In this document: positions 1 through 64,000 of the stretch, piece by piece
Numbering within the stretch: the first letter of the stretch is position 1
Layout: each line of letters starts with the position of its first letter
From: a candidate division WOR-3 bacterium
GTDB taxonomy: Bacteria > Hydrothermota > Tepidihabitantia > Tepidihabitantales > Tepidihabitantaceae
Length of the DNA: 64,000 nt
Direction of reading: 5' to 3'
Assembly: GCA_039801085.1 (NCBI GenBank)
Contig: JBDRTY010000002.1
Coordinates: 257,339 to 321,338, forward strand
The notes under the pieces: model-generated
Told to the model about the DNA's origin: nothing
The model's database searches: none
The model's input: the letters and a program-made list of their open reading frames with translations, nothing else
Program-made: the position numbers and the translations under genes

Positions 1-943
1 TCCGGTAGAGCAAGAGGGCGGGAAGCCAGGTGAGGAGCAGGATGGTGGCGGTGATGAGCGCCAGGCCGATTGGAGAGGGTGAGGGCAGGATGCCGGCGGC
101 AAGGGTTGACAGGACACCGGAGAGCATGAAGACAAGCAGGGGATTGACACCAAGGATGATGAGCGGCCGGGGGCGGATGCGGAGGTGGCAGTCGAGGAGC
201 GAGAAAAGGAGAAAGCCGAGCGCGCTGATGCCGGTGGTGAAGAGGAGATAGGAGGGGGTGATGAGCGGTTTCGAGAGGGGGATGCGGGCTGTGAGCAGCA
301 GTCCGGCAAGAACCAGGGTGATGCCGGCGAGCAGGGTGCGGCGGTTGTCGTCCGGTTTTTCACCGATGAAGGTGCCGAAGAGGATTGCGCCGGACCAGGC
401 GATTCCGCCGAGAATACCGCCCAGCCCGCCGGTCTCGTTTGCCAGCAGCCACTGCCCGTAGCCGGCAAGGGTGAGGAGACGAAAGGTAAGGAGCAGCAGG
501 AGGGCGGCAACGAGCCGGACTGCCGGTCTGAGGAAGATGAAGGGCAGGGAGATGATGCCGGCGGTGCCGATCGCCTGGAGAACCGACCAGTGGGTGAGGA
601 GGGGTTGACGCAGGAGCAGGTTGCCGGCGATGCCGAAGAGGATGAAGAGCAGATAGCGCCTCAGGAAGCGGAGCACAAGCCGGGGTGAGGAGCAGGTCTG
701 CCGGCGCCGGCAGAGCGTGCCGGGGATGACCAGGCCGAGGATGAAGAGGAACATCGGAAAGCCGAGGTCGGGCAGGGTGATGCCGCAAAGGGGCGGGGCA
801 TGGCAGAGGAAACGGGGCAGACCGGTGAACTGGTTGATATAGTTAAAGATGATCATCAGGGCGAGCAGGGTGCCGCGGAAGGCGTCAATCGCCTGGTTGC
901 GGCAGGTCCGGTCAGCGGCGGTGAATGAAGGCATTGAGAGCAT
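1..943 (-). CDS. HGSNAT/DUF5009-like membrane acyltransferase, partial
   Basis: This reading frame runs off the left edge of the window, so its C-terminus is missing. The N-terminus reads RNQAIDAFRGTLLALMIIFN, which resembles the first membrane segment of the heparan-alpha-glucosaminide N-acetyltransferase-like (DUF5009/DUF1624) family, and a later stretch reads LGVNPLLVFMLSGVLS, also typical. Many hydrophobic helices follow, so it is an integral membrane protein. Family members move acyl groups across or onto sugars at the membrane; the substrate here is unknown. The start is placed at the ATG at 943, overlapping the end of murJ by about 30 bases; a second ATG at 934 is equally possible. The overlap implies co-transcription and translational coupling with murJ. 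Confidence 0.7.
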   Translation of the reverse strand, partial: MLSMPSFTAADRTCRNQAIDAFRGTLLALMIIFNYINQFTGLPRFLCHAPPLCGITLPDLGFPMFLFILGLVIPGTLCRRRQTCSSPRLVLRFLRRYLLFILFGIAGNLLLRQPLLTHWSVLQAIGTAGIISLPFIFLRPAVRLVAALLLLLTFRLLTLAGYGQWLLANETGGLGGILGGIAWSGAILFGTFIGEKPDDNRRTLLAGITLVLAGLLLTARIPLSKPLITPSYLLFTTGISALGFLLFSLLDCHLRIRPRPLIILGVNPLLVFMLSGVLSTLAAGILPSPSPIGLALITATILLLTWLPALLLYR

Positions 944-2489
944 CCTGGACCTCCGAGAGCCGGAGAAGCCGGGTGAGGAGATAGAAGATGATGACGCCCA
1001 CGGTGCCGGCAAGCAGAACTTCAACCAGCTGTCCGGTTATGCCGGCGCGGATGGTGCTGGCAGGCAGCCGGACGACGAGCAGGGAGGCGATGCCGGCAGG
1101 AAGGGCAGCGCCCAGGGTGCGGAGAAATACGGTATAAACCCGGGGCTGGATCAGACCGGGCTGGCGCCGCTGCAGAAGATAGAGGAGCAGGCTGAAGTTC
1201 AAAAGCTGAGTGCAGGAGGCGGCAAGGGGAAAGGAGCGAAAGCCGATGAAACGCATGAAGATGAGGTTGAAGAGGATGTTGACCGTAACGACAAGCAGGG
1301 CAATGAGTGCCGGGGTGCGGGTGTTGCCCAGCGCATAGAAGCCGGCAGCACAGTTGCGCACCGCCGCCGCGGGCCAGATGCCGAGGGCGTAGAGGGCGAG
1401 CGCCTGAGCGGTGCAGGTTGTGTCCTGCGGGGTGAACCGGCCGTGCTGGTAAATGAGCCGGACAACCGGGACCGCCAGGACAAAAAGGAGGACGGCGGCG
1501 GGCAGGGTCAGAACCGAGACGAGGTTGAGGCCGTGGCTGAACTGTTTCTCATCCAGCCGGCTGGTGGCGGTCTGGGAGAGCTGGGCCAGGGCAACGGTGC
1601 CGATGGCAACTCCGAACAGGCCGGCAGGCAGGTGCTGGATCCGGTAGGCATAGCTGACCCAGGTTACCGAACCCTGAGGGAGAAATGTCAAGAGAAAGGT
1701 ATTGACGAGAAAGTTGATCTGCCAGGTTGCCAGACCAAGGACCATCGGCACCCAGCGCCGGAAAACCTGGTGCAGTGCCGGATCGCGGAAATCAAGTGCC
1801 GGCTGCCAGCGGTAGCCGAGGGCGTGGAGTTTCGGGACCTGAATCAGAAGCTGAAACAGGGCGCCGAGCATGACGCCGTATGCCATGCCGGTGATCGGAT
1901 GGATGCCGAGCCGGGTAAGCAGTTGCCAACCAGCCAGCGGAATGGCAATTGAAATCAGGTTGAAGACGGCAGGTGCAACCGCCGGGACGAAAAATGAGCC
2001 GGAGGCGTTGAGGATACCCATCGCCCAGGCGGCGAGGGCGACAAAGAGCAGAAAGGGGAACATGATCCGGGTCAGACTGATGGTCAGCTGGAGTTTCTGC
2101 GGTTCCGGCCTGAAGCCCCAGGCGATGAGTTTGACAATCTGAGGTGCCAGGATAATGCCGGCAAGGACAATCAGAGTAAGCAGAATGGTGATTGTGTTGA
2201 AGAGGCTGGCGGCAAGCCGGCGGGCGTGATCAGCACCACGGTCGCGCCTGGTCTGAACCAGTGTCGGCACAAAGGCGGCGGAAAGGGCGCTTTCGGCAAA
2301 CAGGTCGCGGAAGAAGTTTGGAATCCGGAAGGCGACATTGAAGGCATCGGTTGCCAGCCCGGCACCGAAGAGCCAGGCAAAGACCGATTCCCGGACAAGA
2401 CCGCCGAGCCGGGAGATGAGTGTGCCGAGCGTGAACAGCCCGACGCGGCGGGTGAATTTCCGGCTATCCGGAGTTGACTGTTCCGGCAT
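912..2489 (-). CDS. murJ: MurJ, lipid II flippase
   Basis: A polytopic membrane protein of about 525 residues of the MVF/MOP exporter superfamily, which flips lipid-linked peptidoglycan precursors across the inner membrane. The N-terminus carries the family pattern SRLGGLVRESVFAWLFGAG, followed by FRIPNFFRDLFAESALSAAFVP, and roughly 14 hydrophobic segments follow. A longer frame opens at 2576, but the start at 2489 (MPEQSTPDSRKF) is preferred: it matches normal family length and sits 7 bases after a -10 box. The longer version would run through its own promoter and into the divergent gene at 2575. It is the first gene of a unit continuing into the acyltransferase. No Shine-Dalgarno is visible, so the mRNA is probably leaderless. 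Confidence 0.93.
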   Translation of the reverse strand: MPEQSTPDSRKFTRRVGLFTLGTLISRLGGLVRESVFAWLFGAGLATDAFNVAFRIPNFFRDLFAESALSAAFVPTLVQTRRDRGADHARRLAASLFNTITILLTLIVLAGIILAPQIVKLIAWGFRPEPQKLQLTISLTRIMFPFLLFVALAAWAMGILNASGSFFVPAVAPAVFNLISIAIPLAGWQLLTRLGIHPITGMAYGVMLGALFQLLIQVPKLHALGYRWQPALDFRDPALHQVFRRWVPMVLGLATWQINFLVNTFLLTFLPQGSVTWVSYAYRIQHLPAGLFGVAIGTVALAQLSQTATSRLDEKQFSHGLNLVSVLTLPAAVLLFVLAVPVVRLIYQHGRFTPQDTTCTAQALALYALGIWPAAAVRNCAAGFYALGNTRTPALIALLVVTVNILFNLIFMRFIGFRSFPLAASCTQLLNFSLLLYLLQRRQPGLIQPRVYTVFLRTLGAALPAGIASLLVVRLPASTIRAGITGQLVEVLLAGTVGVIIFYLLTRLLRLSEVQDALNAFIHRR

Positions 2490-2496
2490 ATTGTGG

Positions 2497-2525
2497 AGTA
2501 TAATTTGCCGGGCACGGAAAGGCAA
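2497..2525 (-). promoter_or_regulatory. murJ promoter (leaderless type)
   Basis: Read on the minus strand: TTGCCT, a 17-base spacer, TATACT, then 7 bases to the murJ ATG at 2489. Transcription would start at or next to the start codon. Confidence 0.6.
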
Positions 2526-2541
2526 ATCGGGAATGCGGCGG

Positions 2542-2569
2542 TTGCATCCGGTTAGAATTATATTATATT
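2542..2569 (+). promoter_or_regulatory. Promoter of the CofE-like gene (leaderless type)
   Basis: TTGCAT, a 16-base spacer, TATATT, then 5 bases to the ATG at 2575. It is arranged back to back with the murJ promoter. No Shine-Dalgarno precedes the ATG. Confidence 0.5.
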
Positions 2570-2574
2570 GAACC

Positions 2575-3264
2575 ATGCCCAGAGAGAAGCCGAGAGTAAT
2601 TGAGACAAGCCGGGGCCGGGTGGAGCGGATTCCGGTGAAGACCAGGGTGCTGAATAAGGGTGATGATCTGGTTGCCGAGGTCCGGCGTTATGCGGGCCCG
2701 CTGCTTCAGCCGGGCGATATCCTGACGATTGCTGAGAGTCCGGTCGCCGCAGTCCAGGGCCGGGCGATTCCGATTACCGAAATCAGACCCGGTTTCTGGG
2801 CGAAGCTGCTGTGGCGGTTTGTCAAGAAGGTGCCTTACGGGATCGGACTGCGCTCGCCCTGGTCAATGCAGTGTGCCATTGATGAGGTCGGGCTGGCAAG
2901 GATCCTGCGGGCGGCAGCTGCCGGTTTCTGGGGGAAACTGCGGGGCAGAAGCGGTGATTTCTACCGGGTGGCGGGCAGGCAGGTGGCGATGATTGATGCC
3001 GCCCATACCTCGGGCGTGCCGGAATTTTATGAGTGCGTCATACTCGGTCCGAAGGAGCCGGACCGGGTGGCGCAGGAACTGGCGACTGCGCTCGGCTGTC
3101 CGGTCGCAATTGTGGATGCCAATGATATCTTCGGCTGCACGGTGGTGGGCGCATCCGCCGGTCTGGATGCCGGTCTGGTTGAGGAGGTAATGCGGGACAA
3201 TCCGGCCGGTCAGGGGAATGAGCTCACTCCGATTGTGATTCTGCGGCCCGAAGGTAAAAAGTAA
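2575..3264 (+). CDS. Coenzyme F420-0:gamma-glutamyl ligase-like protein
   Basis: A 229-residue protein resembling the CofE/FbiB ligase family (PF01996), which adds glutamate to F420-0. The segments [17 protein letters not shown], then AVQGRAIPI, and later an acidic [16 protein letters not shown] look like the metal- and nucleotide-binding elements of the fold. No other F420 biosynthesis gene is in the window, and the divergent members of this family found in many bacteria need not make F420, so the substrate is uncertain. It is followed 16 bases later by mscL and probably shares its transcript. Confidence 0.7.
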
Positions 3265-3280
3265 AACAGAGGGGGGTAGT

Positions 3281-3691
3281 ATGAACTTTTTTCGCGAGTT
3301 CAGGGAATTCGCCCTGCGGGGCAATGTGATCGATATGGCGGTCGGTATCATCGTCGGTGCGGCGTTCGGGAAGATCGTATCTTCGCTGGTCGGGGATGTG
3401 ATTCTGCCGCCAATCGGGCTCCTGCTCGGTGGAGTGGATTTTTCCAGCCTGGCGGTTACACTCAAGGCAGCAGGCGGGGACAAACCGGCAGTGGTGCTCG
3501 GCTATGGCCGGTTCCTTCAGACAGTGGTTGACTTTGTGATCATTGCGCTGGCAATCTTTCTGATGATCGTCAAACCGGTGAATATGCTGAAAAAGCGGCA
3601 GCCGGCCGCTCCGCCTTCGCCACCGGCGCCGTCAGCCGAGGAACGACTGCTGGCTGAGATCCGGGACCTGCTTAAATCCCGGACCGGATGA
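3281..3691 (+). CDS. mscL: MscL, large-conductance mechanosensitive channel
   Basis: A 136-residue inner-membrane channel that opens under high membrane tension and protects against hypo-osmotic shock. The N-terminal stretch [20 protein letters not shown] followed by [20 protein letters not shown] is the diagnostic amphipathic helix plus TM1. TM2 lies near residues 75-100, and the charged cytoplasmic helix ends in [14 protein letters not shown]. Length equals the family norm. A strong Shine-Dalgarno (GGGGGG about 8 bases upstream) supports the ATG. Confidence 0.96.
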
Positions 3692-3710
3692 AACCGGCAA
3701 ATAATTTTTA

Positions 3711-3738
3711 TTGACAGCCGGCTTTTTTCTGTTACTAT
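3711..3738 (+). promoter_or_regulatory. Promoter of the RRM-protein gene
   Basis: TTGACA at 3711, a 16-base spacer, TACTAT at 3733. Transcription would begin near 3745, giving a leader of about 155 bases. Confidence 0.7.
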
Positions 3739-3744
3739 AGTAAT

Positions 3745-3898
3745 TGACCGGTTTGATACGGGCTAAAACCGGTCCGAGGTTAGTGCCCGAGATTATGCTT
3801 GTGGTCCGTTAGGGTCTGCGTCGGTTCCCGCCATAAACGGCGAGTTTGTGCGTAGCCTGTAACGCTTCCCAAGCGCAAACCTTACTGGAGGTATGTAA
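3745..3898 (+). promoter_or_regulatory. Long structured 5' leader of the RRM-protein gene
   Basis: The inferred transcript opens with a perfect 9-bp hairpin (GACCGGTTT at 3746-3754 pairing with AAACCGGTC at 3766-3774). Smaller stems follow (CGCC/GGCG around 3830-3845; GTTTG..GCG with GCGCAAAC around 3845-3880), ending in a GGAGG ribosome site. Long leaders that fold differently in the cold are known for cold-shock mRNAs. A similar role is inferred from position and structure only. Confidence 0.45.
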
Positions 3899-4174
3899 AT
3901 GGGTAAGCGCGTGTTTGTGGGAAATCTCCCATTCAGCGCTACCGAAGACCGGCTGCGCGACCTTTTTGGTCAGCATGGCGAGGTGACTTCGGTCGAGATC
4001 ATCAAAGACAAATTTACCGAGCGTTCTCGGGGATTTGCCTTTGTGGAAATGGCTACCGACGAACAGGCTGCTGCCGCCATTGCCGCTCTGAATCAGACGG
4101 AAATGGACGGCCGGCAGCTGACGGTCAATGAGGCACGCGCCCGGACTGAGCGTCCGCCGCGCGGCTCAAGGTAG
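3899..4174 (+). CDS. RRM-domain RNA-binding protein (cold-inducible RBP type)
   Basis: A 91-residue protein made of one RNA recognition motif. RNP2 is VFVGNL at residues 5-10 and RNP1 is RGFAFVEM near residues 44-51; both aromatic RNA-stacking positions of RNP1 are Phe. A short Arg/Pro-rich tail (ARARTERPPRGSR) follows. Bacterial single-RRM proteins of this kind are small RNA chaperones, often induced by cold, and the gene's own promoter, long leader and terminator fit a separately regulated unit. A strong GGAGG precedes the ATG. Confidence 0.93.
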   Translation: MGKRVFVGNLPFSATEDRLRDLFGQHGEVTSVEIIKDKFTERSRGFAFVEMATDEQAAAAIAALNQTEMDGRQLTVNEARARTERPPRGSR

Positions 4175-4205
4175 TCAGCGAACTGCTGCGCAGGTCGCAG
4201 AGTAG

Positions 4206-4242
4206 ACGGGGTTCTCCCTTGACTGGCGGGAACCCCGTTTTT
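4206..4242 (+). terminator. Rho-independent terminator after the RRM gene
   Basis: Stem ACGGGGTTC (4206-4214) with GAACCCCGT (4230-4238), followed by TTTTT. The accD promoter is embedded in its loop, 3' arm and T-tract. Confidence 0.88.
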
Positions 4243-4247
4243 ATACT
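4219..4247 (+). promoter_or_regulatory. accD promoter inside the upstream terminator
   Basis: TTGACT at 4219 (in the terminator loop), a 17-base spacer formed by the terminator 3' arm and U-tract, TATACT at 4242, then 5 bases to the accD ATG at 4253. A leaderless start is implied. Confidence 0.65.
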
Positions 4248-4252
4248 AATCC

Positions 4253-5071
4253 ATGCCCGAAGGTGAATCCAAGGTAAAACCGGCCGACACCCTGTGGCAG
4301 CGTTGTAACGGGTGCGGTGAAATTATCTACCGCAGGACCCTGGAGTCCAATTTTCATGTCTGTAACCGCTGCGGCTATCATTTCCGGATCGGCCCGGAGG
4401 AGTACATCCGGATTATTCTTGATGAGAACTCCTGGGAGGAGCTGGATGCGGAGCTGATTGCCGGGGATCCGCTGCGGTTTCCGAAGTATCCGGAAAAGCT
4501 CCGGAAGGCAAGGCAGAAGACCGGCAGGAATGATGCGTTCAGTTATGGCCGGGGCATGTGCGGCAGAATCCCGGTGGTGTTCGGAGTGATGGACTTCGGC
4601 TTTATCGGCGGCAGTATGGGTTCGGTGGTCGGCGAGAAGGTAGCAAGGGCGATCCGGCTTGCAAGAAATGATGCCCGGCCGCTGATCATCGTTGCCACTT
4701 CGGGCGGTGCCCGGATGCAGGAAGGGATCATCTCGCTGATGCAGATGGCAAAGACTTCAGCCGAGCTGGGACTGCTGCGTCAGGCCCGGGTGCCCTACAT
4801 TGCGATTCCGGTTGACCCATGCACTGCCGGGGTGATGGCATCATTTGCCTCGCTCGGGGATGTGATCATTTCTGAGCCGAATGCCCTCTTGGGATTTGCG
4901 GGTCAGCGGGTGATTGAGGATACGATCGGCGAAAAACTGCCGCCGGGTTTTCAGCGGGCGGAGTTCATGCTCCGGCACGGGCTGGTGGATATTGTGGTCC
5001 CCCGCCGGAATCTGAAAGAGACGGTGGTGCGGATTCTTTCGGTTCTGTGGCACCGGCGTAAAGGTCTATGA
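4253..5071 (+). CDS. accD: Acetyl-CoA carboxylase carboxyltransferase subunit beta
   Basis: A 272-residue beta subunit of the carboxyltransferase that makes malonyl-CoA for fatty acid synthesis. An N-terminal four-cysteine zinc ribbon (CNGC, then CNRC 17 residues further on) is followed by the crotonase-like core with TSGGARMQEGIISLMQMAKT, GVMASFASLGD and GFAGQRVIEDTI, all typical of AccD. Length is normal. The partner accA is not in the window. No Shine-Dalgarno; the start lies 5 bases after a -10 box. The stop overlaps the ATG of the next gene (ATGA), so the two are coupled. Confidence 0.95.
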   Translation: MPEGESKVKPADTLWQRCNGCGEIIYRRTLESNFHVCNRCGYHFRIGPEEYIRIILDENSWEELDAELIAGDPLRFPKYPEKLRKARQKTGRNDAFSYGRGMCGRIPVVFGVMDFGFIGGSMGSVVGEKVARAIRLARNDARPLIIVATSGGARMQEGIISLMQMAKTSAELGLLRQARVPYIAIPVDPCTAGVMASFASLGDVIISEPNALLGFAGQRVIEDTIGEKLPPGFQRAEFMLRHGLVDIVVPRRNLKETVVRILSVLWHRRKGL

Positions 5072-6138
5072 GCCGGGTTTTGTTAAAGGGGGTTACAAAA
5101 ACATTCCGGCGCGGTATGGTGGCGGTTGATGGAGTTGATCTGGAAATCAATGACCGGGAGTTTTTCGTTATCCTCGGACCTTCAGGCTGTGGCAAGACGA
5201 CGCTCTTGAGGATCATCGCCGGGCTGGAGGATCCGGATTCAGGTGAGATTTATATCGGGGAGCGACGGGTGAACGATCTCGCGCCCAAGGAACGGGATAT
5301 CGCCATGGTGTTTCAGAACTATGCGCTGTATCCGCATATGACCGTGTATGAGAATATGGCGTTTGCCCTGCAGCTCAGAAAGTTACCGAAAGACGAAATC
5401 CGACGCCGGGTAGAGGAGGCGGCAGCAATTCTCGGCATCGAGGAGCTGCTGAGTCGCAAACCCGCAGAGCTTTCCGGCGGTCAGCGGCAGCGGGTGGCAG
5501 TAGGGCGGGCGATTGTCCGGCAGCCGCAGGTGTTTCTGTTTGATGAACCGCTTTCCAACCTGGATGCCAAGCTGCGGGTTGGAATGCGGGCAGAGCTTGC
5601 CCGGCTGCATCAGCGGTTGCAGACAACCATTATCTATGTCACCCATGATCAGGTGGAGGCGATGACACTCGGACAGCGGATCGGGGTAATGAATGCGGGG
5701 CGAATGGTACAGGTTGCGGACCCGCTTACCCTTTACAACCGGCCGGTGAACCGGTTTGTTGCCGGATTTATCGGTTCACCGCCGATGAATCTGGTTACCG
5801 GTGTAATTCAGTCCTCTCCCCTGCGGTTTGTGAGTCCCGGTTTTACGATCGAACTGCCCGCAGCGGTGGCAGGGGCGGTTAAGCCGGAGCAGGCGGTAGT
5901 CCTGGGAATCAGACCGGAGGATGTGCGGATCGACCAGTCCGGTCCGGTGTCGGCGATCGTTGAGGTGAATGAGCAGCTGGGGAATGAGGCGCTGGTTTAT
6001 CTGAAGCTGAAAAGGGAAAGTTTTATTGTGCGCACCAGCCCGCACGCAGCACCGGGTCCCGGAATCCGGGTGCAGCTGAATTTTGATCCTGGAAAAATCC
6101 ATCTGTTTGATGCCGATTCCGGCAGCCGGCTGAATTAG
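5068..6138 (+). CDS. MalK/UgpC-type ABC transporter ATP-binding protein
   Basis: A 356-residue ATPase of the CUT1 sugar-importer type. It shows Walker A GPSGCGKTT (near residues 37-45), the Q-loop in AMVFQNYALYPHMTVYENM, the signature LSGGQRQRVAVGRAIVR, Walker B VFLFDEPLSNLDAKL, the switch His in IYVTHDQVEAM, and a C-terminal TOBE/MalK regulatory domain (VLGIRPEDVRI). No permease or binding protein is adjacent, so it may energise a transporter encoded elsewhere. It is translationally coupled to accD. Its last bases overlap by 4 the end of the convergent esterase gene. Confidence 0.9.
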   Translation: MSRVLLKGVTKTFRRGMVAVDGVDLEINDREFFVILGPSGCGKTTLLRIIAGLEDPDSGEIYIGERRVNDLAPKERDIAMVFQNYALYPHMTVYENMAFALQLRKLPKDEIRRRVEEAAAILGIEELLSRKPAELSGGQRQRVAVGRAIVRQPQVFLFDEPLSNLDAKLRVGMRAELARLHQRLQTTIIYVTHDQVEAMTLGQRIGVMNAGRMVQVADPLTLYNRPVNRFVAGFIGSPPMNLVTGVIQSSPLRFVSPGFTIELPAAVAGAVKPEQAVVLGIRPEDVRIDQSGPVSAIVEVNEQLGNEALVYLKLKRESFIVRTSPHAAPGPGIRVQLNFDPGKIHLFDADSGSRLN

Positions 6139-7073
6139 TCCCGGCGGTGGCGGGAAAAGAATTCCCAGATGAGCGCAGTGGCATTGAGACGGTTAATGTG
6201 GGGACCATAATGGCGGGACCGCTTCTTGCCGCCGGGCCAGACATGACCACCACCGATTATTTTATAAAGAATGACTTCGGCACCGCCGGTATAGGTTAGG
6301 CAAATTATTCCCGGTTTATCGTCCTCAGTCGCTGGCAGGCTTTCGATTCGAATCCTGGTAGCGCGGTTTGTTTCTGACCATAACCGGACGGTTGCCTCCA
6401 CACCCAGTACCCGACCACGGGGTCCGGCAATTCCCACCTGACCACCATCATAGGGTACAAATGGATCGGCAGTGCCGTTGAACATCAGTACCGGCAGGGG
6501 CGTGGATAACGGAAACCGGTGGGCAAGGTTTTCGGGCAGGGCAGCGGCAACGGTGGCGATGGCAGCCAGCCGGTCGGCAATTTCACAGCCGAGCCGGTGG
6601 CACATCATACCGCCATTGGAGATGCCGCAGGCATAGATTCTGGAGCGGTCGATCGGCAGCCTGCCGCCGATGGTGTCAATCAATGCAGCAATGAAGCCGG
6701 CGTCGTCAATGTTTTCGCGCTGGGAGCGGTATTTAGGCACATCCCGGCCGTCATTCCAGTGACGATTAACCGCCTCCGGATAGACAACGATGAATCCGGC
6801 AGAATCTGCCAGCCGGTTGAAGCCGGTCAGCCGGGCAACCGAAGCGGGCGTGCCACCACCGCCATGCAGGACAAATACCAGAGGTAACGGCCGGTTGGGA
6901 GAAAGGTTTCCCGGAAGGTGCACCAGGAACCGGCGTCTGATGCCATTATGGATTATTGAATCCCGGGTATCACCTGACAGCAGCGGGGTTTTAGTTCTTT
7001 CCGCCAGGCCGATACCTGCAAGTAAAAGCAGAACCAGGAGGGTAAAAATCGTTATATATATACCGCTGTTCAT
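6135..7073 (-). CDS. Secreted PHB-depolymerase-family esterase (LpqC-like)
   Basis: A 312-residue alpha/beta hydrolase with an N-terminal signal anchor (hydrophobic residues 5-24). It shows the oxyanion strand VFVLHGGGGTP, the nucleophile elbow GISNGGM (Ser in G-x-S-x-G), the acid region FNGTADPFVPYDGG and the catalytic-His region GGGHVWPGG. Together these match the feruloyl-esterase/PHB-depolymerase LpqC family. It probably acts in the periplasm on an ester polymer or cell-surface ester; the substrate cannot be read from sequence. The ATG lies 6 bases after a -10-like box. Confidence 0.85.
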   Translation of the reverse strand: MNSGIYITIFTLLVLLLLAGIGLAERTKTPLLSGDTRDSIIHNGIRRRFLVHLPGNLSPNRPLPLVFVLHGGGGTPASVARLTGFNRLADSAGFIVVYPEAVNRHWNDGRDVPKYRSQRENIDDAGFIAALIDTIGGRLPIDRSRIYACGISNGGMMCHRLGCEIADRLAAIATVAAALPENLAHRFPLSTPLPVLMFNGTADPFVPYDGGQVGIAGPRGRVLGVEATVRLWSETNRATRIRIESLPATEDDKPGIICLTYTGGAEVILYKIIGGGHVWPGGKKRSRHYGPHINRLNATALIWEFFSRHRRD

Positions 7074-7079
7074 TAATTC

Positions 7080-7108
7080 ACTTTACTATCTTTTGTGACG
7101 GTAATCAA
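7080..7108 (-). promoter_or_regulatory. Esterase promoter (leaderless type)
   Basis: Minus strand: TTGATT, a 17-base spacer, TAAAGT, then 6 bases to the ATG at 7073. The boxes are weaker than the others; the placement matches the leaderless pattern. Confidence 0.4.
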
Positions 7109-7114
7109 GAAATA

Positions 7115-7140
7115 AAAAGACGCCCGTGAGGGCGTCTTTT
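7115..7140 (-). terminator. Terminator after the Hsp20 gene
   Basis: Perfect 11-bp stem AAAAGACGCCC / GGGCGTCTTTT with a GTGA loop; the A/T ends make it usable on both strands. Confidence 0.85.
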
Positions 7141-7159
7141 AGATTGCAGTTCCGGGAAA

Positions 7160-7609
7160 TCAGTCCTCGGCAACGATAGTGATCTCCTTTGCCTTGGACT
7201 TCTCGGACTTCGGCAAGACCAGCTCCAGGACACCTGCCTTGTAGGATGCCTTTGCCTTGTCGCCCTCGACCTCTGCCGGGAGCGTCACCGTGCGCTGGAA
7301 TTTGCCGTAGACCCGCTCCTGACGGTAGTAGGTCCGGCTCTTTTTCTCACTCTCAAATTTCCGTTCACCGCTGATCGTCAGGGTGTCGCCGGAAAGACTG
7401 ACCTTGATATCCTCCTTATTCATTCCCGGCAGTTCGGCGCGGACGACGATGGCATCCTCAGTTTCCTCAATATCCAAGGGCGGAGCCCAGTAGGTTTCTC
7501 CCCGCTCCCGCGGCAGGCGTCCGAATACCGAGTCAAAGAGCCGGTCCAGCTCATCCCGGAGTGACACCATCTCCCGGAACGGATCCCAAGTCGTCAGATG
7601 CTTTGCCAT
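7160..7609 (-). CDS. Small heat-shock protein, Hsp20/alpha-crystallin family
   Basis: About 149 residues. ATP-independent holdase chaperone that binds unfolding proteins. The alpha-crystallin domain spans roughly residues 45-140, with ELPGMNKEDIKVSLSGDTL and the hallmark A-x-x-x-G-V-L pattern as ASYKAGVLELVLPKSE. The N-terminus WDPFREMVSLRDELDRLFD is typical of the class A bacterial type. Start ATG 7609 is chosen because AAGGAGGTG lies 8 bases upstream; GTG 7618 and ATG 7615 fall inside that site. It sits about 40 bases downstream of the FmdE-like gene on the same strand. Confidence 0.94.
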   Translation of the reverse strand: MAKHLTTWDPFREMVSLRDELDRLFDSVFGRLPRERGETYWAPPLDIEETEDAIVVRAELPGMNKEDIKVSLSGDTLTISGERKFESEKKSRTYYRQERVYGKFQRTVTLPAEVEGDKAKASYKAGVLELVLPKSEKSKAKEITIVAED

Positions 7610-7648
7610 TTTCATCACCTCCTTATTTTAGTTTCTGCTTTCACCTAT

Positions 7649-8074
7649 TTAGACCGCCGGTTTTGAATATGGTTTCACAGTAAAAATCTGCTCAAGGGGC
7701 ATACGGGCAACCTCGAGTGCCAGTTGTTTTACCTGATCGGGATGGGGATTGACCATTGAATTGAAAATTTCCGGTCGCACGGAAAGTTTCACCTGCCGGC
7801 CGTGCGGAGCAGAGAAATGAATCCGGCAGAACCGCCGGGCGGTCTGATGCCGGATGTTGCCTTTGCCCATCGTGCAACCGGCACCGAGCTGGACGCCATC
7901 AATTACACACCGGACCGGAGGTTTCGGAGGGCAGAATACGGTAGCGCAGATATGAAATGGAGAGCACTTGAACCGGCGCCGGGCATAAATGCCGGCACGG
8001 AGACCGATGATCAGCCAGGGTCCGAGATGGCCGTGGAACCGGGCGGCATTTTTCAGCAGCAGGGTATTAATCAC
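7649..8074 (-). CDS. FmdE-family protein (formylmethanofuran dehydrogenase subunit E-like)
   Basis: A 141-residue protein matching the N-terminal FmdE domain (PF02663). It has NAARFHGHLGPWLIIGLRAG at residues 9-28 and CVIDGVQLGAGCTMGKGNI near residues 56-74, carrying the conserved Cys and Gly residues thought to bind metal in this family. The HGHxCPG motif of canonical FmdE is HGHLGPW here, a known sub-branch lacking that Cys. In organisms without methanofuran the role is unclear (metal or cofactor handling). GTG start, 6 bases after a perfect TATAAT and without Shine-Dalgarno. Confidence 0.8.
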   Translation of the reverse strand: MINTLLLKNAARFHGHLGPWLIIGLRAGIYARRRFKCSPFHICATVFCPPKPPVRCVIDGVQLGAGCTMGKGNIRHQTARRFCRIHFSAPHGRQVKLSVRPEIFNSMVNPHPDQVKQLALEVARMPLEQIFTVKPYSKPAV

Positions 8075-8080
8075 TAATGG

Positions 8081-8108
8081 ATTATAATTTGATTTCCGTA
8101 ACAGGCAA
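8081..8108 (-). promoter_or_regulatory. Promoter of the FmdE-like gene (leaderless type)
   Basis: Minus strand: TTGCCT, a 16-base spacer, perfect TATAAT, then 6 bases to the GTG start at 8074. It diverges from the regulator promoter at 8112. Confidence 0.65.
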
Positions 8109-8111
8109 CTG

Positions 8112-8153
8112 TTGACCTCAACTGGTATTCAGTTAAAATTAGCCTGCTTTAAC
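8112..8153 (+). promoter_or_regulatory. Regulator promoter with candidate DtxR-type operator
   Basis: TTGACC at 8112, a 16-base spacer, TAAAAT at 8134. An inverted repeat GTTAAA (8132-8137) / TTTAAC (8148-8153) surrounds TTAGCCT and covers the -10 box. DtxR-family operators are similar AT-ended palindromes with an AGCCT core, so autoregulation is plausible. Confidence 0.5.
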
Positions 8154-8154
8154 A

Positions 8155-8583
8155 ATGTTTAATACACCTAACATTAACCGGTCCTCGTCTCTGGGAGAAA
8201 GTCAGGAGGATTATCTGGAGGCGATTCTGATTCTGGAGAAGGACCACCGGACCGTAAGGGTCAAGGATATTGCCGGATTGCTGGGGGTGAGTCGTCCCTC
8301 AGTGGTGGTGGCACTTGCCGCCCTTGCCGGCAAGGGGCTGATCAGACACGAGCATTACGGCGGCGTGGAACTGACACCGACGGGGAGAAAGGTGGCGGAA
8401 ACGGTCTATCAGCGCCATCAGCTGCTGGTGACATTCCTGCGCCGGATCGTAGGGGTAAGCGCTGCTGTCGCTGAAGCTGATGCCTGCCGTCTGGAACACA
8501 GCCTTTCGCCGGTGACACTTAACCGGCTGAGGGTGCTGATATCGAGAATGAATGTCAGTCGCCCCGGGACGAAAGATGAGTGA
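8155..8583 (+). CDS. Metal-dependent transcriptional regulator, DtxR/MntR family
   Basis: A 142-residue repressor. The N-terminal winged helix includes SQEDYLEAILILE and VRVKDIAGLLGVSRPSVVVA, the DtxR/MntR helix-turn-helix, followed by GLIRHEHYGGVELTPTGR (wing). The C-terminal half has the HQLLVTFLRRIVGVS and EADACRLEHSLSP segments that carry the metal-binding His and Glu residues of MntR-like proteins. Divalent metal (Mn, Fe or Zn) is the expected co-repressor. The stop overlaps the start of the ZIP transporter gene, which makes that transporter its most likely regulated partner. Confidence 0.9.
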   Translation: MFNTPNINRSSSLGESQEDYLEAILILEKDHRTVRVKDIAGLLGVSRPSVVVALAALAGKGLIRHEHYGGVELTPTGRKVAETVYQRHQLLVTFLRRIVGVSAAVAEADACRLEHSLSPVTLNRLRVLISRMNVSRPGTKDE

Positions 8584-9406
8584 GAATTTCGTTTTTGCGG
8601 TAGTTCTGAGTGCGCTGGCAGCGGTAAGTACATTTTTGGGAAGTCTGATCGGTCTGGTGGTGCGCCGACCGGGAGGCGGATTCATGGGATTCAGCCTTGG
8701 GTTTTCCGCCGGTGTAATGATGTTTGTCTCGTTTGCCGAGTTGCTGAGCACAGGAATCAGCAACTGCGGGTTTGTGCCTGCAACTGCGGCATTTTTTGCC
8801 GGTATCCTGCTGATGTTTCTCATTGATCTGGCGGTGCCGCATGAGTTTATCAGTGAGCACAAGATCGATTCCAGGACTTGTCCGGAAATGGCAACGGCAC
8901 CACCCGGAAAAGGCTGGCGTTATCGTCACGGTCAGCAGCCGGCATTAGAGCCCACACGGTTATTGAGGCTGGGTCTGCTGGTTGCGCTGGGAATCGGACT
9001 CCACAATTTCCCGGAGGGGATGGCGACCTTTGCGGGGGCGATCAGGAACCGCAAGCTGGGAATTGCGATCGCAGCAGCAATTGCTCTGCACAACATCCCC
9101 GAAGGGCTTTCCGTGGCAGTGCCGGTGTTCTGCGCTACCGGTTCCCGGCGGCGGAGTCTGCTCTGGTCGGCACTTTCCGGAACCGCCGAGCTGGCGGGTG
9201 CCCTGGTAGCGGCGGGAATGCTTATGCCATTTCTTAACGAAGCGCTGCTGAATCTGCTGCTTGCCGGCGTGGGTGGGCTGATGGTGTTCATTGCCTTTGA
9301 TGAGCTGATTCCCGGTTCTTACGCCTACGGTCATGAGCATCTGAGTGTCGCCGGCGTTATTTCGGGGATGATGCTGATGGCGGCAAGTCTGGTTGTGTTC
9401 AAGTAG
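8576..9406 (+). CDS. zupT: ZIP-family divalent metal transporter
   Basis: A membrane protein of 276 residues. The two diagnostic ZIP helices are LHNFPEGMATFAGAI and ALHNIPEGLSVAVPV, whose His, Asn, Glu and Pro residues line the binuclear metal site; a later FDELIPGSYAYG matches ZupT. It imports Zn, Fe, Mn or similar ions. The start is placed at 8576 (MSENFVFAV), inside the ATGAGTGA overlap with the regulator gene; a start at 8552 would only add residues from the regulator's frame-shifted end. The coupling fits metal-responsive control by the upstream repressor. Confidence 0.92.
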   Translation: MSENFVFAVVLSALAAVSTFLGSLIGLVVRRPGGGFMGFSLGFSAGVMMFVSFAELLSTGISNCGFVPATAAFFAGILLMFLIDLAVPHEFISEHKIDSRTCPEMATAPPGKGWRYRHGQQPALEPTRLLRLGLLVALGIGLHNFPEGMATFAGAIRNRKLGIAIAAAIALHNIPEGLSVAVPVFCATGSRRRSLLWSALSGTAELAGALVAAGMLMPFLNEALLNLLLAGVGGLMVFIAFDELIPGSYAYGHEHLSVAGVISGMMLMAASLVVFK

Positions 9407-9408
9407 TT

Positions 9409-10713
9409 ATGGAAGGTTTCGAGCAGGTGCCCAAGTCAAATCCCCCCAGACGCGGGGTAATTTTTCTTCTCGTCGGCGGTGTGGTTCTGTTTTTAGCCGT
9501 TATTGCGGGACTGAAATTACAGAATTGGAAACGGCACGACGGAGTGCAAACGGTATGTGCCCCGCTGCTTCCTTTCCCGGAATCCACTTACTATGGCGGT
9601 GACCGGTTGCAGAAAGGGGAAGTGCTCGCCGGACTTTTGAGCCGGTGGTGTATCGACTCCGGGCGGATTAATGCGATTTATCATGCGCTGGGGAAGGCGG
9701 ATTTCAATTTCCGCAGGATGACACCGGGCGATTCGGTGACGCTGATTTATCAGGGGCTGGAACTCAGCGGGATTGATTACCACTCCAGTCCGGTGGTGAG
9801 TTATGCGGTCCGGTTTGACAGTACCGGTGCTGTATCAGCCGAGAAGGTTATCAGGCCGGTGGACACGGTCAAGTGTGTGATCCGCGGGACAATAGAAAAT
9901 TCGCTCTGGAATTCACTGCTGAAGCTGGGTGGGACGCCCGAGCTGGTGGTGGAGTTTGCCGAGATCCTGCGTTATGACATTGACTTCTTTACCGAATGCA
10001 ATAATGGTGATACCTTTGAACTGCTTGCCGACCGGCTGGAAGTGGATGGCCGTTTTTACCGGTTCGGCCGGGTTTATGCGGTGCATTACCGGAGCCGGAC
10101 CGACAATGTCTACGGTTTCTACTACCAGGATCCCACAGGACGGTGGGATTACTATAATGAAAAGGGACAGTCGCTGCGCAAGACAGTACTGAGGTCTCCG
10201 CTGTCTTTTGCCCGGGTGTCATCCTATTTCGGGATGCGGTTTCATCCGATTCTGCGGGTGGTCAGGCCGCATCACGGGGTTGACTATGTGGCACCGCGCG
10301 GGACGCCGGTGAGTGCGATTGCTGATGGCGTGGTTACCATGGCGCGCTGGAATGGCGGTTATGGCAAGATGGTGGAGATAAAGCACAGTGGTGGCCTGGT
10401 GTCCCGATACGGACATCTTTCGGGCTACGGATCAGGGATTAAGGTGGGAAGATTCATCCGGCAGGGGGCAACAGTGGGCTATGTCGGTGCAACCGGGCTG
10501 GCGACCGGACCTCATCTCCACTTTGAAATCCGGCAGAACGGCAAGCCAGTTAATCCGCTCAAGGTGATTCCCCCGCGCGCCGAGCCGGTACCCGCCCGTT
10601 ACCTTGCCGATTTTCAGGCGGTGCGCGATCGCTATCTTGCGATTATACGCACTGCCGGCCGGTCTCCTGCCGATACTTCAGCCTCATTGAGCCACGGTCA
10701 GCCGGGTTTTTAG
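9409..10713 (+). CDS. M23-family peptidoglycan endopeptidase, membrane anchored
   Basis: A 434-residue LytM/M23 protein. One membrane segment (residues about 15-35) is followed by a periplasmic OapA/LysM-like region and a C-terminal metallopeptidase domain. The zinc ligands are visible in FHPILRVVRPHHGVDYVAP (near residue 280) and HLHFEI (near 368), with GRFIRQGATVGYVGATG between them. It should cut peptide cross-links or act as an amidase activator in the periplasm. It begins 2 bases after the ZIP gene, probably in the same unit. Its last 30 bases overlap the convergent TonB-dependent receptor gene. Confidence 0.92.
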   Translation: MEGFEQVPKSNPPRRGVIFLLVGGVVLFLAVIAGLKLQNWKRHDGVQTVCAPLLPFPESTYYGGDRLQKGEVLAGLLSRWCIDSGRINAIYHALGKADFNFRRMTPGDSVTLIYQGLELSGIDYHSSPVVSYAVRFDSTGAVSAEKVIRPVDTVKCVIRGTIENSLWNSLLKLGGTPELVVEFAEILRYDIDFFTECNNGDTFELLADRLEVDGRFYRFGRVYAVHYRSRTDNVYGFYYQDPTGRWDYYNEKGQSLRKTVLRSPLSFARVSSYFGMRFHPILRVVRPHHGVDYVAPRGTPVSAIADGVVTMARWNGGYGKMVEIKHSGGLVSRYGHLSGYGSGIKVGRFIRQGATVGYVGATGLATGPHLHFEIRQNGKPVNPLKVIPPRAEPVPARYLADFQAVRDRYLAIIRTAGRSPADTSASLSHGQPGF

Positions 10714-12768
10714 ATAGAAACTTCTGCCCGGCAGGGGATAATTACGGATCAGTTCGTAGTGCCGGTCAAGCAGATTCTGAACCCCGGCGCTGATGGCAAG
10801 GGAAACCGGGTTGATTTTATGATTCAGGCTGATGCCGAGATCAAGGATCAGGTAACCGGGCAGCGTATCGGTGTTGGTCGAATTGGCAAAGCGGGCTGTG
10901 GCACCGGTTGTGCTCAGCTGCAGCCGGAGCGCAGTCTTCGGTAAACGCAGCGGTTCCAGCCAGATACTGGCGCTGCCAGTCAGCGGTGGGCGGTAAGGTA
11001 TCAGGGTGCTCTCTGCCCGGCACTCCTGAAGTGTCAGATTGCCATCAAGGCCGAAGCGAGAAAACTCAATGCCCGGTTCCAGTTCCAAACCCCGAATCCG
11101 CACCCGGGCGATGTTGACCGGCTGCCAGACAAAGCTGGTATCGGCAACCCATTGAATCAGGTCCTGAATTCGGGAGTAAAAGGCGGTAAGCCGGAGAGCG
11201 CCGCCGGGCAGTTTGATACCAATGCCGGCATCGTAGCCGGTTCCCCATTCCGGTTTGAGATGGGGATTACCGCGGGTCCACGGGTCTTCGGGCCAGAACA
11301 GTTCGTTGAAGCTGGGAGCGCGGAAGGAGCGGTTGACGCCAGAGTAGAAGCTCAGGAGCGGGTGCGGGGTCAGCGTCACCGCCAGACGGGGACTGAGGGC
11401 ACCGATGGTGGCAACCGCATCCGGATGCCGGTTCTGCAGGATTTCGTAGCGGAGTGCGGGTGAGAGCTGAAACAGTGCGCTCCTGAGACCGCTTTCAATA
11501 TAACCGGCGGCGTTAAGCCGGGTGGGACTCCCCACGGTAGTGCTCTGCGCCTGTTCCTGACCGGCTTCAACGCCGGTCAGCAGATCGCAGGTGACGGGTC
11601 CGAATGCCCGATCGAATTCGTGATTAAGATTTATTCCGGTATTCCACAGTTTATGGGTGTCGCTGGCGGTGAAATACGGGTCCGGGTTGTGATAGCGTTC
11701 ATTACGCCGGCCGTGGTAAAGTCGTGCACTGATTCTTCCTGCCGGACTTTCGAGCAGGTCATATCCGGCGATGACCAGCAGCTGTTCATCATCGAGCCGG
11801 GCGCTGTCGCTGGGAAAGGTGACAGGTCCGGGGGAACCGCGGCGGCAGATACCCAAATTGGTTTCCAGCGTCAGCGACTGACCTGCCTGCAGTGCCGCCT
11901 GGGATTTGACGAGCAGGGTGGCGCGGCTGAGCTGGGCATTGGTGCGGAGGCGGATTGAATCGGTGGTGTCAGGGTAGGGAAAGCGGTTATCACTGTGAAA
12001 GTATTCGCCGGAGGTGAGCCAGCTGACAGGACCGGGAAAGGAAGCGGTAAGTGCGGTGGTGCGGGTGCCGAATGAGGCAAGTCCGGCATCAAGGTCGAGC
12101 CGGCGCTGCCGCGGTTCCGGAGTTATCAGGTTGATTACGCCGCCCAGCGCTGAGGTGCCATAGAGGGCGGAAGTACCGCCCCGCGCAATCTCAATCCGTT
12201 CCAGCTGGCTTGGAGGCAGCAGGGTGAGGTCGGTGAGACTGTTGAGACTGGAATTGAGCCGGATGCGGTCCCAGAGGACGAGTGTCTGTTCCGGACCGGC
12301 ACCGCGTAAATTCAGAGTTGTCAGGTTGCCGTATTCATTAACGAGGATGCCGGTTGCCCGACTGAGCAGGAATGCCGGGCTGTTCATTACCGGTGCCAGC
12401 ACCGGGTCAATTTTCCGGTTCTGTACCGGGACGGCAAGGGGCAATGCGGTTCTGAGCCGGGTGGCGGTGCTCGTCACACCGCTGACAGGAATTGCCACCG
12501 GGAAAAGTGACAGCAGTTCGGGTAGACCGTCAGCAGCACCGGTCCATACCCGGGTGCGGTAGCCGATGCGTTCCAGTTGCAGGGTCAGCAATTCTGAGGG
12601 CGGGCCGAATTCCAGGGAGAAGTATCCACTGCTGTCAGTAAGAAGGGTTCTGCCCTCAGGCAGGACGGTGATCTGGACATAGGGCACCGGTTCACCGGTG
12701 ACCGCATCAATAACCCGGCTGTCAAGGTTGACGCCGGTGAGGATTAAAATCAGGGACAGGATGTTCAT
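10684..12768 (-). CDS. btuB: TonB-dependent outer-membrane receptor, probable cobalamin transporter
   Basis: A 694-residue receptor. After a signal peptide comes a carboxypeptidase-regulatory-like domain (VIDAVTGEPVPYVQITVL; residues 18-95), then a plug domain with NLRGAGPEQTLVLWDRIRLN and IEIARGGTSALYGTSALGG, and a 22-strand barrel ending in the aromatic-poor GRSFYLKTRLTVAQ. The plug architecture is BtuB-like. The call of B12 as substrate rests on the cobalamin riboswitch in its leader. No BtuCDF genes or TonB are in the window. AAAGGAG precedes the ATG. It has its own strong promoter. Confidence 0.9.
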   Translation of the reverse strand: MNILSLILILTGVNLDSRVIDAVTGEPVPYVQITVLPEGRTLLTDSSGYFSLEFGPPSELLTLQLERIGYRTRVWTGAADGLPELLSLFPVAIPVSGVTSTATRLRTALPLAVPVQNRKIDPVLAPVMNSPAFLLSRATGILVNEYGNLTTLNLRGAGPEQTLVLWDRIRLNSSLNSLTDLTLLPPSQLERIEIARGGTSALYGTSALGGVINLITPEPRQRRLDLDAGLASFGTRTTALTASFPGPVSWLTSGEYFHSDNRFPYPDTTDSIRLRTNAQLSRATLLVKSQAALQAGQSLTLETNLGICRRGSPGPVTFPSDSARLDDEQLLVIAGYDLLESPAGRISARLYHGRRNERYHNPDPYFTASDTHKLWNTGINLNHEFDRAFGPVTCDLLTGVEAGQEQAQSTTVGSPTRLNAAGYIESGLRSALFQLSPALRYEILQNRHPDAVATIGALSPRLAVTLTPHPLLSFYSGVNRSFRAPSFNELFWPEDPWTRGNPHLKPEWGTGYDAGIGIKLPGGALRLTAFYSRIQDLIQWVADTSFVWQPVNIARVRIRGLELEPGIEFSRFGLDGNLTLQECRAESTLIPYRPPLTGSASIWLEPLRLPKTALRLQLSTTGATARFANSTNTDTLPGYLILDLGISLNHKINPVSLAISAGVQNLLDRHYELIRNYPLPGRSFYLKTRLTVAQ

Positions 12769-12807
12769 TCCGGTTCTCCTTTCTGCGCAAGTTAAACCGA
12801 ATCTGTG

Positions 12808-12978
12808 ACCGTGGCCAGGTCTCCTGGCTTACGGCAGCACCCATCGCCTTCCCAGCCGGAGCCAGTGGCGTTGATGGGGCAGTTAAAGTGCCGCTTACAG
12901 TGGGCGAGACCGCCGCCGATTTTCACGGCGTTCCCTGTGCCCGATCCCGGGCAACCCGTTTTCCGGGTCGACCACGAT
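12808..12978 (-). ncRNA. Cobalamin (adenosylcobalamin) riboswitch
   Basis: Read on the minus strand, the leader holds the conserved core in order: GGGAACGCCGTGAAAATCGG, then GGCGGTCTCGCCCACTGTAA, and the B12 box AGCCAGGAGACCTGGCC. The outer P1 helix is CGTGG near 12976 with CCACG near 12810. About 40 bases separate it from the receptor ATG, including the AAAGGAG ribosome site, so it probably controls translation initiation, lowering expression when B12 is abundant. Confidence 0.95.
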
Positions 12979-12986
12979 CGGCGGTC

Positions 12987-13014
12987 ATTATAACCGGGTT
13001 AACAGGAGTGTCAA
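12987..13014 (-). promoter_or_regulatory. Consensus promoter driving the riboswitch and receptor
   Basis: Minus strand: perfect TTGACA, a 16-base spacer, perfect TATAAT, ending just upstream of the aptamer. Confidence 0.85.
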
Positions 13015-13029
13015 TATTCAGTTGCATGC

Positions 13030-13071
13030 TTGATTGTTGGAATTTTTTAAATAAGATGTTAGTAAACATCA
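13030..13071 (+). promoter_or_regulatory. Possible subtilase promoter and downstream inverted repeat
   Basis: TTGATT at 13030, a 16-base spacer, TAAGAT at 13052. A perfect inverted repeat GATGTT-AGTA-AACATC (13055-13070) begins at the -10 and ends before the AGGAGG of the subtilase gene. It could be an operator or a small leader hairpin. Confidence 0.3.
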
Positions 13072-13083
13072 AAAGGAGGCACA

Positions 13084-16000
13084 GTGTGCGGTAGATTTGT
13101 GAGTCTGCTGGTGCTGGCGGTCACAATCGTGGCTGGAGCACCGATTGAGCCGCTGCTGCTGGAGCGGATGAGCATCACCAGCAAGAATGAATATCTGCCG
13201 GTGGTGATCGCCCTCAAGGAGCAGTTTAATGGCGAGGAGATCATCCGGACGATCAAGGTCAAGGATGAACGCTGGCGGGTGACGGTCAGCGGTTTGCAGG
13301 AGCTGGCCGCCCGGACCCAGCAGGGTCTGCTGCAGGAGCTGACCAGGTTGGAGCGCGAAGGCAAGGCACGCAACATCACGCCGCTCTGGATTGTGAATGC
13401 GGTTTACTGCGAACTGGTTTCCGAGGCGATTCTGAAGGTGGCAGAGCGGGCTGATGTCTGGTTTGTCCAGTGGGACCTGATTCCGACCGAAAATGCGCTC
13501 GGGCTCGCACCGCAGCAGCCCGCGGCTGATGTTACCGGCGGGACTGACAGCCGGGAGTGGCATGTGCGCAAGGTCAAGGCGGACAGCGTCTGGTACAGCT
13601 ACGGCTATACCGGACAGGGGGTGGTGATCGGCAATATTGACACCGGCTGTGATTACAATCATTCAGATCTGGCAAACCGGATGTGGACCGACCCGAACTA
13701 CCCCTATCACGGCTGGGACTTTGAGAACAACGACAACGACCCGATGGACTCCCATGGTCACGGCACCCATACCTGCGGGATCAACGCCGGTGACGGCAGC
13801 GGTGGTGATACGACCGGCATTGCGCCGGGTGCCAGAATCATGAGCTGCCGGACCAAGACCAGCCTCAGTTCACCACTGCCGGATACAATCGCGGAAAATA
13901 CGGTCTTCCGCTCAATGGAGTTCTGCGTCGCGCCACCGCTTTCGCCGGAGAATCATGCCCACCTGCTTTCGATGAGTCTGGGCTGGCAGCACTCCTGGAA
14001 CCCGCGGCGCGCCCTCTGGCGTCAGGCGGTGACCAATGTCGCGGCTGCCGGGCTTCCCTACTTCATCGCTGCCGGTAATGAGGGTTCGAGCAGTCCGCCG
14101 GACAATGTCCGGACACCGGGTGATGTGCCCGGTCCCTGGAAGCATCCGGCGGAGATGGCAGGCGGTCTGGGCGGTGCGATTTCGATCGGCGCCACCGACT
14201 CGACGGACAACTATGCCTATTTCACCTCCTGGGGTCCGGTCTCCTGGTCAACTGTACCGCCGTATAATGACTATGCCTATCCGCCCGGGCTGCTGAAACC
14301 GGACTTTTCCGCACCGGGCGTGGATGTGATCTCCTGCCGGCTGGGCGGCGGTTATGTCGCGATGTCCGGGACCTCAATGGCAACACCGTGTGCTGCCGGG
14401 GTGGCGGCGCTGATGCTGGAGAAGAACCCGCTGCTCTTGCCGGAGCAGATCGATTCGATCATGCAGTACTCGGTTGTACCCAGAGGAACCCCGCCGAAGA
14501 ACAATACCTACGGCACAGGCAGAATTGATGCCAAACTTTGCATTGAGAACACACCGCTGCCGTTCGGGGTCAGGTTGCACCGGGCGGTTGTGGATGATTC
14601 GGCCGGCGGCAATAATGACCGGATTATCAACCCGGGCGAGACGATCAATCTGCCGGTCTGGGTGAAGAATCAGTGTACCTATACGACAAGTGGCGTGACC
14701 GGCATCCTGCGGACCTCAGACCCGAGTCATATCACGATTACCGATTCGATCAAGAACTTCGGCACCATTCCTGCGGGCGACACCGCATTTTCCGGACTGC
14801 CCGGATTCCAGTTTACGGTGGACACCTCCTGTGTTAACGGTTATACGCTCAACTTTGAACTGGTGGTCCGGGATGATCAGGATTCAATCTGGACCTCACC
14901 GCTGAAACTGAAGGTGGGTACACCGGTGCTGGCGGGCGATTCGGTGTATGCCTATGACGGCGGTAATGGCAAGCTTGATCCCGGTGAGGAGTGCGACATT
15001 GCGATTCAGCTCGTGAATTCAGGGCTGGGAAACGCCTATGATGTGCAGGTGGTGCTCCGGTCATTTGATTCCCGGTTTGAGGTCCTGGATTCAAGCGCGG
15101 TTTACGGTCTGGTACCGGCAGATTCGTGGGTTATGAATGAGGCGGATCATTTCCGGGTGCGGGCAAGCGCAGCCATTCCGCGGGAGTTTGTGATTCCGTG
15201 CAGTCTGCGGATCAGTCAGGCCGGTTATCCGGACCGGACCGTTTATTTCGGGATTGAAGTTGGCCGGCTGACCGCCATTGACCCGATCCCGGACGGACCG
15301 CGTCAGCCCGCGCTCTACTATGCCTATGATGACATTGATGCGGAGTATGCGGAGCGGCCGACCTTCTCCTGGGTCGAAATCCGGAATCTGGGTACCCGGC
15401 TGACCCTCTCTGATGATCAGACGGTCCAGATCACCCTGCCGCCCGCATTCGGGCCGATCAAGTTCTACGGCCAGCGCTACACCCAGATCTCGATCTGCTC
15501 CAACGGCTGGGTCGCACCGGGTTATTCAACCGTAACCACCTGGAGCAACACCCCGCTGCCCAACAGCCAGATGCCGCCGATGTTCTGTCTGAAGTGGGAT
15601 GACCTGTATCCGCCAACCGGAAATGGTGTGTGGTATTATCATGATGCGGCAAACCACCGGTTCATTGTTGAGTGGGATTCGGTCCATTACTACAACCCGC
15701 GCGACTCCTGGGACAAGATGCAGATCATCTTCTATGATACCACGCTGGCGGCTGCTGACGGTAATACCGAGGTGATCTATCAGTACCTGACTGCGAACTG
15801 GAACTCAAGCGCTACAGTGGGGGAACAGGATCCGAGTCTGACGATTGCGATTCAGGTGGTTTATAACGATACCTTCCACCGGGCTGCCGGACCGCTCGTT
15901 CCGGGCCGGGCGATCAAGCTGACTACCGATGCACCCTCGGTCGGGCTGGCAGAAGCCAAAAGCATGTCCGGTCCGGTTCTCACCGGTGTCAGGATGCTGC

Positions 16001-16251
16001 CGACCGCATTCCGCAGCCGGCTGCAGATTCACTTCCTTCTGAATCAGGGCTCAGCGGTCCGGGTTGCGGTTTATGACAAAGCCGGACGCCGGGTCCGCAC
16101 GCTGATTGACCGCCGGCTTGAGCCGGGCGGATATGAGCTGCTCTGGGATGGCAGGGATGATGCGGGTAACCGGGTGGCGCAGGGTGTCTATCTGGTGCGA
16201 CTGGAGAGCGAAGCGCAGATCATGACGACCAAGGCGGTTTATCTGAAGTAG
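13084..16251 (+). CDS. Secreted S8 (subtilisin) protease with FlgD-like C-terminal domain
   Basis: A 1,055-residue exported protease. GTG start with AGGAGG 5 bases upstream, then a signal peptide (residues 1-20) and a prodomain. The catalytic triad is visible: Asp in GNIDTGCDYNHSDL (near 184), His in DSHGHGTHTCG (near 226), Ser in MSGTSMATPCAAGVAALML (near 428). Two or more Ig/CARDB-like modules follow, then a globular region, and a C-terminal FlgD-Ig type domain ending WDGRDDAGNRVAQGVYLVRL, the usual sorting and surface-anchoring end in FCB-group bacteria. It likely degrades extracellular protein. Confidence 0.93.
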   Translation: MCGRFVSLLVLAVTIVAGAPIEPLLLERMSITSKNEYLPVVIALKEQFNGEEIIRTIKVKDERWRVTVSGLQELAARTQQGLLQELTRLEREGKARNITPLWIVNAVYCELVSEAILKVAERADVWFVQWDLIPTENALGLAPQQPAADVTGGTDSREWHVRKVKADSVWYSYGYTGQGVVIGNIDTGCDYNHSDLANRMWTDPNYPYHGWDFENNDNDPMDSHGHGTHTCGINAGDGSGGDTTGIAPGARIMSCRTKTSLSSPLPDTIAENTVFRSMEFCVAPPLSPENHAHLLSMSLGWQHSWNPRRALWRQAVTNVAAAGLPYFIAAGNEGSSSPPDNVRTPGDVPGPWKHPAEMAGGLGGAISIGATDSTDNYAYFTSWGPVSWSTVPPYNDYAYPPGLLKPDFSAPGVDVISCRLGGGYVAMSGTSMATPCAAGVAALMLEKNPLLLPEQIDSIMQYSVVPRGTPPKNNTYGTGRIDAKLCIENTPLPFGVRLHRAVVDDSAGGNNDRIINPGETINLPVWVKNQCTYTTSGVTGILRTSDPSHITITDSIKNFGTIPAGDTAFSGLPGFQFTVDTSCVNGYTLNFELVVRDDQDSIWTSPLKLKVGTPVLAGDSVYAYDGGNGKLDPGEECDIAIQLVNSGLGNAYDVQVVLRSFDSRFEVLDSSAVYGLVPADSWVMNEADHFRVRASAAIPREFVIPCSLRISQAGYPDRTVYFGIEVGRLTAIDPIPDGPRQPALYYAYDDIDAEYAERPTFSWVEIRNLGTRLTLSDDQTVQITLPPAFGPIKFYGQRYTQISICSNGWVAPGYSTVTTWSNTPLPNSQMPPMFCLKWDDLYPPTGNGVWYYHDAANHRFIVEWDSVHYYNPRDSWDKMQIIFYDTTLAAADGNTEVIYQYLTANWNSSATVGEQDPSLTIAIQVVYNDTFHRAAGPLVPGRAIKLTTDAPSVGLAEAKSMSGPVLTGVRMLPTAFRSRLQIHFLLNQGSAVRVAVYDKAGRRVRTLIDRRLEPGGYELLWDGRDDAGNRVAQGVYLVRLESEAQIMTTKAVYLK

Positions 16252-16261
16252 GGTTGACAAG

Positions 16262-16305
16262 ACCGGCGGGCAGGGGCGCCCAGTTCCTGCCCGCCGGTAT
16301 TTTTT
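16262..16305 (+). terminator. Terminator after the subtilase gene
   Basis: Perfect 13-bp stem ACCGGCGGGCAGG (16262-16274) / CCTGCCCGCCGGT (16286-16298) followed by ATTTTTT. The next gene's ATG directly follows the T-tract. Confidence 0.93.
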
Positions 16306-16746
16306 ATGATATCCATCCGGTGCATGGAGGAGCGGGATCTGGATCAGGTCCTGCAGATTGAGCATGCCACATTTCCCAACCCTTGGCGGCGCTCTTTTTT
16401 CCTTTCAGATATTCACCGCCCGGATGGTCTGTGCATTGTGGCGGAAAATGAGAACCGGGTTGTAGGCTATCTGATTGCCTGGGGCAGGATCGAGGTTCAT
16501 ATCGCCAACATTGCGGTTGCCGCCGAATGGCGGAATCATGGGATCGGGACTGAGCTGATGAGGCGGGCACTGGAGTTTGCCACCGGTCAGCAGGCGGAAA
16601 GTGTGTTTCTGGAGGTGCGGATTTCCAATACCGGTGCCCAGCGTTTCTACCGCCGGTTCGGTTTTGTACCCACCTATGTCCGCCGGGGCTATTATGAGAA
16701 CGGCGAGGATGCGCTGATCATGGAGCTGGCGCTGCTTCACGAGTAG
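16306..16746 (+). CDS. rimI: Ribosomal protein alanine N-acetyltransferase RimI-like (GNAT)
   Basis: A 146-residue GNAT acetyltransferase. It shows the N-terminal DLDQVLQIEHATFPNPW typical of RimI, the acetyl-CoA motif VAAEWRNHGIGTELM (near residues 66-80), and NTGAQRFYRRFGFVP near the C-terminus. RimI acetylates the N-terminal Ala of ribosomal protein S18; related enzymes modify other N-termini. The ATG emerges straight from the preceding terminator's T-tract, with no Shine-Dalgarno and no clear promoter, so expression may rely on read-through. Its end overlaps the convergent nitroreductase by 10 bases. Confidence 0.87.
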   Translation: MISIRCMEERDLDQVLQIEHATFPNPWRRSFFLSDIHRPDGLCIVAENENRVVGYLIAWGRIEVHIANIAVAAEWRNHGIGTELMRRALEFATGQQAESVFLEVRISNTGAQRFYRRFGFVPTYVRRGYYENGEDALIMELALLHE

Positions 16747-17255
16747 CGCTCATAGCAGACAATCTCCTTCAGTTCCTTTCTGGGTCTGGGCCTGGGCTCC
16801 TGCGCCGGATGCCCGAGCGGAGTGAGTGCCACCGGTTTCACCCCTTCAGGTATTGCCAGCACCTTTTTCACCTCATCCTCAATGAAGGCACCGATCCAGC
16901 AGGTGCCCAGCCCTTCGCTGGCAGCAGCAAGAATGATATGCTCCAGCGCGATCGTGACATCAATCTCAGCGGCGGACCAGTACCCGCCCATGCCCTTCCA
17001 TGCCTGCTCGAGCAGTGCGCAGGCACAGATCACCACCGGCGCCTGAGCGATGAAGCTCTGATTGCGACAGGCGGGCACGAGCGCCTGCCGGACTTTTTCA
17101 TCCCGGACAATGATGAACTTCCAGGGCTGAAGGTTTTTGGCTGATGGTGCGAGCCGGCCCGCATCAAGAATCCGGTTGAGAACCTCCTCGGGCACCGGGT
17201 CGGGTTTGTAGGCACGGACACTGAGCCGTCTCCGAATTACCTCATAAAACTCCAT
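16737..17255 (-). CDS. Nitroreductase-family FMN protein
   Basis: A 172-residue flavin-dependent oxidoreductase. The N-terminus RRRLSVRAYKPDPVPEEVL and RLAPSAKNLQPWKFIIV form the FMN phosphate-binding region; AASEGLGTCWIGAF and LTPLGHPAQEPRPRPRK complete the fold. Members reduce nitro groups, quinones or enones with NAD(P)H; the physiological substrate is not evident. AGGAGG lies just upstream of the ATG. Confidence 0.92.
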   Translation of the reverse strand: MEFYEVIRRRLSVRAYKPDPVPEEVLNRILDAGRLAPSAKNLQPWKFIIVRDEKVRQALVPACRNQSFIAQAPVVICACALLEQAWKGMGGYWSAAEIDVTIALEHIILAAASEGLGTCWIGAFIEDEVKKVLAIPEGVKPVALTPLGHPAQEPRPRPRKELKEIVCYERYS

Positions 17256-17624
17256 ACCGCCTCCTTTCAGAGTTGTGCCTGCTCTGAGTGAAATTTAACA
17301 GTGGCGGGCTTAAAGTCAACTGTTATCAGGGGTCAGGGGTAAAAGACTGCTGAGACAGAAAGATGAAACAGTGGTTTGGTGACAGGATAATGGTCAGCAG
17401 GGGCAAGGTCGTAAGTCGAGGAAATTTAACCGCTTAACAGTCCGGGCTGAAAGACAGCCCGGAGTCAACGGTAGGGGGAACTGCGGGGTGGACAGGCATT
17501 TAATGGGTGTAATTCTGCAACTCATTGATAAAATTTATCTTGGCGAAATGGAATTATGGAGCGGAAGCAGGAAACTCATTATATATTAAATAGGTTATTA
17601 ATTGCCTGAGCTCAAGGCAGGGAT
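17256..17624 (+). other. Intergenic stretch without a recognisable gene
   Basis: About 370 bases with no convincing coding frame. It holds the nitroreductase ribosome site at its left edge, a CAGGGGTCAG element near 17327, a small hairpin (CCGGGCTG...CAGCCCGG near 17443-17462) and an AT-rich run from about 17560 leading to the peptidase promoter. Confidence 0.5.
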
Positions 17625-17652
17625 TTGACATTTTCGGGCAGGGTTATAAAAT
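17625..17652 (+). promoter_or_regulatory. Promoter of the Xaa-Pro peptidase gene (leaderless type)
   Basis: Perfect TTGACA, a 16-base spacer, TAAAAT, then 8 bases to ATG 17661. The TTG is in frame with the gene, exactly 36 bases upstream. Confidence 0.65.
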
Positions 17653-17660
17653 TTGAGCCG

Positions 17661-18737
17661 ATGGAGAAAAGGATTGCCCAGCTCCAGAAACAGCTCGTCC
17701 GGGAAAGGCTGGACGGAATCATAATTTCCGGTTTGAACAACATCCGCTATCTCTGCGGTTATACTGGCAGTAACGGGATGATGATTGTGACCCGGCGTGC
17801 TGCCGTTTTTTATACCGATTTCCGTTATCAGGAGCAGATTAAAACCGAGGTCCGGGGCTGTGACAAAAAAATTCTGGAACGGGATCTTTACAGCTCGTTT
17901 CCGGTTGCTGAGTTAAAGCGGATGCTGGGGTCAAAACCCAGTCCGCGCATCGGGGTGGAGGAGGGTAATCTGAGTCTGGCAAGGTTCCGGATGCTGCGCC
18001 GCCAGCTCAAGGGGGTCAGGCTGATTCCGGTCCGGGATCTGGTCTTGGAACTGAGGCGCAGCAAGAGCCGTCCCGAACTGGCACGAATGCAGCGGGCACA
18101 GGAGATTACCGAGCAGGCGTTTAACCGGGCGCTCAAGCTGGTGAAATCGGGAATTACTGAACAGGACTTGGCACTGGAGATTGAGTTTTATTTCCGGCGG
18201 TTTGGCGAGCCCGCATTTCCTTCGATTGTGGCATCGGGGGAGAATGGCGCCAAGCCTCATGCCCGTGCCGGGCTGCGCCGGTTGAAAAAAGGTGATGCGA
18301 TCACATTTGACATCGGTTGCCGGTATCAGGGCTACTGTGCCGATATGACCCGCACAGTATTTCTGGGCAGACCGGACCCCGAGCTGAGACGGATATATGA
18401 GGCGGTACTGCAGGCGCAGCAGGAGGCGCTCGGAGTTATGAAACCCGGCGTGCCGTGCAAGTTTGTGGATCTGGCAGCAAGAGAATATCTTAATCAGCAG
18501 CAACTGGGTCAGTTTTTTGGCCACAGCCTGGGCCATGGTGTCGGGCTGGAGGTGCACGAGCAGCCGGCTCTTGCCCGGACCAGCCGGCAGACACTGGAGC
18601 CGGGGGATGTGGTAACGGTGGAGCCGGGTGTTTATCTGCCTGGAAAAGGCGGGGTGAGAATTGAAGATATGGTGCTGGTTACCAGTACCGGGATTCGCAA
18701 TTTTACCAAGGCAGACAAGGAGTTAATGATAATTTAA
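17661..18737 (+). CDS. M24 Xaa-Pro aminopeptidase (PepP/PepQ type)
   Basis: A 358-residue metallopeptidase that removes residues ahead of proline. An N-terminal creatinase-like domain (RLDGIIISGLNNIRYLCGYTG) is followed by the pita-bread catalytic domain. The five metal ligands are visible in ITFDIGCRYQGYCADMTR (two Asp), GHSLGHGVGLEVHE (His), VVTVEPGVY (Glu) and GVRIEDMVLV (Glu). Start 17661 is preferred over the in-frame TTG at 17625 because the latter is the -35 element. The unit probably includes efp 9 bases downstream. Confidence 0.92.
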   Translation: MEKRIAQLQKQLVRERLDGIIISGLNNIRYLCGYTGSNGMMIVTRRAAVFYTDFRYQEQIKTEVRGCDKKILERDLYSSFPVAELKRMLGSKPSPRIGVEEGNLSLARFRMLRRQLKGVRLIPVRDLVLELRRSKSRPELARMQRAQEITEQAFNRALKLVKSGITEQDLALEIEFYFRRFGEPAFPSIVASGENGAKPHARAGLRRLKKGDAITFDIGCRYQGYCADMTRTVFLGRPDPELRRIYEAVLQAQQEALGVMKPGVPCKFVDLAAREYLNQQQLGQFFGHSLGHGVGLEVHEQPALARTSRQTLEPGDVVTVEPGVYLPGKGGVRIEDMVLVTSTGIRNFTKADKELMII

Positions 18738-18746
18738 GGAGTGGCA

Positions 18747-19304
18747 ATGGTAACACCAAACGATTTCAGAACCGGTCTGTTAATTAAATACAACAATGAA
18801 ATCTATGAAGTTCTTTCCTATGCCCGGACCAGGACCGCACAGCGCCGGGCACGGGTGCTGACCAAGATGCGCAACATCCGCACCGGAGCGCTGATTGAGG
18901 AGAGTTTTGAATCGGAAATCAAGCTGGAAACGGTGGAGATGGAACGGCGCAAGGGTCAGTTTCTTTATGCTGATGATACCGGTTACCACTTCATGGATAT
19001 GGAGACCTATGACCAGTTTGCCCTGAAGCGGGAGGTGCTCGGTGACAAGGTGTTTTATCTGACTGAAGGGGTGGAGGTGGAGATTGGCTATATTGAAGGG
19101 GTGCCGATGCTGATTGAGCCGCCGATTTTCATTGTGCTGGAGGTGGTGGAGACCGAGCCCAATTACCGGGGTGATACCGCAACCGGCGGGGGCAAGCCGG
19201 CAAAATTGTCAACCGGACTGGTAGTGGATGTGCCGTTTTTCATCAAGGTCGGCGACCGGGTGCGGATTGATACCCGCACCAACACCTATGTTGAGCGGGC
19301 ATAA
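18747..19304 (+). CDS. efp: Translation elongation factor P
   Basis: A 185-residue EF-P of three beta-barrel domains that rescues ribosomes stalled at polyproline. It shows NDFRTGLLIKYNNEIYEVL, domain II with MDMETYDQFAL, and the diagnostic C-terminus GDTATGGGKPAKLSTGLVVDVPFF. The tip of domain I reads RTRTAQRRARV. In an ungapped alignment with Thermus EF-P from memory, the tip position (Arg32 there) is Gln32 here, neither Lys nor Arg. ATG 18747 is chosen (TAAGGA 6 bases upstream); a GTG at 18741 overlaps that site. It is coupled downstream to a biotin-carboxylase homologue. Confidence 0.95.
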   Translation: MVTPNDFRTGLLIKYNNEIYEVLSYARTRTAQRRARVLTKMRNIRTGALIEESFESEIKLETVEMERRKGQFLYADDTGYHFMDMETYDQFALKREVLGDKVFYLTEGVEVEIGYIEGVPMLIEPPIFIVLEVVETEPNYRGDTATGGGKPAKLSTGLVVDVPFFIKVGDRVRIDTRTNTYVERA

Positions 19305-19310
19305 CGGGGT

Positions 19311-20606
19311 GTGTTCAGGAAGGTTCTTGTAGCCTGCCGGGGAATTCCGGCACTGCGGATCATCCGCACCTGCCGGGAGCTCGGCATCAGGAGTGTTGTT
19401 CCCTGCTCGGAGGCGGACCGGACCGCACTGCCGGTGCTTTTAGCCGATGAGACGGTATGCATCGGACCGGCGCCGCTCCGGGATTCCTATCTCAATGTAT
19501 CAAGGCTCCTGGCAGCGGCGGAGATCACCCGCTGTGATGCGCTCCATCCGGGCTGGGGTTTTCTCGGAGCGGATCCGGAGTTTGCCGATGCTACTATCAG
19601 TTCGGGAATTGCGTTTATCGGACCGGGTCCGGATACGCTCCAGCTGTTAGCGGACCGGCTGGCACAGCGCCGGCTGGCTCAGGAGCTGAAAATTCCGGTT
19701 GTGCCCGGAACCGAGGAGCCGGTCAGCAGTCCGGCGCAGGCGGTGACCGCAGCCCAACAGCTGGGTCTGCCGGTTGTGGTCAGACCTGTTGCCAGCAGTC
19801 TGCGCTCCAGCCGCCTGATTGTCAAGGAAAAGGATATTGAGTATCAGGTGCGGATGTGCCAGGCCGAGGTCCGGGCACATAGCAGCACTGAGCAGGTTTA
19901 TCTGGAGAGGCATCTGTCCCGGACCCGGCCGGTCGAGGTGCTGGTAATTTTCTCTCAGGCGGTGGCAGACTGGGAGGTCGGTTTTTATCACCGGGAGCAG
20001 GACCTGCTTGTTTTCTCCCCGGCGAATCTGCCCGGAAATCTGCGCAACCGGCTGTACCGCTGGTCAAAACTGCTGGCAGAACGGTTGCAGTTTCAGGGTG
20101 CGCTTGTGGCCCGGTTTCTGATTGATGAGGACAATACCCCCTATTTTTTTCAGCTGAGCAGTGAGCTCAGCCCCTGGCATCCACTCGCAGAGATCATCAC
20201 CGGGATGGATATTGTTGCCGCGCAGTTAAAAGTGGCGGCGGGCGAAAAGGACAGGACCATTTCCGCGGGCAAAGGGGTCAGGGCACTGGCAGCGGGTATC
20301 CGGGCGGAGGACCCGGATGCTGATTTCGAACCTTCAACCGGAATTGTTCGTGAGCTGTTACTGCCGGGCGGTCCGCACCTGCGGGTGGAGTCTTGCATAT
20401 ATCCCGGATATGAAATTCCGGGTGAATATGACTTGCTCCTTGTCAATCTCTTTTCCTGGGGGGCGGATCTCGAAACTGCGGTCCGCCGTCTGCTCCGGGG
20501 ATTTGCGGAACTGAACTTCGGCGGTATCCGGACGAATACCGATCTGTTGAATGCGGTGCTCCGGCGCCCGGCTTTCGGAACGCCGGGCAGTCTGGTTATC
20601 TCCTGA
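19311..20606 (+). CDS. Degenerate biotin carboxylase homologue (AccC-like, probably catalytically dead)
   Basis: A 431-residue protein alignable to AccC over its length: VLVACRGIPALRIIRTCREL, AEITRCDALHPGWGFLG, FIGPGPDTLQLLADRL and IRAEDPDADFEPSTG match in order. Nearly every active-site position is changed relative to E. coli AccC as recalled: Lys116 is Arg116, Lys159 is Arg158 and the following glycine-rich loop is replaced by ASSLRSS, the Lys238 region is lost, Glu276 is Arg268, the E-M-N-T-R segment is Q-L-S-S-E, and Arg338 is Gly329. The fold is likely kept without ATP-dependent carboxylation. GTG start just after efp; the accB gene that often sits between efp and accC is absent. Confidence 0.8.
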   Translation: MFRKVLVACRGIPALRIIRTCRELGIRSVVPCSEADRTALPVLLADETVCIGPAPLRDSYLNVSRLLAAAEITRCDALHPGWGFLGADPEFADATISSGIAFIGPGPDTLQLLADRLAQRRLAQELKIPVVPGTEEPVSSPAQAVTAAQQLGLPVVVRPVASSLRSSRLIVKEKDIEYQVRMCQAEVRAHSSTEQVYLERHLSRTRPVEVLVIFSQAVADWEVGFYHREQDLLVFSPANLPGNLRNRLYRWSKLLAERLQFQGALVARFLIDEDNTPYFFQLSSELSPWHPLAEIITGMDIVAAQLKVAAGEKDRTISAGKGVRALAAGIRAEDPDADFEPSTGIVRELLLPGGPHLRVESCIYPGYEIPGEYDLLLVNLFSWGADLETAVRRLLRGFAELNFGGIRTNTDLLNAVLRRPAFGTPGSLVIS

Positions 20607-20629
20607 TCGGCGGGATGAAAAAATTCTGC

Positions 20630-20658
20630 TTGACAGAGGATCATAAGTTTGTTATAAT
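20630..20658 (+). promoter_or_regulatory. Consensus promoter of the major prepilin gene
   Basis: Perfect TTGACA, a 17-base spacer, perfect TATAAT; the leader to the ATG at 20771 is about 105 bases and ends in AAAGGAGG. This is the strongest promoter sequence in the window together with 12987-13014. Confidence 0.85.
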
Positions 20659-20770
20659 GTAATTGAGACGGCGAGCTGCTATGTGTTTACCTTCTTTTTA
20701 TTATAAAGAGATAAACGGTAGCGGCTTGCGGTCTCGTTTATTCCTAAAAAGAAAGGAGGTGCCAAATACC

Positions 20771-21406
20771 ATGAAGAATCGCGGCTTTACACTGATTGAG
20801 CTGCTCGTGGTCATCCTGATTATCGGTATCCTGCTGGCACTGATCATCCCGAACTTCGTCCTGTTCCAGGAGCGCGCCCGTCGTGCATCGGTGAAGAACA
20901 ACATGCACGTAATCCAGACCGCGCTCGAGGCGTATGCTGTGGACCACTACGGCAACTACCCGGGTGAGGATGTGGAATGGGATCCGGGCAACGAGGCGGG
21001 GATCTGTCTGTGGTTCCCGGGTGGTGACCCGATTGGAACCGACGGTGAGCCCAAGCCGGGTAATTTCCCGGTCAACCCGTATGACGGCCGGCGCTACAAT
21101 GATGAGGACAAGGACGAGGAGGACCTGGTCTACCTGGACCTCTTCGGCGAGCTCGAGCCGGGCCAGAACGCCCAGATCCGGGGCAATGATGAGGAGTGTC
21201 CGTACCTTGATTTCGGTGGCACACCGGAGTATCCGGGCGGAATCGGCATCGCCACCTATGTGCCGGATGTCGGTTTCGGTGCTCCGCAGGAGTACGGCAT
21301 CTACGGATTCGGGCGCGATGTCGCCTATCCGATGTATGACCTCGACCCGCTGTGCGATGACCCGACTGATGAGGAGTACTTCATCTTCTTCGTGCTCCAC
21401 AACTAA
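20771..21406 (+). CDS. Type IV prepilin / major pseudopilin, likely abundant
   Basis: A 211-residue prepilin. Short basic leader MKNRG then the class III cleavage site G/FTLIELLVVILIIGILLAL, with Glu5 of the mature protein present. The body is acidic (PGEDVEWDPGNEAG, NDEDKDEEDLVYLD) and ends EEYFIFFVLHN. A perfect promoter, a strong Shine-Dalgarno and its own terminator suggest high expression as the main filament subunit. ATG 20771 is chosen over the upstream in-frame start at 20663 because of the AGGAGG and the canonical leader length. The ending VLHN recurs in the prepilin at 24162, so the two are related. Confidence 0.92.
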   Translation: MKNRGFTLIELLVVILIIGILLALIIPNFVLFQERARRASVKNNMHVIQTALEAYAVDHYGNYPGEDVEWDPGNEAGICLWFPGGDPIGTDGEPKPGNFPVNPYDGRRYNDEDKDEEDLVYLDLFGELEPGQNAQIRGNDEECPYLDFGGTPEYPGGIGIATYVPDVGFGAPQEYGIYGFGRDVAYPMYDLDPLCDDPTDEEYFIFFVLHN

Positions 21407-21423
21407 TCCTCCAAGAGCAGTGC

Positions 21424-21458
21424 GCGGGGTGGTGAATCCACCCCGCTTTTCTTTTTTC
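21424..21458 (+). terminator. Terminator after the major prepilin
   Basis: Perfect 9-bp stem GCGGGGTGG / CCACCCCGC with TGAAT loop and TTTTCTTTTTTC tail. Confidence 0.92.
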
Positions 21459-21487
21459 TTGACCTGAGCAGAATTAATTTTTATACT
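21459..21487 (+). promoter_or_regulatory. Promoter of the ABC transporter unit (leaderless type)
   Basis: TTGACC begins at the end of the preceding terminator's T-tract; a 17-base spacer, TATACT, and 6 bases to the GTG at 21494. Confidence 0.6.
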
Positions 21488-21493
21488 CAGACT

Positions 21494-22456
21494 GTGGCGG
21501 TGGTTAATCAGCCGGTAATTGAGACCGTCAGGTTGAGCAAATCCTACCGGACCGGTTTCCGGATGAAGCGGGTGCAGGCACTCTCCGAGCTTAACCTGCA
21601 GGTGGAACAGGGCGAGATTTTCGGTTTTTTGGGTCCCAACGGCGCAGGCAAGACCACTACGATTAAAATCCTTATCGGCCTGGCACAGCCCAGCAGCGGT
21701 TTTGCCACGGTGCTGGGCCGGGCACCGCGTGACCCCCGGGTGAAACGGCGGGTCGGTTTTCTGCCCGAGTCACCCTATTTCTATGAGTATCTGACCGCGG
21801 TTGAATTTCTGACCCTCACCGCCCAGCTTTCCGGTGTTCCTTACAGTGAAATTCCGGGGCGGGTCCGGCAGATGCTGAAGCTGGTCCGGATGGAGCATGC
21901 GGCCAGTCAGCAGATGCGCGGTTTTTCCCGGGGAATGCTCCAGCGGATCGGGATTGCTCAGGCGCTGATTCATGACCCGGAGGTGGTGATTCTTGATGAG
22001 CCGATGGGCGGACTGGACCCGATTGGCAGAAAGGAGTTCCGGGATATAATTGTCGGACTGCGGGAACAGGGGAAAACCGTATTTTTCTCAACTCACATTC
22101 TGGCGGATGTGGAGATGATCTGCGACCGGGTGGGAATTATTGTGGGCGGGAAGATGGTGGAAATCGGCAGACTGAGCGAGATTCTGACCGGAGAGGTGGA
22201 GTCAATTGAGATTACCCTGCAGGGCGTCAGTGGCAAATTCCGCAAGGGGCTGGAGAGGATCGCCGAGCGCTCAATTGAGTCCGGTGAACTGCTGCTCTTG
22301 ACCGTGAAGAGTGAGGAGGATGTGGAGCGGGTACTGGCGATTGCCCGCGAGGCACAGGCGAAGGTGCGCTCAATCATTCCCCGTTCCCTGACACTGGAGG
22401 AGTTTTTCATGTCCCGGGTGAGGGGCGCAGGCAGAAACGGGGGGGGCAATGCTTAA
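21494..22456 (+). CDS. ABC-2 type transporter ATP-binding protein
   Basis: A 320-residue ATPase. Walker A is GPNGAGKTTT (near residues 48-57), the signature region reads MRGFSRGMLQRIGIAQALIH, Walker B VVILDEPMGGLDPIG, and the switch His is in FFSTHILADVEMICDRVG. The C-terminal 80 residues resemble the DUF4162 tail of CcmA/DrrA-type exporters. It pairs with the permease that overlaps its end by 8 bases. GTG start without Shine-Dalgarno. Its position between prepilin genes is unusual; the cargo is unknown. Confidence 0.92.
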   Translation: MAVVNQPVIETVRLSKSYRTGFRMKRVQALSELNLQVEQGEIFGFLGPNGAGKTTTIKILIGLAQPSSGFATVLGRAPRDPRVKRRVGFLPESPYFYEYLTAVEFLTLTAQLSGVPYSEIPGRVRQMLKLVRMEHAASQQMRGFSRGMLQRIGIAQALIHDPEVVILDEPMGGLDPIGRKEFRDIIVGLREQGKTVFFSTHILADVEMICDRVGIIVGGKMVEIGRLSEILTGEVESIEITLQGVSGKFRKGLERIAERSIESGELLLLTVKSEEDVERVLAIAREAQAKVRSIIPRSLTLEEFFMSRVRGAGRNGGGNA

Positions 22457-23216
22457 CCGGATCTGGGGTATCGCCTTTAACACCTTCCGGGAATCGGTCC
22501 GGGATCGGGTACTGGTGGCGCTGATTGTGATTGCAATTCTTGTGATGGCAAGCGCCAAGGTGATCCAGCCGGTGGCTCTGGGCGAGGCAGAAAAGATTAT
22601 CAAGGATTTGGGGCTTTCCGCCATTACGCTGTTCTGTGTGCTGATTGCCATCCTCGTCGGCGGCCGGATTGTCTACCGGGAGGTGGAGAAGCGGACGATT
22701 TACCTGCTGCTTGCCCGGCCGGTGCGGCGCTATGAGTTCATCATCGGCAAATACTGCGGGATGATGCTGGTGCTCGGGGTGAGTCTGGTGCTGATGACTG
22801 CCGGATTTTATCTCGTGCTGCTTCTGACCGGAGTCAAACCGGAGCCGCGTCTGCTCTGGGCGGTGATGATGACCGGTTTTGAACTGGCGATTCTGACTGC
22901 AGTTGCGGTCCTCTTTTCCACATTTGTCACACCGATCGCCAGTGCGGTGTTTACCTTTGTTGTCTACTTTATCGGTCACAGCACGCAGCTGCTGCGCCAG
23001 CTGGCAGCAATCAGTCCGGCACCGATTGTCAAGTTCATCGGCATGTTTCTCTATTATGTCCTGCCCAATCTGAATAATTTCAACATCCGGGGCGATGTCG
23101 TCCATAATGCACCGCTCAACCCGCTGGCAATGGGGCTGTCGATTGCCTATGCGCTGGTTTACACCTTCACCCTGCTCCTGATTGCCATTTTTGTCTTCAA
23201 CCGGCGGGACTTCTGA
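22449..23216 (+). CDS. ABC-2 type transporter permease
   Basis: A 255-residue membrane protein with about six hydrophobic helices. The N-terminal amphipathic NRIWGIAFNTFRESVRDRVL and the later REVEKRTIYLLLARPVRRYEFIIGKY are typical of ABC-2/NosY-like permeases. It forms the membrane half of the exporter with the preceding ATPase. It ends by overlapping one base with the start of the following gene, so three genes are tightly coupled. Confidence 0.88.
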   Translation: MLNRIWGIAFNTFRESVRDRVLVALIVIAILVMASAKVIQPVALGEAEKIIKDLGLSAITLFCVLIAILVGGRIVYREVEKRTIYLLLARPVRRYEFIIGKYCGMMLVLGVSLVLMTAGFYLVLLLTGVKPEPRLLWAVMMTGFELAILTAVAVLFSTFVTPIASAVFTFVVYFIGHSTQLLRQLAAISPAPIVKFIGMFLYYVLPNLNNFNIRGDVVHNAPLNPLAMGLSIAYALVYTFTLLLIAIFVFNRRDF

Positions 23217-24112
23217 TGAAGCTGGTTGAAATCACCAGACCGGTGCCGCGGGGACCCGGTGTGCTTGTTTCCCTGCTGCCGGTGGTGCTGGTGATCTGGG
23301 GGTTTGTCGGAATCTATCTGCTGCAGCTGTCACTTGATGCGACCAGCCGCCGGGCCGGGGAAAGGCTGATGCAGGAGCTTGCCTATTTTCCCTCCGGAGT
23401 TGCCCTGCGGGAGATGGTGATTGAGTATGAGGAGCTCGCTGCCGATTTCATCTGGCTGACCGCAATTGACTATTACGGCCGGCACCAGCAGACTGACCGG
23501 CGCTACGAATGGCTGGGTCATATCTTTGAGATTCTGACCACACTCGACCCGCGGTTTATCGGCGCCTATCACTTCGGGGCGATCACCCTTGCCTGGGATG
23601 CCCACAATCCGGCAGCGGCACTGCGCTTTCTGCTCGACGGCATGAAGGCAAATCCGCTCAACTGGCAGCTGCCGTTTGATGCCGGGTTTATCAATTACAT
23701 CCTGATCGGTGACTATCAGGCGGCCGCCCGGCTGTTTCAGGTTGCTGCCCGGCTGCCAAATGCCTGGCCGATCATCGAACGCTGGGTTCCCTATGCTACT
23801 GCCCGGAGCGGTGATTATGCCAGTGCCCGCGAGATGTGGAAAGATCTGTATTACAGCACGGACAATAAAAAACTGAAGGAGCTGATTGTCCGGCAGCTGA
23901 AATGGCTGAAGCTGGAGGAGGGGCTGGCGGAAATTCAGCGCGCGGTCAACCAGTTCATTGAAAAGGAAAAGCGGGTGCCGGGCAGTATTGAGGAGTTGAA
24001 GCAGCGGGGTTACCTGCCGGTCCTGCCCGAAGAGCCCTATGGCGGCCGGTTTTATCTTGACGGTGACAGGGTCCGGACAACCACACCACCCAGCCGGCGC
24101 GGTTCAGGATAA
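23216..24112 (+). CDS. Membrane-anchored TPR-like protein of unknown function
   Basis: A 298-residue protein with one N-terminal membrane helix (residues 17-39) and a helical-repeat body. Residues 80-230 contain TPR-like pairs, for example AALRFLLDGMKANPLNWQLP and DYQAAARLFQVAARLPNAWP. The C-terminal part ends in VPGSIEELKQRGYLPVLPEEPYGG, a phrase similar to the LP-x-x-L motif in the pseudopilins nearby. Similar proteins are common beside ABC-2 exporters and pseudopilins; a scaffolding role in that export or assembly system is inferred, not shown. Confidence 0.7.
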   Translation: MKLVEITRPVPRGPGVLVSLLPVVLVIWGFVGIYLLQLSLDATSRRAGERLMQELAYFPSGVALREMVIEYEELAADFIWLTAIDYYGRHQQTDRRYEWLGHIFEILTTLDPRFIGAYHFGAITLAWDAHNPAAALRFLLDGMKANPLNWQLPFDAGFINYILIGDYQAAARLFQVAARLPNAWPIIERWVPYATARSGDYASAREMWKDLYYSTDNKKLKELIVRQLKWLKLEEGLAEIQRAVNQFIEKEKRVPGSIEELKQRGYLPVLPEEPYGGRFYLDGDRVRTTTPPSRRGSG

Positions 24113-24115
24113 AAC

Positions 24116-24144
24116 TTGACAGCTATGATGTGAATTACTATTAT
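24116..24144 (+). promoter_or_regulatory. Promoter of the second prepilin gene
   Basis: Perfect TTGACA, a 17-base spacer, TATTAT; a short leader with AAAGGAGA before ATG 24162. Confidence 0.7.
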
Positions 24145-24161
24145 TTAACAAAGGAGACTTT

Positions 24162-24698
24162 ATGTGTCCCAAAAACCGCGGTTTTACCCTTGTGGAACTT
24201 TTGGTGGTAATCATGATTCTGGGTGTGCTGATGGGAATGTCAGTGCCGAGATTTTCCGGACTGCGCAACCAGGCACGGATTGCCGCAATGAAGATGAATC
24301 TGCACAATGTCCAGACCGCCATTGAGGTATTTCATCAGGAGTTCGGTTATTATGCCGAGGATTTTTACGAGGATGGATACGGCTGCGTGTTTCCCGGAGG
24401 AGAGTATGATGTCCGGATCGGCAAACTGCCGACCAATCCCTACAGCGGCAAGGAGATGGATCCGGATGAGTTCAATCCTGAGGATTATGATGAGCTCACG
24501 GAAATCAGTAATACTGATGAATACGGTCCGAATGATGTCTACGGCTATGACCCCGGCAACATCGTTTACAAGGTTTATGACCCGCCCGGTTCCGCCTATC
24601 CGACACATTACGGTCTGTTGGGAATTGACCACAGCGGTTCATCAATCCGGGATTTTGATGCCGACGGCGATGCGGTGATTTTTGTGCTGCACAACTGA
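24162..24698 (+). CDS. Type IV prepilin-like protein
   Basis: A 178-residue prepilin. Leader MCPKNRG then FTLVELLVVIMILGVLMGMS, with Glu5 present. The body has PTNPYSGKEMDP and an acidic, Tyr-rich stretch and ends DAVIFVLHN, the same ending as the major prepilin at 20771, suggesting duplication. Own promoter and Shine-Dalgarno. Likely a minor or condition-specific filament subunit processed by the PilD encoded at 33288. Confidence 0.9.
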   Translation: MCPKNRGFTLVELLVVIMILGVLMGMSVPRFSGLRNQARIAAMKMNLHNVQTAIEVFHQEFGYYAEDFYEDGYGCVFPGGEYDVRIGKLPTNPYSGKEMDPDEFNPEDYDELTEISNTDEYGPNDVYGYDPGNIVYKVYDPPGSAYPTHYGLLGIDHSGSSIRDFDADGDAVIFVLHN

Positions 24699-24729
24699 TG
24701 AGGGGGGCAGAATGGACAGGTGTTTGTCC

Positions 24730-24758
24730 TTGACAGGAGAAGGAGAGATTTCTATAAT
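24730..24758 (+). promoter_or_regulatory. Consensus promoter overlapping the third prepilin's ribosome site
   Basis: Perfect TTGACA, a 17-base spacer, perfect TATAAT. The spacer contains GGAGAAGGAGAG, which is also a Shine-Dalgarno for ATG 24757; the -10 shares bases with that ATG. GTG 24766 lies 7 bases past the -10. Confidence 0.65.
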
Positions 24759-25308
24759 GACTTTTGTGAGCGCCAGAGACAGTTCAGGGCGCGGGTTCAC
24801 CTTGGTGGAACTGCTGGTCGTTATTTCAGTTCTTGGAATTCTCCTTGCCTTTTTTGTTCCCACAATGATCTCCCGGGTGGCGACCAATGCCCGGCGTACC
24901 GCCACTTTACAGGAAATGAATGTTCTGCGCGAGGCGATCATGGGCAATCCGGACCTCCGGATTGGCGGTGAGGCGGTCGGTTACGGTTTCAAGCAGGATG
25001 TGGGGAGACTGCCGCGGGATCTGATTGAGCTGGCAACCCGTAACCCGTTTGAGGGTATTTATGCCCAGCGGTTGTATGTCGGCAAGGAAACACTGCCTGC
25101 CTGGGACCCCTATATTCAGAAGGGCTGGAACGGACCTTATATCCGAGAAGACGGCGAAATGGGTTATCTGTATGACGCTTGGGGGACCGAATACCGTTAC
25201 TGGGTGGAAAACAATGAGACGCTCGGTCTGATGAGTGCCGGTCCGGACGGCCTTTTCTGGGGACAGCCCGGTGCGGTCAAGAATGACGATATCAGGGTGA
25301 GGTTCTGA
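24757..25308 (+). CDS. Type IV pseudopilin (GspG-like)
   Basis: A pseudopilin of about 184 residues. Leader ends at RG/FTLVELLVVISVLGILLAFF. The mature body carries GFKQDVGRLPRDLIEL, GWNGPYIREDG and YDAWGTEYRYW, the motif set of GspG-type pseudopilins. Two starts are possible: ATG 24757 with a Shine-Dalgarno (used by read-through transcripts) and GTG 24766, which would be a leaderless start for the promoter at 24730; they differ by three residues of the leader. Followed 1 base later by another pseudopilin. Confidence 0.88.
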   Translation: MTFVSARDSSGRGFTLVELLVVISVLGILLAFFVPTMISRVATNARRTATLQEMNVLREAIMGNPDLRIGGEAVGYGFKQDVGRLPRDLIELATRNPFEGIYAQRLYVGKETLPAWDPYIQKGWNGPYIREDGEMGYLYDAWGTEYRYWVENNETLGLMSAGPDGLFWGQPGAVKNDDIRVRF

Positions 25309-25309
25309 T

Positions 25310-26110
25310 ATGAAGCGGAGAATTGATCGCGGTGTGACCCTGATTGAACTGCTGGTAGTAATTATGATTCTGAGCGTGATTCTCACCGCCGCAATCAAGA
25401 CCTGGGATGTGACGCTGGAGCGGGGCCGTTTTGAGCAGACCCGGCAGAAGCTGGACCGGCTGGCAAAGGTGATTACCGGGGATCCGGACTATGTGGTGGG
25501 AGGGGTGCGGGCGGATTTCGGTTTTGTTGGCGACATGGGTGCGCTCCCCCGCACGCTCAGTGATCTGGTGAATCCGCCCAGCTGGGTTGCGCCGCCCGAA
25601 AGCAGTCGCTGGCGCGGACCTTACATCAAGTCAACTTTTAATGAATCGCCGGAAGGCTACCGGATTGACGGCTGGGGTGATACGATTGTATTTGAGCGGG
25701 ACAGTCTGTTTCTCCGCAGCTACGGCGGCGGGGGACTGGTTGATCGAAAGCGCTGGATTACCAAACCGCTGGGTTACAGCGTTAATGACCTGCTGCACAA
25801 TATCGTGGACGGTTCAATTGTGGACCAGCGTGGTGTGCCACCACCGGATTCGATTCTGCCGAGGATTACCGTTCAGCTGGAGTACCCGCGTCAGGGGGTG
25901 CTGTACCGGGACAGCTATACACCGGCAACCAACGGTCTGTTTGAGTTCCGGGATGTCCCGCAGGGGGTCCAGACTTTAAGGGTGATGATCTGGCACTATT
26001 ATCCGCCACCGCCGCGGTGTGATACCGTTACCCGAGCGGTGACAGTATTTCCACGCGTTGGTGCGCGGGGAATTGAAGTCCGGTTGAATGTGGACTGGAA
26101 CAACATGTGA
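25310..26110 (+). CDS. Pseudopilin with C-terminal Ig-like extension
   Basis: A 266-residue protein. Leader MKRRIDRG then VTLIELLVVIMILSVILTAA: Val replaces the usual Phe at +1, and Glu5 is kept. The pseudopilin body shows GFVGDMGALPRTLSDL and WRGPYIKSTF. From about residue 160 a beta-rich tail begins (VDGSIVDQRGVPPPDS, then NGLFEFRDVPQGVQTLRV) resembling a carboxypeptidase-regulatory-like or CNA-B fold. It belongs to the operon starting near 24730. Confidence 0.85.
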   Translation: MKRRIDRGVTLIELLVVIMILSVILTAAIKTWDVTLERGRFEQTRQKLDRLAKVITGDPDYVVGGVRADFGFVGDMGALPRTLSDLVNPPSWVAPPESSRWRGPYIKSTFNESPEGYRIDGWGDTIVFERDSLFLRSYGGGGLVDRKRWITKPLGYSVNDLLHNIVDGSIVDQRGVPPPDSILPRITVQLEYPRQGVLYRDSYTPATNGLFEFRDVPQGVQTLRVMIWHYYPPPPRCDTVTRAVTVFPRVGARGIEVRLNVDWNNM

Positions 26111-26118
26111 GGTGGAAA

Positions 26119-27249
26119 ATGAGAAGCCAAGCCAAGGCACAGGGGTTTACCCTGATGGAGTTGCTGGTGGTGTTGTTGATCATCGGAATTCTGAGCACGG
26201 TCGCAATCCGGACGATCGATGCCACCCGGGATCGGTCGCTGTTTGACCAGACGCTGAAGGAAATGCGGGAGCTGTCCTATGCGATGGTGGGCAATCCGGA
26301 GATAACTGCGAATGGTCACCGGGTTGATTTCGGATTTTATGGTGATATGATGCGGTTGCCCAACGATCTGCGGGAGCTGGTGGAAAACACGAGTAATTCT
26401 CCCAACTGGCGCGGTCCTTATCTGCGCCGGGAGTTTCTGCAGGACAGTGTCGGTTACCGCTACGATGCCTGGGGCAACCCGTATACCTATAATCCCGCCA
26501 CCGGTACAATTGCCACGGTCGGCAACGGCAAGTATCCGATGACCATCAGGATTGTGGATTCAATTGTTCATCTCACCAACAACAGTATTATCGGCACTGT
26601 TACCGATGCCGATAACAATCCGCCGGGCGATAAGGCGGCAACGGTCGGCATCTACCTTTATCTGCCGAACGGCACGACATTTTTTACCCGGCCCGATGCC
26701 GGCGGTTATTACGAATTCACCCCGGCCAGCACCCATGGCGGCATTCCCATCGGTAATCACAAGATTATTGCCCGGCGTCCCGGCGGTGATTCCATTGTCA
26801 AATGGGTGACCGTCGTGCCGCGGAGCCGGACGGTCGTTGATTTCCGTTTCAGCCGTCTGTTTCGGAATTATCTGCAGATGGTCGGGACGCCGAGAATTTC
26901 CGGTGACAGTTCGGGATTTACTATCTGGATTGTGAACCCGGGTGAGAATCCGGATACGGTCCGGACGATCAGTTTCATTGAGGCGCCGGACAGCGCCTAT
27001 ATGCGCTGGCTTTATATCCGCAATCACGAACAGCGGCAATGGGAATATAATCCGGGTGTCGGCAGGGGGGATTCACTGATGATCATGCCCGGACCGTTTG
27101 TGATTTCACCCAACGGGGAGGAAGTGGTCGAATTCAGTTTTTATAACTTTTCCAAGACCCCGATTGGCGGGGATACGAGTAATATTTATAACAAGCTTTT
27201 CCGGTTGAGGTTTAACGATGGTTCGGAGTTCAGTGTCCGACCGCGGTAA
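26119..27249 (+). CDS. Large pseudopilin with carboxypeptidase-regulatory-like domain
   Basis: About 376 residues. Leader MRSQAKAQG then FTLMELLVVLLIIGILSTVA. The pseudopilin body has GFYGDMMRLPNDLREL, WRGPYLRREF and YRYDAWGNPYTYN. From about residue 155 it continues with NNSIIGTVTDADNNPPGDKA and DAGGYYEFTPAS, a carboxypeptidase-regulatory-like module, and a further beta domain to the end. Start ATG 26119 is preferred (GAGGTGG upstream) over GTG 26107, which overlaps the previous stop. It may be a filament-tip subunit carrying a binding domain; that is inference. Confidence 0.86.
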   Translation: MRSQAKAQGFTLMELLVVLLIIGILSTVAIRTIDATRDRSLFDQTLKEMRELSYAMVGNPEITANGHRVDFGFYGDMMRLPNDLRELVENTSNSPNWRGPYLRREFLQDSVGYRYDAWGNPYTYNPATGTIATVGNGKYPMTIRIVDSIVHLTNNSIIGTVTDADNNPPGDKAATVGIYLYLPNGTTFFTRPDAGGYYEFTPASTHGGIPIGNHKIIARRPGGDSIVKWVTVVPRSRTVVDFRFSRLFRNYLQMVGTPRISGDSSGFTIWIVNPGENPDTVRTISFIEAPDSAYMRWLYIRNHEQRQWEYNPGVGRGDSLMIMPGPFVISPNGEEVVEFSFYNFSKTPIGGDTSNIYNKLFRLRFNDGSEFSVRPR

Positions 27250-27272
27250 TTTTCTGGACATAAGGAGGCAAA

Positions 27273-28877
27273 TTGGCGTCTAAAGTCTTTGGCGGGGGTG
27301 GTAAGGGCACCCTCTGTATTGATATCGGTTCGAATTCAGTTAAATTTGTCAAGGTTGAGGGTGGCCGGGTCGTCGATTACGGACTGAAGGAAATCGGCGA
27401 AGCCTTTGATGTGCCCTCAATTCTGCGGGAACTGATCAAGGACTACAAGCCGCGTGAGGTTTACACTTTTGTATCCGGTCCTTCGGTGAGTGTTCGTCAG
27501 GCGCCATTCCCGAAGATGAACCGGCGGGAGTTGAAGGATGCGATTCTACTGCGGCTGGACAAGTACTCGCCATTTACGCTCGACGAAGCCATTTTTGACT
27601 TCAAGACCCTCGGTCCGGTCCGGGAAGCAGGAGCGATCAAGGACAATGTGATGGTCATCGCTGCGCGCAAGGACATTGTTTCCGACCATATCTCGACACT
27701 GCGGAAAGCGGGGCTGGAACCATCATCAATCAGTGTTATTCCGTTTGCCCTGCAGGCGGCGGTAAAGAAGTACGGTCGGGTCCGTCCGGATGAGGTTGTC
27801 TGTCTGCTGGATATCGGTGCCGAGTTTACCGATATCATTTTTATGAAGGGTGAACGGCTGGATCTGGCACGCACGGTGACAACCGCGGGCAATGCAATTA
27901 CCGAGGCAATGACGGTCGCAATTACCACCGAGGAAGGACAGCTGGCGCTGGACGCCTATGATGCGGAGGAGCTCAAGCGCAAGTACGGAATTCCACCTGA
28001 GGATTCCACTGAGCGGCTGCCTTCCGGAATCATGGTCAAGCGTCTGGCAACGCTTCAGCGTCCGGCGCTGGAGAGGTTTGTGGCGGAAATTAACCGCTCG
28101 ATTGATTTCTACCGCCGTGAATTCGGCGAACAGAAGGTGGACCGGCTGCTCATCTGTGGCGGTACAGCGGCACTGAAGGGATTGCGGGAATATCTGCAGA
28201 CCAGCCTGGGGATTCCGACGGAGATTTTTGATCCGTTCAAGGACTTCGGTCTTTATCGTCCCGGAACAACCCCTCAGGAGGAAATCGGTCATCGGCTGGT
28301 TGCGGCACTCGGTCTGTATTATGACCATACCGCGGTGGATCTGCTGCCGGTGGAGATGAAGACGGGCAAGTTTGTCGCCCGGGATATCAGGATGATGACG
28401 CTGGGCGGAATTCTCTGGGTGGGAGTTCTGATCGTCGGTTACATACTCGTTGCCGGCTGGTCGGGTATTTCCAAGGGACAGGTGTCACGACTCAGGAATG
28501 AAATCAAGGCTACTGAAGAGCAGAATCGAAGTTACTTTGAGCTGGAGAAGGAAATTTCGGAGCTGGAAGCCCGGCAGAAGGCGCTGACCAGTGTTGTGGG
28601 AGAGGTGATGCCGGCGGTGCCGGTGATGGCGAAGATTTCCACCATTGTACCTCAGAACATCCAGCTGAACACCTTTACCCTGACCAACCGGACAAATGTG
28701 AAACTGACCGGAGTAGTAAGCGGTGAGCCCCATCTGCTGGATGTTGACCTGGCGCAGTTTCTTATCGACCTGGAGCGCAGTCCCTCATTCAAACAGGTAC
28801 AGCTCGTTTCCAAGAACCGCAGCAGTCTCCAGGGTGAGACGGTGCTGGAGTTTGAAATTCAATGTGTGACGGAGTAG
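27273..28877 (+). CDS. pilM: PilM-PilN fusion, type IV pilus assembly platform
   Basis: A 534-residue protein joining two normally separate proteins. Residues 1-345 are an actin-like PilM ATPase (LCIDIGSNSVKFVKVEGGR, LLDIGAEFTDIIFMKGERL, RLLICGGTAALKGLREYL). Residues about 350-534 are PilN-like: AVDLLPVEMK, one membrane helix, a coiled coil (ISKGQVSRLRNEIKATEEQN) and a small alpha/beta domain. In the usual system cytoplasmic PilM binds the N-terminus of PilN; here they are covalently linked. TTG start with AAGGAGG close upstream. Followed by pilO. Confidence 0.9.
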   Translation: MASKVFGGGGKGTLCIDIGSNSVKFVKVEGGRVVDYGLKEIGEAFDVPSILRELIKDYKPREVYTFVSGPSVSVRQAPFPKMNRRELKDAILLRLDKYSPFTLDEAIFDFKTLGPVREAGAIKDNVMVIAARKDIVSDHISTLRKAGLEPSSISVIPFALQAAVKKYGRVRPDEVVCLLDIGAEFTDIIFMKGERLDLARTVTTAGNAITEAMTVAITTEEGQLALDAYDAEELKRKYGIPPEDSTERLPSGIMVKRLATLQRPALERFVAEINRSIDFYRREFGEQKVDRLLICGGTAALKGLREYLQTSLGIPTEIFDPFKDFGLYRPGTTPQEEIGHRLVAALGLYYDHTAVDLLPVEMKTGKFVARDIRMMTLGGILWVGVLIVGYILVAGWSGISKGQVSRLRNEIKATEEQNRSYFELEKEISELEARQKALTSVVGEVMPAVPVMAKISTIVPQNIQLNTFTLTNRTNVKLTGVVSGEPHLLDVDLAQFLIDLERSPSFKQVQLVSKNRSSLQGETVLEFEIQCVTE

Positions 28878-28880
28878 CAT

Positions 28881-29456
28881 ATGAATCTAATTGAAAGAAG
28901 GGTAGTTCTGATCGGTCTGATAATCTATGTGTTGCTCGGCGTGGGAGCATGGTTTCTGCTCTATCAACCCCGGATTCGGGCAAGACAGAAGACCGTGGCG
29001 GAAATCCGGGAGCTGCAGAAGCAGCTGGATGAGACCAAGGCGCGAATTGCCCAGATGCCCAAACTGCGGCAGCGCAAGGAGCAGCTGGAGACCGAGATCA
29101 GTGGAATCTGGGCAAGGGTAGTGCCCCGTTCCCAGATGCTCAGCCTCTTCCGGGACCTTGCCCGGGAAGCCGAGGCAAAGCGCGTGCATTTTCTGGAGAT
29201 AACTCCGCCCGGACTGGATACATTGCTGCAAGAGGAGGGTCCAAGTGCCCAGGTGAGGCCGGTGCCGTTTATGGTAACAGTGCAGGGACGGTATCTGGAT
29301 ATCGGCAGGTTTGTTGAGGGTCTGGGAGATTATCCCTATTTTGTGCGGGTACCGGATTTTGATTTCAGCGCCCGTGAAGATATTAGACCGGAAGTAGAGG
29401 CAAAACTGCTGGTAAATATCTATGCCTCGAGTCTTGCGGGCAGGGGTGATTTGTGA
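28881..29456 (+). CDS. pilO: PilO-like inner-membrane alignment protein
   Basis: A 191-residue protein with an N-terminal membrane helix (residues 9-28), a coiled coil (ARQKTVAEIRELQKQLDETK onward to about residue 75) and a ferredoxin-like periplasmic domain (VPFMVTVQGRYLDIGRFVEGL). This is the PilO layout; it pairs with the PilN part of the preceding protein and links it to the secretin through PilP. Its stop overlaps the GTG of the next gene. Confidence 0.85.
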   Translation: MNLIERRVVLIGLIIYVLLGVGAWFLLYQPRIRARQKTVAEIRELQKQLDETKARIAQMPKLRQRKEQLETEISGIWARVVPRSQMLSLFRDLAREAEAKRVHFLEITPPGLDTLLQEEGPSAQVRPVPFMVTVQGRYLDIGRFVEGLGDYPYFVRVPDFDFSAREDIRPEVEAKLLVNIYASSLAGRGDL

Positions 29457-30010
29457 GACGGATTATCCTGGTTCTGATTGTGGCGGCGGTAGTAGTAGTG
29501 GGTGGTGTGCTGCTCTTCAGAAAACCCAAGCCTGCTGCCCGCTCCAGCCGCAGTACCACTCAGTCCGATTCAATTTCTGGGGCGGGTCGCCGCAGTACTG
29601 CAGCCCAGGGCAGGACCGCAGGCCGGCTGAAGGCAAAGACAAAGGAGGAGCGCGCTGCCGAGCGTAAGCGTCTGCGGGCGGAGGAACGCAAGCGGAAAAA
29701 AGAATTGAAACGGCAGGAACGGGAGCGGCGGCGGATGTTGAAATATGCGCGCAGCCGTCGGGGTGGACGGAAAACGGCGAGTCGGAAGGGTACTTACTAT
29801 GTGGTGAAGGCAATAGTTTCCCTGGGCGAGGATAGCTATGCCTTGATTGATAATCGCAGGGTCAGAGTCGGTGATGTGGTGATGGGACGTAAGATTGTTG
29901 CGATCGGTACGGACCGGATTGAGGTCGAGGCTTTTGGCCGACGAACTACTGTCCGCGTCGGAGAAAGCTTGCTGCCACCAAGTTATTTTACACAGAGAAA
30001 GAGAAGTTAG
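29453..30010 (+). CDS. PilP/GspC-like protein with strongly basic linker
   Basis: A 185-residue protein. Signal anchor at residues 4-21, then an unusually basic region (KAKTKEERAAERKRLRAEER and RRRMLKYARSRRGGRK; residues about 60-115), then a small beta domain (YVVKAIVSLGEDSYALIDNR, VRVGDVVMGRKIVAI) resembling the PilP/GspC homology region that contacts the secretin. The GTG start overlaps pilO by 4 bases. The basic linker could bind nucleic acid, peptidoglycan-linked acids or lipid. PilP assignment is by position and domain shape. Confidence 0.65.
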   Translation: MRRIILVLIVAAVVVVGGVLLFRKPKPAARSSRSTTQSDSISGAGRRSTAAQGRTAGRLKAKTKEERAAERKRLRAEERKRKKELKRQERERRRMLKYARSRRGGRKTASRKGTYYVVKAIVSLGEDSYALIDNRRVRVGDVVMGRKIVAIGTDRIEVEAFGRRTTVRVGESLLPPSYFTQRKRS

Positions 30011-30047
30011 CAGCAAATGTTTGGGTGTTAAAAAAGAAAGGAGCACC

Positions 30048-30503
30048 TTGAGACAGAGATTACTGGTAATTTTAGGTTTGGCAGTAGCGGTGCTGGCGAT
30101 ATTTACCTTTACCCGTTCGCGACCGCAGGTGATGCCGGAGGTAATTACCGATGCGGCTACTACCGAGGTGACTCAGACGGTCAGAGGTAAAGCCGGGCAG
30201 TTAAAGTCAGCCCTGCAGGAAGCAATAGCACCGCCTGCACAGGGAGGAACACAGTCGGCTGTTGCGGAGCCGATTGTCTGGGGGAGCGATCCCTTTGTCC
30301 GGGACTGGATGCTGATGAGCGAGGTTGCCAATCTGAATCTGCGGGCGATCACAGTTACCAATGACGGGGCAAGTGCGCTGATAAATGATCAAATCGTTCA
30401 GGTTGGCGATCAGATCAGCGGTAAACGAGTTGTGAGCATTGAACAGGACCGGGTAACTCTGGAACAGGGTGGAAGGACATTTACCTTGACACTGGGGGAG
30501 TAA
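30048..30503 (+). CDS. PilP-like pilot/connector protein
   Basis: A 152-residue protein with a signal anchor (residues 4-18), a Pro/Thr/Ala-rich linker, and a C-terminal beta domain WGSDPFVRDWML, then NDGASALINDQIVQVGDQIS and VTLEQGGRTFTLTLGE. The WGxDPF phrase and the final domain are typical of PilP and GspC-like proteins that dock to the secretin. TTG start at 30048 chosen because AAAGGAG lies 5 bases upstream and it places the signal anchor first. Adjacent to pilQ, as expected for PilP. Confidence 0.72.
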   Translation: MRQRLLVILGLAVAVLAIFTFTRSRPQVMPEVITDAATTEVTQTVRGKAGQLKSALQEAIAPPAQGGTQSAVAEPIVWGSDPFVRDWMLMSEVANLNLRAITVTNDGASALINDQIVQVGDQISGKRVVSIEQDRVTLEQGGRTFTLTLGE

Positions 30504-30506
30504 ATC

Positions 30507-32102
30507 ATGAATAAAAAAGTAACCATAGTTTTGCCAGTACTTTTGTTTCTAAGTGTCCTGTTTACGGCACAGGCACAGGTAGCGGTCAAGGATGTGGCAA
30601 TCGACAAGCTGCTCGATGAGGTGCGGGTGACGATTGCCTGCAGCGGAACTCCCAATATCAGTTCGTTTGTATCTCAGGAACCGCCGGCAGTGATCGTTGA
30701 TGTCATGGACGGAGTTTCGCAGGTGGCGCAGGAGCGGATCAGCTCGAGCTATTATCCCGTGACCGCAGTTACAGTAAAACCGAGTGAAGCAACGAGCGGT
30801 GTCCGGGTGACAGTTTTGCTCCGGCAACTGGTCCGGCACCGGATCACCAATGAAAACGGTGTTATTACTGTCAGCCTCGGAACCCAGCCGTTGCCGCCTC
30901 CGCCAGCGCCGGAGCCCGAGGACCAGTTCAGCGGCAAACCCCCGCTGACTCTGCTGGTTCAGGATGCTGAAGTGACGAGTGTGCTGCGGATGCTGGCACG
31001 GCAGTTTGATCTCAACCTGATGATCACTCAGGATGTGAAGTCAGTTGTAAGTGTGCGACTGAATGAAGTGCCGCTGCGGGCAGGTCTGGAGGCGCTGGTC
31101 AAGGCAGCTGGCTGTAATATCGTTGAAGACCGGAGTGGAGTGCTGATTGTCAAGCCGGTCAAGAAGGAGATGTATGGTGAGGTTCAGACGAGGGTGTTTA
31201 ACCTGGATTACATTGAGGCTGAAGATGTGCTGAAGGTCATTAAGAAGGCACTCTCGCCGGTTGGTGAGGCGACAGTGGGATACCGGCGGGTTGGGACTAA
31301 GGGCGGTGCGGCGGAACGGAGTGCCGTGCTGGTGGTATCTGATGTCCCGGAGGCACTGGATGAAGTGGCGAAGATTATCGCCGATCTGGATCGACCGGTG
31401 CCGCAGATTGCAATTGAAGCGAAGTTTGTTGAAACAACCCACTCCGCAGAGGATCGGTGGGGGATTGACTGGACGCCAGTAGCTTCATTTGGCACCGAAC
31501 TGCCGAAAATCGGCGAAGAGGTAGCGATTCCGGTTATTGTTAAAGAGATGCTTTTTGGGAAGATTTCCTTCAACCGGTTCAGCGCGGCGCTGGAAGTGCT
31601 GAGTTCGCGCGGGCGTTCGCGGGTACTGGCAAATCCCAGAACCCTGACGCTGGATAATCAGACTGCAACTGTAAGTATGGGTATTGATGTCCCCATCCGC
31701 GAAGTGCACAAGGACCCGAATACCGGTGAGATTACCTACACCTGGAAGACGCGTTCGATCCCGATTAAACTGGAGGTGACACCGCATGTGACTTCTGACG
31801 GTATGATCACCATGCATGTCCGTCCCTCGGTTGAAGCAATTACCGGCTGGGTAGGTTCGGCCGATGACCGGCAGCCGATTGTTGCCCGGCGCGAAGCCGA
31901 AACTCAGGTTAAGGTTGCTGAGGATGAGGTGGTAGTGATTGGCGGTTTGGTCCGGGATGAGGAGACCCGCAGTGTCGGTAAGATTCCACTGCTTGGTGAT
32001 ATCCCGATCCTCGGTCATCTCTTCAAGAAGACATCAGTGGAACGGACAAAAAGTGATCTGATGATTTTTATCATCCCTCATATCATTAATCCGGAGGGAT
32101 AG
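30507..32102 (+). CDS. pilQ: PilQ, type IV pilus secretin
   Basis: A 531-residue outer-membrane secretin through which the pilus emerges. Signal peptide at residues 1-23, an AMIN-like domain (about 30-115), an STN/N0 domain (LLVQDAEVTSVLRMLARQFD), an N1-type domain (VFNLDYIEAEDVLKVIKKAL) and the C-terminal secretin core with IAIEAKFVETT, VLANPRTLTLDNQTATVSMG and VVVIGGLVRDEE. Length is shorter than many PilQ but complete. Starts 3 bases after the PilP-like gene. Confidence 0.94.
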   Translation: MNKKVTIVLPVLLFLSVLFTAQAQVAVKDVAIDKLLDEVRVTIACSGTPNISSFVSQEPPAVIVDVMDGVSQVAQERISSSYYPVTAVTVKPSEATSGVRVTVLLRQLVRHRITNENGVITVSLGTQPLPPPPAPEPEDQFSGKPPLTLLVQDAEVTSVLRMLARQFDLNLMITQDVKSVVSVRLNEVPLRAGLEALVKAAGCNIVEDRSGVLIVKPVKKEMYGEVQTRVFNLDYIEAEDVLKVIKKALSPVGEATVGYRRVGTKGGAAERSAVLVVSDVPEALDEVAKIIADLDRPVPQIAIEAKFVETTHSAEDRWGIDWTPVASFGTELPKIGEEVAIPVIVKEMLFGKISFNRFSAALEVLSSRGRSRVLANPRTLTLDNQTATVSMGIDVPIREVHKDPNTGEITYTWKTRSIPIKLEVTPHVTSDGMITMHVRPSVEAITGWVGSADDRQPIVARREAETQVKVAEDEVVVIGGLVRDEETRSVGKIPLLGDIPILGHLFKKTSVERTKSDLMIFIIPHIINPEG

Positions 32103-32154
32103 AGGACAGGCAGGCGGTCTAAAGTAAAGGGTGGAGAGTAGTGACCACCAGAAG

Positions 32155-33291
32155 ATGAATATTGATGAGCTGCTGAGGTATGCAGCTAAATATGGTGCCT
32201 CAGATCTCCACATAACCGCCGGTAACCCGCCGATCATCCGGGTTAACGGCCGCTTGAAAAAAATTCCGGGACCAGCGCTGACCGCAGATGATGCGGAGGC
32301 GCTGGTCTGTTCTATTCTTACTGATGAACAGAAGCAGGCGGTAAATAGCAAGAAGGAAATCGATCTTTCTTACACCTGGGGGGCTGCCAGTCAACGGCTA
32401 ATACCGGAAGCGCTGACCCTTGAATATACAACTCCGGAACGAGTTCGTGCCCGTGTGAATGTGTTTCTGGATTTGAACGGAATCGGTGCCGCCTTCCGGA
32501 TAATTCCGGCCAAAATCAGGACATTGGAGGAATTGCCGGCACCACCATCAGTCGCGGAACTGGCACGCTCACACTCCGGGCTTGTGCTGGTGACCGGTCC
32601 GACAGGTTGTGGGAAATCCACTACGCTGGCGAGCATGATTGACTTGATAGATCAGGAACAGGCGGTTCGAATTATTACGATTGAGGATCCGATTGAGTAT
32701 ATCTTCCGTCCCCGGAACTGTCTGATCAGCCAGCGGGAGATCGATACTCATTCCCGATCATTTGCCTCGGCGCTCCGTGCCTGCCTCCGCGAAGACCCGG
32801 ATGTAATCCTGGTCGGCGAGATGCGGGATCTGGAAACGATCAGTCTGGCGTTGACCGCCGCGGAAACCGGCCATCTCGTGCTTTCAACACTTCATACCAA
32901 GAGTGTGGCAGAAACTGTGGACCGGGTGATTGATGTCTTCCCGGCAGATCAGCAGGAGTATGTCCGCCAGATATTTGCCAGTGTCATCCGCGGTATTATT
33001 TCTCAGATACTACTGCCGCGCAAGGATGGACGGGGACGGGTGGCAGCAATGGAGGTGCTGATTGCAACGCCGGCAATCAAGAATTTGATCCGGGAGGCAA
33101 AGGTTCACCAGATACCTTCTCTCGTGCAGACGGGTTCGCAGTATGGGATGCAGACCATGGACCAGAGTCTGGAGGGGTTGCTGAAGAAAGGGTTGATTTC
33201 TCCCGAAGTGGCTTATGCGGCGGCAAACGACAAAAAGATGTTTGCGCCACCGGAGTCGCCGGTTACCGCTCCGGGACCCAAGGGACAGTGA
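32155..33291 (+). CDS. pilT: PilT, pilus retraction ATPase
   Basis: About 378 residues. N-terminal MNIDELLRYAAKYGASDLHI is the PilT opening; Walker A GPTGCGKSTTLASMID (near 155), Asp box IEDPIEYIF, Walker B DPDVILVGEMRDLETI, His box ETGHLVLSTLHTKSVAET. An insertion of about 20 residues (ASQRLIPEALTLEYTTPE) interrupts the N-terminal domain relative to common PilT. An in-frame GTG at 32131 is an alternative start; neither start has a clean Shine-Dalgarno. The extension ATPase PilB and platform PilC are not nearby. Confidence 0.93.
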   Translation: MNIDELLRYAAKYGASDLHITAGNPPIIRVNGRLKKIPGPALTADDAEALVCSILTDEQKQAVNSKKEIDLSYTWGAASQRLIPEALTLEYTTPERVRARVNVFLDLNGIGAAFRIIPAKIRTLEELPAPPSVAELARSHSGLVLVTGPTGCGKSTTLASMIDLIDQEQAVRIITIEDPIEYIFRPRNCLISQREIDTHSRSFASALRACLREDPDVILVGEMRDLETISLALTAAETGHLVLSTLHTKSVAETVDRVIDVFPADQQEYVRQIFASVIRGIISQILLPRKDGRGRVAAMEVLIATPAIKNLIREAKVHQIPSLVQTGSQYGMQTMDQSLEGLLKKGLISPEVAYAAANDKKMFAPPESPVTAPGPKGQ

Positions 33292-34085
33292 TCTGGGTTA
33301 TTATCGGGCTTTTGGGTCTGATTCTCGGCAGCTTCTTCAATGTGTGCATCTGGCGCATCCCGCGCGGGGAATCGATCAGCTATCCTCCTTCCCACTGCCC
33401 CCGCTGTAGGCATCCGATCCGGGCTTACGACAACATTCCGATCATCAGCTATCTGATATTGCGGGGCAGATGCCGGGACTGCCATCAGCCAATCTCGTTC
33501 CGTTACCCCCTGATTGAAGGCATTACCGCCCTGCTCTTTCTCCTCAGCTATGCCAAGTTCGGTTTTGACTGGCAGCTGGTGCGCGCGCTGGTCTTTATCA
33601 GCTTGCTCATTGTCCTTGCCGGCATCGATTTCGACCACAAGATTCTGCCGATTGAACTGTCGTTTGCCGGGTTAATTGTGGGGCTGGTGACTGCTCTGAT
33701 TCCGGTGTTTCGGATGACAATCAAAGAAGCATTCTGGGGCGCGGTAATCGGAGCCGGCTTTGTCTTTTTTGCCTGGGCGTTGTGGCGGTTTGTGCTCGCC
33801 CGGCCATTTTCCCGTTTGGGTGTAAAACAGAAGGAGGCGATGGGCTGGGGGGATCTGCCGTTTGCCGCAATGATCGGAGTTTTTGCAGGTGTGAGGGGTA
33901 TGATTGTGGCACTGGCAGTGGCGGTAGTTGCTGGTGTGATCTTCGGTCTTGCGGGGAGAATCAGCGGACGGCTGAAGAAAGGGCAGGAGGTTCCGTTCGG
34001 ACCGTTGCTGGCACTGGGCGGGGTGGTTGGACTTTTCGCAGGCAGAGCGATTTTCGGCTGGTACCTGAAGCTGGTGCTGCCGTGA
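33288..34085 (+). CDS. pilD: PilD, prepilin leader peptidase/N-methyltransferase
   Basis: A 265-residue polytopic aspartic peptidase (A24). The cytoplasmic loop has the four-cysteine zinc site (CPRC and CRDC) and the two catalytic Asp residues are in AGIDFDHKILP and MGWGDLPFAAMIG. It cleaves the leaders of the five prepilins in this window and methylates their new N-termini. GTG start overlapping the pilT stop by 4 bases; a strong bidirectional terminator follows. Confidence 0.95.
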   Translation: MIWVIIGLLGLILGSFFNVCIWRIPRGESISYPPSHCPRCRHPIRAYDNIPIISYLILRGRCRDCHQPISFRYPLIEGITALLFLLSYAKFGFDWQLVRALVFISLLIVLAGIDFDHKILPIELSFAGLIVGLVTALIPVFRMTIKEAFWGAVIGAGFVFFAWALWRFVLARPFSRLGVKQKEAMGWGDLPFAAMIGVFAGVRGMIVALAVAVVAGVIFGLAGRISGRLKKGQEVPFGPLLALGGVVGLFAGRAIFGWYLKLVLP

Positions 34086-34090
34086 AATTA

Positions 34091-34128
34091 AAGGCGGGGA
34101 CGACATGCTCGTCCCCGCCTTCTTTTTT
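34091..34128 (+). terminator. Bidirectional terminator between pilD and the OmpA gene
   Basis: Perfect 13-bp stem AAGGCGGGGACGA / TCGTCCCCGCCTT, CATGC loop, TCTTTTTT tail. Confidence 0.93.
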
Positions 34129-34137
34129 AATTCAGTA

Positions 34138-36075
34138 TTATCTCACGATGACGAATTCGACCCGGCGGTTGAGCTGGCGACCCTCTTCGGTATCGTTAGA
34201 GGCAATCGGCTGTGATTCACCGAATCCCTTAGCACTGAGCCGTTTCGGGTCAATACCACCATACTGAACAAGGAAATTCATAACGGCATACGCGCGTTTT
34301 TCTGACAGGATGCGATTGGATTCTTCAGATCCGATACTGCAGGTATGACCATGGATTTCCACCACAATATCCGGGTTGTCTTTCATAATCTGAGCCGCCT
34401 CCATCAACGCGGGATAGGATTCCGGACGCAGGGTTGCCTTACCGAGCTCAAAATAGACACCTTTGAGTCTTAAGACCATCCCCTTGGACACCAGCTCAAA
34501 TGTTCGTTCCGTGGTTTCTCCCTTGGTGATGTTGAAGCTGACAGTCTGGACAACATATCCCGGAGCGTCGATTTTTACTTCATAGCTGCCGACCGGAAGC
34601 TCGGTCTGGCATTGACCTGTCGTGCTGTCGGTGGTCAGGGAGGGTTTTTCACCCTGAGTAAAACTGATTGTTGCCAGGAGGGGTTTGCCAGTCTGTTTGT
34701 CCACAACCTTCGCTTTGAATGTCCCTTTCATTTCCAGAGAAGTGAGGCCGATGTTGAGCTTGGTAATGCTGCCATCTTCAACCTCTACCGCCCTTTCTTC
34801 CGGGAAATAGCCTTCCTTTTCTATGCGTACCGCAATGAGTCCCGCCGGGACATTATCCGCGCGGAAAAACCCGGTAAGCGGATTGGAGCTGACCGAAGGA
34901 ATGTTAGTGGCTACAAACGAGATTTTCGCTTCCAGAGGTTTACCATTGTAGGTGTCGTAGACCCTGCCGGAAACCGTGCCGTAGGGAACGAGCGGTTTCA
35001 GTCTGAAGGTATGGGAGGCATATCCCTTGTCCGGAATTACCAGCGGTACTGCTTCTGGTATATAGCCATCTTTAGATGCCTCGACAATTACTACGCCGGC
35101 AGGCAATTTTTCCAGATAGAAGGTGCCGTTTTCCGGATCGGATTTAAGGCTGGGCAGATGTTTGCGGATGAAGCGGATTTTGGCTGCCAGGGGCATGCCG
35201 GTACGGGCGTCTTCAACCTTGCCGACAAGTCTGCCCCAGGGACGCTCCGGCGGTTTTGGGAAAGGCGATACCAGTGTAATTCCTAAAATCGCTTCGTAGT
35301 TGGGAACAGTTTCCGTCAGACCCAGTTCAATTCCGCCGTTGAGATGAAGCGCTCCCATTTTTACCCGTACTCCCGGGGTGACCCGCGCTTTCGGTGTGTA
35401 ATTACTGCCAATTAAAGCGCCAAAGCCGGCTTCAGCTTCTGTTTCGGAAGTCACTTCAATGAACAGGTCAACGGCATTGGAGGGAAATTCAATGCCGGCA
35501 CCGGCAAACTGCTGGGCGGGGGTAGATAATGTCCGGCCGTAATTCAGCATCAGGGTAGGGAGGGTTTTGTAAAGTTCCCAGAAACGGAATGCTGCGATCG
35601 CACGCCAGTTGCTTTTATCCATAAACAGCTGGTCAAGGAATCCATCCGACTCCTGGTAGGTGTAATTGCTTCTGGGCATAACCCACTGTCCGGCACCGGC
35701 AAGTTTAAATACCGGGATGAATGGAATCGAAAGCTTTGCCCCCAGCATCTGTCCCTGCCAGTCGTAGAACAGGGTATAAGGGTTGGTGCGGAAATCGACA
35801 ATACCTACCAGTGAACCGTAAAACTCGCAGAATGGAAATGGTGCGTAGTTCATTTCCATTCCAAAGAGCGGGCCACGATACATTGTGACTTTGTCGCCAA
35901 GGTTGGTGCGATTTAACATCCAGCGGTTGGCAAACACCAGAGCGCCGTCTTCTTCAACTCTGGCATCCTGAATCCGGAACAGTCCCCTGCCCCCTCCCAG
36001 TGCGGGATCTGCCAAGCTGAGCCCGATTAAGATCCAGAAGATGCTCAGTGCGATGAGTACCTTTTTACCGTTCAT
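34138..36075 (-). CDS. Outer-membrane protein with regulatory-like repeats and OmpA domain
   Basis: A 645-residue exported protein. Signal peptide at residues 1-22 and an N-terminal domain of about 250 residues (possibly a small barrel) come first. Three carboxypeptidase-regulatory-like repeats follow (GRLVGKVEDARTGMPLAAKI, GTVSGRVYDTYNGKPLEAKI, KGTFKAKVVDKQTGKPLLAT). The C-terminal OmpA peptidoglycan-binding domain has VEIHGHTCSIGSEESNRILS and RVEFVIVR. It should tie the outer membrane to the cell wall. Start ATG 36075 with AGGAGG upstream; the longer frame to 36222 runs through the promoter. Confidence 0.9.
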   Translation of the reverse strand: MNGKKVLIALSIFWILIGLSLADPALGGGRGLFRIQDARVEEDGALVFANRWMLNRTNLGDKVTMYRGPLFGMEMNYAPFPFCEFYGSLVGIVDFRTNPYTLFYDWQGQMLGAKLSIPFIPVFKLAGAGQWVMPRSNYTYQESDGFLDQLFMDKSNWRAIAAFRFWELYKTLPTLMLNYGRTLSTPAQQFAGAGIEFPSNAVDLFIEVTSETEAEAGFGALIGSNYTPKARVTPGVRVKMGALHLNGGIELGLTETVPNYEAILGITLVSPFPKPPERPWGRLVGKVEDARTGMPLAAKIRFIRKHLPSLKSDPENGTFYLEKLPAGVVIVEASKDGYIPEAVPLVIPDKGYASHTFRLKPLVPYGTVSGRVYDTYNGKPLEAKISFVATNIPSVSSNPLTGFFRADNVPAGLIAVRIEKEGYFPEERAVEVEDGSITKLNIGLTSLEMKGTFKAKVVDKQTGKPLLATISFTQGEKPSLTTDSTTGQCQTELPVGSYEVKIDAPGYVVQTVSFNITKGETTERTFELVSKGMVLRLKGVYFELGKATLRPESYPALMEAAQIMKDNPDIVVEIHGHTCSIGSEESNRILSEKRAYAVMNFLVQYGGIDPKRLSAKGFGESQPIASNDTEEGRQLNRRVEFVIVR

Positions 36076-36151
36076 AAAAATACCTCCTCGGTTTTGTACT
36101 ATACTTTTCCAAAATTGAAAAGGGACACCCCCTTTTCCGTAAACACATATG

Positions 36152-36180
36152 ATAGTATAAATTTTATACGGGGTTGTCAA
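36152..36180 (-). promoter_or_regulatory. Promoter of the OmpA-family gene
   Basis: Minus strand: perfect TTGACA, a 17-base spacer, TACTAT; a leader of about 70 bases to ATG 36075. Confidence 0.7.
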
Positions 36181-36199
36181 CTTAAAACTTGCGAAAGTT

Positions 36200-37168
36200 T
36201 TACTCCTGAATGTGAAATTCAATGATATCCCGGTCCTGCAGACACTGGGTCCGCTCTACCCGTTGACCGGTGAAGACATTGTTTCGCCAGAGTCGGGCAT
36301 AGGCGAGTTTGCGGGCAAAATCCTTGTGCAGATGATAGGCGGCGTCAATAACTGTGGCACCGGTTTTCAGAATTACCGGTTCGTTCATATCCGGCGGTTT
36401 GCCCGGTTTTTTCGTATAGACACGGATGATATTGAGTACAGCGAATGCCCGGCGCCGGAATTCTTCAAGTCCCTGTCCGGTCTTTACCGATACCAAAAGA
36501 ATATCAATATCACCCACCAGTTCCCGGAGAATATTGAGCCGATCCTGGGCTTCCGGGTCGTCAGCCTTAGTGCCGAGACGGAGCAGAGGTTTGACTGTTG
36601 TACCGGGTTCGGGCGTAAAGGCAATCCGGTGGTGGACGAGCAGTTCTCTGATCTGCTCCGTTGTTTCCAGAACCGAATCGTCTCCCAGATCAAGCAGCCA
36701 GCAAACCGCATCCGCGGTCCGCAGGATATGGAAAAGCCAGGCGGGCGAATCCGGTGTCAGTGGCGGGGTATCAATCAGTTGGATCTGGATGTCTTCATAA
36801 GGCATCATCCCGGCAAGAGGCCTGGTGGTGGTAAATGGATAAGGAGCAATTTCGGTGTTCAATCCGGTTAATGCGTTAACGAGTGCTGATTTGCCACAGT
36901 TCGGAGCTCCGAAAACTGCGATCTGTCCTGCCCCCTGTTTTTCGACTGAGTACCAGTCAACCCGTTTGCCACCACCCCGATCTTCGGACAGTTCGCGCCG
37001 GATGCGGGCAATCCTGGACTTGATGTCCGCCTGCATCTTTTCAGTGCCCTTGTGCTTTGGGATCGTGGCGAGCATTTCTTCCAGGCAGATGAGTTTTTCC
37101 TCCGGAGTTTTTGCCTGCCGGAATTTTTCCTCTGCCTGTTTATATTCGGGAGTCAGATTCGCCGGCAT
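36200..37168 (-). CDS. DRG/Obg-type GTPase with C-terminal TGS domain
   Basis: A 322-residue GTPase. Helical N-terminus (residues 1-75), G1 as GAPNCGKSALVNALTG (near 85), G2/G3 region YPFTTTRPLAGMMPYED with DTPPL, G4 as LGTKADD (TKAD in place of NKxD), G5 as LVSVKTGQGL, and a TGS domain ending RTQCLQDRDIIEFHI. This layout matches the DRG subfamily, ribosome-associated GTPases more usual in archaea and eukaryotes and found in some bacteria. TATAAT directly abuts the ATG, so the start or promoter is uncertain. Confidence 0.87.
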   Translation of the reverse strand: MPANLTPEYKQAEEKFRQAKTPEEKLICLEEMLATIPKHKGTEKMQADIKSRIARIRRELSEDRGGGKRVDWYSVEKQGAGQIAVFGAPNCGKSALVNALTGLNTEIAPYPFTTTRPLAGMMPYEDIQIQLIDTPPLTPDSPAWLFHILRTADAVCWLLDLGDDSVLETTEQIRELLVHHRIAFTPEPGTTVKPLLRLGTKADDPEAQDRLNILRELVGDIDILLVSVKTGQGLEEFRRRAFAVLNIIRVYTKKPGKPPDMNEPVILKTGATVIDAAYHLHKDFARKLAYARLWRNNVFTGQRVERTQCLQDRDIIEFHIQE

Positions 37169-37237
37169 ATTATATCGCTAAATTCGTTCAGCACCTCCTT
37201 TGGGAGGGCTGAGCCGGTTAAACGGCACCCTCAGAAG

Positions 37238-38509
37238 TTATAAGGTCTTTGTTTCATCAACATCCATAAATACAAGTCCGGAGATCAGTTTAGGATAAAA
37301 ATCGGTTGACTTCTGGGGCATACGCTCCATTTTCTTCGCCAGTGCCTGAACCTGCTCGGGCCGGGTGGGGTTAAGAAACAGAGCAATCTGATATTCACCG
37401 GAATTAACGCGGGCGATGGCATCATTCCAGTAACGCTCATAGCTAACCCGGCCTTCGATCAGTTCCGGGGTGATTCCCAATACCCGGTCGATCACCAGCG
37501 CGTGCAGCAGGGCAACATCGAGCTGGCGGTATTCCGGGCTTTTTCCCCTGAGGGCATCCAGAGCGATATCCGCAGATTTGAGTAGCAGCAGAAAACTTCT
37601 GCCCGGTCCGAGATACATGATAAAGGCATGCTGGTTCCGATTGTGTTCCAGCTTGGTTTTTGCCTGCGTGTCGTTGACCGGTTTTACGATAAACATTTCT
37701 CCGAGGCGCTGGAGCAGCTCTTCCTGCCGGATTTGAACGCCTTTGACCAGCCGGTGGGTAGGCAGAATTACGAGGCCCGGGTCGGTAATTTTGAAGAAGG
37801 CAGCGGTTTTAAACCTGAGGGCAGCGTTGTCCGGCAGCGGATGTTTTTTCTCCATTTCCTGCCGGTAATTGAGTGCGGTTTCGTAGCGGTGATGGCCATC
37901 AGCAATCAATAATACTCTGTTCTGCAGTGCCTGATGCAGGGCATTGACCCGGGACGGTTCGTCAATTCGCCATATCCGGTGGACTACACGGTATTCGTCA
38001 ACCACCTGCATCAATGGGGGTCCTTCAGTTTGGAGCAGGCGCTCGATCTCGCCTGATTCGTCCGGATAGAGCAGGAAGATCTGCTCGTAATCCTTTTTGG
38101 TGGTGCGCAGGAGGTTGAGCCGGTCAGCCTTGGGACCGGAATGAGTGAATTCATGGGGCAGGACTGTGCCTTTTTCAAATTCTTCTACTCTGATTGCACC
38201 GATGAAACCGCGGCGGCACAGAGTCTGAGTTTCCAGTTGAAACTCCTCTTCCAGGACATAAAACGCCGCTTGAGTGTCTTCAATCAGTATTTTCTGTTTC
38301 AGCCAGTCGCTGCAGGTGCGGGCGGAGCTGTTATACGGGTCGGCCTCTTTCGGCAGGATCAGTCGGACAAAATTGTAGGGGTGCCGGGCAAGATACTTCT
38401 CCTGCATTGCAGGGCTGATTTTGTCATAAGGCTGGGTAATTACAGCACTTAAATCGGCAATTTTTTCCGGGTTATAATGGATCGCCGGGAAGGGTCTTAC
38501 ATCAGCCAT
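37238..38509 (-). CDS. DUF1015 family protein
   Basis: A 423-residue protein of the DUF1015 family (PF06245). The diagnostic opening is VRPFPAIHYNPEKIADLSAV and TQPYDKISPAMQEKYLARHP; LLIADGHHRYETALNYRQEM is the conserved central motif. Function is not established; the family often lies next to SerA-like dehydrogenases in thermophilic and anaerobic bacteria, as here, where its ATG directly follows the serA stop. A link to serine or hydroxyacid metabolism is inferred from that linkage. Confidence 0.92.
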   Translation of the reverse strand: MADVRPFPAIHYNPEKIADLSAVITQPYDKISPAMQEKYLARHPYNFVRLILPKEADPYNSSARTCSDWLKQKILIEDTQAAFYVLEEEFQLETQTLCRRGFIGAIRVEEFEKGTVLPHEFTHSGPKADRLNLLRTTKKDYEQIFLLYPDESGEIERLLQTEGPPLMQVVDEYRVVHRIWRIDEPSRVNALHQALQNRVLLIADGHHRYETALNYRQEMEKKHPLPDNAALRFKTAAFFKITDPGLVILPTHRLVKGVQIRQEELLQRLGEMFIVKPVNDTQAKTKLEHNRNQHAFIMYLGPGRSFLLLLKSADIALDALRGKSPEYRQLDVALLHALVIDRVLGITPELIEGRVSYERYWNDAIARVNSGEYQIALFLNPTRPEQVQALAKKMERMPQKSTDFYPKLISGLVFMDVDETKTL

Positions 38510-39415
38510 TTATACTGCTCCTTTCAGTGCATCCCGGACCTTTTCAGCAATCTGAATTCCTGCCCGACGCTGACCTTCTTTGGTCTGGGCGCCGATGTGG
38601 GGAGTGCCGATTACCTGTGGTAATGAGAACAGCCGGAAATCTCTAAGCGGTTCCTCCTCAAACACATCCAGCGCCGCTGCTGCCACCTGTCCGCTCTGAA
38701 TTGCTTCGAATAAGGCGGTTTCATCGATGACACCGCCGCGGGCGCAGTTGATGATAATAACTCCCTTTTTCATTTTTGCGAATGCCTCTTTATTCAGCAG
38801 ATGGTAGGTTTCCGCTGTTTTCGGGATGTGCAGGGAGATGAAATCCGATTCGGCGAGCAGTTGATCAAGAGAACAGGGCTCCCCATATTGCGGCTGGATA
38901 CCGGGCAGATCATTGACGAGCACCTTCATTCCCAGCGCCAGTGCCCGCTTCGCCAGTTCGGTTCCAATTCTGCCGGAACCGATGATTCCCAGTGTCTTGC
39001 CGAAGAGTTCTATCCCTTTGAATGCCTTCTTTTCCCACTTGCCGCTGCGCAGGGAAGCGGTTGCCTGCGGGATGGAGCGGGCGCAGGCAAACATCATCCC
39101 CAGCGCCAGTTCGGCAACCGAAATTGAGGTTGCCTCCGGGGTATTAACCACCTTGATTCCCCGCGCCTCGGCTGCCTGGCGGTCAACATTGTCGAGTCCG
39201 ACTCCGGCCCGGCCGATTACCTTGAGATTTTTACCGGCATTGATCACTTCCGCTGTGACTTTCGTTGCGCTGCGGACAATGATCGCATCATAGTCCGGAA
39301 TAACCTTCAACAGTTCTTCTGGGGCGATACCCGGCTTTTCATCTACGGTAAAACCGGCATCGGTCAGGATTTTTACACCTTCAGGGTCAATCGGGTCAGT
39401 GATAATGATCTTCAT
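38510..39415 (-). CDS. serA: D-3-phosphoglycerate dehydrogenase
   Basis: A 301-residue D-2-hydroxyacid dehydrogenase. It shows the N-terminal DPIDPEGVKILTDAGF, the NAD-binding GKTLGIIGSGRIGTELAKRA, and catalytic Arg, Glu and His in NCARGGVIDETAL, ALDVFEEEPL and GTPHIGAQTKEGQ. It catalyses the first step of serine synthesis. It lacks the C-terminal ACT regulatory domain of long SerA forms, so feedback control by serine is not evident. Start 39415 (AAGGAG upstream) preferred over 39448. Upstream partner of DUF1015. Confidence 0.92.
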   Translation of the reverse strand: MKIIITDPIDPEGVKILTDAGFTVDEKPGIAPEELLKVIPDYDAIIVRSATKVTAEVINAGKNLKVIGRAGVGLDNVDRQAAEARGIKVVNTPEATSISVAELALGMMFACARSIPQATASLRSGKWEKKAFKGIELFGKTLGIIGSGRIGTELAKRALALGMKVLVNDLPGIQPQYGEPCSLDQLLAESDFISLHIPKTAETYHLLNKEAFAKMKKGVIIINCARGGVIDETALFEAIQSGQVAAAALDVFEEEPLRDFRLFSLPQVIGTPHIGAQTKEGQRRAGIQIAEKVRDALKGAV

Positions 39416-39501
39416 TGTCTGCTCCTTCTGTTTTGGATACTCAATCAAGCGTGAGTTATAGTATATGATAACCGAGGGTTTGGTTTAGTCAACAGTGAAC
39501 A

Positions 39502-39517
39502 AGGGGTACTGACCCCT
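39502..39517 (+). repeat. Short AGGGGT-ACTG-ACCCCT inverted repeat
   Basis: Perfect 6-bp arms in the spacer upstream of serA. The reverse strand shares CAGGGGTCAG with a site at 17327-17336. It may be a leftover of a palindromic element or a weak hairpin; too few copies here to decide. Confidence 0.3.
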
Positions 39518-39549
39518 GTTTTAACTCGCATTTTTTCATAAAATTCCGA

Positions 39550-39577
39550 TTGACAGATTGCCAGTTTATGGTATAAT
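39550..39577 (+). promoter_or_regulatory. Consensus promoter of the C25 peptidase gene
   Basis: Perfect TTGACA, a 16-base spacer, perfect TATAAT; predicted leader of about 180 bases to the GTG at 39764. Confidence 0.8.
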
Positions 39578-39583
39578 TTTATC

Positions 39584-39763
39584 AGCCAGTAATGGCATAA
39601 TAAAAAGGCGCGGCGCATAAAATCATGTGCAGGCTCGGCACATCATCATTTCCGAACGCTCCTATAAAGGGCGCTCGCAACACCCAGTTATTCCATTACA
39701 ATATCAATTCAGCGGGTCAAAATCGGCGGTTAAATGATTTTGCCACCGCCGGAAGGAGGTAAG
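39584..39763 (+). promoter_or_regulatory. Long 5' leader of the C25 peptidase gene
   Basis: Non-coding, with small hairpins (TGTGC/GCACA near 39627; GCGCTC/GGGCGC around 39655-39675) and a terminal GGAAGGAGG. No known riboswitch class was recognised. Confidence 0.35.
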
Positions 39764-42700
39764 GTGAGGCGTAATGTATTTGTCATAATATTCTTGGGAC
39801 TTTCAGCCGGTTATTTGTTTGGCGCCGGCTGGTCCGCCAGTTTTCAGTTCCGTCCCAATTCATTTGGTGTGCAGACATTGGAACGGGATGGTCAGATTTT
39901 CACCATCCTCAATCCTGAGCGAAATGCAGTGCTAGAGCATTCCAATCTGCAGATTGACTATGTGCGGGAAACCGGGAAACCGATATTACCCTGCTGGAGT
40001 TTCATTCTGGCAATTCCCCAGGGAATGAAGGTGGGGCAAGTACGGGTGACTGAGGATGGTGTTACTGTAATTAAGGCGGGATATCCACCTTATCCAGCAC
40101 AGCCCCCAGTGCCGGTATCTGCGTCTGAACCCCAAACCTTTGTTTCTCCTGAGCCCGAAGTTTACCGGGGAACTCAGCCCTGGCCCGGTGAGCGCTATTG
40201 GATAAGCCCAGTGGGCATCAAATCCGGATTCCGGCTGGTTAATATCGTGATTTATCCGGTGCGGTATGATCCGGTTAATGGCAGCTACCTCATCAGTCAG
40301 AACTTCAGGGTCGAGGTTACATATGAACCGGACCCGGCAGCAGAGTTTATCAGTCTGACCGGAAAGCAGCTCAAATTGTTCAGCGCAGCAGTAAAGTCTC
40401 TGGTCATCAACCCTGAGGATGTGGAGTGGTATGCACCGCCGGAAAAGACTGCTGACTTTGGCACCTATGATTATGTTATTATTACCAATTCTACGCTTGA
40501 GCCCTATTTTCAGCCGCTTCTGAACTGGCGTAAACGACTCGGCTATTCCGGAATTATCCGGACAACGAGCTGGATTAATTCCAATTACTCAGGCCGGGAT
40601 TTGCCCGAGAAGATCCGGAATTTCATCCGTGATTATTTTAACAATTATGGCACGATGTGGGTGCTTTTAGGCGGTGATACCACGGTTGTGCCAGCCCGTC
40701 AGGCACGTGCTACCTGTGCTGGAGAAATCGGAAATATCCCGTGTGATCTTTATTATGTTGACCTGCAGTATTCCTGGGATTCCAATAATGACAATATCTT
40801 CGGTCAGTACGGTGTTGATACTACCGACCTTTATTATGATCTCTATGCCGGACGGGCGAGTGTTGACGATACGAATCAGGTTAAGACCTTTGTCAACAAG
40901 GTCATTACTCATGAGTCAAATCCGCCAACCGATTATCTGCGCCGGATTCTTCTGGTGAGCGGTTATCTCTGGAGTGGTTATGATGAGACCCAGTCAAACG
41001 ACTCGATTGCCAATATCACCCCCACTGGCTGGTCCGATGTTTATATTGAAAACCCGGGTAATACCACGATGGTCCGGGATTCGCTGAACCACGGGTTTCA
41101 GTTCTGCCATATGGTCGGGCATGGTAATGATTACGGCATTTATCACAACTCAACCGCTTATTACAGCACCTCGGTGATCTCAGGTCATAACAACGGCTCA
41201 CGGGTCGGACTGATCAACTCGATCGCCTGCTATCCGGGGAACTTTGAATACAATGATTGTCTTGCTGAGGCTACTCACAACTGTGCAACCGGTGGCGCCC
41301 TTTCGGTGATTATGAACTCGCGCTATGGCTGGGGCACGCCGCCCGTGATCGGTCCTTCAGAAAAGCTGGATATCCGGTTTTATGACTATTTCTTTAATCA
41401 TGATACTATGCCGATTGCTTTGACTCATGCTGTGTCCAAGGAGGTCTACCGCGGCCCGGCCAATGGCGGGGATGGTGCGTGGCGCTGGTGCTATTTTGAA
41501 CTCAATTACTTCGGTGACCCGCTGCAGCTGATGTATGAGAATGTCCCGGCACAGCTGAACGCAAGTTTCTCAAGCCCGATTAATATCGGCATTCAGAATT
41601 TCACTGTTACCGTAACATCGGGGTCCAATCCGGTATCGCAGGCGCTGGTCTGTGTCTGGAAGGGCAGTGAGGTTTATGAACGTAACTATACGAATGCCTC
41701 CGGACAGGTTACATTTACCATCAATCCGACTACGCCGGGGTATATGTATGTCACCGCCTCCAAGCCCAACTATCTGCCCGACCTGGATTCCTGTCAGGTG
41801 GTTGCGACCAGGCTCGATGTCGGCGTGATCCGGATCATTACCCCGTCAGGCACGGTTGATTATGGCACAACGCTCAATCCCACCGCGGTGATCAGGAATT
41901 ATCTTGCAGTGCCGGTGTCCAATGTGCCAATCCGGTTTACAATTGGTGGTGGGTATACCGCAAATGAGATTGTCGGTCAGATTGGCGGCAATGACTCAGC
42001 GATTGTTCAGTTCACTCAATGGACTGCAGCACCTGCGGGGAATCTGGCGGTCAAATGTTCAACCATGCTTGCTGGCGATACCTTCCCGAACAATGATTAT
42101 CTGACCGGTTCGGTGTTTGTCCGCTACCGGGATGCGGGTGCAGTATCAATAACAATTCCGGCTACGGTGGATTCCGGTACAGTTGTTTATCCGGTCGCAA
42201 CAGTGCGCAATTACGGGAATACGAATGAGACCTTTAATGTCCGGCTGGTGATCGGGGGCACGAGCTATATTCAGACCCGGACGAAGACACTGGCATCGGG
42301 CGCGATTGATACCGTAAATTTCCCGGCTTGGACTGCGCTGGAACGGGGCAGTCATGCGGTCCGGTGTTCAACTCAGCTCAGTGGTGATAATAACCCCGGA
42401 AACGACCTGATAACCGCCAATACTTTTGTCCGGGTGCGGGATGTTGGCTGCACTCAGATTATTTCTCCGGCAGGCAATATCGATTCGGCGCCGACAATCC
42501 CCGTCCGGGCGAAGGTCAGAAACTTCGGTAATACGAGCGAGAGCTTTACGCTCAAATTCCGGATCAACGGTCCGGTGAACTGGAGCGATCAGGCATCGGT
42601 CAACAATTTGGCACCGGGAGATTCGGTGGTGGTTAATTTCAATGACTGGATCTGTGGACCACGAGGTTCCTATGCTACTGTTTGTTCCACGGAGCTAAGT

Positions 42701-45235
42701 GGTGATATGCGGTCGGGTAATGACCGTACGACTGGCAGTTTCAGTATCAACATTCATGATCTGGCGGTTCAAGGAATTAACAGTCCGGGTGCCCAAGTTG
42801 ATTCCGGGGCGCTGGTGCCGGTGCGGGTGGTGGTTGCCAATCTGGGGTCAGTTCAGGAGAATGTCAAGGTGTATGTGCGTATCGGCAGTTACTACCGGGA
42901 TTCGGCACAGGTGGTAATCAGCAGCGGTGCGGTGGAGCAAGTAGATCTCCCATCCTGGCGGGTGAATGTTCCCCGCGGTCCGGTGACAGTATTCTGTTCA
43001 ACTTATGTCTACAACGACATTAATCGGGCAAACGATACGTTAAGTCTTAGGACGACGGTGGTGGTGCATGATGTTGGTACGGTTGCGATTGTGACCCCTG
43101 CCGGGACGGTCGACTCCGGCAGTGTTATTCTCCCCCGTGCCCGGATCAGAAACTACAGCTCTGTGCCCGAGAACTTCAGCTGCCGGTTTACCATCAGCGA
43201 CGGCTATATCGCCCAGATTCTGGTCAGCCTGCCGGCGGGCGCCGATACCATCATCGCCTTCCCGAACTGGCAGGCAAATACCCCGGGCAGTTTTGTTACC
43301 CGCTGTTCCACGATGCTGGCTTCGGATCAGAAACCGGATAACAATGCGGTCAGCGGTACTGTTCAGGTGGCAGGGACCGATGTTGGCGTGGTGGCGATTG
43401 TAGCGCCAGCTGGACAGGTGGACCCCGGTCCGGTAACACCGGTTGTCCGAGTGGGGAACTTTTCCACCGCGCCCAAGAGTTTCATGAGTTATCTCCGGCT
43501 CACTCGATTCGGAGATACGATTTCCGTATTCTCCGATTCCCTGCTGGTCGTCAACCTGCCCCCAGATTCGAGCCGCGATGTTGCCTTTGGAACCTGGAAC
43601 GCTACCGGAGGCAGGTATGTAGTGCGCTGTTCGGTCGGGCTCGGAGACCGGAATCCGGGGAACGACACTCTGAGTGCGACCTGTCAGGTGGTGACTCATG
43701 ATGTGGCAGTTGTTGCGCTTATTCCTCAGGGCGAGATGCGGCCGATGACCGTGGCGCCGATCGTGCGGGTGCGTAACCTGGGCGATGTAAGTGAGAACTG
43801 CCTTGTTCAGCTGACGGTCGTGGATACGGTCAGCAGCAATATCGCCTACGCCGATTCTGCGATGGCAGAGGCGCTGGCACCCGGTGAGGTTCGGGAGGTG
43901 CGGTTGCCTTCCTGGTCGGCAACAGTTGGTTATTATCGGTTGACCGGACTGGTGGTTCTAAATGGTGATATCAACCCCGCGAATGATACATTTATTGCAA
44001 AACTGAAGGTTTCCCCGGGTGCAATCGGCTGGTTGCGCCGGCCTGATGTTCCAGCGGGCAGCGGTCCGGTAAAGGCGGGTGGCGCTCTGGCGGCGATTGA
44101 GACCGATTCGATGTTCGTATTTGCGCTTAAGGGCAATAAGACCAGGGAGTTCTATAAATATGATGCCTCAATTGGAGTCTGGCGGACATTACCTCAGATA
44201 CCTGCCGGTCCGTCTGGCAAGCCGGTGAATAAGGGTGGCGCGCTCTGTTCTGATGGTGAGCGGTATGTTTATGCCACCAAAGGCAACAATACGCTGGAGT
44301 TCTGGCGGTTTAATGTCCTGAATAGCACTTGGGAGCAGCTGCCCGATGTCCCGGCCGGTGCCAAGGAGCTCAAGGGTGGAACCGGGCTGGCGTTTGTCAG
44401 CAGAGGTGATACCGCTGAGGTCTATCTGTTAAAAGGTTCCAATACGCTCGAGTTCTATGTCTATTCGGTTACTGCCAATCAGTGGTATCCACGGGCGCAG
44501 GCACCGATCGGTGGAATGGCCAAGAAATTCAAGTCCGGTTCAGCGCTGTGTGCGCACGGCAATGAAAGGCTGTTTGCAATCAAATCCTCGGTTAATGAGT
44601 TCTATGAGTATTCAATCGGAGAAGACCGCTGGATTCAGAGAGCCAGCGTGCCCGACTACTCATCTTCCGGGAAGCGGTCACGCTGCAAGGACGGTTGCGG
44701 ACTGACGAGCGACGGGGTAAATACGCTTTATGCCCTCACCGGTGGCAATCGGGATTTCTTCTACTGCTATAATGTTGCCAATAACAGCTGGTTTGAGTTG
44801 GCACCGATGCCGCCCGGTCCGGCGGGCAAACGGGTGAAAGCAGGAGGCGCAGTTACCTTCATGCACAAACAGGTCTGGGCGCTGCGCGGTAACTCAACGA
44901 ACGAGTTCTATGTCTATGTTCCGGACACAATGAGTCTGTTCCGCACGCCGCCTAACCGTTCCGGTGTTGCCGGCTCCGGGCTGGTCAGATCCGAGGATGC
45001 GGGTATCAGAATTGTACCCAATCCCGCCGATCAGGAGTTGTGGTTTGTCAGTAATCGTCGGCTTCCCGTAATTGTGGAACTGTTTTCCGCAGCTGGTCAG
45101 AAAGTTCTGGAAGTGAAGGTGGGAGCGGGGGAGCGCATCCGATTTGATGCGACGAGACTGCCGGCCGGTATTTATCTCGTCCGGTTTACCGAAACGATGA
45201 GCGTGCGTACCGGTAAGCTGATTGTTCAGCATTAG
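39764..45235 (+). CDS. Giant secreted C25 (gingipain-type) cysteine peptidase with CARDB and kelch repeats
   Basis: About 1,823 residues. Signal peptide at residues 1-20, then a gingipain-like propeptide and C25 domain: DYVIITNSTLEPYFQPLLNW, TMWVLLGGDTTVVPARQA, catalytic His in HMVGHGNDYG (near 450) and Cys in NSIACYPGNFE (near 488). Seven CARDB-like repeats follow, each opening D-V/A-G/A-V..I..P-x-G, then about six kelch-like repeats (for example ALKGNKTREFYKYDASIGVW) and a C-terminal sorting domain (GIYLVRFTETMSVRTGKLIV). Start GTG 39764 uses AAGGAGG; the upstream ATG 39734 would put the ribosome site inside the gene. Probably surface-anchored and degrading external protein. Confidence 0.88.
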   Translation: MRRNVFVIIFLGLSAGYLFGAGWSASFQFRPNSFGVQTLERDGQIFTILNPERNAVLEHSNLQIDYVRETGKPILPCWSFILAIPQGMKVGQVRVTEDGVTVIKAGYPPYPAQPPVPVSASEPQTFVSPEPEVYRGTQPWPGERYWISPVGIKSGFRLVNIVIYPVRYDPVNGSYLISQNFRVEVTYEPDPAAEFISLTGKQLKLFSAAVKSLVINPEDVEWYAPPEKTADFGTYDYVIITNSTLEPYFQPLLNWRKRLGYSGIIRTTSWINSNYSGRDLPEKIRNFIRDYFNNYGTMWVLLGGDTTVVPARQARATCAGEIGNIPCDLYYVDLQYSWDSNNDNIFGQYGVDTTDLYYDLYAGRASVDDTNQVKTFVNKVITHESNPPTDYLRRILLVSGYLWSGYDETQSNDSIANITPTGWSDVYIENPGNTTMVRDSLNHGFQFCHMVGHGNDYGIYHNSTAYYSTSVISGHNNGSRVGLINSIACYPGNFEYNDCLAEATHNCATGGALSVIMNSRYGWGTPPVIGPSEKLDIRFYDYFFNHDTMPIALTHAVSKEVYRGPANGGDGAWRWCYFELNYFGDPLQLMYENVPAQLNASFSSPINIGIQNFTVTVTSGSNPVSQALVCVWKGSEVYERNYTNASGQVTFTINPTTPGYMYVTASKPNYLPDLDSCQVVATRLDVGVIRIITPSGTVDYGTTLNPTAVIRNYLAVPVSNVPIRFTIGGGYTANEIVGQIGGNDSAIVQFTQWTAAPAGNLAVKCSTMLAGDTFPNNDYLTGSVFVRYRDAGAVSITIPATVDSGTVVYPVATVRNYGNTNETFNVRLVIGGTSYIQTRTKTLASGAIDTVNFPAWTALERGSHAVRCSTQLSGDNNPGNDLITANTFVRVRDVGCTQIISPAGNIDSAPTIPVRAKVRNFGNTSESFTLKFRINGPVNWSDQASVNNLAPGDSVVVNFNDWICGPRGSYATVCSTELSGDMRSGNDRTTGSFSINIHDLAVQGINSPGAQVDSGALVPVRVVVANLGSVQENVKVYVRIGSYYRDSAQVVISSGAVEQVDLPSWRVNVPRGPVTVFCSTYVYNDINRANDTLSLRTTVVVHDVGTVAIVTPAGTVDSGSVILPRARIRNYSSVPENFSCRFTISDGYIAQILVSLPAGADTIIAFPNWQANTPGSFVTRCSTMLASDQKPDNNAVSGTVQVAGTDVGVVAIVAPAGQVDPGPVTPVVRVGNFSTAPKSFMSYLRLTRFGDTISVFSDSLLVVNLPPDSSRDVAFGTWNATGGRYVVRCSVGLGDRNPGNDTLSATCQVVTHDVAVVALIPQGEMRPMTVAPIVRVRNLGDVSENCLVQLTVVDTVSSNIAYADSAMAEALAPGEVREVRLPSWSATVGYYRLTGLVVLNGDINPANDTFIAKLKVSPGAIGWLRRPDVPAGSGPVKAGGALAAIETDSMFVFALKGNKTREFYKYDASIGVWRTLPQIPAGPSGKPVNKGGALCSDGERYVYATKGNNTLEFWRFNVLNSTWEQLPDVPAGAKELKGGTGLAFVSRGDTAEVYLLKGSNTLEFYVYSVTANQWYPRAQAPIGGMAKKFKSGSALCAHGNERLFAIKSSVNEFYEYSIGEDRWIQRASVPDYSSSGKRSRCKDGCGLTSDGVNTLYALTGGNRDFFYCYNVANNSWFELAPMPPGPAGKRVKAGGAVTFMHKQVWALRGNSTNEFYVYVPDTMSLFRTPPNRSGVAGSGLVRSEDAGIRIVPNPADQELWFVSNRRLPVIVELFSAAGQKVLEVKVGAGERIRFDATRLPAGIYLVRFTETMSVRTGKLIVQH

Positions 45236-45285
45236 TCTGTCATCACGGAAAAATGAAAAACGGTGCCCCCATGATTTTCTGCCGG

Positions 45286-46809
45286 TTATTCCAGCGGGCC
45301 GATTGCGGACTCTACTGCCTTTAGCAGTTCGCCGGAGCGGACCAGTTCGGTGAGCCGGTTGATATCGTACTGCAGTGGCCGGTCCTCTTCTAGTTTGGGC
45401 ACGGTGCTGCGGATGAGTTCATAGGCAGCCTGAGTGCCCGTGCCCAGTTTGAGCGGTTTGCGAAACTCAACCGCCTGGGCACCGCTGAGCAGTTCAATCG
45501 CAATCACGAACCAGGCATTTTCCAGAATCTGGCTTGTCTTGCGTGCCGAGGTAAAGGACATGGAGACGAAGTCCTCCTGATCTGCGGCTGCCGGAATTGA
45601 GCCGGTGGCGGCGGGTGCGGAAAGAATCCGGTTTTCGCAGATGAGCATGCCTTGAGTGTACTGGGTCAGCATCAGTCCGGAGAACATTCCGGCACCCTTG
45701 GTAAGAAAGGCAGGCAATCCGACTGACAAATTACGGTTCAGGAGCCGGTTTGTGCGCCGTTCGGAGAGGACCGCAATCATCGTTATGCTCGAACCGACCA
45801 AATCCAGTGCCAGCGCCAGCGGTGTGCCCTGAAAATTGGCGCCAGTGAGATAAGCTTGGTCATCAGGGAAGAACAGCGGGTTGTCACCAACCCCGTTCAG
45901 TTCCGTCTCAAATATCTGCTTTGCCCAGTTCAGTGCATCCCGGGCACCGCCGACTACCTGCGGGGTTGAGCGCAGGGAATAGGCATCTTGGACCTTCTTG
46001 CCCGGCTGACGGAGCATTTCCGAGTTTTCGGTCAGGCGCCGGATGTTTTTTGCGGAAGTGATCGCACCGGGATATCCGCGTGCCTTGTGAATCCGTTCAT
46101 CATAGGCTGTCATATTGGCGTTGAGCACCTCAAGAGTCAGTGCGGCGGCAATTTCCGACGTTTTAAGGAACCGGTCAGTGTCAAACAGCTGCAGTGTACC
46201 CCAGCCGGCGGTCATATTGGAACCGTTGATCGTCGCCAGGCCATCCCGGGCTTCAAACTGAATTGGCTCAATACCTGCCGCCCGGAGTGCTTCAGCGCCG
46301 CTCAGCCGTTTTCCCTGATAGAACGCTTCGCCCTCGCCCAGCAGCACGAGTGCCATCTGGCTCATCGGTGAAAGGTCACCGCAGGCACCGACCGAGCCCC
46401 GGTCAAACACCACCGGTGTTACGCCCTTATTGAGCATTGCTACTAGAGTTTCCACAACCCTGAGCCGGATGCCGGAGTTGCCGTTGGCAAGGACATTAAT
46501 ACGGGAGCAGATGGCAGCCCGCACCACCTCTTCCGGTAGCAGGTCACCACAGCCGGCAGAATGGGAATAAACCAGATAGCGCTGAAACTGCCGGGTCTGT
46601 TCCGGTGTAAGAATTACCTCAGACAGTTCCCCGATGCCGGTGGTGATGCCATACATTACAGCACGGGCAGCGATTCTGTCCTCCACAAACTGCCGGCAGC
46701 GGGTGATCCGTTCGCGGGCAGCGGGTGTGAGTTCAACCGGCTCACGGTTCCGTGCCACCCGGACCAGGTCTTCAATCTTCAGCGTTTTGCCATCCAGCAT
46801 TACTGCCAT
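45286..46809 (-). CDS. hutH: Aromatic amino acid ammonia-lyase (HAL/PAL family) with Ala-Cys-Gly MIO triad
   Basis: A 507-residue MIO enzyme. Family residues are Tyr53 in YGITTGIG, Ser-His at 82-83 in VYSHSAGCGDL, NGSNMTAGWG, QDAYSLRSTPQVVGG, and TGANFQGTPLALALD. The MIO-forming triad, normally Ala-Ser-Gly, is Ala142-Cys143-Gly144 in GSVGACGDLSP (codon TGC). MIO may still form from Cys; a Ser-to-Cys change in bacterial histidase is reported to keep activity. Histidine is the default substrate guess because of the Ser-His pair, but QEDFVSM has Phe where histidases usually have His, so phenylalanine or tyrosine, or an aminomutase role, remain possible. No other hut gene is nearby. Confidence 0.87.
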   Translation of the reverse strand: MAVMLDGKTLKIEDLVRVARNREPVELTPAARERITRCRQFVEDRIAARAVMYGITTGIGELSEVILTPEQTRQFQRYLVYSHSAGCGDLLPEEVVRAAICSRINVLANGNSGIRLRVVETLVAMLNKGVTPVVFDRGSVGACGDLSPMSQMALVLLGEGEAFYQGKRLSGAEALRAAGIEPIQFEARDGLATINGSNMTAGWGTLQLFDTDRFLKTSEIAAALTLEVLNANMTAYDERIHKARGYPGAITSAKNIRRLTENSEMLRQPGKKVQDAYSLRSTPQVVGGARDALNWAKQIFETELNGVGDNPLFFPDDQAYLTGANFQGTPLALALDLVGSSITMIAVLSERRTNRLLNRNLSVGLPAFLTKGAGMFSGLMLTQYTQGMLICENRILSAPAATGSIPAAADQEDFVSMSFTSARKTSQILENAWFVIAIELLSGAQAVEFRKPLKLGTGTQAAYELIRSTVPKLEEDRPLQYDINRLTELVRSGELLKAVESAIGPLE

Positions 46810-47280
46810 TTATTTTCCTCCCTGTTTTTTGAGCATTTTCTGTACATGACTGCCGGGCCAGAACACGCGCTGACACTGCGGGCAGCGCCGGAAATCGTTA
46901 TGAATCTGATAGATGTAGAATGGTACTGCCGGTCGTGCCTGATCCCGGCTGATTTTCTTTAACACTTCATTACAGACCGGGCAGCGGGACAGGGCTTGAG
47001 ATTCGCTACGGGGTTTTTCCTGAGGGATACCCAGTACCTCCCGGACTTCTTCCAGCTGCCGGTCGGTATTTTCGCTTTCCAGAAGCAGAACATCTGGCAG
47101 ACCTTTGAGTTTCTGATGCCGGGTAAGAAACAGGCGCCGGTCTGCCTTTGCCCGGCGGTAAGCCTGCAACCCCCGGACACTAGGTTCATAGCGGACATCC
47201 AGGCCCAGGAGCCGGAGACGCCTGGCAAGCCTGCCCAACATGACGTCACAGAAAAGACGGGGATGGTTATCAGACTTCAT
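46810..47280 (-). CDS. Mut7-C RNase-domain protein
   Basis: A 156-residue protein matching Mut7-C (PF01927), a PIN-like nuclease fold. It has FCDVMLGRLARRLRLLGLDV (first conserved Asp), LFLTRHQKL (second acidic/basic region), and a C-terminal zinc ribbon CPVC (near 115) and CPQC (near 137). Molecular targets are unknown. It lies immediately upstream of the ammonia-lyase gene, its stop touching that gene's ATG, but no functional link is apparent. Confidence 0.85.
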   Translation of the reverse strand: MKSDNHPRLFCDVMLGRLARRLRLLGLDVRYEPSVRGLQAYRRAKADRRLFLTRHQKLKGLPDVLLLESENTDRQLEEVREVLGIPQEKPRSESQALSRCPVCNEVLKKISRDQARPAVPFYIYQIHNDFRRCPQCQRVFWPGSHVQKMLKKQGGK

Positions 47281-47570
47281 TACCGGATAAATTTAATCAT
47301 CAGGAGATATAAATCAAGGTCAGCAGGCGTGAAGCAGGGAAGGTGGTTGAGGATTGGGAAGCGATAGCACCTTTCCTCTTTTCTTTATTCTGGAAGTAAC
47401 CCCAGGGTGAACCTCTTAAATCCGGCATTGAGGCGGCGTCAGGTCAGTAACTTCATGTATTTTGTGTGTTGGTTCAAACTGGGTGTTACGGACGATGGTT
47501 AAAATGTCAATTTGTTCATCTCCGAAGCATCAAATTATTTATATATACGGCAACTAATAACTAATAATTG
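47281..47570 (+). other. Intergenic stretch without a recognisable gene
   Basis: About 290 bases between divergent genes, increasingly AT-rich towards 47570. No coding frame, hairpin terminator or known RNA was recognised apart from the thyX promoter that follows. Confidence 0.5.
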
Positions 47571-47598
47571 TTGACAATTCTAAATTTGTGCATATTCT
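47571..47598 (+). promoter_or_regulatory. thyX promoter (near-leaderless type)
   Basis: Perfect TTGACA, a 16-base spacer, TATTCT, then 9 bases to ATG 47608; no Shine-Dalgarno. Confidence 0.65.
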
Positions 47599-47607
47599 CT
47601 GAACAGT

Positions 47608-49179
47608 ATGAAGGTCAGACTTGCAGGAGTCAATATTGAGCAGGAGCTGATTCAGAGTTTGAGCAAGAACCGGCGGGTGGTACCGACACCGGAGACGATC
47701 GCAGCTGCCTATGCCCGGATCAGCCGGAGTTCCAAGCCGGTTGATACCCTGCGCAGTGAGGCACGACGGGAGTTGAAAAAAGCACGCCAGTCAAATCAGA
47801 CCATTGTGTTTGAGATGGGGCATCACTCCATTGCCGAGCATGCGGTTTTCAACTTTGATCTTGAAGACCTGTCCCGGCTGGCAGTGGAGGCGGTGGAACA
47901 TCACCGGCTGGTATCGTTTACCGAGCGTTCCCAGCGGTATGTTAAGCTTGAAAATCAGTATGTAGTGCCGGAGGAGATCAGAAATTCCGAGTTGCTGGAT
48001 GATTACCTGAATCTGATGCGGGTCCAGTTTGATGCCTACGGCAGGTTGCTGGAGCGGTTGAAGGAGTATTTTGCCCAAGCCCGTCCCGAGCTCAAAGAGC
48101 AGCCTGAACGGCTGGAGAATATGGCGAAGGAGGACGCCCGGTATATTACACCGCTGGCGACGCAGACTCAGCTGGGAATGACGGTCAACGCCCGCACGCT
48201 TGAGTATATGATCCGGCGTCTGGCAGCCAGTGAACTGGCAGAGGTCCGGGGATTGGCACAGGCGCTTTACGAGCAGGCGGAGGCGGTGGCACCGTCCCTG
48301 CTCGTCTTTACCGGTCCGACCGAATATGAGAAAAACACCTATCACCGGCTGGAGGAGTTCGCCCAGAGTTTCATGACCCGGCCCTTTCCGCGTCGGCCCA
48401 GAAATCTGATTGCGATGTCCGCCTCTGATGTAGTGCTGGTGGATTATACCCAGAATGCGGATAATAAACTGCTGGCGGCGCTTCTGCACTCCACTTCCCG
48501 GGCAACCTTTGCTGAGTGCCTCTCCCGTTCAGAAAAACAGACGCTGGCACGTAAGAAGGAAATTTTCAAACTTGCCTGTCAGGATCTGCAGGCGTATGAT
48601 GCGGTGCTGCGGGAGTTTGAGCATCTGTATGTAACTTTTGAGCTGGTGATTTCAGCTGCCTGTTTTGCCCAGCTGAAGCGGCACCGGCTGACAACGATTA
48701 CCGTCCAGCCCTATGATCCGGATCTGGGGTGGACAATTCCGGTATCGATCGCTGAGCTCAAGGAGCACAAGAGTTTCAAGGAGGTGCTGACTCTGACTGA
48801 GGAGGTTTATGACAAGATTGCTGCAGTCAATCCGGCAGCGGCCCAGTACGTACTCACCAACTCCCATCAGCGCCGGGTGCTTTTAACTCTGAATGCACGT
48901 GAGCTTTACCATCTGTCCCGGCTGCGCCAAGACAGCTCGGCACAGTGGGACATCCGGGACATCGTCAGCCGGATGGTTGAGCAGGCGCGGAATGTGATGC
49001 CGCTGACACTGCTGCTCGCTGGCGGGAAGGATGGCTATGCCCGTGTTTATCAGGAGCTTTTTGGTCATGAGCCGAAGGTTACCAGACTGGAACTGCCCAA
49101 GCCGCGACAGTTGCCGCGGGGCAACAGTAACCAGAACAGCACTCGAAGGAGGAACAATAATGAACATCAGCAGTCGTGA
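47608..49179 (+). CDS. thyX: FAD-dependent thymidylate synthase, tandem-domain form
   Basis: A 523-residue ThyX, about twice the usual 220-250. The first half has EMGHHSIAEHAVFNFDLEDL and EHHRLVSFTERSQRYV, a variant of the RHRxxSxxxxSxR motif. The second half has AQLKRHRLTTITVQPYD and the strong ThyX C-terminal signature TLNARELYHLSRLRQD with AQWDIRDIV. ThyX makes dTMP from dUMP with methylene-tetrahydrofolate, FAD and NADPH. The active site is probably built between the two halves. This long form occurs in several deep-branching anaerobes. Confidence 0.9.
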   Translation: MKVRLAGVNIEQELIQSLSKNRRVVPTPETIAAAYARISRSSKPVDTLRSEARRELKKARQSNQTIVFEMGHHSIAEHAVFNFDLEDLSRLAVEAVEHHRLVSFTERSQRYVKLENQYVVPEEIRNSELLDDYLNLMRVQFDAYGRLLERLKEYFAQARPELKEQPERLENMAKEDARYITPLATQTQLGMTVNARTLEYMIRRLAASELAEVRGLAQALYEQAEAVAPSLLVFTGPTEYEKNTYHRLEEFAQSFMTRPFPRRPRNLIAMSASDVVLVDYTQNADNKLLAALLHSTSRATFAECLSRSEKQTLARKKEIFKLACQDLQAYDAVLREFEHLYVTFELVISAACFAQLKRHRLTTITVQPYDPDLGWTIPVSIAELKEHKSFKEVLTLTEEVYDKIAAVNPAAAQYVLTNSHQRRVLLTLNARELYHLSRLRQDSSAQWDIRDIVSRMVEQARNVMPLTLLLAGGKDGYARVYQELFGHEPKVTRLELPKPRQLPRGNSNQNSTRRRNNNEHQQS

Positions 49180-49510
49180 GCAGCTCAAGCAGGCGGTCCG
49201 GAACCGGGAGCCGGAGCTGGAGATTGCCGAACCCCGGCTCATCCGGATGGTGAACCGGCTCATGATACTGCGCCAGGTGGTGAATATACTGTTTTTCGTG
49301 ATACTCGGGGGGGCGGTACTGCTCTGGGCAAATCCGATGCGGGTCCCGTTTTTTGACAGCAGCGGCGGAAGGATGGTGCGCCAGATTCTCTTACTTTTCG
49401 GGATTCTGCTCCTGCTGGCTGATTATCTGATGCCGTTAGCAAGATTTTACAAGATCAGCGCCCGGTCCGATGACCGGCTCAGGCTGACACTGAGGCAAGC
49501 CAGAAAATAA
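49160..49510 (+). CDS. Small membrane protein of unknown function
   Basis: A 116-residue protein with two hydrophobic helices (about residues 40-57 and 75-92) and charged ends. AGGAGGAACAATA precedes ATG 49160, which overlaps the end of thyX by 20 bases, so it is coupled to thyX. No family was recognised. The overlap may only reflect genome compactness. Confidence 0.7.
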   Translation: MNISSREQLKQAVRNREPELEIAEPRLIRMVNRLMILRQVVNILFFVILGGAVLLWANPMRVPFFDSSGGRMVRQILLLFGILLLLADYLMPLARFYKISARSDDRLRLTLRQARK

Positions 49511-49524
49511 AAAAGGGGGGTCAA

Positions 49525-51282
49525 ATGCGTTGTTTGATTCTTCTCTTGCTCAGCGCCGGTTTCGCTTCTGCCCAGCTCAATTATGCCGAGTGTTCCAACG
49601 GATTCCAGAATCCGGCGCTGGAAGGGGGCAGGACCGAGTTGGAGTTTGCCGATGTCAATAATGACGGTAACATTGACATCCTTTCCATCGGTGACCACGG
49701 CAGTCCTTATATCAACACGCAGGAGCACGGGGTGATGGTCTGGTTTGGTGACGGCCGGGGCAACTGGAATGTCTATCAGTATGGCAATTTCGGTTATGGC
49801 GGGATTGCGGTCGGTGATGTCAACGGTGACGGTCTGCTGGATGTGGGTTACGGTATGCACCACAACTACTCGGGTGAGGATTTGGGAGATGACATGCTGG
49901 AGGTGGCACTCGGTGATGGTACCGGCAGAGTGTGGACCGCCTGGGATGACGGGTTGATGCCCGGTGGTGCCTGCTGGGGGATGTTTTCCACCGACTTTGC
50001 CGATGTCGACCATGACGGCGATCTTGATATCGGTTCCTGCTCATTCGGTTATGGTATCGGGTTGCGGGTTTATCTTAATCAGGGTGACGGTACCTGGCAG
50101 CTGTCTTGGGGGACGCCGGAGAGCATTAACTGTGATATGGAGTTTTATTTTCGGGATGTGAACCGGGACGGCAATCCGGATATCATCGCCGCCACCGCCG
50201 GACCCGCGGTCTATTTTGGTGACGGCACCGGCAGGTTCTATCCGGGTGACAGCGGTCTGCCCCGGTCAAATTACGGTCTGTCCGGCATTTCCCCCGGTGA
50301 TGTTGATAATGACGGCGGATTTGATGTTGCCTTCTGCAATAGTGCAGGCGGGGTTGAGGTCTGGATCTATGACGAGATTGAGGGTGTCTGGCACAGCCGG
50401 AGCAATGGACTGCCTTCTTCCGGCAATTATGGCGGCACCCAGCTTTGTGATATGAATGCGGACGGGTTCTGTGACCTAGTGGCGGTTGGAGGTGGACGGC
50501 TGACTGTCTGGACTGGTGATGGCAGCGGTAACTGGGTTCAGGCGGCCGATGTTGCCACCAATGCACCCGGGACCTACCGGGCGCTGCGCACCGGTGCTGA
50601 TTTTGATCACAATGGCAAACCAGACATCGCAATCATCATTAATGAGGGCTCCTGGCCCAATTACCGGAACTGGGCACACGCCTATAAAGAGGCATCACTG
50701 CCGGACAGTCTGCAAATTTATCCGGTCTTTCCGCGAGGCGGTGAGCGGTTCTGGAACGGTGCGGTGCAGTTCCTTGACTGGTGGAGTGCGGTGCCGGGGT
50801 CTGCAGATTCTTCCCTAGTCCGTCTTGAGCTTTCAGTCAACGGGGTAAACGGACCGTGGTTTTTAATCGCCGACAGTCTGAAGAACAATGGCCGGTATCA
50901 GTGGCGGGTGCCGGAGACGGTCAGTTCCCGTTACTGTTATATCCGATATACTGTTTACAGGGGAATTCATGCAAGCAGTGAAATTACTCCTGGCCCGTTT
51001 TTTATCGGAAACCCGGTCAGCCTGAATGAGAGAGTAGGTGATGTTTTTCTGTGGGCACTCAGGCTGACACCAAATCCGGCAAAAAACCGGGTAACGCTGG
51101 ATCTTGGGGTACCGGTTGTCTCCGGACAGCAGATAAAACTGTTTGACGCCCAGGGCAGGCTGATGGGGGCATTTGAGGTCAGTGCCAGGACCATGACCGT
51201 TGCGCTTGACCGTTTTCCGGCTGGAACCTATTTTGTGGTTCTGGGAAATGGCAGAGGCAACCGCTTGATTGTTTATAAATAA
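49525..51282 (+). CDS. Secreted FG-GAP/VCBS-repeat protein with C-terminal sorting domain
   Basis: A 585-residue exported protein. Signal peptide at residues 1-15. Seven or so beta-propeller blades each carry a D-x-N/D-x-D-G type calcium loop, for example FADVNNDGNIDI, VGDVNGDGLLDVG, FADVDHDGDLDIG and FRDVNRDGNPDII. After about residue 390 comes an Ig-like module and a Por-type C-terminal domain with LTPNPAKNRVTLDL and FPAGTYFVVLGNG. Probably a cell-surface or secreted binding protein. Good Shine-Dalgarno (GGGGGG). Confidence 0.88.
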   Translation: MRCLILLLLSAGFASAQLNYAECSNGFQNPALEGGRTELEFADVNNDGNIDILSIGDHGSPYINTQEHGVMVWFGDGRGNWNVYQYGNFGYGGIAVGDVNGDGLLDVGYGMHHNYSGEDLGDDMLEVALGDGTGRVWTAWDDGLMPGGACWGMFSTDFADVDHDGDLDIGSCSFGYGIGLRVYLNQGDGTWQLSWGTPESINCDMEFYFRDVNRDGNPDIIAATAGPAVYFGDGTGRFYPGDSGLPRSNYGLSGISPGDVDNDGGFDVAFCNSAGGVEVWIYDEIEGVWHSRSNGLPSSGNYGGTQLCDMNADGFCDLVAVGGGRLTVWTGDGSGNWVQAADVATNAPGTYRALRTGADFDHNGKPDIAIIINEGSWPNYRNWAHAYKEASLPDSLQIYPVFPRGGERFWNGAVQFLDWWSAVPGSADSSLVRLELSVNGVNGPWFLIADSLKNNGRYQWRVPETVSSRYCYIRYTVYRGIHASSEITPGPFFIGNPVSLNERVGDVFLWALRLTPNPAKNRVTLDLGVPVVSGQQIKLFDAQGRLMGAFEVSARTMTVALDRFPAGTYFVVLGNGRGNRLIVYK

Positions 51283-51292
51283 GGAGGAATTA

Positions 51293-52141
51293 ATGAAGAA
51301 TCTATTGCTTTTTGTGGTGTTCGCCATGCTGATTTTAAGTTCCGTCTCCTGCAAAAAACAGGATGTAGCGGCAGACCGGGCAGCAATTATCGCATTGGTG
51401 GAAAATGATACGATCCATTTTGCCACCAGCACCAGTCATGACTCAACTACCGGGGGCGGATATTTTACTGCTGGTGAAACTCTTTTCTTCTGGTGGCGTG
51501 GTCCCCAGACTCATGATACCGCCATGATCGAGGTTGAGGTCAAGGGCGATTCAGCTGTGGTCAGCTGGTCCAGACATAACTACGGTTATCTCCATATTCT
51601 GGCACAGGTGCCGGATACTGCACTCCAGCTTTGGAATAAGCGGCTGGTTGAAACGGTCCGGCTGCAGGCAATTTTCCGGCGCGAGGGCAAGGAGGCGGAT
51701 ACTGACCGGGGCTGGCGGCTGAAGATGATTTCGCTTGCCACCGGCACCTCAGACTCGGTGAATACGGTCCGGATCGACTCGGTTCGAATCCGGAGCTCGC
51801 TGCGCGAGCTGGTGGTCAAGTCACCGCTCGCCACCTTTTTTGCGGTTGACAGTCTATTCTGGTTTACACCCGGCGAAGAGGTGACGGTGACCCTTTACAC
51901 TAATGCGACCGAAGGAGTTGCCTTTCTGCATACCTTTGTTCTAATCTGGCCTTTCTATGTGCGGGTGCCGTTTAACTATTTAGGAGACGGGGTTTTTCAG
52001 GGGACCTGGCATGCCCAAGTAGTTCCTTCTTTCCGGTTCGCCATTTTTGACTTAATGCTCCGGTCGACAATCCGGACGCCGGACGCACCTTATGATTTTA
52101 ACGGCTGGCTTTTCCCCTACCGGGTGCGGACCGCAGATTAG
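51293..52141 (+). CDS. Putative lipoprotein of unknown function
   Basis: A 282-residue protein. Signal peptide MKNLLLFVVFAMLILSSVSC with a Cys at residue 20 in a weak lipobox (VSC), followed by KKQDVAADRAAIIALVENDT. The rest is mainly beta with no recognised family. AAGGAGG upstream supports ATG 51293 over the ORF opening at 51269. It is 10 bases after the VCBS protein gene, so the two may be a secreted pair. Confidence 0.75.
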   Translation: MKNLLLFVVFAMLILSSVSCKKQDVAADRAAIIALVENDTIHFATSTSHDSTTGGGYFTAGETLFFWWRGPQTHDTAMIEVEVKGDSAVVSWSRHNYGYLHILAQVPDTALQLWNKRLVETVRLQAIFRREGKEADTDRGWRLKMISLATGTSDSVNTVRIDSVRIRSSLRELVVKSPLATFFAVDSLFWFTPGEEVTVTLYTNATEGVAFLHTFVLIWPFYVRVPFNYLGDGVFQGTWHAQVVPSFRFAIFDLMLRSTIRTPDAPYDFNGWLFPYRVRTAD

Positions 52142-52156
52142 TTACAAAGGATGGAT

Positions 52157-52618
52157 TCAGGGCGGAGCCTGCTCCGCCCTTTTTATTTTCTTTTCCATTT
52201 CCCGCAGGAGCCGGACGGGCGCAGGGATTCTTAATGCCATTTTCTCAAAAGGACAGATATCGGTGCCGGTATGGTTACGGATATGTTCGACCAGTTCCTG
52301 ATAAAAGCAGGGAATTCGAGTTTGAGTCAGCAGATCCCAGCCGGTGCGCGACATGGTACGGGCAATCACACTGCCTGCCCTGAGATGGCAGAAGACCCGG
52401 GCGGCACAGATGCCGACAACCCGATCAACCACCGTGGCGCCCGCTAAACCGGAGTGGAATTTTTGGGCAATTGTCAGAAGGGGATGGGCACCGGGCTGGT
52501 CTGTGGAAAAAATGATACTACTCCCCCTGATGATAAACAGTGACCAGCCAAAGCTGTCCAGATACCGAAGCAGTTTTTCAGCTCGGGTGCGGTTGAACGG
52601 ATGCGGTTTTACCACCAT
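52157..52618 (-). CDS. DUF1893 protein (deaminase-like fold)
   Basis: A 153-residue protein matching DUF1893 (PF08973; the Thermotoga TM1506 fold). It shows GATVVDRVVGICAARVFCHL with AGSVIARTMSRTGWDLL, and the family ending NHTGTDICPFEKMALRI. The fold is related to cytidine deaminases, but catalytic function is unproven. Start is placed at ATG 52618: the upstream TTG at 52654, which would extend the frame by 12 codons, is the -35 box of its promoter. Confidence 0.85.
   Translation of the reverse strand: MVVKPHPFNRTRAEKLLRYLDSFGWSLFIIRGSSIIFSTDQPGAHPLLTIAQKFHSGLAGATVVDRVVGICAARVFCHLRAGSVIARTMSRTGWDLLTQTRIPCFYQELVEHIRNHTGTDICPFEKMALRIPAPVRLLREMEKKIKRAEQAPP
52159..52190 (+). terminator. Terminator after the lipoprotein gene
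   Basis: Perfect 9-bp stem AGGGCGGAG / CTCCGCCCT with CCTG loop and TTTTATTTTCTTTT tail, lying inside the 3' end of the convergent DUF1893 gene. Confidence 0.9.
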
Positions 52619-52626
52619 TGTGTGAA

Positions 52627-52654
52627 ATTCTGCTGGAATAATTCCCCGGGTCAA
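52627..52654 (-). promoter_or_regulatory. DUF1893 promoter (leaderless type)
   Basis: Minus strand: TTGACC, a 16-base spacer, CAGAAT, then 8 bases to ATG 52618; the TTG is in frame 36 bases upstream. Confidence 0.5.
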
Positions 52655-52679
52655 GCGTGGTGAATTTTACTGAATTTTC

Positions 52680-52707
52680 TTGACAGCGGATTTGAAATTT
52701 GTATTTT
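52680..52707 (+). promoter_or_regulatory. Promoter of the hydrogenase operon (leaderless type)
   Basis: Perfect TTGACA, a 16-base spacer, TATTTT, then 8 bases to an in-frame TTG at 52716. No other promoter was seen in the following 11 kb of overlapping genes. Confidence 0.6.
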
Positions 52708-52715
52708 TTAACCTC

Positions 52716-53729
52716 TTGGACACTTATTTTCTCGCTAACGCTCGCTGCGGTGCATGGTTCAGCCGGCTGGCGGGCCGGTTTAATCTTTTTTACCCCGCGC
52801 TGCTGGAGGAGCGGGTTCACTGGCAGAAATATGTTCCCGCCGGTTTTCGACTGGAACAGCTGGCATTACGGCAGATCCGGGCTGCTGAGTCGATCAAGCC
52901 GTTTCTGTTTTCACCTCGGGAGCGGGTGGCGTCTTTTCCTGAACCTCTAAGTCCCGATGGTAAAGATATGCCGACACTGCTTTTCGGACTGAAGGGTTGT
53001 GACCTGCGGGGGATTGCGGTGCATAAGAAGATGTTTCTTGAAGGGGAGTTTGCCGACCCTTTCTATGCCCGGCGTCTGGCGAATACCTATTTTATCGGTG
53101 CGGACTGTCCGGTGCCTGAGCCTTCCTGTTTCTGCAATCTGCTTGGTCTGCAACCATTTCTGACTCAGGAGGTGGACCTGAGTCTGAGTGTGCTTGATGA
53201 CGGCTGGCTGGTGGAGGTAATTTCAGAGCGGGGTCGTGAGCTGATCGACGGTGATTTTGTGCCGGCAAACGGTTCTCAGCTCAGTCAGCGTCAGGCGCAG
53301 CGGGAGCGGGCGCTGGCAGTATTAAAACAGCAGAACCCGAAAGAGTGGAATCCGAATCTGGCAGGGGCGATTGCGGAACGGACCAGCGACAGAAAATTCT
53401 GGGTTGATGCCGGCGCGGACTGTGTTGAGTGCTTCGGCTGTCTTATGACCTGTCCGACCTGTTTCTGCTTTCTTCTTTACGATCAGGGAAATGCGGAACG
53501 GTTTGAGCGGACAAAAGTCTGGGACTTCTGTTATATCCCGATGTATGCCCGGGTGGGGGGAGGTGCCAATCCGCGTCCGACATTTGTTCAACGGTTTATC
53601 AACCGGTTTCACTGCAAGTTTATGCATGCGAAGAATCAGAACGGGTTTTACGCCTGTTCCGGCTGCGGCCGGTGTTTCACCACCTGCATGGGCCGGATTG
53701 ATATCCGTAAGATTTTGGGGCAGTTATGA
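52716..53729 (+). CDS. hydB: Sulfhydrogenase beta-like [4Fe-4S] subunit (HydB/AsrA family)
   Basis: About 338 residues. The conserved GLKGCDLRGIAVHKKMFLEG and the cysteine clusters CVECFGCLMTCPTCFCF and CSGCGRCFTTC bind [4Fe-4S] centres. In cytoplasmic sulfhydrogenases this subunit passes electrons between the flavoprotein HydG and the hydrogenase. The start is set at TTG 52716, the first codon after the predicted transcription start; the frame itself opens at a TTG (52680) that is the -35 box. First gene of the long operon; overlaps the next gene by 4 bases. Confidence 0.85.
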   Translation: MDTYFLANARCGAWFSRLAGRFNLFYPALLEERVHWQKYVPAGFRLEQLALRQIRAAESIKPFLFSPRERVASFPEPLSPDGKDMPTLLFGLKGCDLRGIAVHKKMFLEGEFADPFYARRLANTYFIGADCPVPEPSCFCNLLGLQPFLTQEVDLSLSVLDDGWLVEVISERGRELIDGDFVPANGSQLSQRQAQRERALAVLKQQNPKEWNPNLAGAIAERTSDRKFWVDAGADCVECFGCLMTCPTCFCFLLYDQGNAERFERTKVWDFCYIPMYARVGGGANPRPTFVQRFINRFHCKFMHAKNQNGFYACSGCGRCFTTCMGRIDIRKILGQL

Positions 53730-54553
53730 GCGGTGCGGTCAAGAATCCCTATCAGCCGGTAAGGGCACAGATCCTTAATGTGATTGAGGAAACTCCCAAT
53801 ATACGCACTTTTGTTCTGAAACCGGAAACGGAGATCCCGTTCCTTGCCGGGCAGTTTGTGGAGCTGACCATTCCCGGGTTTGGCGAGGCACCCTTTACCC
53901 CTTCGTCATCGCAATTCCAGCGTGAAACATTGGAGATGACGATTATGCGCGTGGGCAGAGCAACTTCAGCACTCTTTACCAAAAAGCCCGGTGAGTGGCT
54001 CGGAATCCGCGGTCCATACGGCAAACCTTATCCGCTTAGGGAGTTTGAGGGCCGGGATATTTATATCGTTGGCGGTGGTGTTGGCTTGGCACCGCTCCGG
54101 GCGCTGTTTCTGGCGCTGGTACACGAAATTAAGAAGTATGGCAGAATTTATCTCAGGTATGGTGCCCGTACGCCCAGGGACATCGTGTATAAACAGCAGC
54201 TGAAAGAGTGGGAAAAGATCAAGGGTGTTGATATTGACCTTTCAGTTGACAGTGCGACTGAACCCTGGGAGCGCAAGGTTGGTGTTGTTACCTGCTTAAT
54301 GGACGAGATTCCCTGTGATGTGAAGAAGAGTGTGGCGGTGGTATGTGGTCCCCCGATCATGATGAAATTTGTAACAAAAAAACTGGTTGAAGCCGGTTTT
54401 CCGGGGAAAAATATCTATCTTTCAATGGAGATGAACATGTCCTGCGGTCTCGGACAGTGCGGTCACTGCCGGCTCGGACCGTATTTTACCTGCAAGGACG
54501 GTCCGGTATTGACTTGGGAGCAGATCAAAGATATTGAGGAGCCGTTCCTGTGA
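53726..54553 (+). CDS. hydG: FAD/NAD(P)-binding diaphorase subunit (HydG/AsrB family)
   Basis: A 275-residue ferredoxin-reductase-like flavoprotein. FAD domain with LAGQFVELTIPGFGEAPFTP, NAD(P)-binding GGGVGLAPLRALFLAL (near residues 111-126), and the C-terminal [2Fe-2S] site MSCGLGQCGHCRLGPYFTCK (the MSCGxGxCGxC pattern of dihydroorotate dehydrogenase K and sulfhydrogenase gamma). It should exchange electrons between NAD(P)H and HydB. Overlaps both neighbours by 4 bases. Confidence 0.9.
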   Translation: MSGAVKNPYQPVRAQILNVIEETPNIRTFVLKPETEIPFLAGQFVELTIPGFGEAPFTPSSSQFQRETLEMTIMRVGRATSALFTKKPGEWLGIRGPYGKPYPLREFEGRDIYIVGGGVGLAPLRALFLALVHEIKKYGRIYLRYGARTPRDIVYKQQLKEWEKIKGVDIDLSVDSATEPWERKVGVVTCLMDEIPCDVKKSVAVVCGPPIMMKFVTKKLVEAGFPGKNIYLSMEMNMSCGLGQCGHCRLGPYFTCKDGPVLTWEQIKDIEEPFL

Positions 54554-56145
54554 GTGTGATCCGCAAGACGGTCTGCGATTTCTGCCTTAACGGTTGTAAC
54601 CTCGGGGTCATTTTCGATGGCTATCAGTACCGGGTTGAGTATTTGACGGGTGAGGCTCCGAATTATGGCCGGCTGTGCCCGCGTGGCAATAGTGCCAGCA
54701 TTGTAATTGACCATCCCAAACGGCTCTGCTATCCGTTGCTTGATGGGGGGGAAATCAGCTGGCGGCAGGCGATTGAGCTGATTGGCGAATGGCGCCAATC
54801 CTGTCGAAGCGATGAGATTGCTGTGGTTTACAGCCGTGGTCTGACTGAGGAGGAACTGGGTATTGTTGCCGATTTTGCCCGAGAGCTTGGCACCGGGAAT
54901 CTGATCTGCGGTTACCTTGAGCCAGATCGGTATCTGGGCTATGGACTGGAAGGGGTCAGAAGGGCAAATCTGGATGATGTGACAGGTGCCCGGGCGATCC
55001 TGCTGGTCGGGGATGTGTTCGGAGTTTCTCCGGTGGCTGCCGGTATCATCCTGAATGCACGGTATGCTGACAAGACCAGCCGGCTTGTGGTTATTGATTC
55101 AATCCGGACCAAGCAGGCAGGTTTTGCCCATCAGTTCATTCAGGTGCAGCCGGGAACTGAGTATCGGGCTCTGGCAGCAATTGCGGGTGTTCTTGATCCG
55201 AAATTGAAGCTGGATGTGGACCGGCTTGCCGAAGAGTGTGGGGTTGAGCGGCGGCAGCTGGAGGAGGCAGCAGTGATTATGAAATCGGCACCTAACGGTC
55301 TGGTAGGCGCAGCTGCCGGCTTCGGCCGGGTCAGTAACCCGCTGCTGCACAGCCTCTGCGCCCAGCTGGTGGCACTTAAGGCGGATAAGCCGTTTGCCGG
55401 TTTTGCTGAGGCATTTGTTCCTGAGGGGAAAGTTAGTTTCGGACAGTTTTACCAGCAGATTGCACAGGGGAAAATCCGGCTGGTCTTCTGGTTTGGCGGT
55501 CTTTATCCTTACAGTTATCCTGAGGTGCTGCCTGAGTTGAGCAAAGTTCAGTTCCGGGTGGCGACCAGCATATTCCGGTTTAATTATGCCCTGCCCGGAC
55601 TTTTACTTCCAGTGCCAAGTGAGTTTGAAAAGGCAGGACAGGGGGATACTCTGTGGCGCCGAGTGGTCCGGGAGCCGGTTGCCAGTCCGGTGAGCGGTTC
55701 CCGAACGATTGCGGAAATCTGTGGGGCGGTCGCGGGTAGAATTGGTGCCGGGTCAACAGGTGAAACTCCCCGGTTCAGCCTGGAGCGAATGCTTGAACTG
55801 CTCACCGCCGACCGGAGGCAAACAGAATCTGAGGGGTATCTGCTCATTGGCGAACGTCTGGCAATCGGGCTTGGTGAATTTTTCGATTCTGAGGATGAAA
55901 TTCTGCTCAATCCCACTGATGCCCGGAAGCTGGAGGTAAAGGACAGTGACATCGTCGTGGTGAAGAGTCAGACTGGGGAGCAGCGGTTTGGGGTCAGAGT
56001 TTCCAGTGCAGTGCGGGCAGGGGTAGCCGCGGTTGGAGTAGACGTACATAAAAACCGGCGTCTGTTTTCTGTTAAATTTGACGACGCAACCGGTATCGCT
56101 ACAATTCCCCCGGCAAAGGTTGAAATATGGCGGGTACAGGAGTAG
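54550..56145 (+). CDS. Short molybdopterin-oxidoreductase-like subunit (NuoG/FdhA-related)
   Basis: A 531-residue protein. N-terminal [4Fe-4S] site C9-x2-C12-x3-C16...C43 (CDFCLNGCNLGV, then RLCPRG) is followed by a molybdopterin-family core (ILLVGDVFGVSPVAAGIIL, VIDSIRTKQAGFAHQFIQVQ) and a C-terminal dinucleotide-binding-like domain (LLNPTDARKLEVKDSDIVVV). It is shorter than formate dehydrogenases (about 680-900), and no Cys/Sec-x-x-R-type catalytic segment was seen; C120 in LICGYLEPD is the only nearby candidate. It may be a structural electron carrier like the C-terminal part of NuoG, or an enzyme of unknown substrate. Confidence 0.75.
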   Translation: MSVIRKTVCDFCLNGCNLGVIFDGYQYRVEYLTGEAPNYGRLCPRGNSASIVIDHPKRLCYPLLDGGEISWRQAIELIGEWRQSCRSDEIAVVYSRGLTEEELGIVADFARELGTGNLICGYLEPDRYLGYGLEGVRRANLDDVTGARAILLVGDVFGVSPVAAGIILNARYADKTSRLVVIDSIRTKQAGFAHQFIQVQPGTEYRALAAIAGVLDPKLKLDVDRLAEECGVERRQLEEAAVIMKSAPNGLVGAAAGFGRVSNPLLHSLCAQLVALKADKPFAGFAEAFVPEGKVSFGQFYQQIAQGKIRLVFWFGGLYPYSYPEVLPELSKVQFRVATSIFRFNYALPGLLLPVPSEFEKAGQGDTLWRRVVREPVASPVSGSRTIAEICGAVAGRIGAGSTGETPRFSLERMLELLTADRRQTESEGYLLIGERLAIGLGEFFDSEDEILLNPTDARKLEVKDSDIVVVKSQTGEQRFGVRVSSAVRAGVAAVGVDVHKNRRLFSVKFDDATGIATIPPAKVEIWRVQE

Positions 56146-56621
56146 AAACTCAAAACTCCAAGCGGCTTTTTGTCCGGCTTGACTGGTGCATTGGCTGCCG
56201 GTCATGTGAGGCAGCCTGCCGGAGCCGTTTCAAGGGTGAAGCCCGGATCCGGTATGCTGAAATCAGCGAGACCGTGTTGATACCCATGCCCTGCCGTCAC
56301 TGTGCAGAACCGCTCTGTGCTGCTGCCTGTCCATTTGAGGTGATCAAAAAGGATGAGGAGCGGGGAATTGTTTATCAGTCGAGCGTTCACTGTGTCGGCT
56401 GCCGTTCCTGTATCCTCGCTTGTCCTTTCGGAGTTCTGGACAAGGAGCTCCTGCGTCGGATAGCCCAGAAATGCAGTCTGTGTCAGGATCGCGATGGAGG
56501 TCCACGCTGTGCTGCGAGCTGCCCCACTGGTGCCCTGCAGTTCGTCACCGAGGCGGAAATCAAGGAACAGCAGATAGGTAAACGTACCAGTGCCCGGCTG
56601 TCGTTCTGGAGGCGGGTATGA
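56127..56621 (+). CDS. Four-cluster ferredoxin subunit (HycB/HydN type)
   Basis: A 164-residue iron-sulfur protein. Sixteen cysteines lie in four groups (CIGCRSCEAAC, CRHCAEPLCAAAC, CVGCRSCILAC, CSLCQDRDGGPRCAASC), enough for four [4Fe-4S] clusters, the DmsB/HycB layout. It should wire the diaphorase and molybdopterin-like subunits to the hydrogenase small subunit, and may stand in for the two-cluster NuoI-type subunit, which is not seen in this window. Overlaps the previous gene by 19 bases and the next by 4. Confidence 0.9.
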   Translation: MAGTGVETQNSKRLFVRLDWCIGCRSCEAACRSRFKGEARIRYAEISETVLIPMPCRHCAEPLCAAACPFEVIKKDEERGIVYQSSVHCVGCRSCILACPFGVLDKELLRRIAQKCSLCQDRDGGPRCAASCPTGALQFVTEAEIKEQQIGKRTSARLSFWRRV

Positions 56622-57574
56622 GCACCTGGTTTAGCGGCTGGCGACTGATTGTCGGGTTTCTGGTAACGGTAATCGGGGTCCCAGTTGTGGGGCTGGTGCT
56701 TACCTGGGTAGACCGGTTCGTTTCTGCCCGCGTGCAGTGGCGCAAGGGTCCACCGTTCTACCAGCCGTTTGCCGATATCCTGAAATTGCTTTTGAAACAG
56801 ACAATAGTACCGCAAGGGGTGGCGCGAACAGCATTTCTGTTTGCCCCGGTCGTCGGTATTGCGGGAATGACGCTGGTGGCAATGTTGATTATTTACAGTA
56901 ACTTTAATACAGTTGTTAATCAGCAGAGTTCATTCATTGGTGATATTATCGTTTTGCTTTACTGTTTTGCGCTGGTCCCGATCTCCTTTATTATCGGTGC
57001 GTCGGCATCGGGAAATCCGGTGGCAGCGGTTGGTGCCTCCCGGGAGATGACCCTTTATCTGGGTTATGAACTGCCGTTTGTCCTGGCGATTCTGATTCCG
57101 GTGGTAAAGGTGACACAGCAGTGGGGTGTTGCCAGCGCACTCCGGATCGGCGGTCTCGTCGCCTATCAACAGCAGTTCGGACCTCTGCTTTACTCGGTAT
57201 CAGGGGTGATCGCGGCGGTGATCATTCTTTTTACCATTCAGGCAAAGCTGGGCTATGTGCCGTTTGACATTCCCGAGGCCGAGCAGGAGATTATGTCGGG
57301 TGTGATTGTCGAGTACTCCGGTGCACCGTTGGCGCTGTTCCGGATTACCCGAGCGATGGCATTTGTCCTCCTGCCGCTGTTTCTGATTACACTGCTTTGG
57401 GGTGGGTTGCGCGACTGGTGGGCTTTGCTGAAATTTCTGTTGATTGTGGTTCTGATTGTCCTGATGAAAAATACCAACCCGCGGTTGACCATTCATCAGG
57501 CTTTGAGGTTTTTCTGGTTTATTCTGGCACCGATAGGGATAATCGGGCTGGTACTCGCATTTATCGGATTATGA
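56618..57574 (+). CDS. NuoH/HycD/MbhM-like membrane anchor subunit
   Basis: A 318-residue protein with about eight membrane helices. ARVQWRKGPPFYQPFADILKLL matches the RxGP...QPxAD motif of complex I subunit 1, and FDIPEAEQEIMSGVIVEYSG is the conserved acidic cytoplasmic loop that couples redox change to ion movement. It anchors the hydrogenase module to the membrane. Overlaps both neighbours by 4 bases. Confidence 0.93.
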   Translation: MSTWFSGWRLIVGFLVTVIGVPVVGLVLTWVDRFVSARVQWRKGPPFYQPFADILKLLLKQTIVPQGVARTAFLFAPVVGIAGMTLVAMLIIYSNFNTVVNQQSSFIGDIIVLLYCFALVPISFIIGASASGNPVAAVGASREMTLYLGYELPFVLAILIPVVKVTQQWGVASALRIGGLVAYQQQFGPLLYSVSGVIAAVIILFTIQAKLGYVPFDIPEAEQEIMSGVIVEYSGAPLALFRITRAMAFVLLPLFLITLLWGGLRDWWALLKFLLIVVLIVLMKNTNPRLTIHQALRFFWFILAPIGIIGLVLAFIGL

Positions 57575-57987
57575 GGGATTTAAGGCTCTGGGGTCTTAAG
57601 AAATCGCCGTGGGTTTACCATGTAGCGGCAGCATCCTGTAATAACTGTGATATTGAGATTCTGGAACTTCTGACCCCCCGTTATGATGTTGAGCGGTTTG
57701 GAGTGGTGCTGGTTGGTTCTCCGCGGCATGCGGATGCCCTGCTGGTGACTGGGGTAATCAATCGCAAGTCGCTCCCGCGGGTCCTTGAGGTTTATGAGCA
57801 GACGCCGAAACCCTGCCTGGTGATTGCGATCGGCACCTGTGCCTGTAATAATCATATATTCCGGAACTCCTACAATGCGGTCGGTCCCTATGACAAGCAC
57901 ATTCCGGTCCATGCCTATATTCCCGGTTGTCCACCCAAACCCGAGGCGATGATTTTAGGTGTCGTTAAGGCACTTAGCAAACTATGA
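57571..57987 (+). CDS. Hydrogenase small subunit, NuoB/MbhJ-like
   Basis: A 138-residue subunit holding the proximal [4Fe-4S] cluster. Ligands are C23 and C26 in AASCNNCDIEILELL, then Cys in IGTCACNN and PGCPPKPEAMI. The C-x2-C form is the group-4 hydrogenase/complex I type. It passes electrons between the ferredoxin subunit and the NiFe site. ATG overlaps the stop of the NuoH-like gene (ATGA). Confidence 0.93.
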   Translation: MRDLRLWGLKKSPWVYHVAAASCNNCDIEILELLTPRYDVERFGVVLVGSPRHADALLVTGVINRKSLPRVLEVYEQTPKPCLVIAIGTCACNNHIFRNSYNAVGPYDKHIPVHAYIPGCPPKPEAMILGVVKALSKL

Positions 57988-58436
57988 GCGGTTCACTGCA
58001 GTTTCTTCGTGAGCGGTTTCCGCAGATTGAGGTATTGGAAAAGAATCCGCGCCGGCTCTACATCCGGATTCCGCGCGAGCAGCTGACGGCAGCAGCACGG
58101 TTTCTCCACGAGGAACGGGGAATGCGGCTCTCGATCTGCACCGGTATCGATACCCGGGATGGGTTTGAGGTTCTTTACCATTTTTCTGAGGATTCCACCG
58201 GAATCATTTATACGCTCAAGGTCTTGGTTCCAAAGGATGATCCAAAGGTGGAATCGCTGGGCAGCTGGTTTCCGGCAGCACAGTGGATTGAGCGGGAGAT
58301 GCACGAGCTGCTGGGTATTGATTTCGTCGGTCATCCGAATTTGAGGCCCCTGCTGACTTCAGATACTGACTGGAAGCCTGATCGTCGGCCCCTGCGCCGG
58401 GATTATGAACGGAGGAATGAAGCCCATGAGCGATGA
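57984..58436 (+). CDS. NuoC/MbhK-like 30-kDa subunit
   Basis: A 150-residue protein. LHEERGMRLSICTGIDTRDG in the first half and the family signature WFPAAQWIEREMHELLGIDFVGHPNLRPLL with its conserved aromatic and acidic residues place it with complex I subunit C (49- and 30-kDa interface). It scaffolds the large subunit encoded next. Overlaps both neighbours. Confidence 0.92.
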   Translation: MSGSLQFLRERFPQIEVLEKNPRRLYIRIPREQLTAAARFLHEERGMRLSICTGIDTRDGFEVLYHFSEDSTGIIYTLKVLVPKDDPKVESLGSWFPAAQWIEREMHELLGIDFVGHPNLRPLLTSDTDWKPDRRPLRRDYERRNEAHER

Positions 58437-59616
58437 AACAAAGACCAGACGGATAGTTCCGATCGGTCCATATCACCCGTTGCAGGAGGAACCGGAGTTC
58501 TTCAAACTAATCGTCGAAGGGGAGACGGTTGTTGATCTGGAGATCAATCTGGGTTACAACCATCGCGGGCATGAGTTTATCTCTCCAGAGTTAACCTACG
58601 AGCAGGTGCCGTTTCTGGTGGAACGTATCTGCGGCATCTGTTCCAATTCCCATCCGCTGGCGGCGGTGCTGGCAATTGAGGACTGTGCGGGTATCAAGCC
58701 GCCACTGCGGGCAAACTACATTCGCAGTATTATTCATGAACTGGAGCGGATACACTCTCATCTGCTGTGGGTTGGGCTGGCAGGCCATTTTATCGGTTAT
58801 AATACGGTGTGGATGTGGGCGTGGCGTTACCGTGAACATATCCTGCAGGTGTTTGAGATGATTACCGGGAACCGGAATCATTACGGTGCCAACAAGCCGG
58901 GAGGAGTGCGTTGGGATATCAAACCGGAACAAGTTCCGGAAATCAGGGCAGCGCTGGATCTGGTGGAGAAAAAGACGATGATGCTGACCAAGGCGGTACT
59001 GGATGATCCGGTGATCCGGGCACGGCTGGAAGGGGTAGGGATTCTGACCCGGGAACAGGCGATCGCCTGGTCAGTAGTTGGTCCCACTGCCCGGGCATCA
59101 GGCGTTGATATTGATGTCCGGCGGGATGACCCGCACTGCGCCTATGACCAGGTTCCTTGGAATGTGATTGTGTTGCCGGAGGGGGATGTTTTTGCCAAAG
59201 CCAAGGTCCGGCTGCTGGAGATTTTCGAGTCGATAAAAATAATCCGGGGATGTCTGGATAAACTGCCGGAGGGACCGATTGATATGCGGATCGACGAGAT
59301 CCCTCCAGGCGAAGGGATTGGCAGGACCGAGGCACCGCGGGGCGAGGTTTTTCATTATATCCGTTCGGACGGAACAAACCGGCCCTTAAGGCACAAAATC
59401 CGTGCCCCCAGTTATATGAATATCGCTTCGAATGTGGTGGCGGTCAAGGGTGGTTCGATTGCCGATGCGGCGCTGACGCTGGCGGCGGTTGATCCCTGCT
59501 ACTGCTGTACTGAGCGGATGGCGGCATTTGAGGACGGCAGACTGAAATATGCGGGAAAGGACCTGCTGCGGCTGTCGTGGGAGAAAACAGAGCGGATCCG
59601 GGAGCGGTTGAAATGA
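58426..59616 (+). CDS. [NiFe] hydrogenase large subunit, group 4 (NuoD-like)
   Basis: A 396-residue catalytic subunit. L1 motif RICGICSNSH (C69, C72) and L2 motif DPCYCCTERM (C358, C360, C361) supply the four Ni/Fe cysteines, absent in true NuoD, so this is a hydrogenase rather than complex I. An extra Cys sits between the L2 ligands. A tail of about 35 residues follows L2, implying processing by a maturation protease not in the window. Start ATG 58426 has GGAGG about 10 bases upstream; ATG 58417 is too close to it. Confidence 0.9.
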   Translation: MSDETKTRRIVPIGPYHPLQEEPEFFKLIVEGETVVDLEINLGYNHRGHEFISPELTYEQVPFLVERICGICSNSHPLAAVLAIEDCAGIKPPLRANYIRSIIHELERIHSHLLWVGLAGHFIGYNTVWMWAWRYREHILQVFEMITGNRNHYGANKPGGVRWDIKPEQVPEIRAALDLVEKKTMMLTKAVLDDPVIRARLEGVGILTREQAIAWSVVGPTARASGVDIDVRRDDPHCAYDQVPWNVIVLPEGDVFAKAKVRLLEIFESIKIIRGCLDKLPEGPIDMRIDEIPPGEGIGRTEAPRGEVFHYIRSDGTNRPLRHKIRAPSYMNIASNVVAVKGGSIADAALTLAAVDPCYCCTERMAAFEDGRLKYAGKDLLRLSWEKTERIRERLK

Positions 59617-60824
59617 ATTTGAGTAACTGGCTGAGTTTTGGCAGTGGAAGTGTGGAGATATTTCTTGCCGGCGTCTTCGGTTTCGTCGGTTTGATGGCGC
59701 TGCTGTATTCAATTGCCAGGATTAAGGGATTCCCCCGACAGCAGGCCGAATACTACATTTTCTTACTGGTGCTTATTGCCGCTGGGATAGCGCTGGTTTT
59801 TGCCCGGGAGCTGCTGGTGATATTTGTGCTGTGGGAGTTGGCAACCATTTCCCTATGGAGGCTGGTGTCCTATTTCCGGAATCAAGAGGCGGTTGATGCA
59901 GGTCTGTGGGCGCTGTATATCAATTTTGCCGCAGCAGCGGTGATGCTGGTTGGGCTGGTGATAATTCAGCTTGAGCTGGGCAGCTGGAGTCTGGGGGAAC
60001 TGCAGGGGCAGGAACTGCCGATGTTTCCCGCACTGCTGGTGCTGGCCGGCATCGTTGCAAAATCAGCGGCGCTGCCACTTTACATCTGGCTGCCCCGTGC
60101 CTACCGTTCTGCTCCGGCGTCGGTGTGTGCACTGCTTTCCGGGCTGGCTGAAAACATGGGTTTGGTGCTGTTTTTCAAACTGTTTGTGCAGACGGTCAAG
60201 GTTCAAGAGCAGTTTTACCTGATCAGTGCCGTGCTGGCGGTTGGTTCCGCATTAATCGCTGGCGGAGTTGCACTAACCGTGCGTACCGTCCGTGATACCC
60301 TTGCTTATTCGACAGTCAGTCAGCTGGGGTTTATACTTTTGGCACTTTCGGTTCGTGGCGATTACGGCATCACCAGTGCCCTGCTTTACATTCTGGCGCA
60401 TGCAGTAGCAAAATCCGGGCTTTTCTTTGCCGCAGGTGCGATTGAGGATGCGGCTGGGACTGGCGAACTGGAGCAATTAGGTGGCTGGTCCCGGGTTTCA
60501 CCGGCACTAGCGGGTGCTACCGGTGTTTTGACGCTTTCGATTATGGGATTGCCTCCCACTTTGGGGTTTTTTGCCAAGCTGGGTGTTGTCTTGGCAGCGG
60601 TCAGGAGTAATCTTCTTTACGGGATTGGAGCGCTGGCAGCTGCCCTGTTTACCATGCTTTATATGAGCCGGTTTTATGCCCGGATATTTCTTGGGGGTGA
60701 TGGTTCAAAACCCATTAAGATTTCCCGGATGGCGATCGGGCTGGTGATTGTTATGGCGGTTGTAAGTATCGCTGCGGGGATTTTCTGGTTTGTGCCGGTG
60801 AGATTTTTTGAGGGGGGATGGTAA
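59613..60824 (+). CDS. Antiporter-like membrane subunit 1 (NuoM/N, MrpD type)
   Basis: A 403-residue protein with about 11-14 membrane helices. Proton_antipo_M core: the Glu-bearing LLVIFVLWELATISLWRLVS, the Lys-bearing AGIVAKSAALPLYIWLPRAY, and LAYSTVSQLGFILLALSVRG with ILAHAVAKSGLFFAAGAIED. These charged residues form the ion pathway of complex I and Mrp antiporters. Its ATG overlaps the stop of the large subunit. Confidence 0.9.
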   Translation: MNLSNWLSFGSGSVEIFLAGVFGFVGLMALLYSIARIKGFPRQQAEYYIFLLVLIAAGIALVFARELLVIFVLWELATISLWRLVSYFRNQEAVDAGLWALYINFAAAAVMLVGLVIIQLELGSWSLGELQGQELPMFPALLVLAGIVAKSAALPLYIWLPRAYRSAPASVCALLSGLAENMGLVLFFKLFVQTVKVQEQFYLISAVLAVGSALIAGGVALTVRTVRDTLAYSTVSQLGFILLALSVRGDYGITSALLYILAHAVAKSGLFFAAGAIEDAAGTGELEQLGGWSRVSPALAGATGVLTLSIMGLPPTLGFFAKLGVVLAAVRSNLLYGIGALAAALFTMLYMSRFYARIFLGGDGSKPIKISRMAIGLVIVMAVVSIAAGIFWFVPVRFFEGGW

Positions 60825-62752
60825 TGCTGGCGCATCCATTTATTATGATGATCCTCGTTCCCGCTGCTGCCGGACTGCTGGGTTATCTGATTGGCAGATT
60901 GCGCAACGAGTTCAGCTTTATCGGCACAGTCGCTTCGCTTTACTATGCGATCCGGTTGTTTTTGTTATCCCGCAGTGGCGAACCGATTGAACTGACGATT
61001 ATGAAGCTCGGCAGCATTACCGCCGGTTTCCGGCTGGACCAGCTTTCCGGTTTCATTCTTCTCTTTGTCAGCATTTTTACCACGCTGATTCTATTCTACT
61101 CCTTCCGGTATATGCGCGGTCGGGAGGGCACTCGCGGTTTTTATCTTTATTCAATGCTGATCCTGGCTTTTGCAAATGGTGTCGTGCTGGCGGCAGATCT
61201 GGTGACGCTGTTTTTCTTCTGGGGCGGGTTGCTGCTTCTGCTTTATGCAATCCTGCTGATCGGACGGGGAGAGACTTATAAAACTGCACGCAAGGCACTG
61301 GTGATTGTCGGGCTTTCTGATTTTGCGATGCTTTTAGGAATAGTAATTTTGATGGTGCGGACATTTGTTCCCGGTGGCTGGATTGACCTTGCGCCCCGAG
61401 TGCCGGTGCCGCTTTATGATCCGGCGATGATTGCGGGGTTTGTGCTGATTACTACCGGGGCACTGGCGAAGGCGGGTGCGATGCCGCTCCATACCTGGAT
61501 TCCGACTGCTGCTGAGACCGCACCGGTTCCGGTGCTGGCGCTCATTCCCGCTGCACTGGATAAACTGCTGGGAATTTATCTTCTGGTCCGGCTCACCGTT
61601 TACATGTTTGACATTGCCAGCAACATGGTCCTGCGCAATGTCCTGATGGCGATTGGTGCAGGCACGATTCTATTTGCAGTAATGATGGCGCTGGTTCAGA
61701 AGCGGATGATGAAACTGCTTGCATTCCACGCCGTTTCCCAGGTGGGTTATATGGTGCTGGGAATCGGGACCGGGATTCCGGTGGGCATTGCCGGCGGATT
61801 ATTCCATATGTTCAATAACGCCATTTACAAGACCGGACTGTTTCTGGCGGGCGGGTCGGTTGAACACTGGGCAAAGACCGATGAGCTGGAAAAACTGGGT
61901 GGTGTTGCAAGACAGATGCCGATGAGCTTTATTTCATTTTTGGTGTGTGCACTGGCAATTGCAGGGGTTCCACCGCTTAACGGGTTCTTCTCGAAATGGA
62001 TGGTTTATCAGGGGGTGTTGAGCGTGGGGGGCGAGGGCAACCGGCTGTTCCCGGTTTTTCTAGTGGCAGCAATGTTTGGCAGTGTGCTAACCCTAGCATC
62101 CTTTTTGAAACTCTTGCATGCCCTGTTTCTTGGTCAGCGGCCCGCACAGCTGGAACGGGTCCGGGAGGTGCCGCTGACGATGTGGCTGCCGCCGTTTCTC
62201 TTGGCGCTTACCTGCGTGATTTTCGGGGTTTTTGCATATCAGCTGCCACTGCGCGGGCTGATCATTCCCGGTTTCAATTTTTACGAGCTGAATCTGTCCG
62301 GGGTCTGGAGTCCGGTTTCAGCAACCCTCCTGCTGCTGGCAGCGCTCGGTCTGGGAGCAGGTGTCTATCTGCTGAGTACGGCTGTCAGGCCGGTGACGGG
62401 CAGGACATTTGTCGGCGGGGAACAGATTGGTTATTCTGAGGAGAGCCGGGTTCCGGGAACGGCATTTTACTCTTCGGTGAAGCATATGCCGATTATCGGC
62501 GAGCTGCTGATCTTTGGTGAACGCGGCGCATTTGATCTCTATAACTGGCTTGTGGGTGTCTTCCGGGTGATCGGTTATGTATTTCGGGAAGGGGTGGACC
62601 GGGCACTCAGAGCACTGGTTGAGTTTATCGGCAGGCTGATTTACTACTTTGGCATTGGTCTTTCTCGGATTCACACCGGAAATCTCCCCCTTTATCTCTC
62701 GTGGGTTTTTTTGGGAGCGGTAATATTTTATCTGCTGCTGTTTTTGAGGTAA
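60824..62752 (+). CDS. Antiporter-like membrane subunit 2 (NuoL/MrpA/MbhH type)
   Basis: A 642-residue protein with 14 or more helices. The core shows FFFWGGLLLLLYAILLIGRG, TGALAKAGAMPLHTWIPTAA, KLLAFHAVSQVGYMVLGIGT and HMFNNAIYKTGLFLAGGSVE. The C-terminal part has extra helices and an amphipathic stretch (EHTGN-type ending RIHTGNLPLYLSWVF) comparable to the lateral helix of NuoL-like subunits. ATG 60824 overlaps the previous TAA by one base; an in-frame ATG at 60818 is too close to GGGGGG. Confidence 0.9.
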   Translation: MLAHPFIMMILVPAAAGLLGYLIGRLRNEFSFIGTVASLYYAIRLFLLSRSGEPIELTIMKLGSITAGFRLDQLSGFILLFVSIFTTLILFYSFRYMRGREGTRGFYLYSMLILAFANGVVLAADLVTLFFFWGGLLLLLYAILLIGRGETYKTARKALVIVGLSDFAMLLGIVILMVRTFVPGGWIDLAPRVPVPLYDPAMIAGFVLITTGALAKAGAMPLHTWIPTAAETAPVPVLALIPAALDKLLGIYLLVRLTVYMFDIASNMVLRNVLMAIGAGTILFAVMMALVQKRMMKLLAFHAVSQVGYMVLGIGTGIPVGIAGGLFHMFNNAIYKTGLFLAGGSVEHWAKTDELEKLGGVARQMPMSFISFLVCALAIAGVPPLNGFFSKWMVYQGVLSVGGEGNRLFPVFLVAAMFGSVLTLASFLKLLHALFLGQRPAQLERVREVPLTMWLPPFLLALTCVIFGVFAYQLPLRGLIIPGFNFYELNLSGVWSPVSATLLLLAALGLGAGVYLLSTAVRPVTGRTFVGGEQIGYSEESRVPGTAFYSSVKHMPIIGELLIFGERGAFDLYNWLVGVFRVIGYVFREGVDRALRALVEFIGRLIYYFGIGLSRIHTGNLPLYLSWVFLGAVIFYLLLFLR

Positions 62753-62755
62753 GTT

Positions 62756-63301
62756 ATGCTTGAACTTTATTTGCTGCTTGCGGTGATGCTGGCTGCAGCG
62801 CTGGTAGCCAGTGAGACGAGGAATCTTTTGGCGGCGGCGGTGGCGCTCGGGCTGGTCGGTTTCAGCGTGGCGATAATGTTCATTCTGGTGCAGGCGCCGG
62901 ATCTGGCGATTGTGCAGATTGTGGTTGAAACGCTGACGGTGGTGTTCTTTACTGCAGTAATTCTGCGCACGACCGATGTTGATACTACTGTTACTCAGGG
63001 GCTGAAAATGGAGACGGCGATGTTTGTTGCCGCATTTCTGGCTTTCGGCGGACTTTTTCTGTCGCTGATTATCGGTGTGCTGCAGGAGATACCGAGGTTT
63101 GGAGAACCGGTGATGCGAATTGCCCAGGAGTATGTTCAGCTGGGCTTGGAGCGGACCGGCGCGGCCAATATTGTGTCGGCAATTATTCTTGATTTCCGGG
63201 GTTATGATACCCTCGGCGAGGCAACAGTGCTGTTTACCGCGGTGGTTGGAGTTCTAACGGTAATGCGGCTAGCGAGCCGGAAAAAGCCCGGGGAGTTCTG
63301 A
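62756..63301 (+). CDS. MbhD-MbhE fused subunit (DUF4040 plus MrpA C-terminal-like)
   Basis: A 181-residue membrane protein. Residues 1-90 match MbhD/DUF4040 (APDLAIVQIVVETLTVVFFT, a very conserved Mrp/Mbh stretch). Residues 100-181 match MbhE (IVSAIILDFRGYDTLGEATVLFTAV). In Thermococcales Mbh these are two proteins; in MrpA they form the C-terminal part of one. The module belongs to the sodium-translocating half of the complex. Confidence 0.88.
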   Translation: MLELYLLLAVMLAAALVASETRNLLAAAVALGLVGFSVAIMFILVQAPDLAIVQIVVETLTVVFFTAVILRTTDVDTTVTQGLKMETAMFVAAFLAFGGLFLSLIIGVLQEIPRFGEPVMRIAQEYVQLGLERTGAANIVSAIILDFRGYDTLGEATVLFTAVVGVLTVMRLASRKKPGEF

Positions 63302-63302
63302 T

Positions 63303-63743
63303 ATGCGTGGAATGTCACTGATCGTGCAGGTAATGACCGGATTGCTTGCCGGCATCCTGCTGCTCTATGGGTGGTATGTTATTCTGCACGGACATTTGAC
63401 TCCTGGTGGTGGCTTTGCCGGCGGTGTACTGGTGGCAGCGGCATTGATCCTAGTTTCGCTGGCATTCGGGGCAGTTGAGCAGGTGGAGCGCAGGGAGTAT
63501 ATTCTGTCATCGATTTTTGAAAGTTCCGGCGGAGTGCTGTTCCTCGGGCTGGCGCTTGCCGGCTATTTTGCTGCCGACTACTTCTTCCGGAATGCCGGGC
63601 TATTTTATATCGGCAGACCGCTGGAACTGGTGAGTGGTGGAATAATACCGCTGGCGAACATTGCAATCGGGCTCAAGGTTGGTGCCGGGCTGTTTGCCAT
63701 CTTTCTGGCGCTTGGTGCCTCAAGATTTGTGATGAAGGAGTAG
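63303..63743 (+). CDS. mnhB: MnhB/MrpB-like subunit
   Basis: A 146-residue, four-helix protein. YVILHGHLTPGGGFAGGVLV is the diagnostic MnhB/MbhF motif, and GLFYIGRPLELVSGGIIPLA follows. Part of the Mrp-type cation/proton module. Begins 1 base after the MbhDE-like gene. Confidence 0.93.
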   Translation: MRGMSLIVQVMTGLLAGILLLYGWYVILHGHLTPGGGFAGGVLVAAALILVSLAFGAVEQVERREYILSSIFESSGGVLFLGLALAGYFAADYFFRNAGLFYIGRPLELVSGGIIPLANIAIGLKVGAGLFAIFLALGASRFVMKE

Positions 63744-63748
63744 CAAGG

Positions 63749-64000
63749 ATGATTCCCTATCTTGCCTGTGTGCTTCTGTTTCTCATCGGCCTGTATGTGG
63801 TTATTTCCAAACGCAACCTGATTAAGATTGTTATCGGATTCTCGCTTATTGAATATGCAGTCAATCTGTTCTTCGCCCTCGTAGGGTTCAAGAAGGGGGC
63901 ACTGGCGCCGATTATCACTCAGCCCGAGCAGGTTCGGATGGGAGTTGCCAGGAATTTTGTTGATCCGGTACCCCAGGCGCTGGTACTGACCGCAATTGTC
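63749..64000 (+). CDS. mnhC: MnhC/MrpC (NuoK-like) subunit, partial
   Basis: The frame is open from ATG 63749 to the window edge (84 codons). IPYLACVLLFLIGLYVVISK, NLIKIVIGFSLIEYAVNLFF and the MnhC hallmark DPVPQALVLTAIV identify the NuoK-like Mrp subunit C. AAGGA lies just upstream. The operon continues beyond the window, presumably with further Mrp subunits. Confidence 0.92.
   Translation, partial: MIPYLACVLLFLIGLYVVISKRNLIKIVIGFSLIEYAVNLFFALVGFKKGALAPIITQPEQVRMGVARNFVDPVPQALVLTAIV

Follow-up and report, generated by a model that had tools for sequence, protein, structure and literature searches.

The question raised by this locus is why a bacterium should keep, directly behind efp, a gene for a full-length relative of biotin carboxylase (BC, AccC) that looks non-catalytic. 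The organism belongs to candidate division WOR-3 (1.9-Mb assembly, 97% complete), and the gene lies in a window of 64,000 nucleotides, by which we mean the whole stretch of DNA analyzed. The features of the window to which we refer are as follows.

4253..5068, + strand: accD, acetyl-CoA carboxylase CT beta (TIGR00515, 340 bits, above cut-off); not adjacent to the pseudoBC gene
17625..17652, + strand: promoter-like site TTGACA-16-TAAAAT before pepP (consensus scan, 11 of 12 matches; alone no proof of function)
17661..18737, + strand: pepP-like M24 aminopeptidase (Pfam Peptidase_M24, 7.5e-75), a neighbor conserved family-wide
18741..19304, + strand: efp, elongation factor P with the atypical tip loop RTAQRRA (TIGR00038, 214 bits, above cut-off; loop from alignment)
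19311..20606, + strand: pseudoBC, putative biotin carboxylase pseudoenzyme, 6 bp 3' of efp and the last gene before the next promoter-like site
20630..20658, + strand: perfect TTGACA-17-TATAAT site with extended -10 (consensus scan, 12 of 12), preceding the next, pilin-like gene

Locus and transcription unit

The pseudoBC open reading frame encodes 431 amino acids from a GTG start and has no internal stops. Upstream, the pepP start is probably the ATG at 17661, because the listed TTG at 17625 falls inside the promoter-like site. Judged by its match to the consensus, the site at 17625..17652 is a candidate promoter of a pepP-efp-pseudoBC unit; it ends 8 bases 5' of the likely pepP ATG, a gap that suggests a leaderless or near-leaderless transcript. 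Since a perfect promoter-like site lies just 3' of pseudoBC, the efp unit probably ends with this gene. The spacing from efp to the presumably inactive BC gene (below, the inactive copy) is 3-15 bp in the genera that carry one, so the two are probably translationally coupled. An Rfam search around the locus returned no match, and no other carboxylase genes are linked to it. From 20663 to 27249 the window holds a run of genes for proteins that resemble type IV pilins or pseudopilins (N-terminal GFTLIELLVV), broken by ABC transporter and TPR genes.

The EF-P tip loop reads [KR][IT]AQRRA rather than KPGKGxA throughout the order sampled, with Gln at the position of E. coli Lys34. EF-P in these bacteria may dispense with the usual lysine, or carry a different modification.

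Fold and loss of the active site

Pfam recognized all three BC domains in the window protein (Biotin_carb_N, 9e-35; CPSase_L_D2, 6e-25; Biotin_carb_C, 7e-22) and no Biotin_lipoyl domain, and the protein has no homology to BCCP. These three domains, together with orthologs in five further species, rule out a chance open reading frame or a frame artifact. On the accC equivalog model TIGR00514 the protein scores 315 bits, below the cut-off of 626.5, and the gene is near enough to accC to be mis-annotated as that of the enzyme itself. Structure prediction, which the sequence-only reading had proposed for the pocket, returned a confident fold (AlphaFold; pLDDT 91, pTM 0.89), as it did for the inactive BC of genus g5 (pLDDT 89, pTM 0.88), and the top Foldseek matches in the PDB were E. 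coli BC, with a TM score of 0.95 to the ADP-bound form. The predicted fold is partly imposed, because the AlphaFold input alignment includes canonical BCs; its predicted confidence is nonetheless unlike that of a decayed protein.

Residues were assigned by alignment with E. coli AccC, whose sequence and site roles we took as given, and with 16 BCs from the family, all of them canonical or nearly so. The window protein carries K116R, K159R, H209P, Q233Y, H236E, K238D, E276R and R338G; its glycine loop is gone (G163 deleted, GGG replaced by SSL), and E288-M-N-T-R292 has become Q-L-S-S-E (E288Q, N290S, R292E), with Q294S and E296W in addition. Every replacement listed in the sequence-only reading of this full-length AccC homolog was reproduced on the alignment. 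Among 40 other BCs the altered sites are near-invariant, the exceptions being H236, which some replace by Y, F or N, and isolated substitutions at 202, 290 or 294, and the same alignment rules out canonical residues at shifted positions. pseudoBC looks like a non-catalytic BC homolog, lacking the residues for Mg, bicarbonate and biotin.

It had also been claimed that nearly all ATP residues were replaced. That is true of the chemistry side, where the window protein lacks the glycine loop and every Mg ligand, but it overstates the change on the adenine side, where six ATP-contacting residues (116, 159, 201, 202, 204 and 278) are unchanged or conservatively changed. Across five inactive copies the adenine-side sites are conservative in 6/6 cases and the chemistry-side sites in 0/12 (p about 0.002 each), under a split that was drawn up post hoc, after the data had been seen, and according to structural roles that we presume for these residues.

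The live enzyme and its presumed partners

A canonical accC lies elsewhere in the genome (G000:C1:66786-68075, G000 being the window's genome), with an intact active site and a score of 656 bits, above the accC cut-off. The expectation that the pseudoenzyme coexists with a true accC was thereby borne out, and a genome with no canonical accC elsewhere is ruled out. This live gene adjoins one for a VTT-domain membrane protein and a long frame that we take, from its first residues only, to be valS. The accD product of the window is a carboxylase component and would depend on the canonical BC. Other transferases in the genome are an accA-type match and an MmdA-like protein encoded beside a methylmalonyl-CoA mutase gene.

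Searches with the Biotin_lipoyl and BCCP models found a single carrier, which makes up the C-terminal part of a protein of about 645 amino acids; this protein carries an EAMKLM motif as well as HMGL-like and PYC_OADA domains. This AccB-grade carrier domain (G000:C1:837764-838267, L054) is fused behind a transferase of the pyruvate-carboxylase/oxaloacetate-decarboxylase type, likewise in 16 other family genomes, and in 17 of 18 genomes the fused carrier passes the cut-off of TIGR00531. A free accB was not found in G000 or in 16 other family genomes, although accA and accD are present. Gene content suggests that the AccA/AccD, MmdA-like and pyruvate-carboxylase-type transferases share a single live BC and a single carrier.

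Distribution and history in the family

The order pepP-efp-BC is conserved family-wide wherever contigs permit, and pepP-efp-accC is the ancestral order in the family. The earlier remark that accB is gone from this locus is accurate in itself but points to nothing special, as no family member has accB between efp and BC. Genera g2, g3, g4 and g7 have a single, canonical BC, which is efp-linked wherever the contig reaches efp; in g1 (the genus of the window) and g5 the canonical BC lies elsewhere and the efp-linked copy is inactive. The inactive copy was seen in six species of these two genera (G000, G004, G005, G007, G008 and G009), a canonical BC is also found in each, and the inactive copy is never the sole BC. 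Two of the six gene models are truncated: in G009 only the N-terminal 126 residues, with K116R, are present at a contig end, and in G005 the inactive copy is cut at residue 388 by the contig end and the canonical BC is seen as its C-terminal part only.

In the tree, the family BCs form one clade (100/98.7) and the inactive copies one clade within it (100/100), a nesting which implies that the duplication happened within the family. Tests of placing the inactive copies nearest the efp-linked or nearest the second BC gave p-AU values of 0.27 and 0.18, and it is by synteny and not by the tree, that is, because they are located behind efp, that we assign them as the ancestral efp-linked paralog. 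We looked for other pseudo-BCs in the phylum by running a profile of the inactive copies against 147 genomes, and none turned up: the five inactive copies of full or considerable length, from which the profile was built, scored 717-773 bits, and the next match, at 506, was a canonical BC. Within the phylum, to the extent of this sampling, the inactive copy is confined to g1 and g5. In named genomes, a scan with P0001 gave BCs of at most 43% identity, and each of those entered in the residue table was canonical.

The efp-linked BC of the sister genus g6 (L044, L045, L046 and L048) has H236Y and an altered glycine loop; it is the sole BC found in four species and has a canonical BC alongside in two. 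M. tuberculosis AccA3 also has Tyr at the 236 position (PMC5407890), and on this shared residue the g6 protein is probably active, conceivably as a variant that handles nucleotides differently. Both resemble pseudoBC in the altered substrate-bridging loop, and g6 in its glycine loop as well, but the g6 BC differs from pseudoBC in retaining nearly all of its remaining catalytic residues.

Selection and pattern of change

The inactive gene is under purifying selection, weaker than that on the canonical gene yet clear. Pairwise dN/dS (NG86) for the inactive copy was 0.21 between G000 and G004 (CI 0.15-0.27) and 0.19 between G007 and G008 (0.14-0.24), compared with 0.09 for the canonical copy in both pairs and 0.02 to 0.13 for neighboring genes in the G000/G004 pair. 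No inactive copy contains a stop or frameshift, even across the divergent g1-g5 split, so the prediction that the frame is intact and the gene maintained was confirmed.

Constraint is uneven along the protein. Over the N-terminal (A) domain the inactive copy has a dN/dS of 0.08-0.09, about as low as in the canonical copy. When g1 is compared with g5, the ratio of inactive to canonical rates is 1.5 (1.0-2.4) in the A domain and 1.6 (1.0-2.6) in the B lid, rising to 6.1 (4.3-9.3) over residues 204-330 and 3.8 (2.5-6.3) in the C-terminal part. Positions invariant in canonical BCs are kept in all five inactive copies at 22 of 28 sites in the N-terminal domain, as against 24 of 80 elsewhere (Fisher p 1e-5). 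Residues R16, R19, E23, R366 and D382, which we understand to form the BC dimer interface, are all retained in the inactive copy, and the PDB matches include the E. coli BC mutants R16E, E23R and F363A. This retention is only suggestive, because most of the interface falls in a domain conserved across BCs and because two-subunit pyruvate carboxylase tolerates R19E and E23R (PMC5059739).

Proposed role and alternative explanations

We propose that duplication of accC inside this WOR-3 family would have yielded two BC genes and that, in the ancestor of g1 and g5, the relocated copy would have kept the enzyme work while the ancestral efp-linked copy lost catalysis. The efp-linked copy would have been retained as a folded, non-catalytic BC subunit, whose preserved surfaces (A domain and lid) might pair it, in dimers of the BC type, with a second pseudoBC or with the live BC; as a subunit, pseudoBC could then help to regulate or assemble the shared machinery of biotin carboxylation. 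More weakly, an adenine nucleotide might still be bound, though with no Mg and no turnover, and pseudoBC could in that way report nucleotide state. A duplicate-derived, non-catalytic BC subunit of this kind, pairing with itself or with the live BC and perhaps sensing nucleotide, is the explanation that we tentatively favor, at somewhat short of an even chance; it is supported by the occurrence of the inactive copy only beside a canonical BC, by its constraint, and by the preservation of the A domain, lid and dimer residues. Weighing against it are the few species that carry the gene (six, two of them with truncated gene models), a locus set apart from other carboxylase genes, and the tolerance of interface mutations noted above. 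The earlier suggestions of an effect on the true carboxylase, or of nucleotide binding, are compatible with the conservation pattern. A narrower version, in which a heterodimer with pseudoBC tunes the live BC, through a silenced half-site or a report of adenine nucleotide, where one BC and one carrier supply three carboxyltransferases, we regard as possible but unlikely.

The conserved adenine side could also point away from the carboxylase, to a sensor in which the ATP-grasp fold binds ADP, AMP or another ligand and acts elsewhere in the cell. The conservatively retained adenine-side residues and B lid agree with this, as does a locus unlinked to carboxylase genes. However, the window protein has lost the glycine loop and all Mg ligands and has gained no new partner domain, and the kept A-domain and dimer residues suit a BC-type assembly better; we consider a free-standing sensor improbable, though deserving of mention. 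Slow decay of a redundant copy, weakly constrained and heading to loss, would explain a dN/dS twice that of the canonical copy and a core evolving about six times faster. It is harder to reconcile with values far under 1 and with tight intervals in two genera, with an intact frame in every copy, and with an A domain held about as firmly as in the canonical copy, and we think it rather improbable. A new catalytic function, with the active site rebuilt for a different ligase-type reaction, might be read from W82, R116, P160, K174, Q181 and E229, residues that have become fixed across the five copies and of which several lie close to the pocket. But the former catalytic positions vary among g1, G005 and g5 (R, E, H or S at 276; D, N or K at 238), variation that is not expected of a conserved new chemistry, and this explanation seems very unlikely. 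Finally, the suggestion that pseudoBC acts with EF-P as a translation partner, which would account for its place in the efp unit and its probable coupling to efp, is most improbable and unneeded, as the efp neighborhood predates the catalytic loss and occurs with canonical BC, and alignment showed no difference in the EF-P tip loop between genera with and without the inactive copy.

Were a regulatory BC of this kind to prove real in bacteria, it would show that fatty-acid synthesis at its committed step, and carboxylation in general, can be controlled through a BC that does no catalysis. pseudoBC also offers a natural separation of BC functions, with the A domain, B lid and adenine side kept once the chemistry became dispensable. 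We know of no precedent for a regulatory BC subunit in bacteria, and the papers searched contained nothing on a BC pseudoenzyme or on WOR-3 carboxylases.

Comparison with known systems

Among known proteins, pseudoBC is closest in descent to AccC itself (TIGR00514; E. coli PDB 3g8c and 3rv4), being a direct paralog of the live AccC within one genome. It shares the full-length fold (TM 0.95), the three BC domains and the dimer-surface residues, but has lost the glycine loop and the residues for Mg, bicarbonate and biotin, has a shorter C-terminus, and with 315 bits falls short of the 626.5-bit cut-off.

Dead paralogs that regulate a live enzyme are known from a few well-studied cases. An inactive paralog of a carboxylase subunit is a kind already known from plants, where the closest analog, BADC, is a dead paralog of an acetyl-CoA carboxylase subunit kept as a non-catalytic subunit (PMC11926652). 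BADC and pseudoBC are alike in being retained without catalysis. However, BADC derives from the carrier BCCP, which has no homology to BC, and its role in the complex has been tested, whereas that of pseudoBC is inferred. A second precedent is the AdoMetDC prozyme of trypanosomatids (PMC5201418), where the known prozymes, those of AdoMetDC and deoxyhypusine synthase, act through hetero-oligomers (PMC5201418, PMC3663545). There, as here, a dead paralog is encoded alongside a live one, but the folds are unrelated, and for pseudoBC such pairing is a proposal.
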